Assembly (NCBI GenBank): GCA_028864885.1 | Contig: JAGWLR010000016.1 | Coordinates: forward strand, 1 to 48,657 | DNA from: Burkholderiales bacterium | GTDB lineage: Bacteria; Pseudomonadota; Gammaproteobacteria; Burkholderiales; Burkholderiaceae_C | Direction of reading: 5' to 3' | DNA: 48,657 nt | Translations under genes and position numbers: made by a program | Shown here: positions 1 through 48,657 of the stretch, one piece after another | Layout: each line of letters starts with the position of its first letter | Position numbering within the stretch: the stretch's first letter is position 1 | Notes under the pieces: generated by a model | The model's input: the letters and a program-made list of their open reading frames with translations, nothing else | Told to the model about the DNA's origin: nothing | The model's database searches: none

Positions 1-607
1 GGCGCGCACGGGGTCGAAATCAACGAACCACGACTTGAATAATGCTTGGGCGATGGCTTCGAGGGTGGCGTTGGCTTCGCGCAGGATGGAGATTCGTTCG
101 TCGAGACAACCCAGCGTATCTGCAATGTTTTTCTGCACACACAACGCTGGGCAGGGGACTTGAAAGTCCTCAATCATCCCCTTGGTCAGCGCATTTCTCG
201 TAGCCCCTGCAGCGGCCAATCCCATCATTAGGTGTTGCTGCTGTGGAGACGCCAGAAAGTATCGAAGAAATCGAGCGTCGAAATCTCGCTGTGTTGGTCG
301 AATGATTGCTACATGTTGGTTCACCCGCGCCGGAACAAACTGCTCAGGTGCTTGACATACGCGAGCAACCGAGTCGCCAGTGATGTTCAACAGGACATCG
401 CCAGCCTTGACCGAAACGCCTTCCAGTTTTCTTGCCTGGTCTTCACTGATGTAAACAAGCCCAGACGAGGAGAATCCATCGTTGTGGACGTTTTGGCTTC
501 GAATCAGTCTGACTGGGCCTTGATTAAGGTAGACATCTTTGCCGCCTTTTGGAGTGGCTCCACTACCAATCTTTTCGCAACAATCTCCCAATCGCTTGAT
601 TGGCCAC

Positions 608-618
<11 letters not shown>
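1..618 (-). CDS. hsdS: Type I restriction-modification specificity subunit HsdS (partial, 3' end off window)
   Basis: This is the DNA-recognition subunit of a type I restriction-modification complex; it carries two target-recognition domains that choose the methylated and cut sequence. The 206 visible codons run from an ATG at 618 to the left edge without a stop. They start with the usual HsdS pattern ([16 protein letters not shown]), continue through one target-recognition domain ([16 protein letters not shown]) and reach the helical spacer ([15 protein letters not shown], then [13 protein letters not shown]), the typical midpoint of the family. The second recognition domain should lie beyond position 1. 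The ATG overlaps the end of hsdM by 11 bases, so the two are probably translated together. The recognised DNA sequence cannot be predicted from this half. Confidence 0.93.
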
Positions 619-2170
<1,552 letters not shown>

Positions 2171-2409
2171 GGCCAAAAGTCTACTGATGAATCAGCCGAT
2201 TATCCGGTCAGGCTGGGCTGTCCTGCTTTCTGACGCCGGCCCAGGGGGTGCGCAAGCATCCCGCTGCATGTGAGACTGATCCCCACCACATTGACACCCG
2301 TAGTAATCCGTGAAGTTCAGCCGAAGGGGCCTATGCCCTGGATGGGGGCGAAACACAACTTGGTGTGGCAGCGCTGGCTTCGCGCTGATCTTTGCCACAG
2401 AATGGGCGG

Positions 2410-3402
2410 ATGTCAGACATCCGCATTGCTGAGTTCATTGGCCGTCACCTTCAGCATTTGACGGTGCAAAGAAGACTGGCCGCGCGCACCGTGGCCATGT
2501 ACCAAGAGGCCCTGGCACGCCTGCAAGGGTTTTGCGACAAGGAAGGCCTGCTGGCGTTGGATCAGGTGCGCCCCCACCACGTGCGAGGCTGGATTGCCCG
2601 CCTGCACGCCCAGGGCCTGGGCCCTCGCAGCATTGCCATCACCCTGTCGGCCTGGCGGGGCCTGTGGCACTGGCTGGGCAAAGAAGGGCTGACCACGCTG
2701 AATCCGGTGGACGGCATCAAGGCCCCCAAGGCCCCCAAGCCTCTGCCCAAAGCCTTGGCTGTCGACCAAGCCGTGGCACTGGCCGAGGCACCGCCTTTGC
2801 CCACTCGCCACACCAAACGAGACGAGGCCGAAGCCCCTTGGCTGCATGCGCGCGATCAAGCCATGATCGAACTGCTCTACAGCAGCGGTTTGCGCAGCGC
2901 CGAGCTGTTGGGGCTGGACGTGAACGCCTCAGCCCAAGCAGCAGGCTGGATCGACTGGCAATGCGCTGAAGCGCACGTCCTGGGCAAGGGCAGCAAGCGG
3001 CGGCTGGTGCCTGTGGGAAAGGCCGCGATGACGGCCCTGCAAGCCTGGCTGTCGGTTCGCGACCAATTGACCTTGCCCAAGGATGAGGCCCTGTTCATCA
3101 GCCGCCTGGGCACCCGCCTCACGCCCATGCAACTGCGCAACCGGCTCAAGCAAATCGGTCAACAGGCCGGCCTGCCGACGCACGTGCATCCGCACATGTT
3201 GCGCCACAGCTTTGCCAGCCACCTGCTGCAGTCCAGTGGCGATCTGCGCGCCGTGCAGGAACTGCTGGGCCACGCCCACATCAGCACCACCCAGGTCTAT
3301 ACCAAGCTGGATTTTCAGCACCTGGCCAAGGTGTACGACGCCGCGCACCCGCGTGCCAAGCCCCGGGCGACCCCGCTGGCAACGGATGACGCCGACGAGT
3401 GA
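2410..3402 (+). CDS. xerC: Tyrosine recombinase, XerC type
   Basis: This 330-residue site-specific recombinase probably resolves chromosome dimers at dif together with XerD. The N-terminal SAM-like core-binding domain (about residues 5-90) is followed by a catalytic domain with the full set of active residues: Arg in SSGLRSAEL, Lys in GKGSKRR, His-x-x-Arg in HPHMLRHSF, His in LLGHAHIST and the nucleophile Tyr in TQVYTKLD. The spacing and the C-terminal DFQHLAKVYDAAHPRA fit XerC rather than a phage integrase. I chose the ATG at 2410; an in-frame TTG at 2392 is less likely. It is not next to dapF, its usual neighbour in many proteobacteria. No att sites or phage genes surround it, so a housekeeping role is favoured; the C-versus-D assignment is by overall similarity only. 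Confidence 0.88.
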   Translation: MSDIRIAEFIGRHLQHLTVQRRLAARTVAMYQEALARLQGFCDKEGLLALDQVRPHHVRGWIARLHAQGLGPRSIAITLSAWRGLWHWLGKEGLTTLNPVDGIKAPKAPKPLPKALAVDQAVALAEAPPLPTRHTKRDEAEAPWLHARDQAMIELLYSSGLRSAELLGLDVNASAQAAGWIDWQCAEAHVLGKGSKRRLVPVGKAAMTALQAWLSVRDQLTLPKDEALFISRLGTRLTPMQLRNRLKQIGQQAGLPTHVHPHMLRHSFASHLLQSSGDLRAVQELLGHAHISTTQVYTKLDFQHLAKVYDAAHPRAKPRATPLATDDADE

Positions 3403-3429
3403 GCGCCACCCGGCTACACTGCCCGCGAC

Positions 3430-4566
3430 ATGAACACCCTCCCCCGCCTGCACTGGGCCGACGACAACGGCACGCACGACGCCCTGTGGCGCTCTGAAGC
3501 GGCGGTGCCACCCCACGCCCGGGTGGTGTTGGCCGACGATCGCTTGCCGGCAGACCGCGCCTACAAGTTGGCTTGTGAGGGCACCGCGCTGCTGTGGCAG
3601 GGTGACTTTCAAAACGCTCGCCACCTGCTGCAAGCCTTGACGCGGCGACTGGATCGCAAGCCCGCGCGTCGCCCCTCGGCGGCCATGTCACCCGCACAGG
3701 CCTTTCACGCGCATCGACAACAGCAAGGCCATCGGGCTCGCATCCTGGGCATGGTGTTGATCCCGCTGGATGCCGACTACTCGGTGCCCTTGCGGCGCGC
3801 CCCGGATGTCCGCCAAGCCTGCCTGGAAGCCTATGGCCCGGCCAGCGAGCCGTCTGTGGTGTCACTGCGAGAGTTGCTCAGCCTGATTGGGGCCCACGAA
3901 TGGCGCAAAAAGGGCGTGGAGGTGGCGGCGCTGCACGCCCGTATCCACCCGCATTACGGCGTGTTTTCGCCATTGCGAGGCGAATACATCGACCTGGTAG
4001 CGCAAGCCCCTTTGCCCACCGACACCTCGATCGCCTTCGACATTGGCACCGGCAGCGGCGTGCTGGCTGCGGTGCTGGCCCGCAGGGGCGTAGCGCACAT
4101 CATCGGCACGGACCAATCCGATCGCGCCCTGGCCTGCGCCCGCGACAACCTGTCGCGCCTGAAGCTGCTTGAGCCGCCGGTCACGCTGCTGAAGACCGAT
4201 CTGTTCCCGCCGGGGCAAGCGCCCCTGATCGTCTGCAACCCGCCGTGGGTGCCAGCGCGACCGAGCTCGCCCATTGAATACGCGGTCTACGACCCCGACA
4301 GCGCCATGCTGCGTGGCTTTCTGCAGGGGCTCAAAGCCCACCACAGCCCCGGTGGCGAAGGCTGGCTGATCCTGTCTGACCTGGCCGAGCACCTGGGGCT
4401 GCGCTCACGCGACACCCTGCTGGGCTGGATCGAAGCCGCCGGCCTGCGGGTGATCGATCGGCTCGACGCCAGGCCCCGTCACCCCAAGGCTCAGGATCCG
4501 CACGACCCTCTGCACCGGGCCCGGGCGGCAGAAGTCACGTCTTTGTGGCGGCTGGCTTCAGCCTGA
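3430..4566 (+). CDS. Class I SAM-dependent methyltransferase with NPPW motif
   Basis: The 378-residue protein has an N-terminal region of about 190 residues I do not recognise and a C-terminal Rossmann methyltransferase domain. That domain shows motif I DIGTGSGVLAAVLA, an acidic residue after the next strand (IIGTDQSD) and NPPW (LIVCNPPWVPA). An NPPY/NPPW tetrapeptide is typical of enzymes that methylate amino groups of glutamine, adenine or guanine, such as PrmC/HemK and RlmG. The substrate cannot be named here. The gene starts 27 bases after xerC on the same strand and is followed by another methyltransferase gene, so a three-gene transcript is possible. No signal peptide or membrane segment is seen, so it should be cytoplasmic. 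Confidence 0.82.
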   Translation: MNTLPRLHWADDNGTHDALWRSEAAVPPHARVVLADDRLPADRAYKLACEGTALLWQGDFQNARHLLQALTRRLDRKPARRPSAAMSPAQAFHAHRQQQGHRARILGMVLIPLDADYSVPLRRAPDVRQACLEAYGPASEPSVVSLRELLSLIGAHEWRKKGVEVAALHARIHPHYGVFSPLRGEYIDLVAQAPLPTDTSIAFDIGTGSGVLAAVLARRGVAHIIGTDQSDRALACARDNLSRLKLLEPPVTLLKTDLFPPGQAPLIVCNPPWVPARPSSPIEYAVYDPDSAMLRGFLQGLKAHHSPGGEGWLILSDLAEHLGLRSRDTLLGWIEAAGLRVIDRLDARPRHPKAQDPHDPLHRARAAEVTSLWRLASA

Positions 4567-4654
4567 AGCAGGAATCGGCAAGCCAGCCCCACAGAAGACC
4601 CCGGGTGTTGGACAATCGAGGGTTTTGCACCCGTCTCCTGCATTGGTCACCGCC

Positions 4655-5887
4655 ATGAAAATCATCACCCTTCGCGAAGGCAAAGAGCGCTCGCTGCTGC
4701 GTCAACATCCCTGGGTGTTCCAGGGCAGCATCGCCAAGGGCGGCGCCGACCTCGGCGAAACCGTGCGGGTGCAGTCTCACGATGGCCGGTTTCTGGCCTG
4801 GGCCGCCTTCAGCCCCAGCTCGCAGATTCGGGTTCGGGCCTGGAGCTTTGATGAGGCCGAACGCATCGACGCCGCGTTTTTCCAGCGCCGGGTGCAACAG
4901 GCCATCGAGTTGCGCCGCCGCCTGGGCATCGATAGCAATGGCATCCGCCTGATTCATGGCGAAGCCGACAGCCTGCCCGGCCTGATCGTGGATCAGTATG
5001 ACGACATCCTCAGCGCCCAGTTTCTGAGTGCCGGCACCGAGCGCTGGAAAGATGCCATCGCCGACGCCCTGGTCGCAGCCACCGGCTGCCCCTACATTTA
5101 CGAGCGCTCGGACTCCGGCGTACGCGGCCTGGAAGGGCTGGCGCCCGTGACCGGCTGGTTGCGGCACCCCGAAACCTTTGAAGGGTACGCCGACGGCAAC
5201 CGCCGCAGCACCGAAGTCACCATCACCGAAAACGGCTGGAAGCTGACGCTGGACGTGGCCGAAGGCCACAAAACCGGCTACTACCTGGACCAACGCGACA
5301 ACCGCGGCCTGTTTGCCAAACTGGTCAAGCAGTTTCAATGCAAGACCGTGCTGAACTGTTACAGCTACACGGGCGGCTTCAGCGTGGCTGCGCTCGAAGG
5401 CGGGGCCACTGAGGTGACCAGTGTGGATTCGTCCGGCCCGGCCCTGGCACGCGCCAATGCCCACGTGACGCTGAACGGCTACGAAGCAAGCGCTCACACC
5501 GCCTTGGATGCCGACGTGAACGGCACCCTGCGCCGCTTCATCAAGGAAGGCCGCACGTTTGACGCCATCGTGCTCGACCCGCCCAAGTTCGCGCCCAGCG
5601 CCGCCCATGCCGACCGTGCCAGCCGCGCCTACAAGGACATCAATCGGCTGGCCTTCAAGCTGCTCAACCCCGGCGGCTTGCTGTTGACCTTCTCGTGCTC
5701 CGGCGGCATCGGTGCCGAGTTGTTCCACAAAATCGTCGCCGGTGCAGGGATGGATGCGCAAGTGAACGCTTACATCATCAAGCGACTCGAAGCCACGCCA
5801 GACCACCCCACCACCGTCACCTTCCCCGAAGGCGAGTATTTGAAGGGATTGGTACTTGTCCGAAAAAACGAAAGTTTAGTTGCCTAA
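4655..5887 (+). CDS. rlmI: 23S rRNA (cytosine-C5) methyltransferase, RlmI-like
   Basis: The predicted role is SAM-dependent C5 methylation of a cytosine in 23S rRNA (C1962 in E. coli). The 410-residue protein has an N-terminal PUA RNA-binding domain (about residues 1-80, beginning MKIITLREGKERSLLRQHPW), the EEHAD-type middle segment with KTGYYLDQRDNR, and a Rossmann domain with LNCYSYTGGFSVAAL and the catalytic-side motif VLDPPKF. A TFSCSGGI motif with Cys near the C terminus is also typical of this family. I chose the ATG at 4655 because the PUA domain starts there; an in-frame TTG at 4625 has no domain support. An inverted repeat CGGGTG...CACCCG (4602-4633) lies in the leader with no clear function. 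Confidence 0.9.
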   Translation: MKIITLREGKERSLLRQHPWVFQGSIAKGGADLGETVRVQSHDGRFLAWAAFSPSSQIRVRAWSFDEAERIDAAFFQRRVQQAIELRRRLGIDSNGIRLIHGEADSLPGLIVDQYDDILSAQFLSAGTERWKDAIADALVAATGCPYIYERSDSGVRGLEGLAPVTGWLRHPETFEGYADGNRRSTEVTITENGWKLTLDVAEGHKTGYYLDQRDNRGLFAKLVKQFQCKTVLNCYSYTGGFSVAALEGGATEVTSVDSSGPALARANAHVTLNGYEASAHTALDADVNGTLRRFIKEGRTFDAIVLDPPKFAPSAAHADRASRAYKDINRLAFKLLNPGGLLLTFSCSGGIGAELFHKIVAGAGMDAQVNAYIIKRLEATPDHPTTVTFPEGEYLKGLVLVRKNESLVA

Positions 5888-5952
5888 ACTGAAGTCCCGA
5901 TGTCGTGATACACCCTCCCGGTTGACATATTGCCGGCCCATAATCCGCCCAT

Positions 5953-5976
5953 ACACATTTGTAACAATCATTGTGT
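5953..5976. promoter_or_regulatory. Nested inverted repeats just upstream of an AraC-family gene
   Basis: Three overlapping symmetrical elements lie 7-30 bases before the ATG at 5983: outer arms ACACA (5953-5957) and TGTGT (5972-5976), an inner TTGTAACAA (5959-5967), and ACAATCATTGT (5964-5974), which is a perfect palindrome around C. Their position over the expected leader and ribosome site suggests an operator for autoregulation. This is inference; no known binding site is claimed. Confidence 0.4.
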
Positions 5977-5982
5977 CGGGCC

Positions 5983-7077
5983 ATGAACAACAAAGTCAGC
6001 AGTCAAAAAAGCAGCAATTGGGATGGTCGCCGTAGCATCGTCACGGCCCGCATCCTGACCCAGGTTGGTGTCGAACAGGGGGCCGATCTCGATGCCCTTC
6101 TGGCCCAAACGGGTATCAGTCGATCCATGCTGGACGACGACCAAGCCGAGTTGGACACGGCCCAGGAAATCCAGCTGATCCGCAACCTGGTTCAGGCCTT
6201 GCCACACATTCCCACGCTGGGGCTGATTGCCGGCAGCCGTCACCGCCTGCACACCTATGGCCTGTGGGGCTATGCCGTGGTCAGCAGTCCGACCTGGGGC
6301 AGCGCGATCAACATGGCTTCGCGCATGATGAGCCAGACCATTTTGCTGACCCGGCACCGGGTGGACCGCGTCGGCGACCAACTCATCGCCAGCTTCGAGT
6401 CGGATCACATCCCGGTCGACATCCGCCCCTTCGTGGTCGATCGCGATCGGGCCTGCGCCGTCACCCTGCAGCGCGAGATCATCGGGCAGCCCATCCCCTA
6501 CACCGAAGTGCGGATGCAGCGCCCCGAACCCGCCCCCGAGCAGGTGGTGGCCTATACCGACCTGTTTGGCATCCGACCCACGTTCGGGCACGCCCAAGAC
6601 AGCGGGGTGTTCAAGGCCGATATCCTCAACCAACCCCTGGCCACCCCCGTGAGCCAGACGGTCAATCACTGCGAGCAGATGTGCCGCCAGTTGATCGAGG
6701 CCCGCTACCAGCACACCGGCGTGGTGGCCCAGGTGCGCGACCGCCTGCTGCGCACCCCGGGTCGCATCCCCGACATGGAAGACATCGCCGCCGAGATGCA
6801 CATGACCTCGCGCACCTTGCGCCGCCACCTCACGGCCGAAGGCAAGACTTTCCGCTGCCTGCTGGAAGAAGTGCGCTCAACCCTGGCCGAAGAGTTGATG
6901 ACTCGCGCCAACCTGACGCACGGCGAAATCGCCCAGCGCTTGGGCTATGCCGATGTCACCACCTTCATCGAAGCCTTTCGGCGCTGGAAGGGCATGCCGC
7001 CCAGCGAATTCCGCCGGGCGCAGGGCCTACCGGGCTACACCCGTCGCAGCCCCCAGTGGAGCGCGGTGCTGAACTGA
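5983..7077 (+). CDS. AraC-family transcriptional regulator with N-terminal Arabinose_bd-type domain
   Basis: This 364-residue DNA-binding regulator has an N-terminal ligand-sensing domain of the type found in OruR/ArgR-like AraC proteins (about residues 20-200, with LGLIAGSRHRLHTYGLWGYA) and a C-terminal double helix-turn-helix (about residues 255-350). The second HTH shows the AraC signature IAQRLGYADVTTFIEAFRRW. I chose the ATG at 5983 over a TTG at 5971. The ribosome site is weak and overlaps a set of inverted repeats, which hints at self-regulation. It is followed by an HDOD gene on the same strand after 138 bases. The effector and target genes are unknown; family members often control catabolism of amino acids or lipids. 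Confidence 0.88.
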   Translation: MNNKVSSQKSSNWDGRRSIVTARILTQVGVEQGADLDALLAQTGISRSMLDDDQAELDTAQEIQLIRNLVQALPHIPTLGLIAGSRHRLHTYGLWGYAVVSSPTWGSAINMASRMMSQTILLTRHRVDRVGDQLIASFESDHIPVDIRPFVVDRDRACAVTLQREIIGQPIPYTEVRMQRPEPAPEQVVAYTDLFGIRPTFGHAQDSGVFKADILNQPLATPVSQTVNHCEQMCRQLIEARYQHTGVVAQVRDRLLRTPGRIPDMEDIAAEMHMTSRTLRRHLTAEGKTFRCLLEEVRSTLAEELMTRANLTHGEIAQRLGYADVTTFIEAFRRWKGMPPSEFRRAQGLPGYTRRSPQWSAVLN

Positions 7078-7215
7078 CCCACCGCCCCCATTGCCAAATG
7101 CAAGATCGGTAACGTCCGTGATCGATTCGAGATAGCGGGTCATTCACGGGCTTCTTTCCACTTTGCGAGATGGCGTGCTCGGCCTAGACTGGTGTTCACT
7201 GAGGTGAATCCGTCC

Positions 7216-8052
7216 ATGAGCATTGCCCCCCAACTGCGAAATCTCAATATCGACCTGCCGGCCTGTCCCAACACGCTGGTGAAGCTGTCACTGCTGATGG
7301 CCGATGAGGATGCGTCCATCGACCAGATGGCCGCGCTGATCGAAACCGACATGGCCTTGTCGGCCGCCATCGTGCGGACCGTCAACTCCGCGCTGTTCGG
7401 CTTGCTCAAGCGGGTCGAAAGCGTCCACGATGGCATTCGCTACCTGGGCATGGCGCAGGTAGCCGGTTTGACCTATGAAATTGGCTTGCGCGGGGCCTTC
7501 CCCCCCAGCCCTTTGCTGCAAAACATCTGGGATCGCGCTGGCGTGCGTGGGCTGGCCATGGGCCGCATCGCGCGGCAGATGGATCTGGATCCCTGGCATG
7601 CCCACACCTTGGGCCTGTTTGCCGAAAGCGGCCGGGCGGTGTTGATCGCCTACGATCGCCAACGCTATGCCAACCTCACGGCCGAACAAGACGAGGCCTT
7701 GCTGTGCGCCGCAGAAATCGAAGCTTTCGGGGTCAGCCATTCGGCCTTGGGCGCTGCCTTGTGCCAGGCCTGGGGGCTGTCAAAAGACATTTCAGACGGG
7801 GTACGCGCCCGTCCTCATGCGCCCAGTCAATGGGCATCCGAACGTCCCGGGGTACAAAAGCTGCTGGCCATCGGCGCCGCCGTCGATGCACTGCTGCTCA
7901 ATCCTTTGACCATGGACAACCCGTCAGAAGTCTGGACCGATCTGCGCCCCATCATCGACCAGGTGGGCCTGAACTTCCAGGCCTTTCAGATGGCCACGTC
8001 GCGAGTGGTGGATCGACTCAACCTCCCGCAGGACAGCGCCATCGGGCACTGA
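7216..8052 (+). CDS. HDOD-domain signalling protein
   Basis: The 278-residue protein is a stand-alone HDOD domain, a catalytically inactive relative of HD phosphohydrolases used as a protein-interaction module in signalling. The core is recognisable: CPNTLVKLSLLMADEDASI, then ALSAAIVRTVNSALFGL and IRYLGMAQVAGL (about residues 15-90). The metal-binding HD pair of active enzymes is not evident. The ATG at 7216 has GAGGTG about ten bases upstream; an in-frame GTG at 7192 is less likely. Other signalling genes follow nearby. In other bacteria HDOD proteins affect motility, biofilm or cyclic di-GMP circuits, but no partner can be named here. Confidence 0.85.
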   Translation: MSIAPQLRNLNIDLPACPNTLVKLSLLMADEDASIDQMAALIETDMALSAAIVRTVNSALFGLLKRVESVHDGIRYLGMAQVAGLTYEIGLRGAFPPSPLLQNIWDRAGVRGLAMGRIARQMDLDPWHAHTLGLFAESGRAVLIAYDRQRYANLTAEQDEALLCAAEIEAFGVSHSALGAALCQAWGLSKDISDGVRARPHAPSQWASERPGVQKLLAIGAAVDALLLNPLTMDNPSEVWTDLRPIIDQVGLNFQAFQMATSRVVDRLNLPQDSAIGH

Positions 8053-8082
8053 CGGCGCCGCCCACAACTACCCCCTCAGCGA

Positions 8083-8661
8083 TCACTGCTTGATCGCTTC
8101 GATCTGGATCACCAGCTTCACCTCATCCGGAATACCGAAGTTGAGGCCATAAGTCATACCAAAGGCGCTGCGCTGGATGGTGGTTTCGGCATCACCGCCG
8201 CAAACCTCACGCTGGAGCTTGGGATTCATGTAGCAGTTATAGGACGTCATCTTGATCGTCACCGGCTGGCTCTTGCCCAGCAAGGTCAAGGTGCCCGCCA
8301 CCGAGCTCAACTTGTCGCCATCAAACGTCAGCTTGTCACCCACAAAGGTAGCCTTCGGAAACACTGACGAATTGAAGAAGGCATCGCTACGCAAGTGAGC
8401 CTCGAACGCGGGCGTGCCGGTGCTGATCGAACCCGTGTCGATCGTCACCTCGACCTTGCCGGTCTTGGCTGCGCGATCGAGGATGATGGTGCCCGACTTC
8501 TTGTCAAAGCGCCCCCGGTTGGTCGAGGTGCCAAAGTGCTTGGCCTCGAAGGTCACGAAGGTGTGAGTGGGATCGATCACGAAGGTTTCGGGAGCGGCCA
8601 TGGCCACACCAGAGCCCAGCAGCGAAGCGAGCACAACGGATTGAATGACGGTACGGTTCAT
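8083..8661 (-). CDS. yceI: YceI-family periplasmic protein (copy 1)
   Basis: The 192-residue protein is a predicted secreted YceI-like beta-barrel that binds a polyisoprenoid or similar amphipathic ligand. A signal peptide of about 22 residues (hydrophobic SVVLASLLGSG, cleaved near AMA-APE) is followed by the family hallmarks FVIDPTHTFVTFEAKHFG, GRFDKKSGTI, FFNSSVFPKATF and a C-terminal FGIPDEVKLVIQIEA strand. It has two cysteines (NCY and EVCGG) that could pair in the periplasm. The ATG at 8661 has AGGAGT at good spacing. It is the third gene of a cytochrome b561 / YceI / YceI set, resembling the yceJ-yceI pair of E. coli. It converges with the HDOD gene. Confidence 0.92.
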   Translation of the reverse strand: MNRTVIQSVVLASLLGSGVAMAAPETFVIDPTHTFVTFEAKHFGTSTNRGRFDKKSGTIILDRAAKTGKVEVTIDTGSISTGTPAFEAHLRSDAFFNSSVFPKATFVGDKLTFDGDKLSSVAGTLTLLGKSQPVTIKMTSYNCYMNPKLQREVCGGDAETTIQRSAFGMTYGLNFGIPDEVKLVIQIEAIKQ

Positions 8662-8720
8662 GGAAAGACTCCTGTTTCGCAAAGATTGCGGATGAGAACA
8701 CTGGGTTGAAGAAACCGGCA

Positions 8721-9293
8721 TCACAGGGCGGGCACGCCTTGCAATACCAACTTGAACTTGACTTGGACATCGTTGGCCACCACCGAGGGGTCGGCCCAAT
8801 CGCCATCGCCCACCTTGAAGTCCAGGCGTTTGAGGGTGAAAGCGCCGGTGACCGTGCTCAGGCCCTGGGCCTGAGTCAACTGCACGGGCACCGCCAGATC
8901 ATGGGTCTGCCCCTTGATGCTGAGCCTGCCCTGCACCTCGAACTTGCCTGCGCCCAGCCCCTTGATGGCCGAAGACTGAAACGTGGCTTTCGGGAAGTGC
9001 GCCGTGTTGAACCACTCTGGCTTGACCAGCTCGACGTCGGTGTCGGGGTTCACGGCCACGCTGCCCAGGTCGATCTGAATCGCCACGTGGCTGGTCTGCG
9101 GCTGCTTGGGATCGAACGCCAATTGCGCATTGAAAGCCTTGAAGCGCCCGTTGAGCGGCACCCCCAGTTGCTTGGCCACAAAGGTGATTTCACTGGACGC
9201 GGGCACCAAGGTTTGCGGCGCAGCTTGCGCAGCCGCCGACCAACCTGCCAGACCCAAGGCCATCACGGCCAGCGTGGACGAAATGCGAGACAT
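8721..9293 (-). CDS. YceI-family periplasmic protein (copy 2)
   Basis: This second YceI-like protein of 190 residues has a signal peptide (ALGLAGWSAAAQAA, cleavage near AQA-APQ) and a lipocalin-like YceI domain (ITFVAKQLGVPLNGRFKAF, WFNTAHFPKATF, LSIKGQTHDLAVPV). It differs clearly from the copy downstream, so the two are old paralogs rather than a recent duplication; it lacks the two cysteines of the other. The ATG at 9293 is preceded by AAGGAG at good spacing. It lies 16 bases after the cytochrome b561 gene and 59 bases before the other yceI, consistent with one transcript. The ligand is unknown, though quinone-like isoprenoids are plausible given the cytochrome. Confidence 0.9.
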   Translation of the reverse strand: MSRISSTLAVMALGLAGWSAAAQAAPQTLVPASSEITFVAKQLGVPLNGRFKAFNAQLAFDPKQPQTSHVAIQIDLGSVAVNPDTDVELVKPEWFNTAHFPKATFQSSAIKGLGAGKFEVQGRLSIKGQTHDLAVPVQLTQAQGLSTVTGAFTLKRLDFKVGDGDWADPSVVANDVQVKFKLVLQGVPAL

Positions 9294-9309
9294 GTTCCAA
9301 CTCCTTGAA

Positions 9310-9885
9310 TCAAGCGCGCCCGGGGCGCATGCGGTTCAACAACCCATCTTTGTCGATCAGCTGGTGTTTGATGACCGCCACGACGTGCAGCCCCACCAGG
9401 CCGATCAGGCTGAAGGCCGCCACCGAATGCAACTCGATGAAGACCTCGGCCAGTTGCTTGTTGGGCGCCACCAGATCCGGCAGGGGCAGCACGCCGAACC
9501 AGACAATCTGATAGCCCTTGGCCGAGCTGTACGCCCATCCGGCCAACGGCACGACGAAGAACAGCAGATACATCAGGTGGTGGGTGGCGTGATGCGCCAC
9601 CTGCTGCCAACGCGGCATCAGCTTCTGGATGCGCTCGGGCAAGGCCGGCGGCGGACTGATCAGGCGCCAGCCCAGACGGATCGCCGACAGCAGCAAGATC
9701 GAGATGCCTGCCCACTTGTGCCAGTTGATCAGCTTGAGTTTGGCGGGGGACAGCGGCATGTCGTCTAGAAACAGCCCCACTGCAAACGCCGTCAGGATCG
9801 CCAGGGCCAAAACCCAGTGCAGGATCATGGCCAAGGCGGTGTAGCGCGGCTCGTTTGCGGTGTCATCAACGGGTGAGCGAGTCAT
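9310..9885 (-). CDS. Cytochrome b561-family membrane protein
   Basis: The 191-residue protein is a predicted four-helix di-heme cytochrome b of the inner membrane that moves electrons between quinol and a periplasmic acceptor. Helices are visible at about residues 17-40 (ILHWVLALAILTAFAVG), 55-75 (WHKWAGISILLLSAIRLGW), 95-120 (YLLFFVVPLAGWAYS) and 150-175 (FSLIGLVGLHVVAVIKH). Candidate heme ligands are the histidines in ILHWVL, WHKWAG, THHLMY and GLHVVA. I chose the ATG at 9885, which has AGGAG eight bases upstream, over a distal start at 10011. It heads an operon with two yceI genes, the same pairing as yceJ-yceI in E. coli. It is divergent from the GGDEF pair. Confidence 0.9.
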   Translation of the reverse strand: MTRSPVDDTANEPRYTALAMILHWVLALAILTAFAVGLFLDDMPLSPAKLKLINWHKWAGISILLLSAIRLGWRLISPPPALPERIQKLMPRWQQVAHHATHHLMYLLFFVVPLAGWAYSSAKGYQIVWFGVLPLPDLVAPNKQLAEVFIELHSVAAFSLIGLVGLHVVAVIKHQLIDKDGLLNRMRPGRA

Positions 9886-10087
9886 GGTGGGGGCTCCTGG
9901 TGGGCAACTCTGGGGCTGCCATGGGTTGAAGATTAATGGGGCAAGACGCCGCCGAGGTTGCACCTCGTTCACGTCTGATTTCAATAAATTTGAATGGTCA
10001 TAGAGGGACATCGACGGAACAGGCTGTCCTCAAGACCCAGAAAAAACGGTCGAAATGCTTGAACGATGCACCGCATCGCGATCAACC

Positions 10088-11233
10088 ATGTCCAGAAAAC
10101 TGTTCCTCCAACTGTCTGACTGGGTTCTGAGTACCGACCCCCGCCAGCGACTGCGCATCATGCGGTCGCTGATGGCGGCGTTTGCGTATTTCGCCTGCAT
10201 CGGGCTGATGGTGTACTGCAGTTGGGCAGGATTCATGTCGAACGCCGACACCTGGCGGGTGTCCGTGGCCACGATCATCAACCTGGCATTTTGGTACGGC
10301 ATGCTACGCAGCGGCCTCAACCTCAGGTTCAAAGATCCGTCGCTGACCCTGCCCCAGGTCTTGTCTGGCCTGACCATCGCCATCGTCGCCTATGCGGTGA
10401 CCGGGCCGATTCACGGCTCCACCCTGATCTTTTTGGCATTGGTGATGGTGTTCGGCATTTTCGCGCTGCAATCCCGTACCGCGAAAATTGTAGGGGCCAG
10501 CACGGTGCTGGTGATGTCAGGGACCATCGTTTACAAAAGCGCCACCGACCCCTTCCATTACCCGCTGTCGCTGGAGATCGCCCATTTCATCCTGATCATC
10601 TCGGTCATTCCCACGCTGTCGGCGCTGGCTGCCCAGTTGAACAACCTGCACAAGCGGCTGGAAACCCAGCGATCCGAGCTGGCCCAGGCCCTCGCCCGCA
10701 TCCAGGTGCTGGCCACGCGGGACGAGTTGACCGGGCTGATCAACCGACGCCACATGATGGAGGTGCTCAACCAGCACCAAAAACGCCTGGACCGCTCGGG
10801 GCACCATGACTTCTATCTGGCCTTGCTGGATGTTGACCACTTCAAGCGCATCAATGACACTCATGGGCACAGCGTAGGCGACGACGTGCTGCACCGGTTC
10901 GCCCAGGTGCTCGAAAGCGCCCTGCGTGACACCGACATCGTGGCGCGCTGGGGCGGGGAGGAGTTTTTGCTCCTGCTCAACGACACCACCGCGGATGTAG
11001 CCAACATTGCCATCGAGCGCGCCCGTACGGCGCTGGCGCAAACGCCGCTGCTGCCCAACCTGCCCGACTTGAAGATCACTTTTTCAGCAGGCCTGACCGG
11101 CTATCTGGATGGCGAATTGCTGCACACCTGCATCGAGCGCGCCGACAAGGCCCTGTATCGGGCCAAGAAGCAGGGCCGCAACTGCACCGTGATCGATGAC
11201 CCCGACAACGAGGAGCCTGGCCCCAGCCCATGA
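10088..11233 (+). CDS. Membrane-bound diguanylate cyclase (GGDEF) 1
   Basis: The predicted reaction is two GTP to cyclic di-GMP at the inner membrane. The 381-residue protein has an N-terminal membrane region with about six hydrophobic segments (residues 20-190), a short coiled coil (NNLHKRLETQRSELAQALARI) and a GGDEF domain (about 205-370). The active site is intact as RWGGEEF, and RDTD five residues before it matches the inhibitory RxxD site for product feedback. The start at 10088 gives the same N-terminal length as the following paralog (SRKLFLQLSDWVLS against KERLRPLVDLLLSR); an ATG at 10055 is possible. Its stop overlaps the next gene by four bases. No extracellular sensor domain is visible. 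Confidence 0.9.
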   Translation: MSRKLFLQLSDWVLSTDPRQRLRIMRSLMAAFAYFACIGLMVYCSWAGFMSNADTWRVSVATIINLAFWYGMLRSGLNLRFKDPSLTLPQVLSGLTIAIVAYAVTGPIHGSTLIFLALVMVFGIFALQSRTAKIVGASTVLVMSGTIVYKSATDPFHYPLSLEIAHFILIISVIPTLSALAAQLNNLHKRLETQRSELAQALARIQVLATRDELTGLINRRHMMEVLNQHQKRLDRSGHHDFYLALLDVDHFKRINDTHGHSVGDDVLHRFAQVLESALRDTDIVARWGGEEFLLLLNDTTADVANIAIERARTALAQTPLLPNLPDLKITFSAGLTGYLDGELLHTCIERADKALYRAKKQGRNCTVIDDPDNEEPGPSP

Positions 11234-12384
11234 AGGAACGTCTGCGCCCCCTCGTCGACTTGTTACTCAGCCGGGATCCTCAGATTCGGTCCCGGCTGGT
11301 TTTCAGCTGGATCGCGATCTACGGCTACAGCGCCGGCTCGATCGTCTTGCTGTTGGCCGCCCACATGGGGCTGGTTCACGCCCGCTCCATTTTTTGGCTG
11401 CTGGGGTTCATTTGGACCGGCGTGCTGACCTTTTACCTCTTGGTGCGAACCGGTTGGTCGAGCCGTCTGGGGTATCCGGGAATGGACTTCCCGCAATGCA
11501 TTTTTGCGCTGATCGCCATGATGGCGGGCTATGTCGTGGCCGGCCCCATTCGCGAAGGCGTGATGCCCTTGGTGACGCTGTTGCTGATCTTTGGGGTCTT
11601 CACGCTGGAGCCGCGCCAAGTCCTGCTGATCGGGGCATTGACGGTCATCTGTCTGGGCGCGGTCGTGGGCGGCATGGTGCTGTTCATGCCAGGCGAATAC
11701 GATGGCCGGGCGGCCCTGCTCAAATTCACCCTGTGCGCACTCATTCTGCCGGCCATCTCGGCCGTGGCCTATTACGTGGCCCGGATTCGCCTCAGGGTGA
11801 AGCAACAGAAGATCGAACTGCGGCAGGCCTTGTCGATGCTGCAGGAAGTCGCCATTCGCGACGACATGACGGGGCTGGTCAACCGCCGCCACATGCTGCA
11901 GTTGCTCGACCAGCAGCGCGAACGTCAGGCCCGAACTGGCGAAGGCTTCTGCGTCGCCCTGATCGACCTGGATCACTTCAAGCAGATCAACGACCAGCAC
12001 GGCCACCACGTCGGTGACGAAGTGCTCAAGGACTTTTCTTTGGCGGCGGTTTCGGTGTTGCGCCAGACCGATGTGTTGGCGCGCTGGGGTGGCGAAGAAT
12101 TTCTGTTGATGATGCCCACCCCGGGTGAGACGGGGTTCGAGCAGGTGCTGCAGGCGCTCGATCGGGTCCGGCAGATGCTGATGGCGATGCCCACCCTGCC
12201 GGATCGCCCTGTGAGCTTCTCTGCCGGCGTCACCTGCCATCCACCCGGCGAATCGCTGCGCGAAACCCTGGAACGCGCCGACCGTGCCTTGTACCAGGCC
12301 AAAGCAGCCGGCCGCGCCCGGTCGGTGGTACTGACGATTGAGGACAATCTGACTCAGGCAAGCCCTGACAGTCACTCCGCTTGA
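11230..12384 (+). CDS. Membrane-bound diguanylate cyclase (GGDEF) 2, paralog of the upstream gene
   Basis: This 384-residue cyclase has the same architecture as the gene before it: a leader with LLSRDPQIRSR, a multi-helix membrane region (about residues 20-190), a coiled coil (RVKQQKIELRQALSMLQEV) and a GGDEF domain with active-site RWGGEEF. RQTD lies five residues upstream and fits the inhibitory site. The ATG sits inside the stop of the previous gene (ATGA), so the two are probably translationally coupled and made in similar amounts. Shared layout and motifs point to a tandem duplication that has since diverged mainly in the membrane part. This would suit heterodimers or two different membrane signals, which is inference. 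A hybrid kinase gene follows after 108 bases. Confidence 0.92.
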   Translation: MKERLRPLVDLLLSRDPQIRSRLVFSWIAIYGYSAGSIVLLLAAHMGLVHARSIFWLLGFIWTGVLTFYLLVRTGWSSRLGYPGMDFPQCIFALIAMMAGYVVAGPIREGVMPLVTLLLIFGVFTLEPRQVLLIGALTVICLGAVVGGMVLFMPGEYDGRAALLKFTLCALILPAISAVAYYVARIRLRVKQQKIELRQALSMLQEVAIRDDMTGLVNRRHMLQLLDQQRERQARTGEGFCVALIDLDHFKQINDQHGHHVGDEVLKDFSLAAVSVLRQTDVLARWGGEEFLLMMPTPGETGFEQVLQALDRVRQMLMAMPTLPDRPVSFSAGVTCHPPGESLRETLERADRALYQAKAAGRARSVVLTIEDNLTQASPDSHSA

Positions 12385-12445
12385 TCTGTGCCACAGTAAA
12401 CTGGTCGAGCCGGGTCGCCACCACCCAGCAATGCAGTCCCTCCTC

Positions 12446-12465
12446 ACACCAGGCGTGTCTGGTGT
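12446..12465. promoter_or_regulatory. Inverted repeat upstream of hybrid kinase gene
   Basis: A perfect 7-base inverted repeat ACACCAG / CTGGTGT with a 6-base loop lies 27 bases before the ATG at 12493. No T-tract follows, so it is not a terminator. It could be an operator or a leader hairpin. Chance occurrence is possible in this GC-rich sequence. Confidence 0.3.
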
Positions 12466-12492
12466 CATCGGTGGTGTCTGTGTTGCTGCTGC

Positions 12493-14562
12493 ATGTCTCA
12501 CTCACCTGAACCCGTGCGTTCGTCGTTCACCGACGCCGCTTTGTCTCTGGCCGCCCGAACCTTGCCGGACGAGTCAGTCAAGTCCATCCTCGACCGGCTG
12601 CTGCCGGCCCTCAAGGCGTGGACCGGCAGTTCGCTGGCGTTTGCCGCCACGGTTGAAGTCGCCCCCTCCGGTCACCCTCACCTGCTGGCCGGAACGGGGG
12701 ATGAAATCCTGCGCGATCAGACCGAGCTGTGGGACACCCTGTTTCGTGATCAACAAGCCTGGATCAAAGCCCCCACCGGAGACCCTCGCCTGAGCAGCTT
12801 GATGGGCTGGCCTTTGCGGCATGGCACCCAATTGATCGGCGTGATCGGGCTGGCCAACCGACCTGCGGGCTACGACGAAACCTTGCTGCGCGCCATGCAG
12901 GTGGGATTGGTGATCGCCGCTGGGCTCGTGGCCACGGCCCTGCTGACGCAATCGAGCCAGCAATCGCTCGACGATCTGTCACTCAAAGCCGGCAACCTGC
13001 GCGCGAGCAAAGAGCAATATCGGCACATTTTCGAGGTCGCGGGCGTCGGCCTGTGCCGAGTGGGACTCGATGGCCGATTCCTGGATGTGAACCAGCGCTT
13101 TGCCGACATCACCGGGCGATCCCGCGAGGCTTTGCTCGGCTTGACCGTGGCCGACATCACCTACTCGGAGGACTGGGGCTCGGACTTCGCCTTGATGGAA
13201 GAAACCATCCGCGGGCCACAAGATCGCTACCAGACCGACAAGCGCTACATCCGCCCGGACGGCAGCATCGTCTGGGTGGCCTTGACCGCCGTGCTGGTAC
13301 GCGATGCGCAGGGGCGACCGGCTCACTTTGTCTCCGTGGTTGAAGACATCGGGGACCGCCTGCGCTACGAAGAAGCCATCACCTCGGCCAAGGCGGCAGA
13401 ACGGGCCAGCAAAGCCAAGACCGAATTCCTCTCACGCATGAGTCATGAGCTGCGCACCCCGCTCAACGCCATGCTGGGGTTCGCGCAACTGTTGCGGGTC
13501 GATCCCCGGTACCCACTCAACGACAACCAGCTGCAAAAGGTTCAGCACATCGAACGGGCCGGCGCGCACCTGCTGGCCATGCTGACCGATGTACTTGATC
13601 TGTCACGCATCGAAGCCGGCAGCTTGCCTTTGTCACTGGAGGCGACGCCGGTCATCGGGGTGATGCAAGAGGCGTGTGCCCTTGTGCAGCATCAGGTGGA
13701 AGAGGCTGGGTTGCAACTGCAACTCACCCTGCCAGAACAGGCGGTGTTTGCCCTGGCGGATCAGGTCCGGCTGCGGCAGATCCTGGTGAACCTGCTGTCC
13801 AATGCCATCAAGTACAACCGCCCCCAAGGTCGCATCATGCTGGAGGCTTTGGCGCTGACGCCGCATGTGGTCATCACGGTCAGCGACACGGGCAAGGGCT
13901 TGAGCGAAGAACAGCAGGCTCATCTGTTCGAACCCTTCAATCGTCTGGGCGCAGAAAAAACCAATATCGAGGGCACCGGCATTGGCCTGGTGATCGTCAA
14001 ACGCCTGGTCGACCTGATGCAAGGCCGCATCGAGGTCAGCAGTGCATTGCAAATCGGCAGTCGGTTTCGGATTTGGTTGAATGAGGCCACCCCTGACACG
14101 CATGTCAATCACGGCATGCAAGATGCCTTGTTGCGTCCCAGGCAGTCCGGCTTTGGCAGTCTCGATGGCCTCGGTGGTGGGCAACTGTCTTTGCTCTACG
14201 CCGAAGACAACCCGATCAATGTGGAGTTGGTACGCCAGGTCCTGCGCATGCGGCCGCAATGGCATTTGGATGTCGCCACACACGGCGCCCAGGCCATCGA
14301 GATGGCCTTGTCCAGCCCGCCCGATCTGCTCCTGCTCGACATGCACTTGGGCGACATGAACGGCACCGACGTGTCAGACGAACTGGCCCGCCACCCTCAC
14401 ACGGCTGACATCCCCCGCGTGGCCTTGTCGGCCGACGTGATGCCGGATCAGATTCATGAAGCGCGCGAGCGAGGGTTTGTCGAATACCTCAGCAAACCGC
14501 TGGAGGTGCCCAAGCTGCTGCGCATCTTGGATCAATGCGCGAAGTCGATGGGCCCGGTGTGA
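12493..14562 (+). CDS. Hybrid sensor histidine kinase (GAF-like, PAS, HisKA, HATPase, REC)
   Basis: The 689-residue protein is a hybrid kinase. In order it has a GAF-like region (about 20-150), a PAS domain (170-295), a HisKA domain with SHELRTPLN (phospho-acceptor His about 318), an ATPase domain with N-box NLLSNAIKYN and G-boxes DTGKGL and GTGIGL (420-530), and a C-terminal receiver domain with acceptor Asp about 616 (LLLLDMHLGD) and YLSKPL. No transmembrane span is obvious apart from a hydrophobic stretch in the GAF-like part, so it is probably cytoplasmic. There is no clear ribosome site before the ATG. Its receiver is very similar to that of the kinase-less gene at 17478, suggesting duplication. 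No separate response regulator lies next to it. Confidence 0.9.
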   Translation: MSHSPEPVRSSFTDAALSLAARTLPDESVKSILDRLLPALKAWTGSSLAFAATVEVAPSGHPHLLAGTGDEILRDQTELWDTLFRDQQAWIKAPTGDPRLSSLMGWPLRHGTQLIGVIGLANRPAGYDETLLRAMQVGLVIAAGLVATALLTQSSQQSLDDLSLKAGNLRASKEQYRHIFEVAGVGLCRVGLDGRFLDVNQRFADITGRSREALLGLTVADITYSEDWGSDFALMEETIRGPQDRYQTDKRYIRPDGSIVWVALTAVLVRDAQGRPAHFVSVVEDIGDRLRYEEAITSAKAAERASKAKTEFLSRMSHELRTPLNAMLGFAQLLRVDPRYPLNDNQLQKVQHIERAGAHLLAMLTDVLDLSRIEAGSLPLSLEATPVIGVMQEACALVQHQVEEAGLQLQLTLPEQAVFALADQVRLRQILVNLLSNAIKYNRPQGRIMLEALALTPHVVITVSDTGKGLSEEQQAHLFEPFNRLGAEKTNIEGTGIGLVIVKRLVDLMQGRIEVSSALQIGSRFRIWLNEATPDTHVNHGMQDALLRPRQSGFGSLDGLGGGQLSLLYAEDNPINVELVRQVLRMRPQWHLDVATHGAQAIEMALSSPPDLLLLDMHLGDMNGTDVSDELARHPHTADIPRVALSADVMPDQIHEARERGFVEYLSKPLEVPKLLRILDQCAKSMGPV

Positions 14563-14569
14563 ACGAGTT

Positions 14570-15088
14570 TCAACCCGGCAGATCCGTGAAGAAGCGGCTG
14601 CCGTGGAAGATCAAGGGCTTGGCCCCCACCCGGCGTCGCACATGCTCGACCCGACCGATCAACACCACATGATCACCCGCGGGCACCATCTGGTGCGGCG
14701 TGCATTCAAACACAGCCACAGCACCGTCGATGACAGGCGCGCCCGTGAACCCAGGGCGCCACGGCGTGCCTTCAAATCGATCAATGCCCTTCTTGGCAAA
14801 ACGTTCGGCCAGCAAGCGTTGATCGGCCGCCAACACATTGATGGCGTAATGGGTGGCCGACTGGAACCCCGGCAAGGCCGTCGACTTGGCCGACAAGCAC
14901 CACAACACCAAGGGCGGAGACAGAGACACCGAACTGAACGAGTTGGCGGTCAAACCAATCAAATGCCCCTGATCGTCGCGCGCCGTGATGATCGTGACCC
15001 CGGTGGCGAACTGGCCCAATGCGGCACGAAATTCGTCGGTGGTGAAGGGCTCGGCCGCGGCTGGCGTCTGCACTGGCGTCAAGGACAT
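14570..15088 (-). CDS. Flavin reductase-like (FMN-binding split barrel) protein
   Basis: The 172-residue protein belongs to the flavin reductase family (HpaC / DIM6-NTAB type) that reduces FMN or FAD with NAD(P)H, often for a partner monooxygenase. Family features are FRAALGQFATGVTIITARD, GLTANSFSSVSLSPPLVLWCL, an NVLAADQ segment and FECTPHQMVPAGDHVVLIGRV near the C terminus. I chose the ATG at 15088; upstream residues from further starts overlap the preceding gene and match nothing. It follows the membrane methyltransferase gene by 16 bases on the same strand and converges with the hybrid kinase, ending 7 bases from its stop. No monooxygenase partner is seen in the window, so the physiological substrate is open. 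Confidence 0.88.
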   Translation of the reverse strand: MSLTPVQTPAAAEPFTTDEFRAALGQFATGVTIITARDDQGHLIGLTANSFSSVSLSPPLVLWCLSAKSTALPGFQSATHYAINVLAADQRLLAERFAKKGIDRFEGTPWRPGFTGAPVIDGAVAVFECTPHQMVPAGDHVVLIGRVEHVRRRVGAKPLIFHGSRFFTDLPG

Positions 15089-15104
15089 GGAAACTTTCTC
15101 TGGA

Positions 15105-15890
15105 TCAAGCCCGCAGTGTAGACGTGCCGTGCGAAGCGTGCACAACAGGCAGGCGATACACCCATATCGGCCGCCCGGAATCCAAAGTGAAGTGCGCGTG
15201 GGGTGGTACCACCTTGCCTGCTGCGTCGGTGGCTGCAAACTCCAGGCTCACCAGCCAGCTACCGGGCTTCATGGTGGCGCAAGCCTTGGCCCAGGCACGT
15301 GGCATGGTTTCGGGCCGCTGAAACAAGTACACCAGGTCGTACGCGGACCAGTTGGCCGCCCACATGTCCCCGCGTCGCACCTGGGCCCAGGGGCATCGCA
15401 GCGCGCAAACTGCCCACCACATCCAGCTCCACTCGATGCCCATCAGGCGAGCGCTCGGATACGCCTGTCGCAGGGCGCGCAAACCATCGCCCATGCCACA
15501 GCCGGCATCCAGAATCTGCGCCCCGTCGGGCAAGTGCACCTGCTCTGGCAAGTTCAACAAGGCATCACGCGGGGTGGGAAAGACAGGGGCGTCTTGCCAG
15601 GACCGGATGGGGTAAGCCAACAGCAGCAAGGCCAGGGGCGCCAACCAAACCCAAGCAGGCAACCCGCCGCCCTGCCCCAACGCCAGCACCGACAGCGGAA
15701 AGCCCCCCGCCACAAACACGCGCCGCCAGGTGGTGGCGGCCACGGCGGGCCACAGCGCGAGCGACGCGCCCAAGGCCGTGGGCAAGGTCAGCACGGCCCA
15801 CAGCGGCGCCGCCGCTTGCCGCAACACCCAGGCCAGCACCCAGGCCGCCGCCCATGTCAACAAAGCTGGCAAAGGCCAGACGATGCGCAT
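15105..15890 (-). CDS. Membrane-anchored class I SAM methyltransferase
   Basis: The 261-residue protein combines an N-terminal membrane part with about four hydrophobic segments (residues 5-105, including LPALLTWAAAWVLAWVL and WVWLAPLALLLLAYPI) and a C-terminal methyltransferase-like domain. The SAM motif is ILDAGCGMGDGLRAL, followed by acidic GIEWSW and the segment YDLVYLFQRPETMPRAW. The substrate is unknown. It begins 7 bases after parB if the ATG at 15890 is used; a GTG at 15917 would overlap parB. Tight spacing suggests co-transcription with parB upstream and the flavin reductase downstream. Such a gene after parB is not part of the core par operon. Confidence 0.75.
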   Translation of the reverse strand: MRIVWPLPALLTWAAAWVLAWVLRQAAAPLWAVLTLPTALGASLALWPAVAATTWRRVFVAGGFPLSVLALGQGGGLPAWVWLAPLALLLLAYPIRSWQDAPVFPTPRDALLNLPEQVHLPDGAQILDAGCGMGDGLRALRQAYPSARLMGIEWSWMWWAVCALRCPWAQVRRGDMWAANWSAYDLVYLFQRPETMPRAWAKACATMKPGSWLVSLEFAATDAAGKVVPPHAHFTLDSGRPIWVYRLPVVHASHGTSTLRA

Positions 15891-15897
15891 GCGGCGA

Positions 15898-16797
15898 TCA
15901 GTCCGTCGATCCACCACGCAGCTTGTCGATCAAGCCATTGAGCTCATCGAGGCTGCCAAACTGAATGGTGATCTCACCCTGTTCACCGCGCTTGGTCTTG
16001 CGCTTGACATGGATCTCCACCTGTGCGGTCAAGAGGTCAGACAGTTCCTCTTCCAGCCGCACCACATCACGCGATTTTTCTTGCTTGACCCGCAGCAGCG
16101 GGGTCTGGCGACCCGCGCCCTGCACCTTGGCCACGAGCTTTTCTGCCTCGCGCACATTGAGCTTCTTGGCCGCCACCTCATGCGCGGTGGTGATCTGCTG
16201 TGCTTTGTCCAGCGACAGCAAGGCACGGGCGTGGCCCATGTCGATGTCACCGGCCATCAGCATGCCTTGCACCGGCTCGGCCAGGTTCAGCAGGCGCAGC
16301 AGATTGGAGGCCGCACTGCGCGAACGACCGACCGCTTGCGCGGCTTGCTCATGCGTCAGGCCGAATTCTTGCGTCAGGCGCTGCAGGCCCTGGGCTTCTT
16401 CCAGCGGATTGAGGTCTTCCCGCTGAATGTTCTCGATCAGGGCCATCACGGCGGCGGCTTCGTCAGGCACCTCCTTGACGAGCACCGGCACCTCGGTCAG
16501 GCCAGCCAGACGCGCCGCACGCGAGCGGCGTTCACCGGCGATGATTTCATAACGACCCTCACCGATCGGGCGAACCAGGATCGGTTGCATGATGCCCTGC
16601 GAACGGATCGACTCGGCCAGCTCGTACAAGGAGCCCTCGTCCATGCGCGTGCGAGGCTGGTACTTGCCCGCCTGCATCAGATCAAGTCGCAAAGTCGTTG
16701 GCGCCCCCTCGCTGCTCACGGCGGGTGCGTCGCTCACTTTGGGGCCCAACAGGGCCTCCAGGCCCATGCCCAAGCCTTTGGATTTCTTCGTTGCCAT
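15898..16797 (-). CDS. parB: Chromosome-partitioning protein ParB (Spo0J)
   Basis: ParB binds parS sites near the origin, spreads as a CTP-dependent clamp and is moved by ParA so that daughter origins separate. The 299-residue protein has the typical N terminus KGLGMGLEALLG that contacts ParA, a CTP-binding ParB/Srx domain with GERRSRAARLAGL and ENIQREDLNPLEEAQ (about residues 70-125), an HTH parS-binding domain with THEQAAQAVGRSRSAASN (about 140-165), and a C-terminal dimerisation region. I chose the ATG at 16797. Three parS sites lie 3.5-5 kb away in rsmG and mnmG. It is separated from parA by a hydrolase gene and an opposing PAS-REC gene. Confidence 0.97.
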   Translation of the reverse strand: MATKKSKGLGMGLEALLGPKVSDAPAVSSEGAPTTLRLDLMQAGKYQPRTRMDEGSLYELAESIRSQGIMQPILVRPIGEGRYEIIAGERRSRAARLAGLTEVPVLVKEVPDEAAAVMALIENIQREDLNPLEEAQGLQRLTQEFGLTHEQAAQAVGRSRSAASNLLRLLNLAEPVQGMLMAGDIDMGHARALLSLDKAQQITTAHEVAAKKLNVREAEKLVAKVQGAGRQTPLLRVKQEKSRDVVRLEEELSDLLTAQVEIHVKRKTKRGEQGEITIQFGSLDELNGLIDKLRGGSTD

Positions 16798-16813
16798 AGG
16801 TTGAGATTGTCGT

Positions 16814-17416
16814 CTATGTCGGCGGCAGCGCATCCACCCATTGGCCAAACAGGTTCCAGCCCTGGGGCCAATCACCTTGCCCTGATGCGGCGTTCACATG
16901 CCCCAAGGCGCCCAGGGACACAAAGCTGGCCCCCCAGTCCTGCGCCAGCCGGGCTGCGCGCTCAGGGCGGCTGTAGCTGTCATTCGTCGACGCCAGGACC
17001 TGAGCCGGAAACGGCAAGCGTTGCCGTGGCACCTTGATCCAGCCGTGTAGCTGCGGCGGCAACTCATCGAGCCGATCTGGCGAATCGAGATCCGGTGGCG
17101 CTACCAACCACGCGCCGCGAACACGGGCAATGTGCTTTGAATGAGTCGCCCAAGCCGCCACCAAATGACACCCCAGGCTGTGCGCCACCAGCACCGCAGG
17201 CTCTTCGAGCAAATGGTCTTGCGCCAACAAGGCCTCGTCGAGCTGCATCATCCAGTCACCCCGGCGAGGCCAGTGCCAGTCATCTTGCGCAACCTTGACC
17301 CAATGGGCATGGTCCGAATGGATGTCGGCCCAGCGGCTTTGCCAATGTTCGGGTCCAGAATCGTTCCAGCCGGCTAGCAGAACGAAGGTCGATAAACGCG
17401 GTCTACGGGTTGTCAT
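16814..17416 (-). CDS. RBBP9/YdeN-family serine hydrolase
   Basis: The 200-residue protein is a small alpha/beta hydrolase of the RBBP9/YdeN type. The start TFVLLAGWNDSGPEHWQSRW is diagnostic. The catalytic triad is visible: nucleophile Ser in VAHSLGCH, Asp in ASTNDSYS and His in GALGHVNAASG. No signal peptide is seen, so it should be cytoplasmic. The ATG at 17416 is used; more distal starts run into the promoter region of the divergent PAS-REC gene. It lies 16 bases upstream of parB and so is likely co-transcribed with it. The substrate is unknown, and a direct role in chromosome partition is not implied by the sequence. Confidence 0.88.
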   Translation of the reverse strand: MTTRRPRLSTFVLLAGWNDSGPEHWQSRWADIHSDHAHWVKVAQDDWHWPRRGDWMMQLDEALLAQDHLLEEPAVLVAHSLGCHLVAAWATHSKHIARVRGAWLVAPPDLDSPDRLDELPPQLHGWIKVPRQRLPFPAQVLASTNDSYSRPERAARLAQDWGASFVSLGALGHVNAASGQGDWPQGWNLFGQWVDALPPT

Positions 17417-17477
17417 GCCCCCTATCCTAGTGTCTCGTGGATGAGGCAAAAGTGTTGCAAATTGCAATAATGGCAGA

Positions 17478-18938
17478 ATGAGTCAAGTGCTGAGGTTTAG
17501 CACCATGTCCGGAAAGTCTTCTCCACTCGCAGATCAAAATGCTGCCGAGGCCTTCCGGGCATCCCCGGAAGAACTCGGGCAGCAAGCTGCGCTTTGGGAA
17601 GCCGTTTTTGAGCAAAGCGCCTGTGGGCAGATGTTGCTCAGCCCAGAAGGCGAGATCCAGGCCGTCAACAGCAAAGCCTGCCAGATGCTGGGCTACGCGC
17701 GCGATGCCTTGCTCGGCACCCGCTGCCACACCCTCACCCACCCTGGCGACCTCTCGTCCGAACTCGATCACTGGCGCCATCTGCAAGAGGGCCACCTTCC
17801 GGCCTTCCGGCTGGAACAACGCTTCCTCAAGCACAACGGCGCCATCATCTGGGTCGAGATGCATGTGTCCATGCTGCGCGACGCCAAGGGGCAAGCCTCG
17901 CGCGCTGTCGCGGTGTTGCACGACATCAGCACCCGCAAGCACATCGAGCGCAGCCTGCGCGAACGCGACCTGCTGCTGAAAAGCCTGGACCACATTCCCG
18001 GCGCCCTCTACAAAGTGCTGCTGCCCGTGCAAGGCGAGCCTCAACTGCTGTACGCCAGCACGCGGGCGGCCGAACTGTATGAAGTGGATCCAGCCTCGCA
18101 GCGCCTGAACTGGACGACCCACTACAAGCGGGTCCACCCCGAAGATTTGCACATGGTGACACGCCTGGTCGAGGCCTCGCTGCAGCACCAGAGCCACCCG
18201 ATTCAATACGAATACCGCGTCGTCCTGCCCAACAAAGGGGTACGCTGGCTGTCCGGTGAAGCCGTGGCGCAGCCTTTGCCTGATGGCGGCACAGCTTGGT
18301 ACGGCTACACCAACGACATCACCGAGCAACGGCAAAACCGCTTCACCGGTGACCCTCGTAGCGAGGAAGCCGCCGTGGCCAATCCGGTGGTGGCCACCAT
18401 GGTGTCGCGCACCGACATCCAGATCGACCCGCTGCCGCCATCCGATCCGCCCACGCCTGCCTCGCCTAGTTTGGGCGGCGACACCCAGCCCGATCTGCTG
18501 CCCGACCTGCCGCAACCCGTTCAGCCGACGGCCAGCAACGTGCGCCCGATCCGGGTGCTGTACGCCGAAGACAATGAGATCAATGTGCTGCTGGTGGAGC
18601 AGATCTTCAAGCTGCGCCCGCAGTGGGAACTGGTCGTGGCCCCCAATGGCGCCAGCGCACTCGAAGAAGCGCGCAAGCACCGCCCGGACATCATGCTGGT
18701 CGACCTGCACCTGGGCGACATGACCGGCTTCGACCTGATCCAGGCCCTGGAGCAGAACCCCGACACCCGGGACATCACACGGGTGGCGCTCTCAGCCGAT
18801 GCCATGCCCGACAGCATCCAGACGGCGGAACGGCACGGCTTCATCGACTACCTGACCAAGCCGCTGGACGTACTCGCCTTGTTGCGTTGCCTGGACGACC
18901 TGCTGTCGCCCAACACGGCCCCCCAAGGCGCTGCCTGA
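17478..18938 (+). CDS. PAS-PAS-receiver protein without kinase domain
   Basis: The 486-residue protein has two PAS domains (about residues 40-160 and 165-290) and a C-terminal receiver domain (360-480) with acidic pocket YAEDNEIN, acceptor Asp about 409 (MLVDLHLGD) and Lys in YLTKPL. Between the second PAS and the receiver, where HisKA and ATPase domains would sit in a hybrid kinase, there is only a proline-rich linker (residues about 295-355, with PLPPSDPPTPASPSLGG). Its receiver is strikingly like that of the hybrid kinase at 12493 (LRPQWEL/MRPQWHL, HLGDM, RVALSAD), so it may accept phosphate from that kinase. The gene lies between the hydrolase-parB pair and parA on the opposite strand, ending one base before the parA stop. 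Confidence 0.85.
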   Translation: MSQVLRFSTMSGKSSPLADQNAAEAFRASPEELGQQAALWEAVFEQSACGQMLLSPEGEIQAVNSKACQMLGYARDALLGTRCHTLTHPGDLSSELDHWRHLQEGHLPAFRLEQRFLKHNGAIIWVEMHVSMLRDAKGQASRAVAVLHDISTRKHIERSLRERDLLLKSLDHIPGALYKVLLPVQGEPQLLYASTRAAELYEVDPASQRLNWTTHYKRVHPEDLHMVTRLVEASLQHQSHPIQYEYRVVLPNKGVRWLSGEAVAQPLPDGGTAWYGYTNDITEQRQNRFTGDPRSEEAAVANPVVATMVSRTDIQIDPLPPSDPPTPASPSLGGDTQPDLLPDLPQPVQPTASNVRPIRVLYAEDNEINVLLVEQIFKLRPQWELVVAPNGASALEEARKHRPDIMLVDLHLGDMTGFDLIQALEQNPDTRDITRVALSADAMPDSIQTAERHGFIDYLTKPLDVLALLRCLDDLLSPNTAPQGAA

Positions 18939-18939
18939 C

Positions 18940-19734
18940 TCAGACCTGGCGCGACCGGCTGGCCTGATCTTTCGCCACGCGCTGCACCAGCTCTTCGGCG
19001 AACGACACGAACGCCTGAGCCCCTTTGCTGCTGGGATCGAACACCACACCCGGAACGCCATAACTGGGCGCCTCGGCCAATCGCACGTTGCGCGGGATCA
19101 CAGTGTCGAACACCTTCTCGCCAAAGTGAGCCTTCAGCTGATCGCTCACCTGCTGCTGCAAGGTGATGCGGGGGTCGAACATGACCCGCAGCAATCCGAT
19201 CAACTGCAGATCCCGATTCAGATTGGCGTGCACCTGCTTGACGGTGTTGACCAAGTCCGTCAGGCCCTCCAGTGCAAAATATTCGCACTGCATCGGCACG
19301 ATCACGCCGTGGGCGCAGGTCAGGCCATTGAGGGTGAGCAGGCTGAGCGAAGGCGGGCAATCGATCAACACGAAGTCGTAATCGCCCGCTGCCACTTCAA
19401 TGGCGGTCTTCAGCCGCCGATCACGGCGCTCCAGGTTGACCAACTCGATTTCGGCGCCGGCCAGCTCCCGATTGGCCCCCAACACATCGTAGCCCCCCTT
19501 CTCGCTTCGCGTCCGCGCCTCGATCAGGGAAGTCGACTCGAGCAAGACGTCGTACACCGAAGCGCCGAGGGTGCGCTTGTCCACCCCCGAGCCCATGGTC
19601 GCATTGCCCTGCGGATCCAGGTCCACGATCAGGACGCGTTGCCCGATCTTGGCCAGCCCGGCGGCCAGGTTGACTGTGGTGGTGGTCTTGCCCACCCCAC
19701 CCTTTTGGTTGGCGATGCAGAAGATGTGTGGCAT
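18940..19734 (-). CDS. parA: Chromosome-partitioning ATPase ParA (Soj)
   Basis: ParA is a nucleoid-bound ATPase that moves ParB-parS complexes. The 264-residue protein starts at PHIFCIANQKGGVGKTTTTV, holding the deviant Walker A motif with the signature Lys, followed by the VDLDPQGNAT switch region and LIDCPPSLSLLTLNG (Walker B). It has no N-terminal HTH, so it is of the chromosomal Soj type rather than a plasmid autoregulator. I chose the ATG at 19734, since the Walker strand begins at once; a longer reading frame upstream has no conserved residues. It sits downstream of rsmG and the small acid-shock-like gene, with a strong terminator between, so it may need its own promoter. Confidence 0.97.
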   Translation of the reverse strand: MPHIFCIANQKGGVGKTTTTVNLAAGLAKIGQRVLIVDLDPQGNATMGSGVDKRTLGASVYDVLLESTSLIEARTRSEKGGYDVLGANRELAGAEIELVNLERRDRRLKTAIEVAAGDYDFVLIDCPPSLSLLTLNGLTCAHGVIVPMQCEYFALEGLTDLVNTVKQVHANLNRDLQLIGLLRVMFDPRITLQQQVSDQLKAHFGEKVFDTVIPRNVRLAEAPSYGVPGVVFDPSSKGAQAFVSFAEELVQRVAKDQASRSRQV

Positions 19735-19804
19735 GCCGGAATTATCGCGGGTGATCGGGCCCCGGCCGACAAGGCCTGCGAATCCGACAACACATTCAGA
19801 CAAG

Positions 19805-19827
19805 AAAAAGGGGCCCCAGGGCCCCTC
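19805..19827 (-). terminator. Rho-independent terminator after the acid-shock-like gene
   Basis: Read on the minus strand, AGGGGCCC pairs with GGGCCCCT (7-8 base pairs, short loop) and is followed by TTTTT. It lies between the small Lys/His-rich gene and parA and should limit read-through into parA. A second perfect 8-base inverted repeat without a T-tract, GTTCAGTG / CACTGAAC (19859-19880), spans the stop codon of the upstream gene. Confidence 0.8.
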
Positions 19828-19871
19828 TCGGTTTGACAGGATCGATTCAGACCGATCCGTTCAGTGTGAAC

Positions 19872-20135
19872 TCACTGAACCTGGCTAGCCGCCGCGGCCT
19901 TGTGATGCACCTTTTTGTGGTGGGTCTTCTTGTGATGCGCCTTCTTGGCCTTTTTGTGGGCGACCTTCTTGTGCTTGGCCTTGTGATGCACCTTGCCTGT
20001 CGATGGGGCTGGCGCTTGCATAGGGGCTGGCTGCTCGGGCGGAACCGGGGTGGGCGCTTGTTGGGCCAGCGCGAACGACGTGGCGGTCAACAACGCCACG
20101 ACCACGGCGGCGCGTTTGAACAAAGTTTGTGCCAT
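19872..20135 (-). CDS. Lys/His-rich periplasmic protein, acid-shock (Asr)-like
   Basis: The 87-residue product has a clear signal peptide (KRAAVVVALLTATSFALA, cleavage near ALA-QQ), a short Pro/Gln/Ala segment, and a C-terminal tail made almost only of Lys, His and Ala, with repeated HHKK and HKK groups (ten histidines within about 35 residues). This composition matches the acid-shock protein Asr of enterobacteria, a disordered periplasmic protein thought to buffer or protect other proteins at low pH. Metal binding by the histidines is another option. The ATG at 20135 has AAGGAG at good spacing. It lies between rsmG and parA and is followed by a terminator, so it is probably a separate inserted unit. 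The family call rests on composition, not on alignment. Confidence 0.75.
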   Translation of the reverse strand: MAQTLFKRAAVVVALLTATSFALAQQAPTPVPPEQPAPMQAPAPSTGKVHHKAKHKKVAHKKAKKAHHKKTHHKKVHHKAAAASQVQ

Positions 20136-20224
20136 GAAAGTTTCTCCTTGTGATGAGCGACCCATGGTTAACCACCCAGTCACCGTTTCGGTTGACGATA
20201 AAAGCCCTTGCACAGGGATTTTTT

Positions 20225-20986
20225 TCATTTTTGCCCGGGCCGCATCCAGACCACGCAGCGATCCGCATCCAGCCCCGGCACCACCAACGGTTCCACGTGA
20301 AACACATCAATGGTTTCAGGCAAGGCCGCCTGCTCGTCCATCGGGGTCTTGCCCTTCATCGCCATCCAGACCCCGCCCGGCGCCACCAACGCTCCTGTTA
20401 GCGACACAAAATCCACCAGTGAGGCAAAGGCTCGCGAGGTGATCACGTCGTACTGCCCTTTGAGCTGTTCGACACGCGCATGCTCCGCCTTCAGATTGCT
20501 CAGTTTGAGCTCGGCCGCCACCTGGCGAATGAATGCCGCCTTCTTGCCTACCGTGTCCACACAGGTCACTGCCACGTCTGGGCGCGCAATCGCCAGCACC
20601 ACCCCGGGCAGCCCGCCCCCGCTGCCCACGTCCAACAACCTGGCCCCAGCGGATTCGTCTGGTCGCCCAGCCAGATGCCGAGCCAAGGGCCCCAACACCG
20701 CCAGGCAATCCGCCAGGTGATGCGAGAGCATGTCTTGAGGATCCCGCAACGCGGTCAGGTTGTAGGTGGCATTCCACTTTTGCAGCAACTGCATGTACTG
20801 CGCGAGCTGGTGCTGCTGCTCAGCTGAAAGCCCGTCCAGCCTCATCGCTGACAGATAAGGTGCCATCCCGCTGAGCCATTGCTCAGCCCCCCATACCGGG
20901 TGCGCCTTGCTGGCTGGCGACACAGACGGCACCCCGCCCACGCCCCCCAAAGACCCCGCTTGACCGGGGCGACGATTCAAAGTCAT
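20225..20986 (-). CDS. rsmG: 16S rRNA (guanine-N7) methyltransferase RsmG (GidB)
   Basis: RsmG methylates N7 of G527 in 16S rRNA (E. coli numbering) using SAM. The 253-residue protein has the family core: LLQKWNATYNLTALRDP, HHLADCLAVL, the SAM motif LLDVGSGGGLPGVVLAI, CVDTVGKKAAFIRQVA and VITSRAFASL. It is about 45 residues longer than E. coli RsmG because of a Gly/Pro-rich N-terminal extension. The ATG at 20986 is supported by AGGAT at good spacing. It follows mnmG by 15 bases, the classic mnmG-rsmG pair. A parS-like site is embedded in the coding sequence at 20289-20304. A weak CCCT/AGGG hairpin with flanking A/T runs just beyond its stop may serve as an attenuator or terminator. Confidence 0.97.
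   Translation of the reverse strand: MTLNRRPGQAGSLGGVGGVPSVSPASKAHPVWGAEQWLSGMAPYLSAMRLDGLSAEQQHQLAQYMQLLQKWNATYNLTALRDPQDMLSHHLADCLAVLGPLARHLAGRPDESAGARLLDVGSGGGLPGVVLAIARPDVAVTCVDTVGKKAAFIRQVAAELKLSNLKAEHARVEQLKGQYDVITSRAFASLVDFVSLTGALVAPGGVWMAMKGKTPMDEQAALPETIDVFHVEPLVVPGLDADRCVVWMRPGQK
20289..20304. promoter_or_regulatory. parS centromere-like site within rsmG
   Basis: GGTTCCACGTGAAACA matches the ParB-binding consensus TGTTNCACGTGAAACA with one change at the first base, and the inner GTTNCACGTGAAAC core is perfect. It lies in the coding sequence of rsmG. With the two sites in mnmG it makes three sites within 1.33 kb. Confidence 0.8.
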
Positions 20987-21001
20987 GTCGATGATCCTGC
21001 T

Positions 21002-23074
21002 TCAGGCGGCTTGATCGGCATCGGTGTCACGGGCGTCGAAGCCCTTGAACCGACCCTTCTTCAAATGAATCAGCAGCAAGGAGATGGCTGCCGGCGTGAT
21101 GCCCGAGATGCGCGAGGCCTGCCCCAGCGTTTCCGGTTGGTGCTTGCTGAGCTTCTGGCGCGCTTCGAAACTCAAGGCCGAGACCTGCATGTAATCCAAA
21201 TCCTGCGGTAGCTTCAGGTTCTCGTAATAGGCCGCGCGCTCTACCTCGTCGTTCTGCTTGTCGATGTAGCCAGCGTACTTCACGCTGATCTCCACCTGCT
21301 CAATCACTGCGTGGGCCAGCGATTCACCCAACTCGGTCGCCAGGGTCGCACGGCTCACTGTTTCACGTGAAACAACGTCGCCCCCTTCGGTCGACGGCGT
21401 ACGTCCGGCCTCCGCCCACAAGGCGGCCTGGCGAGCCGCGGCCACAGCAGCCACCTCGCTCAACTTGTCAAAGTCCACCCCGGGGCGGCGCAGCAAATCG
21501 GCCAGGTTGTATTCCCGCTCCAGCGCCTTGCCGACCAAGCGCTCGGCCTCTTCGGCCGGCAGCGTGGCCGGGCGCACCCACGTGCTCTTCAGCCGCTGTG
21601 TTTCACGTGAAACAGCATCGCGCTTTCGGTTGAACGCATCCCACCGTACATCGTCAACCAGGCCGAGCTCACGCCCGATCTCGGTCAACCGCAGGTCGGC
21701 ATTGTCTTCTCGCAATTGCAGACGGAACTCGGCCCGACTGGTGAACATGCGATACGGCTCCGTCACCCCCTTGGTGATCAGATCATCAACCAAGACCCCC
21801 AGGTAGGCTTGGTCACGACGCAGGGTGAAGGGATCTTTGCCTTGGGCCAGCAAGCCGGCATTGATCCCGGCATACAGCCCCTGGGCCGCGGCTTCCTCGT
21901 AGCCCGTGGTGCCATTGATCTGCCCGGCAAAGAACAGCCCCCGAATGGCCTTGGTCTCGAAGGTGGACTTCAGCTCACGCGGATCAAAGTAGTCGTACTC
22001 GATCGCGTACCCTGGGCGCAAGATGTAGGCGTTCTCCAAGCCAGGCATGGTGCGCAAGGCATTGAGCTGGATGTCGAATGGCAGCGAGGTGCTGATCCCA
22101 TTCGGGTAGAACTCGTTGGTGGTCAGCCCTTCGGGTTCCAGAAAAATCTGGTGTGAATCTTTGTCGGCGAAGCGGTTGATCTTGTCTTCGATCGACGGGC
22201 AGTAACGTGGCCCCACGCCTTCAATCACCCCGGTGAACATCGGGCTGCGATCAAAACCGGACCGGATGATGTCGTGGGTGTGCTGATTGGTATGGGTGAT
22301 CCAGCAGGGCAATTGCCGCGGATGCTGGTGGGGCGAGCCCAGAAAACTGAACACGGGCACCTGATCGTTGGTGGGGGCCGATTCGCCCCAGCGCCCGACC
22401 AGATCCACCCCATCGCCCGGTTGCTCGGTCAGTTTGCTGAAATCGATGCTGCGGCCATCAATCCGTGGGGGCGTGCCGGTCTTCAACCGCCCTTGCGGCA
22501 ACTTCAATTCCTTGAGGCGACCTGACAGCGACACGGCCGGCGGATCCCCTGCCCGGCCTGCACTGTAGTTCTGCAATCCCACGTGGATCTTGCCGTCGAG
22601 GAAAGTGCCCGCGGTCAACACCACGGCACGAGCCCGAAACCGGATGCCCACCTGGGTGACAGCGCCCACCACGCAATCGCCCTCGACCATCAGGTCGTCG
22701 ACCGCCTGCTGGAACAACCACAAATTGGGCTGGTTCTCCAGGCGCTTGCGAATGGCCGCCTTGTACAAGATGCGATCGGCCTGCGCCCGCGTGGCTCGCA
22801 CCGCCGGGCCCTTGCTCGAATTCAGAATCCGAAATTGGATGCCCCCTTCGTCGGTGGCCGCTGCCATTGCCCCGCCCAGCGCATCCACTTCCTTCACCAG
22901 ATGGCCTTTGCCAATTCCGCCAATCGACGGGTTGCAGCTCATTTGCCCCAGGGTCTCGATGTTGTGGGTCAGCAGAAGGGTGGCACACCCCATCCGGGCT
23001 GCGGCCAAGGCCGCCTCGGTTCCGGCGTGGCCCCCACCGACCACGATGACATCAAATTCTTGGGGATAAAGCAT
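21002..23074 (-). CDS. mnmG: tRNA uridine-5-carboxymethylaminomethyl modification enzyme MnmG (GidA)
   Basis: MnmG is an FAD enzyme that, with MnmE, builds the cmnm5 group on wobble U34 of several tRNAs. The 690-residue protein starts with the dinucleotide-binding motif [20 protein letters not shown] and has the family segments [36 protein letters not shown] and [17 protein letters not shown], then the MnmE-binding C-terminal domain ending near [11 protein letters not shown]. It is slightly longer than the E. coli protein (629). Two consensus parS sites fall inside the coding region, each encoding VSRET, in a stretch around residues 485-575 that is longer and less conserved. A TAAAAT hexamer on this strand (23105-23110) could be the -10 box. 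Its partner mnmE is about 14 kb away. Confidence 0.98.
21359..21374. promoter_or_regulatory. parS site 1 in mnmG
   Basis: TGTTTCACGTGAAACA is a perfect 16-base palindromic match to the bacterial parS consensus. ParB from 15898 should bind here. It lies inside the mnmG coding sequence, about 20 kb from the candidate oriC. Confidence 0.96.
21599..21614. promoter_or_regulatory. parS site 2 in mnmG
   Basis: A second perfect TGTTTCACGTGAAACA lies exactly 240 bases from site 1, also inside mnmG. The pair encodes the same short peptide (VSRET) in the same reading frame. Confidence 0.96.
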
Positions 23075-23268
23075 GGCGTTTGCCTATTTTTTGAGCAACC
23101 CGCCATTTTACTGAGTTGTGCCTTCGCTTGTTCACCCCAGGGAGTTGGCCCCCCGCCCTATCCAGGTGTGGTCGAACAGAAACTAGGGATGGCCGCCCAC
23201 TTCGTCACAACCTAGCATGCGTGCATAAATACAGGGAGAACTTTCGACAGGCTTGGCACAATCAGGCC

Positions 23269-23553
23269 ATGAACTGTCGTCCGGCATGTGCCGCCTGCTG
23301 CACAGCCCCATCCATTTCGTCACCCCTCCCCGGTTACCCACAAGGCAAGCCGGCTGGTGTGCCGTGTCCGTTTCTCGATGAGGCGCTGCGCTGCCGCTTG
23401 TTTGGCCAGCCTGAACGCCCGGCAGTGTGCAGTTCATTGCAGCCATCTGAGGACATGTGCGGAGACAGCCGCGAACAAGCCATTCGCTGGCTGACCCAGT
23501 TAGAGATCGACACCCGCTTTGACGCCGACGCCTCAGACTGGCCGCGCCGGTGA
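23269..23553 (+). CDS. YkgJ-family cysteine-cluster protein
   Basis: The 94-residue protein has the YkgJ (zinc- or iron-chelating) pattern of cysteines: CRPACAACC at the N terminus, PCPFL, CRLF, RPAVC and DMCG. Such proteins are thought to coordinate a metal through eight cysteines, but the function is not established. The ATG at 23269 is chosen because the first cysteine motif begins there. It is divergent from mnmG and converges with the YchJ-family gene, ending one base before that gene's stop. No operon partner is evident on its strand. Confidence 0.88.
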
Positions 23554-23554
23554 C

Positions 23555-23938
23555 TCAGTTCAACGCCCGGGTGTAATACCAGCGGCCGTCTTGTCGGACG
23601 AACTCGCTGACCTCATGCAGGCGATGCGCCCGCCCGCCCAACTTGCTGCGCGCCACGAATTCGACCGTGCCGCGATCCGGGCCCAGCAGGGCCGATTGGC
23701 GGACTTCCAGCCCCAGCCACTTCAGCCCCGGTTCGGGTGGCTCCAAGCTTTCAGGCCGTGTGTCGACGTGCCAGGTCTGCAACAGGTAGGGCCGCAAATC
23801 CAGCACAAAGGCGCTATAGCGTGACCGCATCAGGGCCTCTGGCGTGGGGGCCTGGCCAGCCAACCGGCCGGCATGATATCGCCCGCAGCAAGTTTCATAC
23901 GTTTGCCCGGAGCCACAAGGGCAGGCTTGAGTCGCCAT
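23555..23938 (-). CDS. ychJ: YchJ-family (UPF0225) SEC-C motif protein
   Basis: The 127-residue protein begins with a SEC-C zinc-binding motif (CPCGSGQTYETCCGRYHAG) and continues with the YchJ/NTF2-like body (EALMRSRYSAFVLDLRPYLLQTWH, then LEVRQSALLGPDRGTVEFVA and a C-terminal WYYTRALN). The length is near that of E. coli YchJ (152) minus its second SEC-C motif, which is absent here. The biochemical role of the family is unknown. It starts three bases after the stop of the upstream membrane protein gene, so the two are likely on one transcript. Confidence 0.9.
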   Translation of the reverse strand: MATQACPCGSGQTYETCCGRYHAGRLAGQAPTPEALMRSRYSAFVLDLRPYLLQTWHVDTRPESLEPPEPGLKWLGLEVRQSALLGPDRGTVEFVARSKLGGRAHRLHEVSEFVRQDGRWYYTRALN

Positions 23939-23941
23939 GTG

Positions 23942-24865
23942 TCACCGCCCCCCGGAACGCGACTTCGGCCGCAGCAGCAGGTAGATTTCGCACACCCCAC
24001 GCAGATAGACCAAGGTGGGCAACACCAGCGCCAGGGCGAACACCACCCCGCCTCCGACATTGGCCGCGGTGATATAGGGCAAGGCATTGGGTGACACCAC
24101 GCGGGCATCCACCGCCTGCACAGTGTGCCCCAACAGCCCGGCCATCAGGATTTGAGCGGGCACATCGACCCCCAGCACCAGGATAGACAACTCAGCCATG
24201 ACCCGGCCGGCCACCAGCACCACCACGCTGGCCGCCGCGCCGACTAGGCCAGTGACCAGACTGAGACCCGCCATCAACGTGGCAGCGCGCAGCACCTGCC
24301 GACGCAGCACGGCGAGCAATTGCACCAGGGCCTGTCGCGAGGTCGCACCCGACCACACCATGGGCCCCGTCAGCGGCCCAATCACCGCAACGAAAGCGAT
24401 GAACCCCGCCCCCAGAACCAGCACGGTCAAAGGCAAGGCCAAGGCATACAGCCAAGGCCCGATCACCGGCAAACCGCACAGCCAGAACACCGCCGCCACA
24501 CCACCGATCCCTGCGGCAGCCACCAACACCATGAGCAGCAAGACCGCCAACACCCGGTGCCCGACTCCCAGGGCATCGACCACGGCATCGACCACTTCTC
24601 GGGCGGGACGGCCCAAGGCCCGGTCCATCAGCAGCAGCCCGGCAGCTTGAGCCCCGTAAAACGCGATGAACAAGGCCAAGGCCCCTTCCAGCACTGCCCA
24701 CGGCGCCTGACTCTGCGCCAAAGCGGATCGCGCCAGGGCCAAAGACGCCCCGGCCCCGGCAAAGGCGCCCAACAACACATACATGGCGCGACCATCGCGC
24801 ACGGCCTCGATGCTGCCCAACACCTGTGCCAAGGCTCGCCACCAGTCAAATCGTTTTTCACTCAT
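23942..24865 (-). CDS. Multi-pass membrane protein of unknown function
   Basis: I do not recognise the family. The 307-residue protein has at least six long hydrophobic stretches (about residues 28-55, 65-85, 105-135, 140-170, 195-230 and 265-290), many Ala, Val, Leu and Gly residues and a basic C terminus (RPKSRSGGR). This suggests an integral inner-membrane protein with few loops. A soluble N-terminal stretch (SEKRFDWWRALAQVLG) precedes the first helix. I chose the ATG at 24865 over a TTG at 24886. It lies upstream of the YchJ-family gene with a gap of three bases. No conserved charged pocket that would suggest a transporter type is obvious. Confidence 0.65.
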   Translation of the reverse strand: MSEKRFDWWRALAQVLGSIEAVRDGRAMYVLLGAFAGAGASLALARSALAQSQAPWAVLEGALALFIAFYGAQAAGLLLMDRALGRPAREVVDAVVDALGVGHRVLAVLLLMVLVAAAGIGGVAAVFWLCGLPVIGPWLYALALPLTVLVLGAGFIAFVAVIGPLTGPMVWSGATSRQALVQLLAVLRRQVLRAATLMAGLSLVTGLVGAAASVVVLVAGRVMAELSILVLGVDVPAQILMAGLLGHTVQAVDARVVSPNALPYITAANVGGGVVFALALVLPTLVYLRGVCEIYLLLRPKSRSGGR

Positions 24866-25138
24866 CCGATTCGTTTCTTTGTCCAAAAAACCGAATCACG
24901 CGACCCGGTGAATGCCGATCATAGGGGCAAGCCCGCACCTAAATTTGACGAAGCCGTGCAACAAGCACTCCCTAAGGTTGACATTCAGGCACAAATAAGG
25001 GTTGCAATAGCTAGCTGAACATGTTGAGTTCACACATAATGGCCACGTCTGTGTCTGGAAGCGGCACCGTCGTTGGAATAGGTCCTGATGGGTAGAAGCT
25101 CCACATGGTTACTTTGTTAGATTGAAAGGGGCTCTCTC
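24866..25138. other. Intergenic region between divergent membrane-protein and RNA-binding-protein genes
   Basis: No gene is seen. It holds a TTGACA hexamer (24978-24983) with only a poorly spaced TGCAAT downstream (19 bases), the palindrome AGCTAGCT (25009-25016), and a long leader before the GTG at 25139. A leader over 100 bases would fit a cold-responsive RNA-binding gene, but no promoter is certain. Confidence 0.45.
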
Positions 25139-25600
25139 GTGGGCAACAAACTTTACGTGGGCAATCTGGCCTACAGCGTGCGCGATCAGGATCTGAATGA
25201 CGCTTTCTCCCAGTACGGTGCCGTGAACTCGGCCAAGGTCATGATGGACCGTGACACTGGCCGTTCCAAGGGTTTCGGTTTTGTCGAAATGGGCTCTGAT
25301 GCTGAAGCCCAAGCTGCCATCAATGGCCTGAATGGTCAACCCGTGGCTGGCCGTGCAATCGTGGTGAACGAGGCCCGTCCTCGTGAAGAGCGTCCTGCTG
25401 GCTTCCGCAGCCCCTACGGTGGCGGCAACGGTGGTGGTGGTGGCGGTGGCTTCGGCGGCGGTCGTCGTGAAGGCGGCGGCGGTGGCTTCGGCGGCGGCCG
25501 TCGTGAAGGCGGCGGCGGTGGCTTCGGCGGCGGTCGTCGTGAAGGCGGCGGCGGCTACGGCGGTGGCCGTGGTGACGGCGGCTACGGCGGCGGCTACTGA
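25139..25600 (+). CDS. Glycine-rich RRM RNA-binding protein
   Basis: The 153-residue protein has one RNA-recognition motif (about residues 2-80) with RNP2 KLYVGNLAY and RNP1 KGFGFVEM, both with the RNA-stacking aromatic residues, and a glycine/arginine tail of about 65 residues built from repeats GGGGGFGGGRRE. This is the layout of bacterial cold-induced RNA-binding proteins. It likely binds single-stranded RNA or DNA in the cytoplasm and may act as an RNA chaperone. Translation starts at a GTG, with AAAGGGG about nine bases upstream. After the stop come a strong stem-loop and a terminator, so it is monocistronic. Codon use in the tail (GGC/GGT, CGT) suggests high expression. Confidence 0.93.
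   Translation: MGNKLYVGNLAYSVRDQDLNDAFSQYGAVNSAKVMMDRDTGRSKGFGFVEMGSDAEAQAAINGLNGQPVAGRAIVVNEARPREERPAGFRSPYGGGNGGGGGGGFGGGRREGGGGGFGGGRREGGGGGFGGGRREGGGGYGGGRGDGGYGGGY
25436..25543 (+). repeat. Three 36-base in-frame tandem repeats in the RNA-binding protein gene
   Basis: Three nearly identical 36-base units each encode GGGGGFGGGRRE; the GAA codons closing the units lie at 25469, 25505 and 25541. They differ by only a few synonymous bases (for example GGTCGT against GGCCGT). Copy number is free to change in whole units by slippage or recombination without a frameshift. Confidence 0.9.
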
Positions 25601-25620
25601 TCCCGTATCAATCTTGCAGA

Positions 25621-25652
25621 TGACGTAGCGGATATCACACTCCGTTACGTCA
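25621..25652 (+). ncRNA. Stable 3'-UTR stem-loop after the RRM gene
   Basis: TGACGTAGCGGA (25621-25632) pairs with TCCGTTACGTCA (25641-25652) over 12 positions with one G-U wobble and an 8-base loop TATCACAC. It starts 20 bases after the stop codon, has no T-tract and precedes a separate terminator. It may protect the mRNA 3' end or bind a protein, perhaps the gene's own product. Confidence 0.6.
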
Positions 25653-25664
25653 TCAAGCCAGGGA

Positions 25665-25692
25665 GGCAATGCGTTAATAGCATTGCCTTTTT
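25665..25692 (+). terminator. Rho-independent terminator of the RRM gene
   Basis: GGCAATGC / GCATTGCC form a perfect 8-base stem with a 7-base loop, followed by TTTTTG and a further T-run. Confidence 0.93.
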
Positions 25693-25718
25693 GTTTTTGG
25701 AGGCGCCAAAGGACCATC

Positions 25719-26150
25719 ATGAAAAAGACCTTGTCCCAATTGTTACTGGCTGTGGTGTGCGGCGCAGCCTGCAGCACCACCGCTCAAGCGGCCACCGATG
25801 TGGGCGTGAGCGTCACTGTCAATCAACCCGGCTTTTATGGCCGGATTGATGTCGGCAACCAGCCGCCCCCGCCCGTCATCTACGCCCAACCGGTGATCAT
25901 TGGTCCGCGCCCGGTCTACCCCGTTCGCCCCATTTACCTGCGCGTGCCGCCGGGTCACTATCAAAACTGGGCGCGCTATTGCGGCCGCTACCAAGCCTGC
26001 AACCAGCCGGTTTATTTCGTGCGAGACGAACCCCGTTATGACCGGGAACGCGACGACCGGCACGAGCACGATCATGATGATTACGGCGACGACGATGGTC
26101 CGGGCCGCGGTCGCGGGCATGGGCATGGGCATGACCACGGTCATGACTGA
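25719..26150 (+). CDS. Secreted protein with His/Asp-rich C-terminal tail
   Basis: I do not recognise a family. The 143-residue protein has a signal peptide (LSQLLLAVVCGAACSTTAQA, cleavage near AQA-AT), a middle part rich in Pro, Val and Tyr (PPPPVIYAQPVIIGPRPVYP) with two cysteines around CGRYQAC, and a tail very rich in His, Asp, Arg and Gly (RHEHDHDDYGDDDG, then HGHGHDHGHD). The tail looks suited to binding metals such as nickel, zinc or copper in the periplasm, which is inference. AAAGGA stands about six bases before the ATG. Its end overlaps the convergent SDR gene by ten bases. It starts just downstream of the RRM gene terminator. Confidence 0.75.
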   Translation: MKKTLSQLLLAVVCGAACSTTAQAATDVGVSVTVNQPGFYGRIDVGNQPPPPVIYAQPVIIGPRPVYPVRPIYLRVPPGHYQNWARYCGRYQACNQPVYFVRDEPRYDRERDDRHEHDHDDYGDDDGPGRGRGHGHGHDHGHD

Positions 26151-26920
26151 CGGCGTCGTTTCTTTCGATGTCGCTGGGCGCCCACCACGGCATCGAACAG
26201 CCACCGTGGCATGAACTTCATCACGGTGGCCACGACGCCCATTTGCCAGGGGATCACGCGCCAGCGAACCCGGGCTTCGATCGCCGCAAAGGCCTTGTCG
26301 GCAAAGGTTTCGGGCTCCATCAAAAACGGCATGGGGTAGTCGTTGCCCCGCGTCAGGGGCGTATCGATGTAGCCCGGGGCCAGGGTCACCACGGCCACCC
26401 CGTAGGGTTTGAGTTCGCCACGCAAGGTTTCACACAGCTGAACGACGGCCCCTTTGGCGGCGCAATAGCCAGCGTGGCCAGGCAAGCCCCGAACCGATGC
26501 GACGCTGGCGACGCCCACCAAAGTGCCTGAACCTCTTTGCTTCATGGGGGCGATGAAGGGCTGGAACGTGGCCGCCAGCCCCATCAGATTGGTGTCGATC
26601 AGGTCTTTCAGCACGTCGAGGTCTTCTTCGTGATGCAAGTCGATGCCCACGCTGACCCCGGCATTCGCGATCACCACATCCGGCACCCCCCACTGAGCGA
26701 TGCAAGCCTGTGCCGCCTGCCTCAATTGCAGGGCATCCCGCACGTCCGCGGCCCTAACCAGACAGCGATCCGATTCAAGCCCGTGGGCATGGGCCCACTC
26801 CTGCAGGGCGACCACCCGGCGCGCCACCAAGGCCAAACGCCATCCTGCCCGCGCATACCGCAAGGCCAGGGCCTGCCCAATCCCACTCGACGCCCCGGTG
26901 ATGAAGACCAGGCGACTCAT
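26141..26920 (-). CDS. Short-chain dehydrogenase/reductase (SDR)
   Basis: This 259-residue classical SDR oxidoreductase uses NAD(P)(H). It shows the cofactor motif TGASSGIG near residue 8, an NAG motif (VVIANAGVS), a catalytic Ser (VASVASVRG) and YxxxK (YCAAKGAVVQL), with PGYIDTPL after it. A basic tail (QRHRKKRRRQS) ends the protein. An Arg pair after the second strand (VARRV) suggests NADPH preference, though this is weak. The start is ambiguous: the ATG at 26920 overlaps the lptC stop by one base, while a GTG at 26923 would overlap by four. It is the last gene of the kdsD-kdsC-lptC transcript, where lptA would usually be. The substrate is unknown. Confidence 0.92.
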   Translation of the reverse strand: MSRLVFITGASSGIGQALALRYARAGWRLALVARRVVALQEWAHAHGLESDRCLVRAADVRDALQLRQAAQACIAQWGVPDVVIANAGVSVGIDLHHEEDLDVLKDLIDTNLMGLAATFQPFIAPMKQRGSGTLVGVASVASVRGLPGHAGYCAAKGAVVQLCETLRGELKPYGVAVVTLAPGYIDTPLTRGNDYPMPFLMEPETFADKAFAAIEARVRWRVIPWQMGVVATVMKFMPRWLFDAVVGAQRHRKKRRRQS

Positions 26921-27558
26921 CACCGACGAGCCGAAGAATCAGCGGGGGCCTGCTGGTACACCCCTGTGACATGGCCCTTGAGTTCGGTCACGCCGCTGAG
27001 TTGGTCATAGCGCAAGGCATCGGCGTGAACCCGCGCACTGCTGTTTTCGACGTTGACGGGCTGATCCGATGTCAGCACATGGGCGTGTGAATCGAGACGG
27101 AAGATTTCACCCGTCAATCTCACAGGGCCTTGCAGCCCTTTGTCTGCAGCGCTCGCCCCCGACGCTGGCGTGGCCACCACTTTGGCCCCGCCACGAATCA
27201 CCACCACCTCAGCTTTGCCGTTGGCCTCGCCTTCGCGCGCCACTGCATGCAGGCCTTGGCCCTGGGCATCGCGCGCAGACAGCACCATGTCGTCGATCTG
27301 CAGTCGGTCATCAGCGGAATAGTGTCGAATGGACTGCCCATCGATGACCCCAACCAGGTGCCCCTGGGGATCGAAGCGGGCCACCGTGGCGCCGTTGAGC
27401 ACGTAGTCGGGTCGGGTCGACACTGGAGTCGGCTGGATGGGCCCCGCGTCTTTCGGCGAAGCCTGGATCAGCCACCAGGTGAAGCCCGCCAGACCCGCCG
27501 CCAGCAGCATGGGCAGGTTGGCCTGAAACTGGTAGACCGCGCGCTCAAACAGCGTCAT
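26920..27558 (-). CDS. lptC: Lipopolysaccharide export protein LptC
   Basis: LptC is the bitopic inner-membrane protein that takes lipopolysaccharide from the LptBFG extractor and hands it to LptA. The 212-residue protein has a short cytoplasmic N terminus, one transmembrane helix (about residues 14-32, LPMLLAAGLAGFTWWLIQAS) and a periplasmic beta-jellyroll (VLNGATVARFDPQGHLVGVI, EIFRLDSHAHVLTSDQPV, LRYDQLSGVTELKGHVTGVY). The ATG at 27558 overlaps the kdsC stop by four bases (ATGA), showing translational coupling. Sequence conservation in LptC is low, so the call also relies on position after kdsD-kdsC. The expected next genes, lptA and lptB, are not here. Confidence 0.92.
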   Translation of the reverse strand: MTLFERAVYQFQANLPMLLAAGLAGFTWWLIQASPKDAGPIQPTPVSTRPDYVLNGATVARFDPQGHLVGVIDGQSIRHYSADDRLQIDDMVLSARDAQGQGLHAVAREGEANGKAEVVVIRGGAKVVATPASGASAADKGLQGPVRLTGEIFRLDSHAHVLTSDQPVNVENSSARVHADALRYDQLSGVTELKGHVTGVYQQAPADSSARR

Positions 27559-28154
27559 GTGCGCCCCGCTTTCGGACCGTCTTGCACGTTGGTGTCCAGG
27601 GTTTCCAGGTGCCCGTGCAGCAACGCCTCGTAACGCCCGATAGCCCACAGTAGCAAATCACAGCATTCGCGCGCAAATCCTTGACCGCCGCGCAAGGTGC
27701 TGACGTGATCGGCCAGCGCCTTGACCTCGGTGTGGGCGTTGGCCGGCGCCAAGGCCAGGCCTGCCCGCACCAGCAGGGGCAGATCGGGCCAGTCATCACC
27801 GGCCACGGCCAACTCATCCCAGCCCACGCCCAGTGAGTCGAGCACAGGCTGCGCCGCGGCCAGTTTGTCATGCGCGCCAAACACGGCGTGGGTCACCCCC
27901 AGGTCTTTCAAGCGTCGGCGAACCGCCGGCGAATCCCGACCGGTGATGACGATGGGCGTGATGCCGCCTTGCGCCAGCAACTTCAATCCATGTCCATCGA
28001 GGGCATTGAACGCTTTGAGCGTTTCGCCCGCTTCGCTGATGAACAAGGTGCCATCGGTCAGCACGCCGTCCACATCAAAGATGGCTGCCCGAATGCGTGA
28101 GGCCTTGGGCCGAATGGCTTCGTCAAAGCGCAAGGAGGCTTGAATCGATCGCAT
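27555..28154 (-). CDS. kdsC: 3-deoxy-D-manno-octulosonate 8-phosphate phosphatase KdsC
   Basis: KdsC removes phosphate from KDO-8-phosphate in lipopolysaccharide core synthesis. The 199-residue HAD-superfamily protein has motif I FDVDGVLTDG (nucleophile Asp and acid/base Asp), motif II VITGRDS, the Lys of motif III (HDKLAAA) and motif IV AGDDWPDLPLL. The small cap-less fold fits KdsC tetramers. It starts one base after the kdsD stop and overlaps lptC by four bases, so kdsD-kdsC-lptC form one tightly packed operon. Length agrees with the family (188 in E. coli). Confidence 0.96.
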   Translation of the reverse strand: MRSIQASLRFDEAIRPKASRIRAAIFDVDGVLTDGTLFISEAGETLKAFNALDGHGLKLLAQGGITPIVITGRDSPAVRRRLKDLGVTHAVFGAHDKLAAAQPVLDSLGVGWDELAVAGDDWPDLPLLVRAGLALAPANAHTEVKALADHVSTLRGGQGFARECCDLLLWAIGRYEALLHGHLETLDTNVQDGPKAGRT

Positions 28155-28155
28155 C

Positions 28156-29172
28156 TCAGATCACCTTGGCGCGCATCAGGTCGTTGGTGTTGACCGCCCC
28201 CACCAACACCCCGTTGGCATCCACCACCAGCAAGACGTTGATGCGGTGAGCCTCCATCAAGGACACGGCTTCGGCCGCCAGCACATCGTCGCGAATGGTG
28301 CGGGGGCCTGGGGTCATCACCTCGCCAGCCTTGACCGCACGCAGGTCGACCCCGGCCTCGATCTTGCGCCGCAAATCGCCATCGGTGAAGATGCCCAGCA
28401 CCCGCCCGGCTTCATCGACCACAGCAGCCGCGCCCAAGCCTTTGGCACTCATCTCGCCCATCAACTCGCCAAAGCCGGCTTGTGGAGTCACGCGCGGCAC
28501 GGCCGGGCCCGAGCGCATCACATCACGCAGATGCGTCAGCAATTTGCGCCCCAAGGACCCACCCGGATGCGAGCGAGCAAAGTCTTCGGCCTTGAACCCG
28601 CGCAATTCGAGCAGCGCCACGGCCAGGGCATCACCCAGGGCCATCTGGGCTGTGGTCGAGGCAGTGGGGGCCAGGTTCAGCGGGCAGGCTTCTTGCTCAA
28701 CCGCACTGTCGAGCACCACATCGGCATGGCGGGCCAGGGCCGAGTTGGCACGGCCCGTCATGGCCAGCAAAGGCACGCCCAAACGCTTGAGCACTGGCAG
28801 CAAGGCCGTGAGCTCTTCACTTTCACCGGAGTTGGAAATGGCCAGCACCACATCACCCGGGGTCACCATGCCGAGATCGCCATGGTGGGCTTCGGCCGGG
28901 TGCACAAACATGGCCGGGGTGCCGGTGGAAGCCAGGGTGGCGGCAATCTTGCGACCGACATGGCCGCTCTTGCCCATGCCCATCACCACCAGGCGGCCCT
29001 TGCAAGTCAGCACGATGCGCACGGCCTGTGCGAAGGCATCCCCGCTGGCGCCGCTCAAGCGCGTTTTCAGACCCAGCAAGGCCTGGGCTTCAATCGCCAG
29101 GGCCTGGGTGGCCAGGGCCACGATGCCCTGGCGATCCTGTTCGGGCAGGGGCGTTGTTGTCGTTGCAACCAT
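28156..29172 (-). CDS. kdsD: D-arabinose 5-phosphate isomerase KdsD
   Basis: KdsD converts ribulose 5-phosphate to arabinose 5-phosphate, the first committed precursor of KDO. The 338-residue protein has a SIS sugar-isomerase domain (about residues 35-190) with MGMGKSGHVGRKIAATLAS, HPAEAHHGDLGM and ISNSGESEEL, followed by two CBS domains (about 215-335; IFTDGDLRRKIEAG and VNTNDLMRA) that may regulate it. I chose the ATG at 29172; a TTG three codons upstream is possible. It is the first gene of the kdsD-kdsC-lptC operon and is divergent from the antiporter gene, with only 53 bases between the two starts, so their promoters must overlap. Confidence 0.96.
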   Translation of the reverse strand: MVATTTTPLPEQDRQGIVALATQALAIEAQALLGLKTRLSGASGDAFAQAVRIVLTCKGRLVVMGMGKSGHVGRKIAATLASTGTPAMFVHPAEAHHGDLGMVTPGDVVLAISNSGESEELTALLPVLKRLGVPLLAMTGRANSALARHADVVLDSAVEQEACPLNLAPTASTTAQMALGDALAVALLELRGFKAEDFARSHPGGSLGRKLLTHLRDVMRSGPAVPRVTPQAGFGELMGEMSAKGLGAAAVVDEAGRVLGIFTDGDLRRKIEAGVDLRAVKAGEVMTPGPRTIRDDVLAAEAVSLMEAHRINVLLVVDANGVLVGAVNTNDLMRAKVI

Positions 29173-29176
29173 CTTG

Positions 29177-29205
29177 TTCAAACCTGTCTCTCAGCCGGGT
29201 ACGAT
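29177..29205 (+). promoter_or_regulatory. Putative sigma-70 promoter of the antiporter gene
   Basis: TTCAAA (29177-29182) and TACGAT (29200-29205) are spaced by 17 bases, 20 bases before the ATG at 29226. Each matches its consensus at four of six positions. The short shared region with kdsD supports use, but this remains a prediction. Confidence 0.45.
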
Positions 29206-29225
29206 CTGGGGATTCTAGGGACAAC

Positions 29226-31241
29226 ATGGCCACCACGCTCGACCTCACTCTCCTTTACCTGTTTGCTGCCGTGATTGGTGTGGTGGTTTGCCGCTTGCTG
29301 CGCCTGCCTGCCATGTTGGGTTACCTGGCCGTGGGGATAGTGATCGGCCCGAATGCCTTGGCGCTGGCCAAGGATTCATCGAGTATCAGCTACCTGGCGG
29401 AATTCGGGGTGGTGTTCCTGATGTTCGTGATCGGGCTGGAATTCAATCTGCCCAAACTCAAGAGCATGAAGTCCTTGGTGTTCGGGCTGGGTTTTTCTCA
29501 GGTCGGCATCACCATGCTGGCCACGGTGGCAGGGCATTTGGGCTTGGGTTACCTGTTGATGCACCTGGGGCACCCTGGCGGCCTGCTGGGATGGGGCATC
29601 GGCTGGCAAAGCGCTGTCGCTCTGGGGGGAGCCCTGGCAATGAGCAGCACCGCCATTGTGGGCAAGCTGATGGCAGAGCGGCTGGAACTGGAATCCGAAC
29701 ACGGGCGCCGTGTCATGGGCATCTTGCTGTTTCAGGATTTGGCTGTGGTGCCTTTGCTGGTGCTGATACCCGCGTTGGGCGACGGCGCCTCAGAGCTGAC
29801 CCGCAATCTGGCCTACGCAGGCTTGAAAGCGGCCATCTTGTTGACCGTGCTGCTGGCAGGCGGCCAACGCGTGGTCCACATGTGGTTCACGGTCGTCGCC
29901 CGGCGCAAGAGCGAAGAGCTCTTCATGCTCAACCTGCTGTTCGTCACCCTGGGGCTGGCCGCCTTGACCGAACACTTCGGCCTGTCGCTGGCACTGGGCG
30001 CGTTCATCGCCGGCATGCTGATCGCCGAAACCGAATACAAGCCGCAGGTGGAAACCGACATCCGCCCCTTCCATGACGTGCTGCTGGGATTGTTTTTCAT
30101 CACCATCGGCATGAAGCTGGATTGGCGCAGCCTGATCGAACAGTGGGAGCTGGTGCTCATGCTGACGACGTTGCCGGTTCTATTCAAGTTCGGCGTCATC
30201 ACCTCGCTGGCCAAGCTGTTCGGTGCCAGCACTGGGGTGGCCTTGCGCACCGGCTTGTACCTGGCCCAAGCGGGTGAATTCGGCTTTGTGCTGCTGTCGC
30301 TGGCGTCAGACAACCAACTGCTGCCAGCACATGTGCAAAGCCCCTTGCTGGCCTCGATGGTGCTGTCGATGCTGGCCACGCCCTTCATCATCATGTACAG
30401 CAACCGCATCGTGATGCGGCTGTCGTCCACCGACTGGTTGCTGCAGTCGCTGGCCATGACCAAGATCGCCACCAAGTCCATCAACACCGAAAAGCATGTG
30501 CTGATCTGCGGCTATGGTCGCAGCGGCCAGAATCTGGCGCGGTTGCTGACCAAAGAGCGCATCCCCTACATCGCGCTGGATCTGGATCCCGATCGGGTGC
30601 ACCAGGCCGCCGCCGCAGGTCAGAACGTGGTTTTCGGCGACGCGACCCGCCTGCAAAGTTTGAGTGCTGGGGGCTTGTCACGGGCCTCGGCCGTGGTGGT
30701 CACCTACCCCAACACGGCCTCGGCCAAGAAGATCCTGCGGCTGGTGCACAGCCACGCCTCGCAGGTGCCGGTGGTGGTGCGCACCATCGACGACGCCAAT
30801 CTGGACGAGCTGCAGTCGGCTGGGGCCACCGTCGTGGTGCCGGAAGCCATCGAAGGCTCGCTGATGCTGGCGTCACAAGCGCTGGCCTTGGTGGGGGTGC
30901 CGATCCGTCGGGTGTTCCGCCTGGTTCAGGATCAGCGCGCCGCCCGCTATGGCCTGCTGCGCGGCTACTTTCACGGCGCGGATGACGACAGCGTCGACGA
31001 GCTGGAGCTGCAGCGCCTGTCATCGGTCACGCTGACACAAGATTCGGCCTGCGTGGGACAAATCATGGGCGACGTGATCCGAGAAGCCGACATGAACATC
31101 ACCGTCGTCTCGATCCGGCGCGCGTCTGGCGCCGTGATTGACCCCAGCGACGATGTGCCCTTGCAGGAAGGCGACACCCTGGTCCTGTCGGGCCGCCCCC
31201 AAGACCTGAGCCGCGCCGCCAGCTTGTTGCTCAAAATTTGA
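29226..31241 (+). CDS. Monovalent cation:proton antiporter-2 (KefB/KefC/YbaL type)
   Basis: This 671-residue inner-membrane protein belongs to the CPA2 family of K+/H+ antiporters or glutathione-gated K+ efflux systems. Residues 1-390 form about 12-13 transmembrane helices with the family segments LGYLAVGIVIGPNALAL, FGVVFLMFVIGLEFNLPKL, LFQDLAVVPLL and FFITIGMKLDWR. A cytoplasmic RCK/TrkA-N domain follows (about 415-530) with the nucleotide motif VLICGYGRSGQNLARLL, and a TrkA-C domain at the end (about 585-670; PLQEGDTLVLSGRPQDL). TrkA-C is found in YbaL and some KefB-like proteins. Transported ion and gating ligand cannot be fixed by sequence. Next to kdsD, as in several betaproteobacteria. 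Confidence 0.92.
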   Translation: MATTLDLTLLYLFAAVIGVVVCRLLRLPAMLGYLAVGIVIGPNALALAKDSSSISYLAEFGVVFLMFVIGLEFNLPKLKSMKSLVFGLGFSQVGITMLATVAGHLGLGYLLMHLGHPGGLLGWGIGWQSAVALGGALAMSSTAIVGKLMAERLELESEHGRRVMGILLFQDLAVVPLLVLIPALGDGASELTRNLAYAGLKAAILLTVLLAGGQRVVHMWFTVVARRKSEELFMLNLLFVTLGLAALTEHFGLSLALGAFIAGMLIAETEYKPQVETDIRPFHDVLLGLFFITIGMKLDWRSLIEQWELVLMLTTLPVLFKFGVITSLAKLFGASTGVALRTGLYLAQAGEFGFVLLSLASDNQLLPAHVQSPLLASMVLSMLATPFIIMYSNRIVMRLSSTDWLLQSLAMTKIATKSINTEKHVLICGYGRSGQNLARLLTKERIPYIALDLDPDRVHQAAAAGQNVVFGDATRLQSLSAGGLSRASAVVVTYPNTASAKKILRLVHSHASQVPVVVRTIDDANLDELQSAGATVVVPEAIEGSLMLASQALALVGVPIRRVFRLVQDQRAARYGLLRGYFHGADDDSVDELELQRLSSVTLTQDSACVGQIMGDVIREADMNITVVSIRRASGAVIDPSDDVPLQEGDTLVLSGRPQDLSRAASLLLKI

Positions 31242-31321
31242 AAAATCGCGCCATCGGGGGACAAGCCCCTAGGCCCGCGGCCGCAATCGTTGCACACTCT
31301 GTTACCCAGGAGAGGGAAACC

Positions 31322-34300
31322 ATGCCGAACGCCCGCGCCCAGCATGCGCTGTCAGCGATTGCCAGCCGATTGACCAAGTACATCCTTGGGTGGTCGGTGG
31401 CGGTGCTGCTGGCGTCGTTCTGGTTGATCCATGACCGGGTTGACCAACACCGCCACGACGAAATCCAGGCCGGGCAATACCGCCTCAGCAGCCTGCACGA
31501 ATCACTCAATCTCACCTTCCAGCAGCTCACCGGTCTGTCACGCGCCCTGGGGCGGCAACACGCCATCCTGGACTTCCTCTCCCACATTCACATTGAATGG
31601 TCGAGCGCCATGTCCGAATCGGATCGTGCCCTGTTCACCAAGGCACTGAGGGCGCGCGCTGATGTCCGCGAGCTCAGCAACACCCTGCGTGACGCTGCCA
31701 CCGATTCCCAGGTCGGCCAGATCTACGTGACCGACCCCTACGGCACCGTGCTGGGTGACAGCCTGTTTGAAACCACCTCCAGCACCCTGGGCGCCAACTA
31801 CCGTACGCGCGCCTATTTCACCCAAGCTATCGAAAACGCGGTCGACCTGCAATTCCGGGTGGGGCGGCAAAGCAAGACGCCTAGCTTTTTTGTCTCGGCC
31901 CGCATCGGCGAGCGCAACGAACCTATTGGCATGGTCGTGGTCCGGCAAGACTCCACGGCCATGAACCGCCTGATGGGCGACACCAGCCGACAGCTCTACG
32001 TCACCGATCCCAATGGCGTGGTGTTGATGAGCAACGTCGGCACCGACATGCTGCACCGGATCGTTTTGCCAACCTCGTCACCCGTCGATGACAACACCCT
32101 GAGCAACTTATACCAACAGGTGCCCAAAACGCTCAACTGGTCCACCAACAGCACCGAGGTCCGGGGACGCTCTTATGTGACGATTGACAAAGATGGTCAA
32201 CGCTACCTCGCCTTGTCCTCGGCCTTGGACTATGGCCATCTCACCCTGTGGACCCTGATCCCCCTGAGTGACGAAAATGACCTCATCCTCGGCTGGGTCA
32301 GCGGCATGACCTTGGTCTTGTTCATCGGCTATGCATTTCTGGTCTTCAGAACGCAGCGCGCCCAGCGCATCGAAGCCCTCACCACCGCCCGGCAGGAGCT
32401 GGAGAACATGACGCGGGCCCTGCCGCTGACCATCTTCCGCTACGACCAGCCGGTGCGTGGCACGGGCCGGTTTTCCTTCCTGGGTGGTGGCGTGGCCGAT
32501 CGATTCGGGGTGACCGCCGACACGCTGCAAGAAGACCCCACCCTGCCCTGGCGGTTGGCCAAGCTGGACCTGTTAGAGCCCCCCACGGCGCCGATTGAAT
32601 TTGTCGTCGATTCGAACGGCAGCCCTCGCTGGATCCGGTGTGAAAGCCAGGTCACCACCCACCCCGACGGCAGCCGAACCTTCAATGGCTTCTGGGAAGA
32701 CATCACCGAGCGCAAACACCTGCACTCGCAACTGGAGGTCGTGTTCAACAACGCGCCCCTGGGCTTCATCTATTACAACGACAACCTGGAAGTGGTGCGG
32801 TGCAACCAGGCCGCCCTGACCCTGTTCGGCGCCAGTGACACACAGGCCTTGCAGGGGCTGCAACCCCATCGCCCCCCCATGAGCCCAGTCATGGACGAAA
32901 CCACCTTGACGGCGATGCGCTCCTCCTTCGTTGAAAAACTGCAGCACGGTGAGGTTGCCCGTTTCGAGTGGCGCTACACCCGACTGGATGGCACCCCGTT
33001 TGACGCCGATGTTGTGGCCATGCCTTTGATGATTGACGGGAAGCACATGGAATGCGCGATCCTGCAAGACATCACCGCGCGCAAGCAAGCCGAAGCCGCC
33101 GCCGAAGAGGCCGCACTGGCCAAGTCACGCTTCCTGGCCAACATGAGCCATGAAATCCGCACGCCCATGAACGCCGTGCTGGGCATGACCCACCTGGCCC
33201 TGATGGACGAACTGCCGGAGCGCGCTCGCAACTACGTGGACAAAGCCCACCGAGCCGCCAGCAACCTGCTGCAAATCCTCAACGACGTGCTCGATGTCTC
33301 GAAGATCGAATCCGGCAAGCTGGAGCTGGAGCGCACCGACTTCCAGCTCGAAACCGTCATCAGCCACATAGTCGACGTGCTAGGGGTCAAAGCCGAAGAA
33401 AAAGGCCTGGAACTCCTGTTTACCGCCCCACCCGACATCCCCACCTCACTCATTGGCGATCCCACCCGCCTGGGCCAGATCCTGATCAATCTGAGCAACA
33501 ACGCCATCAAGTTCACCAGCCAGGGCGAAATCATCATCGGCTGCGAAGTGCAACGCCTGGAGCCTGACTTCGTCACCCTGCACTTCTGGGTCAAGGACAC
33601 CGGCATCGGGATGAACACCGAGCAACTCGACCGGGTCTTCCAGCCCTTCATGCAAGGAGACAGCTCCACCACCCGCCAATTTGGTGGCACCGGCCTGGGC
33701 CTGACCATCTCACGCCAGCTGACCGAACTGATGGAAGGCCGTATCTGGGTGGGCAGCCAACCCAACCATGGCTCCACCTTCCACTTCACGGCCCGCTTCG
33801 GCCTGCAAACCGAACCCATTAACCGCCGCGCGCTGCTGGCCAACGAACTCAAAGACAAACACGCCTTGCTGGTAGATGACAACCCAGCGGCCCGCGACGT
33901 ACTAGGCGAAATGATCCGCCGCCTCGGCCTGAGTGTCGATGTCGCCAACGGCGGCGAGCAAGCCTTGGCACTGATGGACCAAGCGTTCAAATCCGGTCAA
34001 CCGCACCACATCCTGCTCACCGACTGGAAGATGCCCGGCATGGACGGCATCGACCTCGCCAAACGAGCGCTCGACATCCCGCCCGAGCACCGCCCCTGCG
34101 TGCTGCTGGTCACCGCCTTTGCTCGCGATGAAGCCATCAAAGCCGCCCAGGGGGTCGGCCTGGCGGGCGTGTTGACCAAGCCGGTGACCCCCTCCACCCT
34201 GCTCGACACCCTGGCCCACGCCCTGGGCAAAGAAATCACCCCGGCACCGGCGATCCGCAGCATCAGCAAATTTCTGCAGACGGCGCAGCGACAACTAGCT

Positions 34301-35290
34301 GGCGGGCGCGTGCTCTTGGTCGAAGACCAGCCGCTCAACCAAGAGCTGGCCTGCGATCTGCTGGAGCGTGCTGGCCTGAGCGTGGTCACGGCCCTCAACG
34401 GCCAGGAAGCGCTCGACAAGCTGCGCCGCGAAGGCCCTTTTGACGGCGTGCTGATGGACTGCCAGATGCCCGTCATGGACGGCTACACCGCGGCCCAGCG
34501 CATCCGCGCCGAGCAGGCCTGGGCCACCCTGCCCATCATCGCGATGACCGCCAGCGCCATGGCCTCTGACCGCGAGCGCGTGCTCCAATCGGGCATGAAC
34601 GACCACATCACCAAGCCGCTCGATCTGAACCAGATGTTCACCATCATGGCGCGCTGGATCGTGCCGGCCAAGCCCGCCATGGGTCACGAATCGACCGAAG
34701 CGCGGCGGCCCGCCATGCCCTTGACCTCGGCGCTCGACACCGTCGATGGGCTCGCCCGCTGCATGGGCAACCTCGATTTGTATCGCCGCCTGGTCAAAGG
34801 CTTTGCCAAAACCCAGAAAGACTTTGCCGAGCGCTTTGCCGCCGTTGAACAAGACGCCGAACAAGCCATCCAGATCACCCACACCCTCAAGGGACTGGCA
34901 GGCAACATTGGCGCCCGCGCCCTCTTGGCGGCGGCCAACGAACTGGAACAGGCTTTGCACAACGGCCTGGATCACCAGGCAGCGCTCACGCTCACGCTGG
35001 ATGAGTTGCCCCGGGTGCTGACCGACATCGCCCAGCTGCAACAAGCCGAAACCCAAGCTAGCGACTCAGCCCAGGAACTGGCACGCAACCCTCGTCTGCA
35101 AGCCTACTGGGATCAACTGACCGAGCTGATTGCCGGCAGCGAAGCCCAAGCCAGCGATGTGCTGCAAGAGGCCCTGCATGAATGGCCTGAGCTGCACCAG
35201 GTGCCAGCCGTGCAACAACTCAAGAAAGCGCTCGATCAGTACGACTTCGATGTGGCCGCGGTGGCCCTCAGCGAGCTCACATCGGCGTAG
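31322..35290 (+). CDS. Large hybrid sensor kinase (CACHE-like, PAS-PAS, HisKA, HATPase, REC-REC, HPt)
   Basis: The 1322-residue protein is a complete phosphorelay in one chain. It has a transmembrane helix at about 17-37, a large periplasmic double-CACHE-like sensor (40-315; IYVTDPYGTVLGDSLF, FFVSARIGERNEPIGMVVV), a second helix (about 325-345), two PAS domains (365-610), HisKA with SHEIRTPMN (His about 610), HATPase with NLSNNAIKFT and GGTGLGLTIS, two receivers (Asp about 901 in LLTDWKMPGMDG; Asp about 1046 in LMDCQMPVMDG) and a C-terminal HPt domain (His about 1187 in ITHTLKGLAGN). The ATG at 31322 has AGGAGAGGG upstream. It converges with and overlaps by 14 bases a REC-HD-GYP gene, a likely phosphorelay target by analogy to RpfC-RpfG. 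Confidence 0.93.
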   Translation: MPNARAQHALSAIASRLTKYILGWSVAVLLASFWLIHDRVDQHRHDEIQAGQYRLSSLHESLNLTFQQLTGLSRALGRQHAILDFLSHIHIEWSSAMSESDRALFTKALRARADVRELSNTLRDAATDSQVGQIYVTDPYGTVLGDSLFETTSSTLGANYRTRAYFTQAIENAVDLQFRVGRQSKTPSFFVSARIGERNEPIGMVVVRQDSTAMNRLMGDTSRQLYVTDPNGVVLMSNVGTDMLHRIVLPTSSPVDDNTLSNLYQQVPKTLNWSTNSTEVRGRSYVTIDKDGQRYLALSSALDYGHLTLWTLIPLSDENDLILGWVSGMTLVLFIGYAFLVFRTQRAQRIEALTTARQELENMTRALPLTIFRYDQPVRGTGRFSFLGGGVADRFGVTADTLQEDPTLPWRLAKLDLLEPPTAPIEFVVDSNGSPRWIRCESQVTTHPDGSRTFNGFWEDITERKHLHSQLEVVFNNAPLGFIYYNDNLEVVRCNQAALTLFGASDTQALQGLQPHRPPMSPVMDETTLTAMRSSFVEKLQHGEVARFEWRYTRLDGTPFDADVVAMPLMIDGKHMECAILQDITARKQAEAAAEEAALAKSRFLANMSHEIRTPMNAVLGMTHLALMDELPERARNYVDKAHRAASNLLQILNDVLDVSKIESGKLELERTDFQLETVISHIVDVLGVKAEEKGLELLFTAPPDIPTSLIGDPTRLGQILINLSNNAIKFTSQGEIIIGCEVQRLEPDFVTLHFWVKDTGIGMNTEQLDRVFQPFMQGDSSTTRQFGGTGLGLTISRQLTELMEGRIWVGSQPNHGSTFHFTARFGLQTEPINRRALLANELKDKHALLVDDNPAARDVLGEMIRRLGLSVDVANGGEQALALMDQAFKSGQPHHILLTDWKMPGMDGIDLAKRALDIPPEHRPCVLLVTAFARDEAIKAAQGVGLAGVLTKPVTPSTLLDTLAHALGKEITPAPAIRSISKFLQTAQRQLAGGRVLLVEDQPLNQELACDLLERAGLSVVTALNGQEALDKLRREGPFDGVLMDCQMPVMDGYTAAQRIRAEQAWATLPIIAMTASAMASDRERVLQSGMNDHITKPLDLNQMFTIMARWIVPAKPAMGHESTEARRPAMPLTSALDTVDGLARCMGNLDLYRRLVKGFAKTQKDFAERFAAVEQDAEQAIQITHTLKGLAGNIGARALLAAANELEQALHNGLDHQAALTLTLDELPRVLTDIAQLQQAETQASDSAQELARNPRLQAYWDQLTELIAGSEAQASDVLQEALHEWPELHQVPAVQQLKKALDQYDFDVAAVALSELTSA

Positions 35291-36344
35291 CGTCGGTCAT
35301 CGCTCCGCGATCATCTGAATACAGATCCATCACCTTCAGGATCTCGAACTGCTGCTGCAAGAAGCAATCCAGCAGATGCGGATCGAAATGCTTGCCGCGG
35401 TCTTCGGTCATGATGGCCAGTGCCTGAGACACCGGTATCGGCTCTTTGTAGGGGCGTCGGTTCACCAAGGCGTCGAACACATCGGCAATGGCCACGATGC
35501 GGCCAAACATGGGGATCTGTTCGCCTTTGAGGCCTTGCGGGTAGCCTGAACCATCCCAGCGTTCATGGTGCGTCAAGGCAATGGTGCGGGCCGTGGCCAG
35601 CAACTCATTGTCATGCTTGCCAATGATGTCAGCCCCGATCTGCGGATGGGTGCGAATCACCTGGCGCTCTTCATCCGTCAGGGGCCCGGGCTTGAGCAGG
35701 ATCTGATCGGGGATCCCAATCTTGCCCACATCGTGCATGGCCGCCGTCTGAAACAACAACTGCAAGGCCTCTGGCCCCAAACCGGCCTGCTGGCCGATCA
35801 GGCGAGCCACATGGCTCATGCGGATCACGTGGTTGCCGGTTTCGTTGTCCTTGTATTCGGCCGCACGACCCAGGCGCCGGATGATCTGCTGGCGCGTGGC
35901 CACTAGTTCACTGGTGCGTTGCGCCACCATGCGCTCCAGCTCACGGGTCTGGTCATACAAGGCCAAGTGCGTGCGCACCCGCGCCTGCACCAGCGGTGGG
36001 CTGATGGGCTTGGTGATGTAGTCCACCGCCCCGATCGCCAGGCCCAGGCTTTCGTCTTCGATGGTCGACATCGCCGTCACGAAAATGATCGGGATGCGGC
36101 GGCGGTCCGGATTGGCCTTGATGCGCCGGCACACCTCGTGCCCGCTGAGGTCGGGCATCATGATGTCCAGCAAGATCAAATCAGGCGGCTCATCCGAATA
36201 GGCGATCTGCAAGGCCTTTTCGCCTGAAGTGGCCACCTTGATGCGGTACTCACTGCCCAACACGCGAGACAAGAGCTCGATGTTCTGAGGGGAGTCATCG
36301 GCCACCAGAATGGTCGCCCTGCGCAGACCGCTGGTGGCACTCAT
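35277..36344 (-). CDS. Response regulator with HD-GYP cyclic di-GMP phosphodiesterase domain
   Basis: The 355-residue protein has a receiver domain (about 10-125; acceptor Asp 60 in LILLDIMMPDLSG, acidic pair ADD), a coiled linker (LERMVAQRTSELVATRQQI) and an HD-GYP domain (about 155-330). The catalytic signatures are complete: MHDVGKIGIPD, HPQIGADI, HHERWDGSGYP and GRIVAIADVFDAL, so it should hydrolyse cyclic di-GMP when phosphorylated. The architecture is that of RpfG. It begins one base after the stop of a cyclic-nucleotide-binding gene, and its 3' end overlaps the opposing hybrid kinase gene. Two membrane diguanylate cyclases elsewhere in the window make the opposite reaction. Confidence 0.94.
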   Translation of the reverse strand: MSATSGLRRATILVADDSPQNIELLSRVLGSEYRIKVATSGEKALQIAYSDEPPDLILLDIMMPDLSGHEVCRRIKANPDRRRIPIIFVTAMSTIEDESLGLAIGAVDYITKPISPPLVQARVRTHLALYDQTRELERMVAQRTSELVATRQQIIRRLGRAAEYKDNETGNHVIRMSHVARLIGQQAGLGPEALQLLFQTAAMHDVGKIGIPDQILLKPGPLTDEERQVIRTHPQIGADIIGKHDNELLATARTIALTHHERWDGSGYPQGLKGEQIPMFGRIVAIADVFDALVNRRPYKEPIPVSQALAIMTEDRGKHFDPHLLDCFLQQQFEILKVMDLYSDDRGAMTDATPM

Positions 36345-36345
36345 G

Positions 36346-36813
36346 TCAAGCCGACGGGATGTGGCGCATCATGTTGGCGCGCATCCGCACGGCCATCACG
36401 GCGCCGGCTGCGCGCACCACTTCCACGGCCACCGAGGGCACACGTGCGGCCAGTTCTTCAAAACGAGGCAGGCGCAAGGCAAACACCACGCAAGGGGTCA
36501 TGGCTTCGACGTTGGCGGTGCGGGGGCCATCGGCAAACATGCCCGGCTCACCGATCATCGCGCCCGGACGCAAGATGGCAATCCGCGACGCACCAGGCGC
36601 CAGGCCTGTCACGAACACCTGCAAGGAACCCTGCCCCAGAAAGTAGACCGTGCGGTCATGGTCGCCCTGTTTGACCAACAGATCGCCCGAGCGCAGCTCG
36701 TGCCGCGTCAGGTACTGGCCAAACGTGCGCCACTGCTGAGGATCCAGCCGGGGCCGGAAAGCGTCCTCTGTGTTCAGCGTCTGAATCGCCTGAATCAGCT
36801 CGGTTACCTGCAT
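36346..36813 (-). CDS. Cyclic nucleotide-binding domain protein without DNA-binding domain
   Basis: The 155-residue protein is essentially one CAP-type cyclic-nucleotide-binding domain (about residues 25-145). It shows SGDLLVKQGDHDRTVYFLGQGSLQVFV, the phosphate-binding-cassette region ILRPGAMIGEPGMFADGPRTANVEAM and a C-terminal helix. The cassette (GEPGMF...RTANV) keeps the Gly-Glu and Arg typical of cyclic-nucleotide binders. There is no HTH, so it is not a Crp-like transcription factor; it may be a regulatory partner. It lies one base upstream of the REC-HD-GYP gene, strongly suggesting coupled expression, and could connect cAMP or another nucleotide to cyclic di-GMP breakdown. That connection is inference. 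Confidence 0.85.
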   Translation of the reverse strand: MQVTELIQAIQTLNTEDAFRPRLDPQQWRTFGQYLTRHELRSGDLLVKQGDHDRTVYFLGQGSLQVFVTGLAPGASRIAILRPGAMIGEPGMFADGPRTANVEAMTPCVVFALRLPRFEELAARVPSVAVEVVRAAGAVMAVRMRANMMRHIPSA

Positions 36814-36829
36814 CTTTGCCTCAAATGTC

Positions 36830-36881
36830 GCGCGCGAGCGCGCAAGCTAGTCAATTTAATCGATCCCCATCGCGGCGCGAT
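36830..36881. promoter_or_regulatory. Palindrome pair between mnmE and the cyclic-nucleotide-binding gene
   Basis: The 86-base gap holds GCGCGC-GA-GCGCGC (36830-36843) and ATCGCGGCGCGAT (36869-36881, symmetrical around one base). No T-tracts follow either. They could be operators for the cyclic-nucleotide-binding and HD-GYP genes, or simply structured RNA after mnmE. Their role is unknown. Confidence 0.4.
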
Positions 36882-36899
36882 CAACGTGTTGCGTAGAGG

Positions 36900-38327
36900 C
36901 TATTTGCCAATACAAAACCGCGTAAAGATCTCGCCCAATAAATCATCGGGGGTGAATGCACCCGTGATGGTTCCCAGTGCATTGTGCGCCAGACGCAATT
37001 CTTCTGCCATCAGGTCCAACGCGCCATCGGCCAACGCCGCGTGATTTTGTGCGGCATGAACATGTTCACGCGCCTGCCGCAAAGATTGCACATGCCGCTG
37101 CCGGGCAATGAAAACCCCTTCCTGCGTGGCCTGCCAACCGGCCAGCTGCAACAGGGTTTGGCGCAGCTCATGCAAGCCTTCTCCTGTTTTCGCGGACAAG
37201 GTCAGGGCACGGGCCTCGGGGTCGGCCGGCGTCGGCATCGCGACGGCATCGGGCGCATCCACCTTGTTGTAGACGTGGATCACGGGCACATGCCGCGGCA
37301 AGCGCCGCTCGATTTCACCATCCGCTTGGGCATAGATCGGATCGACCAAGCGCGTCAGGTCATGCAGAAACAGCACCGCGTCGGCGCCTTCGATGGCTTC
37401 CCAGCTGCGCGCCATGCCAATGCGCTCGACCTCGTCGGTGGCTTCGTGGTCGGCCCGCAAGCCGGCCGTGTCGATCACATGCAAGGGCACGCCTTCGATC
37501 TGGATCGTTTCGCTCACTTTGTCGCGGGTGGTGCCCGCGATCGGCGTGACGATGGCCAGTTCGGCTCCGGCCAGGGCATTGAGCAAAGAGCTCTTGCCCG
37601 CATTGGGCTGGCCTGCCAGCACCACCTGCAGGCCTTCACGCAGCAAGGCGCCTTGTCGGGCCTGAACCAGCACCTTGTCCAGTTGCGCCGCAATGCGCTC
37701 CAGCTTGCCGCGCGCATCGGCCTTTTCCAGAAAATCAATTTCTTCTTCCGGAAAGTCCAGCGTCGCCTCCACCAGCATGCGCAGATTGATCATGCGCTCG
37801 CGCAGGTCTTCGATCTCTTTGGAAAACACGCCGCCCAGCGAGCGGCTGGCCGAGCGAGCCGCCGCCTCGGTGCTGGCGTCGATCAGGTCGGCAATCGCTT
37901 CGGCCTGGGCCAGGTCAATCTTGTCGTTCAAGAACGCCCTTTGGGTGAACTCGCCCGGTTCGGCCAAGCGCAAGCCGCTCAACCGGGCGTGCCCCGTTTC
38001 GGGATCGGTCTCGGCCGCCGCCTCCAGGCAGCGGGCCAGCAGCAGTTGCATCACCACCGGGCCGCCGTGGCCCTGCAGCTCCAGCACGTCTTCGCCGGTG
38101 TAGCTGTGCGGCCCCGGAAAGTACAGGGCCAGCCCATGGTCAAGCGCTTCCCCGTGCGCGTCTTTGAACGGCCCATACACGGCCTGACGCGGCGGCAACC
38201 CTCGGCCCAGCAAGGCCTGGATCAACGACCCCAAGCCCTTGCCTGACACCCGCACGATGCCCACCGCCCCACGGCCAGAAGCCGTGGCAATCGCCACGAT
38301 GGGCTGAGCCCGCTCATTCCAAGACAT
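36900..38327 (-). CDS. mnmE: tRNA modification GTPase MnmE (TrmE)
   Basis: MnmE is the GTPase partner of MnmG in modifying wobble uridine 34 of tRNA. The 475-residue protein has the N-terminal tetrahydrofolate-binding domain ([37 protein letters not shown]), a helical domain, and an inserted G domain (about 220-395) with [11 protein letters not shown], the TTRD switch (IAGTTRDK), DTAGL and NKVD. It ends in the conserved FTRFCIGK with the catalytic-site Cys. I chose the ATG at 38327, preceded by GAAGGTG at proper spacing, over a GTG five codons upstream. It lies downstream of yidC, but a bidirectional terminator and a small opposing gene separate the two. Confidence 0.97.
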
Positions 38328-38507
38328 TCCAATCACCTTCACACATCGACCACGTCGCTGGCCGAATTGTCATCTGCCTTGAGCCGTGCAGCACTTGATT
38401 CGTCGGCCCAGGGTCACAGGTCATTCATGGTTAACCCTTAAATTGGCATTCAACTTGCAACTGAACGGCAGACCCTTTCGTCTTGCACAAAAACCGGGAG
38501 AAGCACC
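38328..38507. other. Intergenic region upstream of mnmE and the small membrane protein gene
   Basis: The 180 bases between the divergent starts are less GC-rich than the neighbouring genes and include a GGTTAACC palindrome-like stretch near 38430. No gene, tRNA or certain promoter is seen; it must hold the promoters of mnmE and of the 41-codon gene. Confidence 0.4.
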
Positions 38508-38633
38508 ATGGCCCACTCACTCAATGACCTGATCCTGATCAGCCAGCCCAATGGCGACCTGCCTCTGTGGCCCCTTTTGTGTGCATCGCTGCTGGTCGCG
38601 GTGATGATCCTGCGCCGCCGCCGGGCAGACTGA
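38508..38633 (+). CDS. Small (41-residue) single-pass membrane protein, unknown
   Basis: An ATG with GGGAGA eight bases upstream opens a 41-codon frame ending in TGA. The peptide has a short polar N terminus (MAHSLNDLILISQPNGD), one hydrophobic segment (about residues 18-36; PLWPLLCASLLVAVMIL) and a terminal basic cluster RRRRAD. The positive-inside rule places the C terminus in the cytoplasm. The helix followed by arginines resembles the tail of sorting signals such as PEP-CTERM, but there is no protein body before it. It is followed after 20 bases by a bidirectional terminator and is opposite in strand to yidC and mnmE. I do not know a family; the evidence is the ribosome site, the terminator and the membrane-like composition. 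Confidence 0.6.
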   Translation: MAHSLNDLILISQPNGDLPLWPLLCASLLVAVMILRRRRAD

Positions 38634-38647
38634 ATGCCCACTCCATG

Positions 38648-38682
38648 AAAAAAGCCGCCTGATTCACACCAGGCGGCTTTTG
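38648..38682. terminator. Bidirectional Rho-independent terminator between the small gene and yidC
   Basis: GCCGCCTG (38654-38661) pairs with CAGGCGGC (38670-38677) around an 8-base loop. TTTT follows on the plus strand and, because of AAAAAA before the stem, TTTTTT follows on the minus strand. It serves both the 41-codon gene and the rpmH-yidC operon. Confidence 0.93.
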
Positions 38683-38700
38683 CTTGTCAGCAAGACGGGC

Positions 38701-40389
38701 TTACTTGGTCACACCCAGCTGTTTGTTGATCACCCACTGTTGGGCAATCGACAACAGGTTGTTGGTCAACCAGTACAGCACCAGGCCTGCGGGGAAGAAG
38801 AAGAACATCACGCTGAACAGCAGCGGCATGATCCACATCATCTTGGCCTGAACAGGATCCGGTGGCGTGGGGTTCAACCACGTCTGCAACAAGGTGGAAC
38901 CGGTCATCAACGCGGGAAGCACATAGAACGGATCCTTCACCGACAAGTCGGTGATCCACCCAATCCAGGGCGCGTTGCGGATCTCGACCGACGACGACAG
39001 CACCGAGTACAGCGCGATGAACACCGGAATCTGGATCAGGATGGGCAAGCAGCCGCCAATCGGGTTGACCTTTTCTTCGCGGTAGATCTTCAGCATCTCC
39101 TGCTGCATCTTCTGCGGGTCATCCTTCAGGTTCTCGCGCAGGGTCTGAATGCGGGGGTTCAGGGCCTTCATCTTCGCCATCGAACGATAGGCGCTGGCGT
39201 TCAGCCAGAAGAAGGCCGCCTTCAGCAACACCACCAGCGACACGATCGCCCAGCCCCAGTTGCCGATCAAGCCATGCAGCTTGTCGAGCAGCCAGAACAG
39301 AGGCGCCGCCATGATGTGCGTCCAGCCATAGTCTTTCACGTACTCCAGGCCAGGGGCCAGGGCACGCAGCTTGTTTTCTTCCTGCGGGCCGACGAACAAG
39401 GTGGCATCGAAGGTTTTGCTCTGGCCGGCGGCGATCTCACCCAGGTTGAACAACATGCCGGTGGCGTACAGATCGGTGGCGAGCTTCTTGGCAAAGAACT
39501 CACGCGGGATCGGGTCGTTTTGCAACCAGGCCGAGGCGAAGTGATGCTGCACCATCGCCACCCAGCCGTTGTTGTCGGTCTTCTCGAAATCGGCCTTGCC
39601 TTCGTCCAGATGCTTGAAATCCAACTTCTGGTACTTGCCCTTGGAGTTGAACACCGCCATGCCGGTGTACGACACGGGGCCACCCATGAAGGCCGGACCA
39701 TGCGGGCCAGCGGGCTTGCTGCCGTCGCGCTCGATCTGCACATACAACTCAGGCTTGATCGCCTGGGCCGAAGCGTTCACCACCTCATCCTTGACATCAA
39801 TGGCATAGTTGTCGCGCTTGAAGGTGTAGGTCTTGACAAGCTTGACCCCGTTGACCGGCAGCGACTCCAGCTTCACCACCAGCTCATTGGCGCCTTCGGC
39901 CAGGGTGCGATCCTTGGTCAGCACCACGAAGGGTGTGGTGTGATTGGGCAAGGCCTGGCCCGCCGACTGGCCAATCAGACCCGTCTCGGCCACATAGGTA
40001 TGGGTGGCGGTCTTGTCCAGCACCACCATGTGCTGGGTGGTGTCTTCCTGAGACATTTCCTTGAGCAGCTCCACCTTGACCAAGCTGCCGCCATGCGAAT
40101 CGATGGTGGCCTTGACCACGTCGGTCGTGATGGTCACCAGTTCGTGGGGCGCTTCCACAGCGGCCGAGGCAGCTACCGCAGCGGCAGCCGCGGCTGGTGT
40201 ACCAGGCAAAGCCGAGGCCGCAGCAGGCACAGTGTTGGCGCTGGCGGCCGAAGCGGGACCCTGGGCCACTGCCGCGGGCGCCGGTGCAAACAGAGACGGC
40301 TGTCCGGTGTGGCGCAACCAACCATCCCACAACATCAGCAGCGAGAGGGCGAACACCGACCACAGCAAGGTGCGACGCAAATCGTTCAT
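38701..40389 (-). CDS. yidC: Membrane protein insertase YidC
   Basis: YidC inserts and folds proteins in the inner membrane, alone or with Sec. The 562-residue protein has an N-terminal anchor helix (TLLWSVFALSLLMLWDGWL), an Ala-rich linker, a large periplasmic P1 domain (about 90-340) and the conserved C-terminal five-helix core (about 355-555; GNWGWAIVSLVVLLKAAFF, MKALNPRIQTLRE, PIGGCLPILIQIPVFIALY, FPAGLVLYWLTNNLLS). The hydrophilic groove Arg is expected in the AAFFWLNASAYRSM region. It is the last gene of rpmH-rnpA-yidD-yidC; its ATG overlaps the yidD stop by four bases. The length is the usual one for proteobacteria (548 in E. coli). Confidence 0.98.
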   Translation of the reverse strand: MNDLRRTLLWSVFALSLLMLWDGWLRHTGQPSLFAPAPAAVAQGPASAASANTVPAAASALPGTPAAAAAAVAASAAVEAPHELVTITTDVVKATIDSHGGSLVKVELLKEMSQEDTTQHMVVLDKTATHTYVAETGLIGQSAGQALPNHTTPFVVLTKDRTLAEGANELVVKLESLPVNGVKLVKTYTFKRDNYAIDVKDEVVNASAQAIKPELYVQIERDGSKPAGPHGPAFMGGPVSYTGMAVFNSKGKYQKLDFKHLDEGKADFEKTDNNGWVAMVQHHFASAWLQNDPIPREFFAKKLATDLYATGMLFNLGEIAAGQSKTFDATLFVGPQEENKLRALAPGLEYVKDYGWTHIMAAPLFWLLDKLHGLIGNWGWAIVSLVVLLKAAFFWLNASAYRSMAKMKALNPRIQTLRENLKDDPQKMQQEMLKIYREEKVNPIGGCLPILIQIPVFIALYSVLSSSVEIRNAPWIGWITDLSVKDPFYVLPALMTGSTLLQTWLNPTPPDPVQAKMMWIMPLLFSVMFFFFPAGLVLYWLTNNLLSIAQQWVINKQLGVTK

Positions 40390-40688
40390 GAGCGAGGTGA
40401 ATCCGACGAGGGTTTAGAAAAAGAAAACAGGCGCGGGGCTTGTTCAGGCACGGGATCATGCCCTCCTGCACAAGCCGGGTGACACCGAAGCAAACGACGG
40501 GCCGCCAGATACGAGCCCGCAGCCGGACCGTGGCGCTCCAACGCCTGCAAAGCGTATTGAGAACAAGTGGGCGTGAACCGACAGGCCGACCCCAGCCATG
40601 GGCTGAGAAAAAACCGGTATCCACGGACCAAACCCATCAGCACCGCGTTGACGGCACGAGACAGCCAGCCTACCACGGCCTTCATCAT
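40386..40688 (-). CDS. yidD: Membrane protein insertion efficiency factor YidD
   Basis: YidD is a small membrane-associated factor that helps YidC-dependent insertion. The 100-residue protein has the full signature: LVRGYRFFLSPWLGSACRFTPTCSQYALQALERHG, with its three conserved cysteines (the third in LLRCHPAC). The ATG at 40688 overlaps the rnpA stop by four bases (ATGA), and its own stop overlaps the yidC start likewise, so rnpA, yidD and yidC are translationally chained. A more distal GTG start would lie wholly within rnpA and is rejected. The C-terminal tail (EQAPRLFSFSKPSSDSPRS) is variable in the family. Confidence 0.96.
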   Translation of the reverse strand: MMKAVVGWLSRAVNAVLMGLVRGYRFFLSPWLGSACRFTPTCSQYALQALERHGPAAGSYLAARRLLRCHPACAGGHDPVPEQAPRLFSFSKPSSDSPRS

Positions 40689-41161
40689 GATTGCCCCTTT
40701 CGCGTGATCAGACGCGACCATAGTTCATCCAGTTCCTGGCGAACAGCGGCACTGAGGGCATCAGAGGCGGCAGAAGGGAATTGCTGTTGATCGAAAGGGG
40801 CCCGCAAGCGCAAGACCCAGCCTGACACGTCCATGCCAAAGCGCCCCGAAGCCATGACAGCCGGGGCGTGACGACGCAAGGCTTCGCGAGCCTGATGCCT
40901 CAACAGGGATCGGGTCACCGAACGACGAGCCAGACGCTTGGGAAACACCACCCCGAATCGCCAGTCATCCACAGGGACGTCGACGCCTGTAGCGGCGTCT
41001 GTTGACAACTCAGGGTCTGCAGCCGATTGAGCAGGGGCAAGAGCCCCTTGGCGCAGCAAGGTATGCAACACGAAATGATTCGTGCGAGCCACTGGGCGCG
41101 TTGCCAAGGCCTGTTGAAAGTCAGACGCTTTCAGGCTAGGGCGGCGCACAGCAGGCAACAA
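40685..41161 (-). CDS. rnpA: Ribonuclease P protein component RnpA
   Basis: RnpA is the protein subunit of RNase P, which cuts the 5' leader from precursor tRNAs. The protein of up to 158 residues has SLKASDFQQALA at the N terminus, RTNHFVLH, FGVVFPKRLARRSVTRSLLRHQAREALRRH (the RNR-type RNA-binding helix, somewhat altered) and GWVLRLRAPF. The family motif is usually KKxxxxAVxRNxxKR; here it reads KRLARRSVTRSLLRHQ, a common betaproteobacterial variant. The start is uncertain: TTG at 41161 gives the full length, but GTG at 41149 leaves the usual few residues before the first conserved Leu. No clear ribosome site is seen, as is frequent when rnpA follows rpmH closely (67 bases). Confidence 0.93.
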   Translation of the reverse strand: MLPAVRRPSLKASDFQQALATRPVARTNHFVLHTLLRQGALAPAQSAADPELSTDAATGVDVPVDDWRFGVVFPKRLARRSVTRSLLRHQAREALRRHAPAVMASGRFGMDVSGWVLRLRAPFDQQQFPSAASDALSAAVRQELDELWSRLITRKGQS

Positions 41162-41228
41162 AAGAGACTAAGCAGGGGCCGTGACAGACGGGCCCCGGTC
41201 ACAACTGGTCAGGCCGAAACGGCGCCGA

Positions 41229-41363
41229 TTACAGAGCGATGCGCTTGCGGCCCTTGGCGCGACGAGCGTTGATCACCTTGCGGCCGCCCTTGGTCTTCAT
41301 GCGAACCAGGAAACCGTGAGTACGGGCGCGACGGGTCTTGGAAGGTTGGTAAGTGCGTTTCAT
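41229..41363 (-). CDS. rpmH: 50S ribosomal protein L34 (RpmH)
   Basis: The 44-residue frame encodes L34: [19 protein letters not shown], then [10 protein letters not shown] and [11 protein letters not shown], matching the family along its whole length. The ATG at 41363 has AAGGATC just upstream. L34 is part of the large ribosomal subunit. It is the first gene of the rpmH-rnpA-yidD-yidC operon, transcribed away from dnaA from a good promoter at 41449-41477. Confidence 0.98.
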
Positions 41364-41448
41364 GATGATCCTTCATCTTGTGATGTCACCCCGCGATGCA
41401 ATTGCCGTGGGGCCTCATTCCGGCAAATACAAACCGGACGAACCCGCG

Positions 41449-41477
41449 ATTACACCAAACTTTTGGCCATTGGTCAA
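41449..41477 (-). promoter_or_regulatory. Strong sigma-70 promoter of the rpmH operon
   Basis: On the minus strand TTGACC (41472-41477) and TGTAAT (41449-41454) are separated by exactly 17 bases, and TGG before the -10 gives an extended -10 element. Each hexamer has five of six consensus bases. Transcription would start near 41442, about 80 bases before the rpmH ATG. Confidence 0.78.
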
Positions 41478-41529
41478 CGGGCCCATCCATTACAGGCTTG
41501 CCCTGTCAGAAAATCCGCCTGCAAAAATC

Positions 41530-41538
41530 TGTGGATAA
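41530..41538 (-). promoter_or_regulatory. DnaA box upstream of dnaA
   Basis: TGTGGATAA is a perfect reverse-orientation match to TTATCCACA. It lies five bases before the -35 box of the putative dnaA promoter, so DnaA bound here could repress or tune its own gene; it may also belong to oriC. Confidence 0.85.
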
Positions 41539-41542
41539 CCTG

Positions 41543-41571
41543 TTCCCAACCCTCCGATCGGGGCTTAGAAT
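41543..41571 (+). promoter_or_regulatory. Putative dnaA promoter
   Basis: TTCCCA (41543-41548) and TAGAAT (41566-41571) with a 17-base spacer match consensus at four and five of six positions. The start would be near 41578, giving a leader of about 24 bases to the dnaA ATG. Confidence 0.65.
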
Positions 41572-41601
41572 TCGCCCCCCAGCCCAGCACTTGTTCACAA
41601 C

Positions 41602-43086
41602 ATGAGCGCCGCCGAAATACCTGTCAATCCGATGTCCGACATCAGCACCCTCTGGCCGCGCGCGCTCGAACAACTGGTCACCGAATTGCCCGAACAGCAG
41701 TTCAACACCTGGATTCGTCCGCTGCCTGCGGCCGAGGTTTCGGTACAGGACGGGGTCACCGTGGTGGTGGTTCGCGTACCCAACCGATTCATCCTGGATT
41801 GGGTCCGTACCCAGTACAGCGCCCGTCTGGAAGCACTGCTCACCGAATTGAACGGCACGGCCATCCGGCTGGATCTTGGCTTGGCGGTTCGGCCCGCTGC
41901 TGCAGCTCGCCCCGGCGTGGTCATGCCCACGCGTGCCTTGCCGCCCAACTCGCAAGCGGCGCAAGCCGTGCACGCAGCACAAGCGGCAGGTCAGTTCCAG
42001 GGCAACCACTTATCCACAGGCGGTGGCGCTCTCCCCTCAGCCATATCCACTCGGGGCCACCCTCAAGTCATGGGGCTCAACCCCGCATTGACCTTTGACA
42101 CCCTGGTCCCAGGCCGTGCCAACCAGATGGCACGCACCGCCGCGCTGCATGTGGCCGGTGCGCCGGGCCAGATGTACAACCCGCTGTTCATCTACGGGGG
42201 CGTGGGCCTGGGTAAGACGCACTTGATGAATGCCGTGGGCAATGCCCTGCTGGCTGACAAGCCCGATGCGCGCATCTTGTACCTGCATGCCGAGCAGTTC
42301 ATCAGCGACGTGGTCAAGAACTACCAACGCAAGACTTTTGATGAGCTGAAAGCCAAGTACCACCAGCTTGATCTGCTGCTGATCGATGACGTGCAGTTCT
42401 TCGCCGGCAAAGATCGCACGCAGGAAGAGTTCTTCAACGCCTTCGAAGCCTTGCTGGCCAAGAAGGCCCACATCATCATGACCAGCGACACCTATCCCAA
42501 GGGCCTGGTCAACATCGATGAGCGCCTCACCTCGCGCTTTGACGCCGGCCTCACCGTCGCCATTGAGCCACCTGAGCTCGAAATGCGCGTCGCCATCCTG
42601 ATCAAGAAGGCCGCGCAAGAAGGCATCGACATGCCCGAAGACGTCGCCTTCTTCGTGGCCAAGAACGTGCGCGCCAACGTGCGTGAACTCGAAGGCGCCC
42701 TGCGCAAGGTACTGGCCTTTGCCAAGTTCAGCCACAAAGAAATCACCATCGGCCTGGCCCGCGAGGCCCTCAAAGATCTGCTGTCCATCCAGAACCGCCA
42801 GATCTCGGTCGAGAACATTCAAAAGACGGTGGCCGATTTCTACAAGATCAAAGTGGCCGATATGTACAGCAAGAAGCGCCCGGCTTCAATTGCGCGTCCA
42901 CGTCAGATCGCCATGTACCTGGCCAAAGAGCTGACGCAAAAGAGCCTGCCTGAAATCGGCGAACTGTTTGGGGGCCGTGACCACACCACCGTGCTGCATG
43001 CTTGCCGCAAGATCGCCAGCGACCGCAGCAAAGACACCGAACTGAATCAACAGTTGCACGTGTTAGAGCAGACCCTGAAGGGCTGA
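41602..43086 (+). CDS. dnaA: Chromosomal replication initiator protein DnaA
   Basis: DnaA binds DnaA boxes at oriC, unwinds the origin with ATP and loads the helicase. The 494-residue protein has domain I (about 12-90; [25 protein letters not shown]), an Ala/Gln/Pro-rich domain II linker (about 95-155), the AAA+ domain III with Walker [25 protein letters not shown] and the sensor region [19 protein letters not shown], and DNA-binding domain IV ending with [17 protein letters not shown]. The ATG at 41602 gives a ten-residue lead before the usual start; a second ATG at 41632 is possible. A DnaA box lies upstream of its promoter and another in its own domain II coding sequence. Confidence 0.99.
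42010..42018 (+). promoter_or_regulatory. Perfect DnaA box inside the dnaA coding sequence
   Basis: TTATCCACA occurs in the part of dnaA encoding the variable domain II linker. It matches the consensus at all nine positions and could take part in the origin or titrate DnaA. Confidence 0.75.
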
Positions 43087-43352
43087 TGCCGGGTTCCCAT
43101 CTATTTTTAGGTTACAACCACAGACGGTGGCAACGCGTCAAGCCAACAGGTCTGTGGATAAAAAAAGGACAAACACCCGGTTGTCCACAGGCTGAATGAG
43201 ATTGGCAAAGTTGTTGTCTGTTGTCCCCAAAACGATACCGAGTGGCATCCACAGGCTTGTCCCAGGCCTAAATCGTTGATGGAACAAGAGAAAATAACGT
43301 TGTGCACAGAAAAAGTCGCCCTCTACTACGACGACCAATTTGAAAGAATGAA
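43087..43352. other. dnaA-dnaN intergenic region, candidate oriC
   Basis: This 266-base stretch contains one perfect DnaA box TGTGGATAA (43153-43161) followed directly by an A-run, one near-perfect TTGTCCACA (43181-43189), and two weaker sites, GCATCCACA (43245-43253) and TTGTGCACA (43300-43308). It is richer in A and T than the genes around it and has no coding frame of note. The box density makes it the best oriC candidate, with the rpmH-dnaA gap as second choice. It also must hold the dnaN promoter; TTGTGC with TACTAC about 18 bases on is a weak candidate. Confidence 0.75.
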
Positions 43353-44486
43353 ATGATTGTGTTGAAAGCAGCTCAGGAAAAAGTTCTATCCGCCCTGCAA
43401 TCGGTCGGTGGGATTGTTGAACGCCGTCACACGCTGCCCATCCTGGCCAATGTCCTGATCCGCAAGTCAGGCGCCAACGTTGAACTGACCACCAGCGATC
43501 TGGAGATCCAGGTTCGCACCAGTGCCGAACTGGATGGTGATGAAGGCGACTACGCTATCACCGTGGGCACCAAAAAGCTGATGGACATCCTCAAGAGCCT
43601 GCCCAGCGATCAAATCGTCTCGCTCACAGCCAATCAGTCCAAGTTGACCCTGCAAGGCGGCAAAAGCCGTTTCACGCTGCAAAGCCTGCCTGCTGAAGAT
43701 TTCCCCCTGGTTCAAGAAGCCGCTGACTTCGGGCCCGCCTTCAGCGTGCCGCAAAAAACGCTGAAGAACCTGATCAGCCAGGTGCACTTCGCCATGGCGG
43801 TGCACGACATTCGCTACTACCTCAACGGCATCCTGTTCGTCGCTGAAGGCAACAGCCTGACCCTGGTGGCCACCGACGGCCACCGTCTGGCGCTGGCCCA
43901 AGCCAACCTCGAAGTCGATATGCCCAAGCAGGAAGTCATCCTGCCGCGCAAAACGGTGCTGGAGCTGCAACGCCTGCTGAAGGACGATGCCAAGGGTGGC
44001 AGTGGTGACGAAGCTCAGCAGATGATCGAAATGCGCTTTGCCGGCAACCAGGCCAAGTTCAATTTCGGGGGTCTGGAATTCGTGACCAAGCTGGTCGAGG
44101 GCAAGTTTCCCGACTACAACCGCGTCATCCCCAAGAACCACAAGCACCACATCACCATCGGCCGCACCACCCTGCTGGCCAGCTTGCAGCGCGCCGCCAT
44201 CCTGACCAGTGAAAAGTTCAAAGGCGTGCGCCTGAACTTCGCCCCGGGCGTGCTGGGCATTGCCTCGAGCAACGCCGAGCAGGAAGAGGCCAAGGAAGAA
44301 CTCGAAATCGACTACAACGGCGACAGCTTCGAGATCGGGTTTAACGTGGGATATTTGATGGACGTGCTGGCCAACATGAGCCAGGACATGGTCACCGTCT
44401 CCCTGCAAGACGCCAACAGCTCGGCCTTGATCACCAACCCTGAGTTCGAAGGCTTCAAGTACGTGGTGATGCCAATGCGCATCTGA
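43353..44486 (+). CDS. dnaN: DNA polymerase III beta subunit (sliding clamp) DnaN
   Basis: DnaN is the ring-shaped clamp that holds DNA polymerase III on DNA and recruits repair factors. The 377-residue protein has the three repeated clamp folds, beginning LKAAQEKVLSALQSVGGIVERRHTLPIL and including RYYLNGILF, LVATDGHRLALA and the C-terminal FKYVVMPMRI with the hydrophobic-pocket residues that bind partner peptides. The ATG at 43353 is chosen; GAAAGAATGAA precedes it as a weak ribosome site. It follows dnaA in the usual order and is followed by a strong terminator before gyrB. Confidence 0.99.
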   Translation: MIVLKAAQEKVLSALQSVGGIVERRHTLPILANVLIRKSGANVELTTSDLEIQVRTSAELDGDEGDYAITVGTKKLMDILKSLPSDQIVSLTANQSKLTLQGGKSRFTLQSLPAEDFPLVQEAADFGPAFSVPQKTLKNLISQVHFAMAVHDIRYYLNGILFVAEGNSLTLVATDGHRLALAQANLEVDMPKQEVILPRKTVLELQRLLKDDAKGGSGDEAQQMIEMRFAGNQAKFNFGGLEFVTKLVEGKFPDYNRVIPKNHKHHITIGRTTLLASLQRAAILTSEKFKGVRLNFAPGVLGIASSNAEQEEAKEELEIDYNGDSFEIGFNVGYLMDVLANMSQDMVTVSLQDANSSALITNPEFEGFKYVVMPMRI

Positions 44487-44512
44487 CCGCGTTGCTTCCC
44501 TGGGACACCTGA

Positions 44513-47098
<2,586 letters not shown>

Positions 47099-47228
47099 TT
47101 TTGTACGCCTTCCCAGGCGGCAAAGAAGAGGTGTGTCCAAGGTTGGTGCCCGCCTCGTCCCATTTGCATTCCCGCGCATAGGACGGCGAACGAATCTTGC
47201 AGCTTGTAGCCGACGGGCTGATCGAGCT

Positions 47229-47629
47229 TCAATGACAGAAGTACCCGAAGCACACCTCGCGGTCCCCAGAAGCTTTCTTCAAGCCCGGGTTGAAACCAGC
47301 TCGCCACAGACGGTGTCGTGTCAGTCCAAGCAAAGAGGTCAGTAGCAAAACCCTGGAGGCGTCGCTGATTGGGCAGAAGTATCCTCCCCTGACCTTCTTC
47401 CAACCATGCTCGACCATGAGCTTCACAGTCATTTCGTTTTCAATGGTGTGAGCGGCATGTTCGTCAGGTACTTCGTGCTCGTGCTGAAAGAGCACATTTA
47501 CGGGTGAATGCGGCTTGGTCCATGCTGCACTTGCCTTCGTGGTGCTGGCGGGCTCGGCGAACAACGTTTAGAGATGCCCACGTAATAGCGCCCACCGGCC
47601 AATTCGAGGACGTAGAACCAGTTCTTCAT
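47229..47629 (-). pseudogene. GIY-YIG nuclease-domain gene, broken by two frameshifts
   Basis: An ATG at 47629 begins a typical GIY-YIG domain: KNWFYVLELAGGRYYVGIS. The frame is then lost, but the rest of the domain continues in the next frame as NVVRRARQHHEGK and after a second shift as AWTKPHSPVNVLFQHEHEV, ending ENEMTVKLMVEHGWKKVRGG and YFC. Together these read as one domain of about 105 residues. Two single-base insertions explain it: one A in the AAA at 47567-47569 and one T near 47529; removing them restores GISNVVRRARQHHEGKAAWT. The ATG overlaps the stop of the JetD-like gene by four bases (ATGA), so the two were once translationally coupled. It may be a true pseudogene or reflect sequencing errors. 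The catalytic Tyr pair, Arg and Glu appear to be present. Confidence 0.82.
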
Positions 47630-48657
47630 TGCGCTTCAGGCCAGGACTCTTGATCTACGCATAGGCCTGATTGCCGCAGTGCGGGCAGCAACACTGCATC
47701 GGCATAGGCACACCCGGTGATGCCAGGATCAGTCTGTCCTTCCTTGCCTGCGGACTCTGGGCGGTGCCCCCTTGAGGTCTGCAACAATGACAACAGCGCC
47801 TCATACCCAGGACGCCATGCACCACAGTGAGGAATGCTCTGACGGAGGTGCGCGAGGATCTGCATGCCTGCGGAGTCGAGGTCGCCATAGAAGCTGACGA
47901 CGGTGGATTCCTGCGCCACGCCATCGCGTATATACAGCCAATCTTTGAACGCGAGACGATCTGCCTCGATTGTTGAATCTCTCCAGTAGAGAGCACTGCC
48001 CTGTGGCGTGCGCAAACGCTTTGCAGCGCCTTTGAATCCCGACGCGTAAACCAGCGCGGACTTGGCCCATTCAGACTGGCGCCTGTCTGCCATGGATTCG
48101 AATGTCACCAGGTTTTCGATGAACAGTACGGTGGCCGCTGGTTGATGCCGGGCCCAATCTGATGGCAGGCTCACCAGCAGTTGAATGGGGGCTTCCAGGA
48201 ACTGTCCCTCACGAGCACCCAGCAATCGCAGCATTTCTTCGCGGCTGTCCAGAACCTTGCTGTGGCCGTTGAAGTGTTTCGCAGACAGTTGCCGGACATA
48301 CCCAGATTGCTCCGAGCGACATGCCACTGCCAGGAGATTGAGCGTGCGAGCACACTCGACGTGATCCATGCCTTGAAACCATGGCAAAGGATTGCGCCGC
48401 AGGTAGTCCAGCAAGGCCGGGGCATCGGGCACGTCCAGCACACCTGGTGCTTTGAGCTGCTGAACCAACCCTCGGCTCCACTTGGGCCCCTCTGGCAGGT
48501 GGCCCGACCACAAGGCCAAGGCATCGGCATCCCGGAGCTCCAGCGTCGGGTCTTGGTCCGCCAGCGTCTGAAAGGCCTGGGGCGTCTTGGTCCGCAGCGA
48601 GACCCAGCCCGTTTGCACCAGGGATTGCAAGAGCGCAGCGATGCTGGCCAGCGCATC
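47626..48657 (-). CDS. JetD-like TOPRIM protein (Wadjet/MksG nuclease subunit family), 5' end off window
   Basis: The frame is open to the right edge, so the start is not visible; about 343 codons are seen of an expected 380-420. The C-terminal half matches JetD/DUF2220: FIENLVTF (conserved Glu, 48100-48117), then STVVSFYGDLDSAGMQIL with the TOPRIM Asp-x-Asp (around 47866-47886) and the closing YADAVLLPALRQSGLCVDQE. An upstream SAKHFNGHSKVLDS fits the family's SK motif. JetD is the plasmid-cleaving subunit of Wadjet systems, in which jetA, jetB and the SMC-like jetC precede jetD. Here those genes would lie just right of the window. The gene overlaps a GIY-YIG gene by four bases at its 3' end. 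An orphan gene is also possible. Confidence 0.8.
   Translation of the reverse strand, partial: DALASIAALLQSLVQTGWVSLRTKTPQAFQTLADQDPTLELRDADALALWSGHLPEGPKWSRGLVQQLKAPGVLDVPDAPALLDYLRRNPLPWFQGMDHVECARTLNLLAVACRSEQSGYVRQLSAKHFNGHSKVLDSREEMLRLLGAREGQFLEAPIQLLVSLPSDWARHQPAATVLFIENLVTFESMADRRQSEWAKSALVYASGFKGAAKRLRTPQGSALYWRDSTIEADRLAFKDWLYIRDGVAQESTVVSFYGDLDSAGMQILAHLRQSIPHCGAWRPGYEALLSLLQTSRGHRPESAGKEGQTDPGITGCAYADAVLLPALRQSGLCVDQESWPEAQ

Follow-up and report, generated by a model that had tools for sequence, protein, structure and literature searches.

A Wadjet jetD gene beside gyrB

The window, the whole 48,657-nucleotide stretch of DNA that we analyzed, forms the end of contig C157, and the contig stops at position 48657. 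The following features lie at this end:

44582-47098, plus strand: gyrB, a housekeeping neighbor (838-aa open frame, named by sight of the sequence)
47349-47531, minus strand: C-terminal piece of a GIY-YIG remnant, SAAWTKPHSP...VRGGYFC (in another frame than the N-terminal piece, open over 47229-47564; found with profile A1)
47564-47629, minus strand: N-terminal piece of the GIY-YIG remnant, MKNWFYVLELAGGRYYVGISKR (in a frame that stops after 43 codons)
47626-47629, minus strand: ATGA overlap between the jetD stop and the start of the GIY-YIG frame (from the sequence and translations)
47626-48657, minus strand: jetD, the TOPRIM nuclease gene of a type I Wadjet (matches to PDLC00527 and JetD_C; contig end at 48657)

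The minus-strand frame from 48657 to 47626 is open to the contig end, with 343 aa visible. The 5' end of jetD is cut off by the contig end and lies outside the window, and the first ~50 residues are missing. The product matched the PADLOC model for type I JetD (PDLC00527, E 3.6e-95) and the Pfam family JetD_C (E 2.8e-8). In an alignment of 10 JetDs, GDLD is invariant, as are the E and N within IEN/VEN; we take these two motifs to be the TOPRIM metal-binding motifs. The gene is thus a Wadjet type I jetD with a TOPRIM domain (DUF2220/DUF3322), which bears out the JetD-like TOPRIM gene of the preliminary description, and gyrB is as close by as that description had it: it ends at 47098 on the plus strand, ~0.5 kb from the junction of jetD and the GIY-YIG remnant. 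The 3' end of gyrB was recovered in other genomes of the genus. No solved structure matched the window JetD by sequence at E 0.01, and no RNA element was found in 47000-48657 at Rfam gathering scores.

The other Wadjet genes

To search the same genome for the other jet genes, the operon of locus L003 was used as query. L003 (JAFEHU010000007.1) is from a Burkholderiaceae MAG whose JetD is 83% identical to the window JetD. The query matched contig C87 at 15406-20611 with 89% identity, and otherwise only the window. The products encoded on C87 matched the type I models JetA1 (E 1.3e-183), JetB1 (E 4.9e-71) and JetC1 (E 7.2e-241), the last over the first 966 residues of JetC. C87 ends inside jetC, and the 3' part of this gene is missing from the assembly. 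We thus found on C87 the kleisin JetA, the KITE protein JetB (DUF4194) and the MukB-like SMC protein JetC of a type I Wadjet. On L003, the C87 match extends to 9132 and the window match begins only at 10001, which leaves about 870 bases missing from the assembly. The ends of C87 and C157 fit the L003 operon with this gap in jetC-jetD, and we infer that the two contigs join. The jetA-B-C-D operon is complete and in this order in L003, L004 (Aquabacterium parvum B6) and L005 (Pelomonas sp. Root1217).

The preliminary description had read the locus as a Wadjet and had proposed to look for jetC, jetB and jetA beyond the window. This part of it is supported: jetA, jetB and most of jetC, all of type I, are present on C87 of the same genome, in addition to the JetD matches.

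A second JetD_C match (E 6.1e-36) was observed in the same genome on contig C154 (39780-40103; L212 5781-6104 in genome G000). It lies in an open frame of 151 aa, covers profile positions 68-177, is apparently a fragment and is located ~1.2 kb from a tRNA-Phe gene.

A broken GIY-YIG gene overlaps the end of jetD

The stop codon of jetD (TGA, 47628-47626) overlaps the ATG (47629-47627) that opens MKNWFYVLELAGGRYYVGIS. Because an in-frame stop lies just upstream, this ATG is the natural start of the GIY-YIG frame. To identify the remnant, we used profile A1, made from eight intact GIY-YIG relatives, none of them from the window. In a whole-genome search it matched 47349-47531 with E 6.3e-15, and in a profile search the N-terminal piece right after jetD reached 17.0 bits (E about 0.001). 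Judged from these sequence scores, the GIY-YIG homology of the window pieces is more than chance. The motifs Y-x-L-x-L, Y-x-G, W-T, E-x3-T and VRGG are recognizable in the pieces, which taken separately found no match in Pfam.

Read from the ATGA, the frame reaches a stop after 43 codons, and the domain continues with its second half in another frame. In the third frame, RRARQHHEGK resembles the central part of the domain (-1.3 bits, below significance). The GIY-YIG gene is therefore broken by at least one, perhaps two, frameshifts. The locus has the domain homology of a stand-alone GIY-YIG nuclease, and none of its open frames encodes the entire catalytic domain. It could be that the frameshifts are sequencing errors close to the contig end. 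A programmed frameshift was also considered and is not favored, because the pieces lie in two or three different frames.

Thus, of the GIY-YIG gene that had been described as coupled to jetD through the ATGA, the 4-base overlap and the homology (E 6.3e-15; 17.0 bits) stood, but an intact gene did not: its first frame is 43 codons long and the domain is split between frames.

The pairing of jetD and GIY-YIG in other genomes

To examine whether the pairing is conserved, JetD was searched for in the family (19 of 299 genomes with a match), in the order with PDLC00527 (44 of 399) and in the phylum with JetD_C (40 of 398); the window genome is included in each count. Loci were taken from the best 30 of the 45 order-search matches and the best 30 of the 41 phylum-search matches. 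The other 15 order-search matches were covered by a comparison of places, and the remaining phylum-search matches belong to neither test.

The comparison of places covered 62 jetD places in 61 other genomes of the family and order, leaving out the window genome and a second fragment of the jetD remnant in genome G033. PF01541 matched somewhere in 60 of these 61 genomes and beside jetD in none of the 61. The smallest distance between a PF01541 match and a jetD place is 8.9 kb (G512), followed by 22 kb. Profile A1 matched somewhere in 26 of 62 genomes (the same 61 and our own); when the places were read, the window genome was the only one of the 62 with a match beside jetD.

In addition, the flanks were tested with two GIY-YIG profiles over all frames of 83 loci at E 0.05. 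Five loci were not counted: the window's own (L037) and the control L031, both of which were recovered; L168, which does not extend to jetD; and L146 and L201, which hold the same genes as L004 and L061, respectively. Among the 78 other distinct jetD-matching loci, none had a GIY-YIG match in the flanks at E 0.05. At least 200 bases downstream of jetD were available for 76 of the 78 and at least 1000 bases for 70; the set includes one doubtful JetD (L053) and one locus with no downstream DNA (L202). No loci 98% identical to each other were found among those checked. Five weak or broken JetD matches left out of the 83 (L021-L025) were checked separately and gave no GIY-YIG match. The complete operons of L003, L004 and L005 have no GIY-YIG gene behind jetD, and three plasmid JetDs among the 78 are adjoined, by annotation, by a GNAT, dehydrogenase or PHP-domain gene.

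The preliminary description had made its case depend on the same adjacency in other genomes. Within our sample there is no such genome (0 of 78 loci; 0 of 61 genomes by place), so this part of it fails. We also found no Wadjet paired with a GIY-YIG nuclease in the literature searched, mostly by titles and abstract starts. In the available part of one source (PMC10952713), the GIY-YIG domain appears with PD-T4-3 and PD-lambda-1, and the domains given for Wadjet are different ones.

Relatives of the GIY-YIG gene

The intact GIY-YIG relatives stand alone as genes and encode about 95 to 254 residues. With one of them (L031) as query, relatives were found in 8 plasmid records (Vibrio, Rossellomorea, Priestia), 4 of which are typed conjugative, and in 8 phage records, of which Shigella phage Buco and Pectobacterium phage Peat1 were read in context. 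With the C-terminal piece of the window as query, 3 of 298 family genomes matched: our own, G042, and G225 with E 9.6e-4. This query gave three weak plasmid matches, no phage record and no confirmed relative in viral contigs. In G042 (contig C12; L031 1375-2708), the intact GIY-YIG relative overlaps at its end with an AbiEii gene; the overlap is 13 bases if the AbiEii gene starts at its first GTG and 4 bases (ATGA) if it starts at the following ATG.

A class survey with profile A1 matched 139 of 369 genomes (our own included), mostly through the general GIY-YIG domain. Among the 29 new loci of this survey (L084-L112), none had a JetD motif in its flanks (about 1.5 kb or less), and in none was the VRGG ending part of the domain. 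Because this ending was missing, the class survey says little about the partners of this GIY-YIG family.

The region behind gyrB

To compare the site within the genus, a query spanning gyrB-jetD was used and matched 39 of 42 genomes. The DNA behind gyrB was read at 32 further places (two of them under 1 kb) and in G033 and G1057. We observed that it differs in nearly all genus genomes read (L150-L181, L148, L149) and holds restriction and other defense genes. The commonest open frame of at least 100 aa occurs in 5 of the 34 places, and the frames include type I restriction subunits. In this region, 109 open frames were also scanned with PADLOC; the scan is descriptive only (25 of 338 families listed, no control region). 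Since the DNA behind gyrB is so variable, this site has a fast turnover, enough to bring unrelated genes together. The region is possibly a defense hotspot.

Two genomes carry Wadjet genes in this region. In G1051 (contig C5; L168, L213), a second type I Wadjet is located directly behind gyrB, in the orientation opposite to the window's. Besides jetA, jetB and jetC, it has a jetD whose open frame spans 415 codons, and no GIY-YIG match was found at this jetD. In G033, of the same genus as the window genome, a degraded jetD of the same orientation is separated from gyrB by 13.7 kb (L148 14800-15100; contig C12 83311-83594), with type I methyltransferase and specificity genes between the two. G033 and the window have 24 identical bases across the jetD end, 8 of them from the ATG on, and then diverge; no GIY-YIG sequence follows the G033 remnant. 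As G033 has the same 24 bases across the jetD end, sequence comparison suggests that the junction may be older than the window genome.

Interpretation

Taken together, these data very probably describe an ordinary type I Wadjet in the variable, defense-rich region behind gyrB, whose jetD borders on what is left of an unrelated, decayed stand-alone gene for a GIY-YIG nuclease. By analogy with what PMC10586767 describes for Wadjet, a system of three types, JetABC would extrude circular DNA and activate its cleavage by JetD. The operon presumably works. The GIY-YIG remnant would take no part in this action, because no one frame encodes a complete domain. We suggest that jetD and the GIY-YIG gene met through the turnover of the region and not as one unit. 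Several points speak against this reading: the ATGA overlap, with an in-frame stop just upstream, is itself the layout of coupled genes, the 24 bases of G033 mean that the junction may be older, the frameshifts may be errors of sequencing, and about 870 bases of jetC-jetD are missing, so that the operon is seen incomplete.

The overlap, the family motifs still recognizable in the GIY-YIG pieces and the 24 identical bases that the window has in common with the G033 jetD remnant would also agree with a Wadjet variant in which a second nuclease of the GIY-YIG type is coupled to jetD, either still working (the frameshifts then being sequence errors) or working in an ancestor. However, the GIY-YIG frame is broken, the G033 remnant has no GIY-YIG after it, and no GIY-YIG match was found in the 78 other loci, in the 61 genomes by place or in G1051. 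We therefore regard this variant, which the preliminary description had put forward, as very unlikely, and with a broken gene and a pairing not found elsewhere it is left unsupported. We hold it quite improbable that an ancestral GIY-YIG gene was coupled to jetD as the second cutter of a rare Wadjet, with the gene decayed here and lost behind the G033 remnant, and with intact copies outside the sampled genomes. That the GIY-YIG gene belonged to a mobile piece (homing-type or from a plasmid or phage) that brought itself or the Wadjet behind gyrB and then decayed would suit its plasmid relatives (8 records, 4 typed conjugative) and phage relatives (8 records), its position between gyrB and jetD and its lower G+C (0.546, compared with 0.604 for jetD and 0.598 for gyrB), but a gene of this kind is absent from the corresponding edge of the complete operons L003, L004 and L005, and this origin is very improbable.

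On the reading that we prefer, an ordinary Wadjet next to an unrelated remnant, a 4-base overlap between a defense gene and a nuclease fragment is not alone evidence of a joint system. If intact pairs of jetD and GIY-YIG genes were found elsewhere, one would have to ask why a plasmid cutter that senses shape requires another nuclease.

Comparison with known systems

Compared with stand-alone GIY-YIG nucleases such as Rossellomorea WP_159130526.1 and Shigella phage Buco gp53, the window pieces have the same motifs, but this copy carries frameshifts and lies behind jetD. The seven relatives read in context, and also L031, have other neighbors than jetD.

Compared with the type I Wadjet (JetABCD, also MksBEFG), the operon described here lies on two contigs, between which about 870 bases are missing, and a broken GIY-YIG gene follows its jetD. 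By the PADLOC type I models, it consists of the same four gene families, and the order jetA-jetB-jetC on C87 together with jetD on C157 agrees with that of the complete operons in L003-L005. As it stands, the locus adds one more type I Wadjet to the known family.
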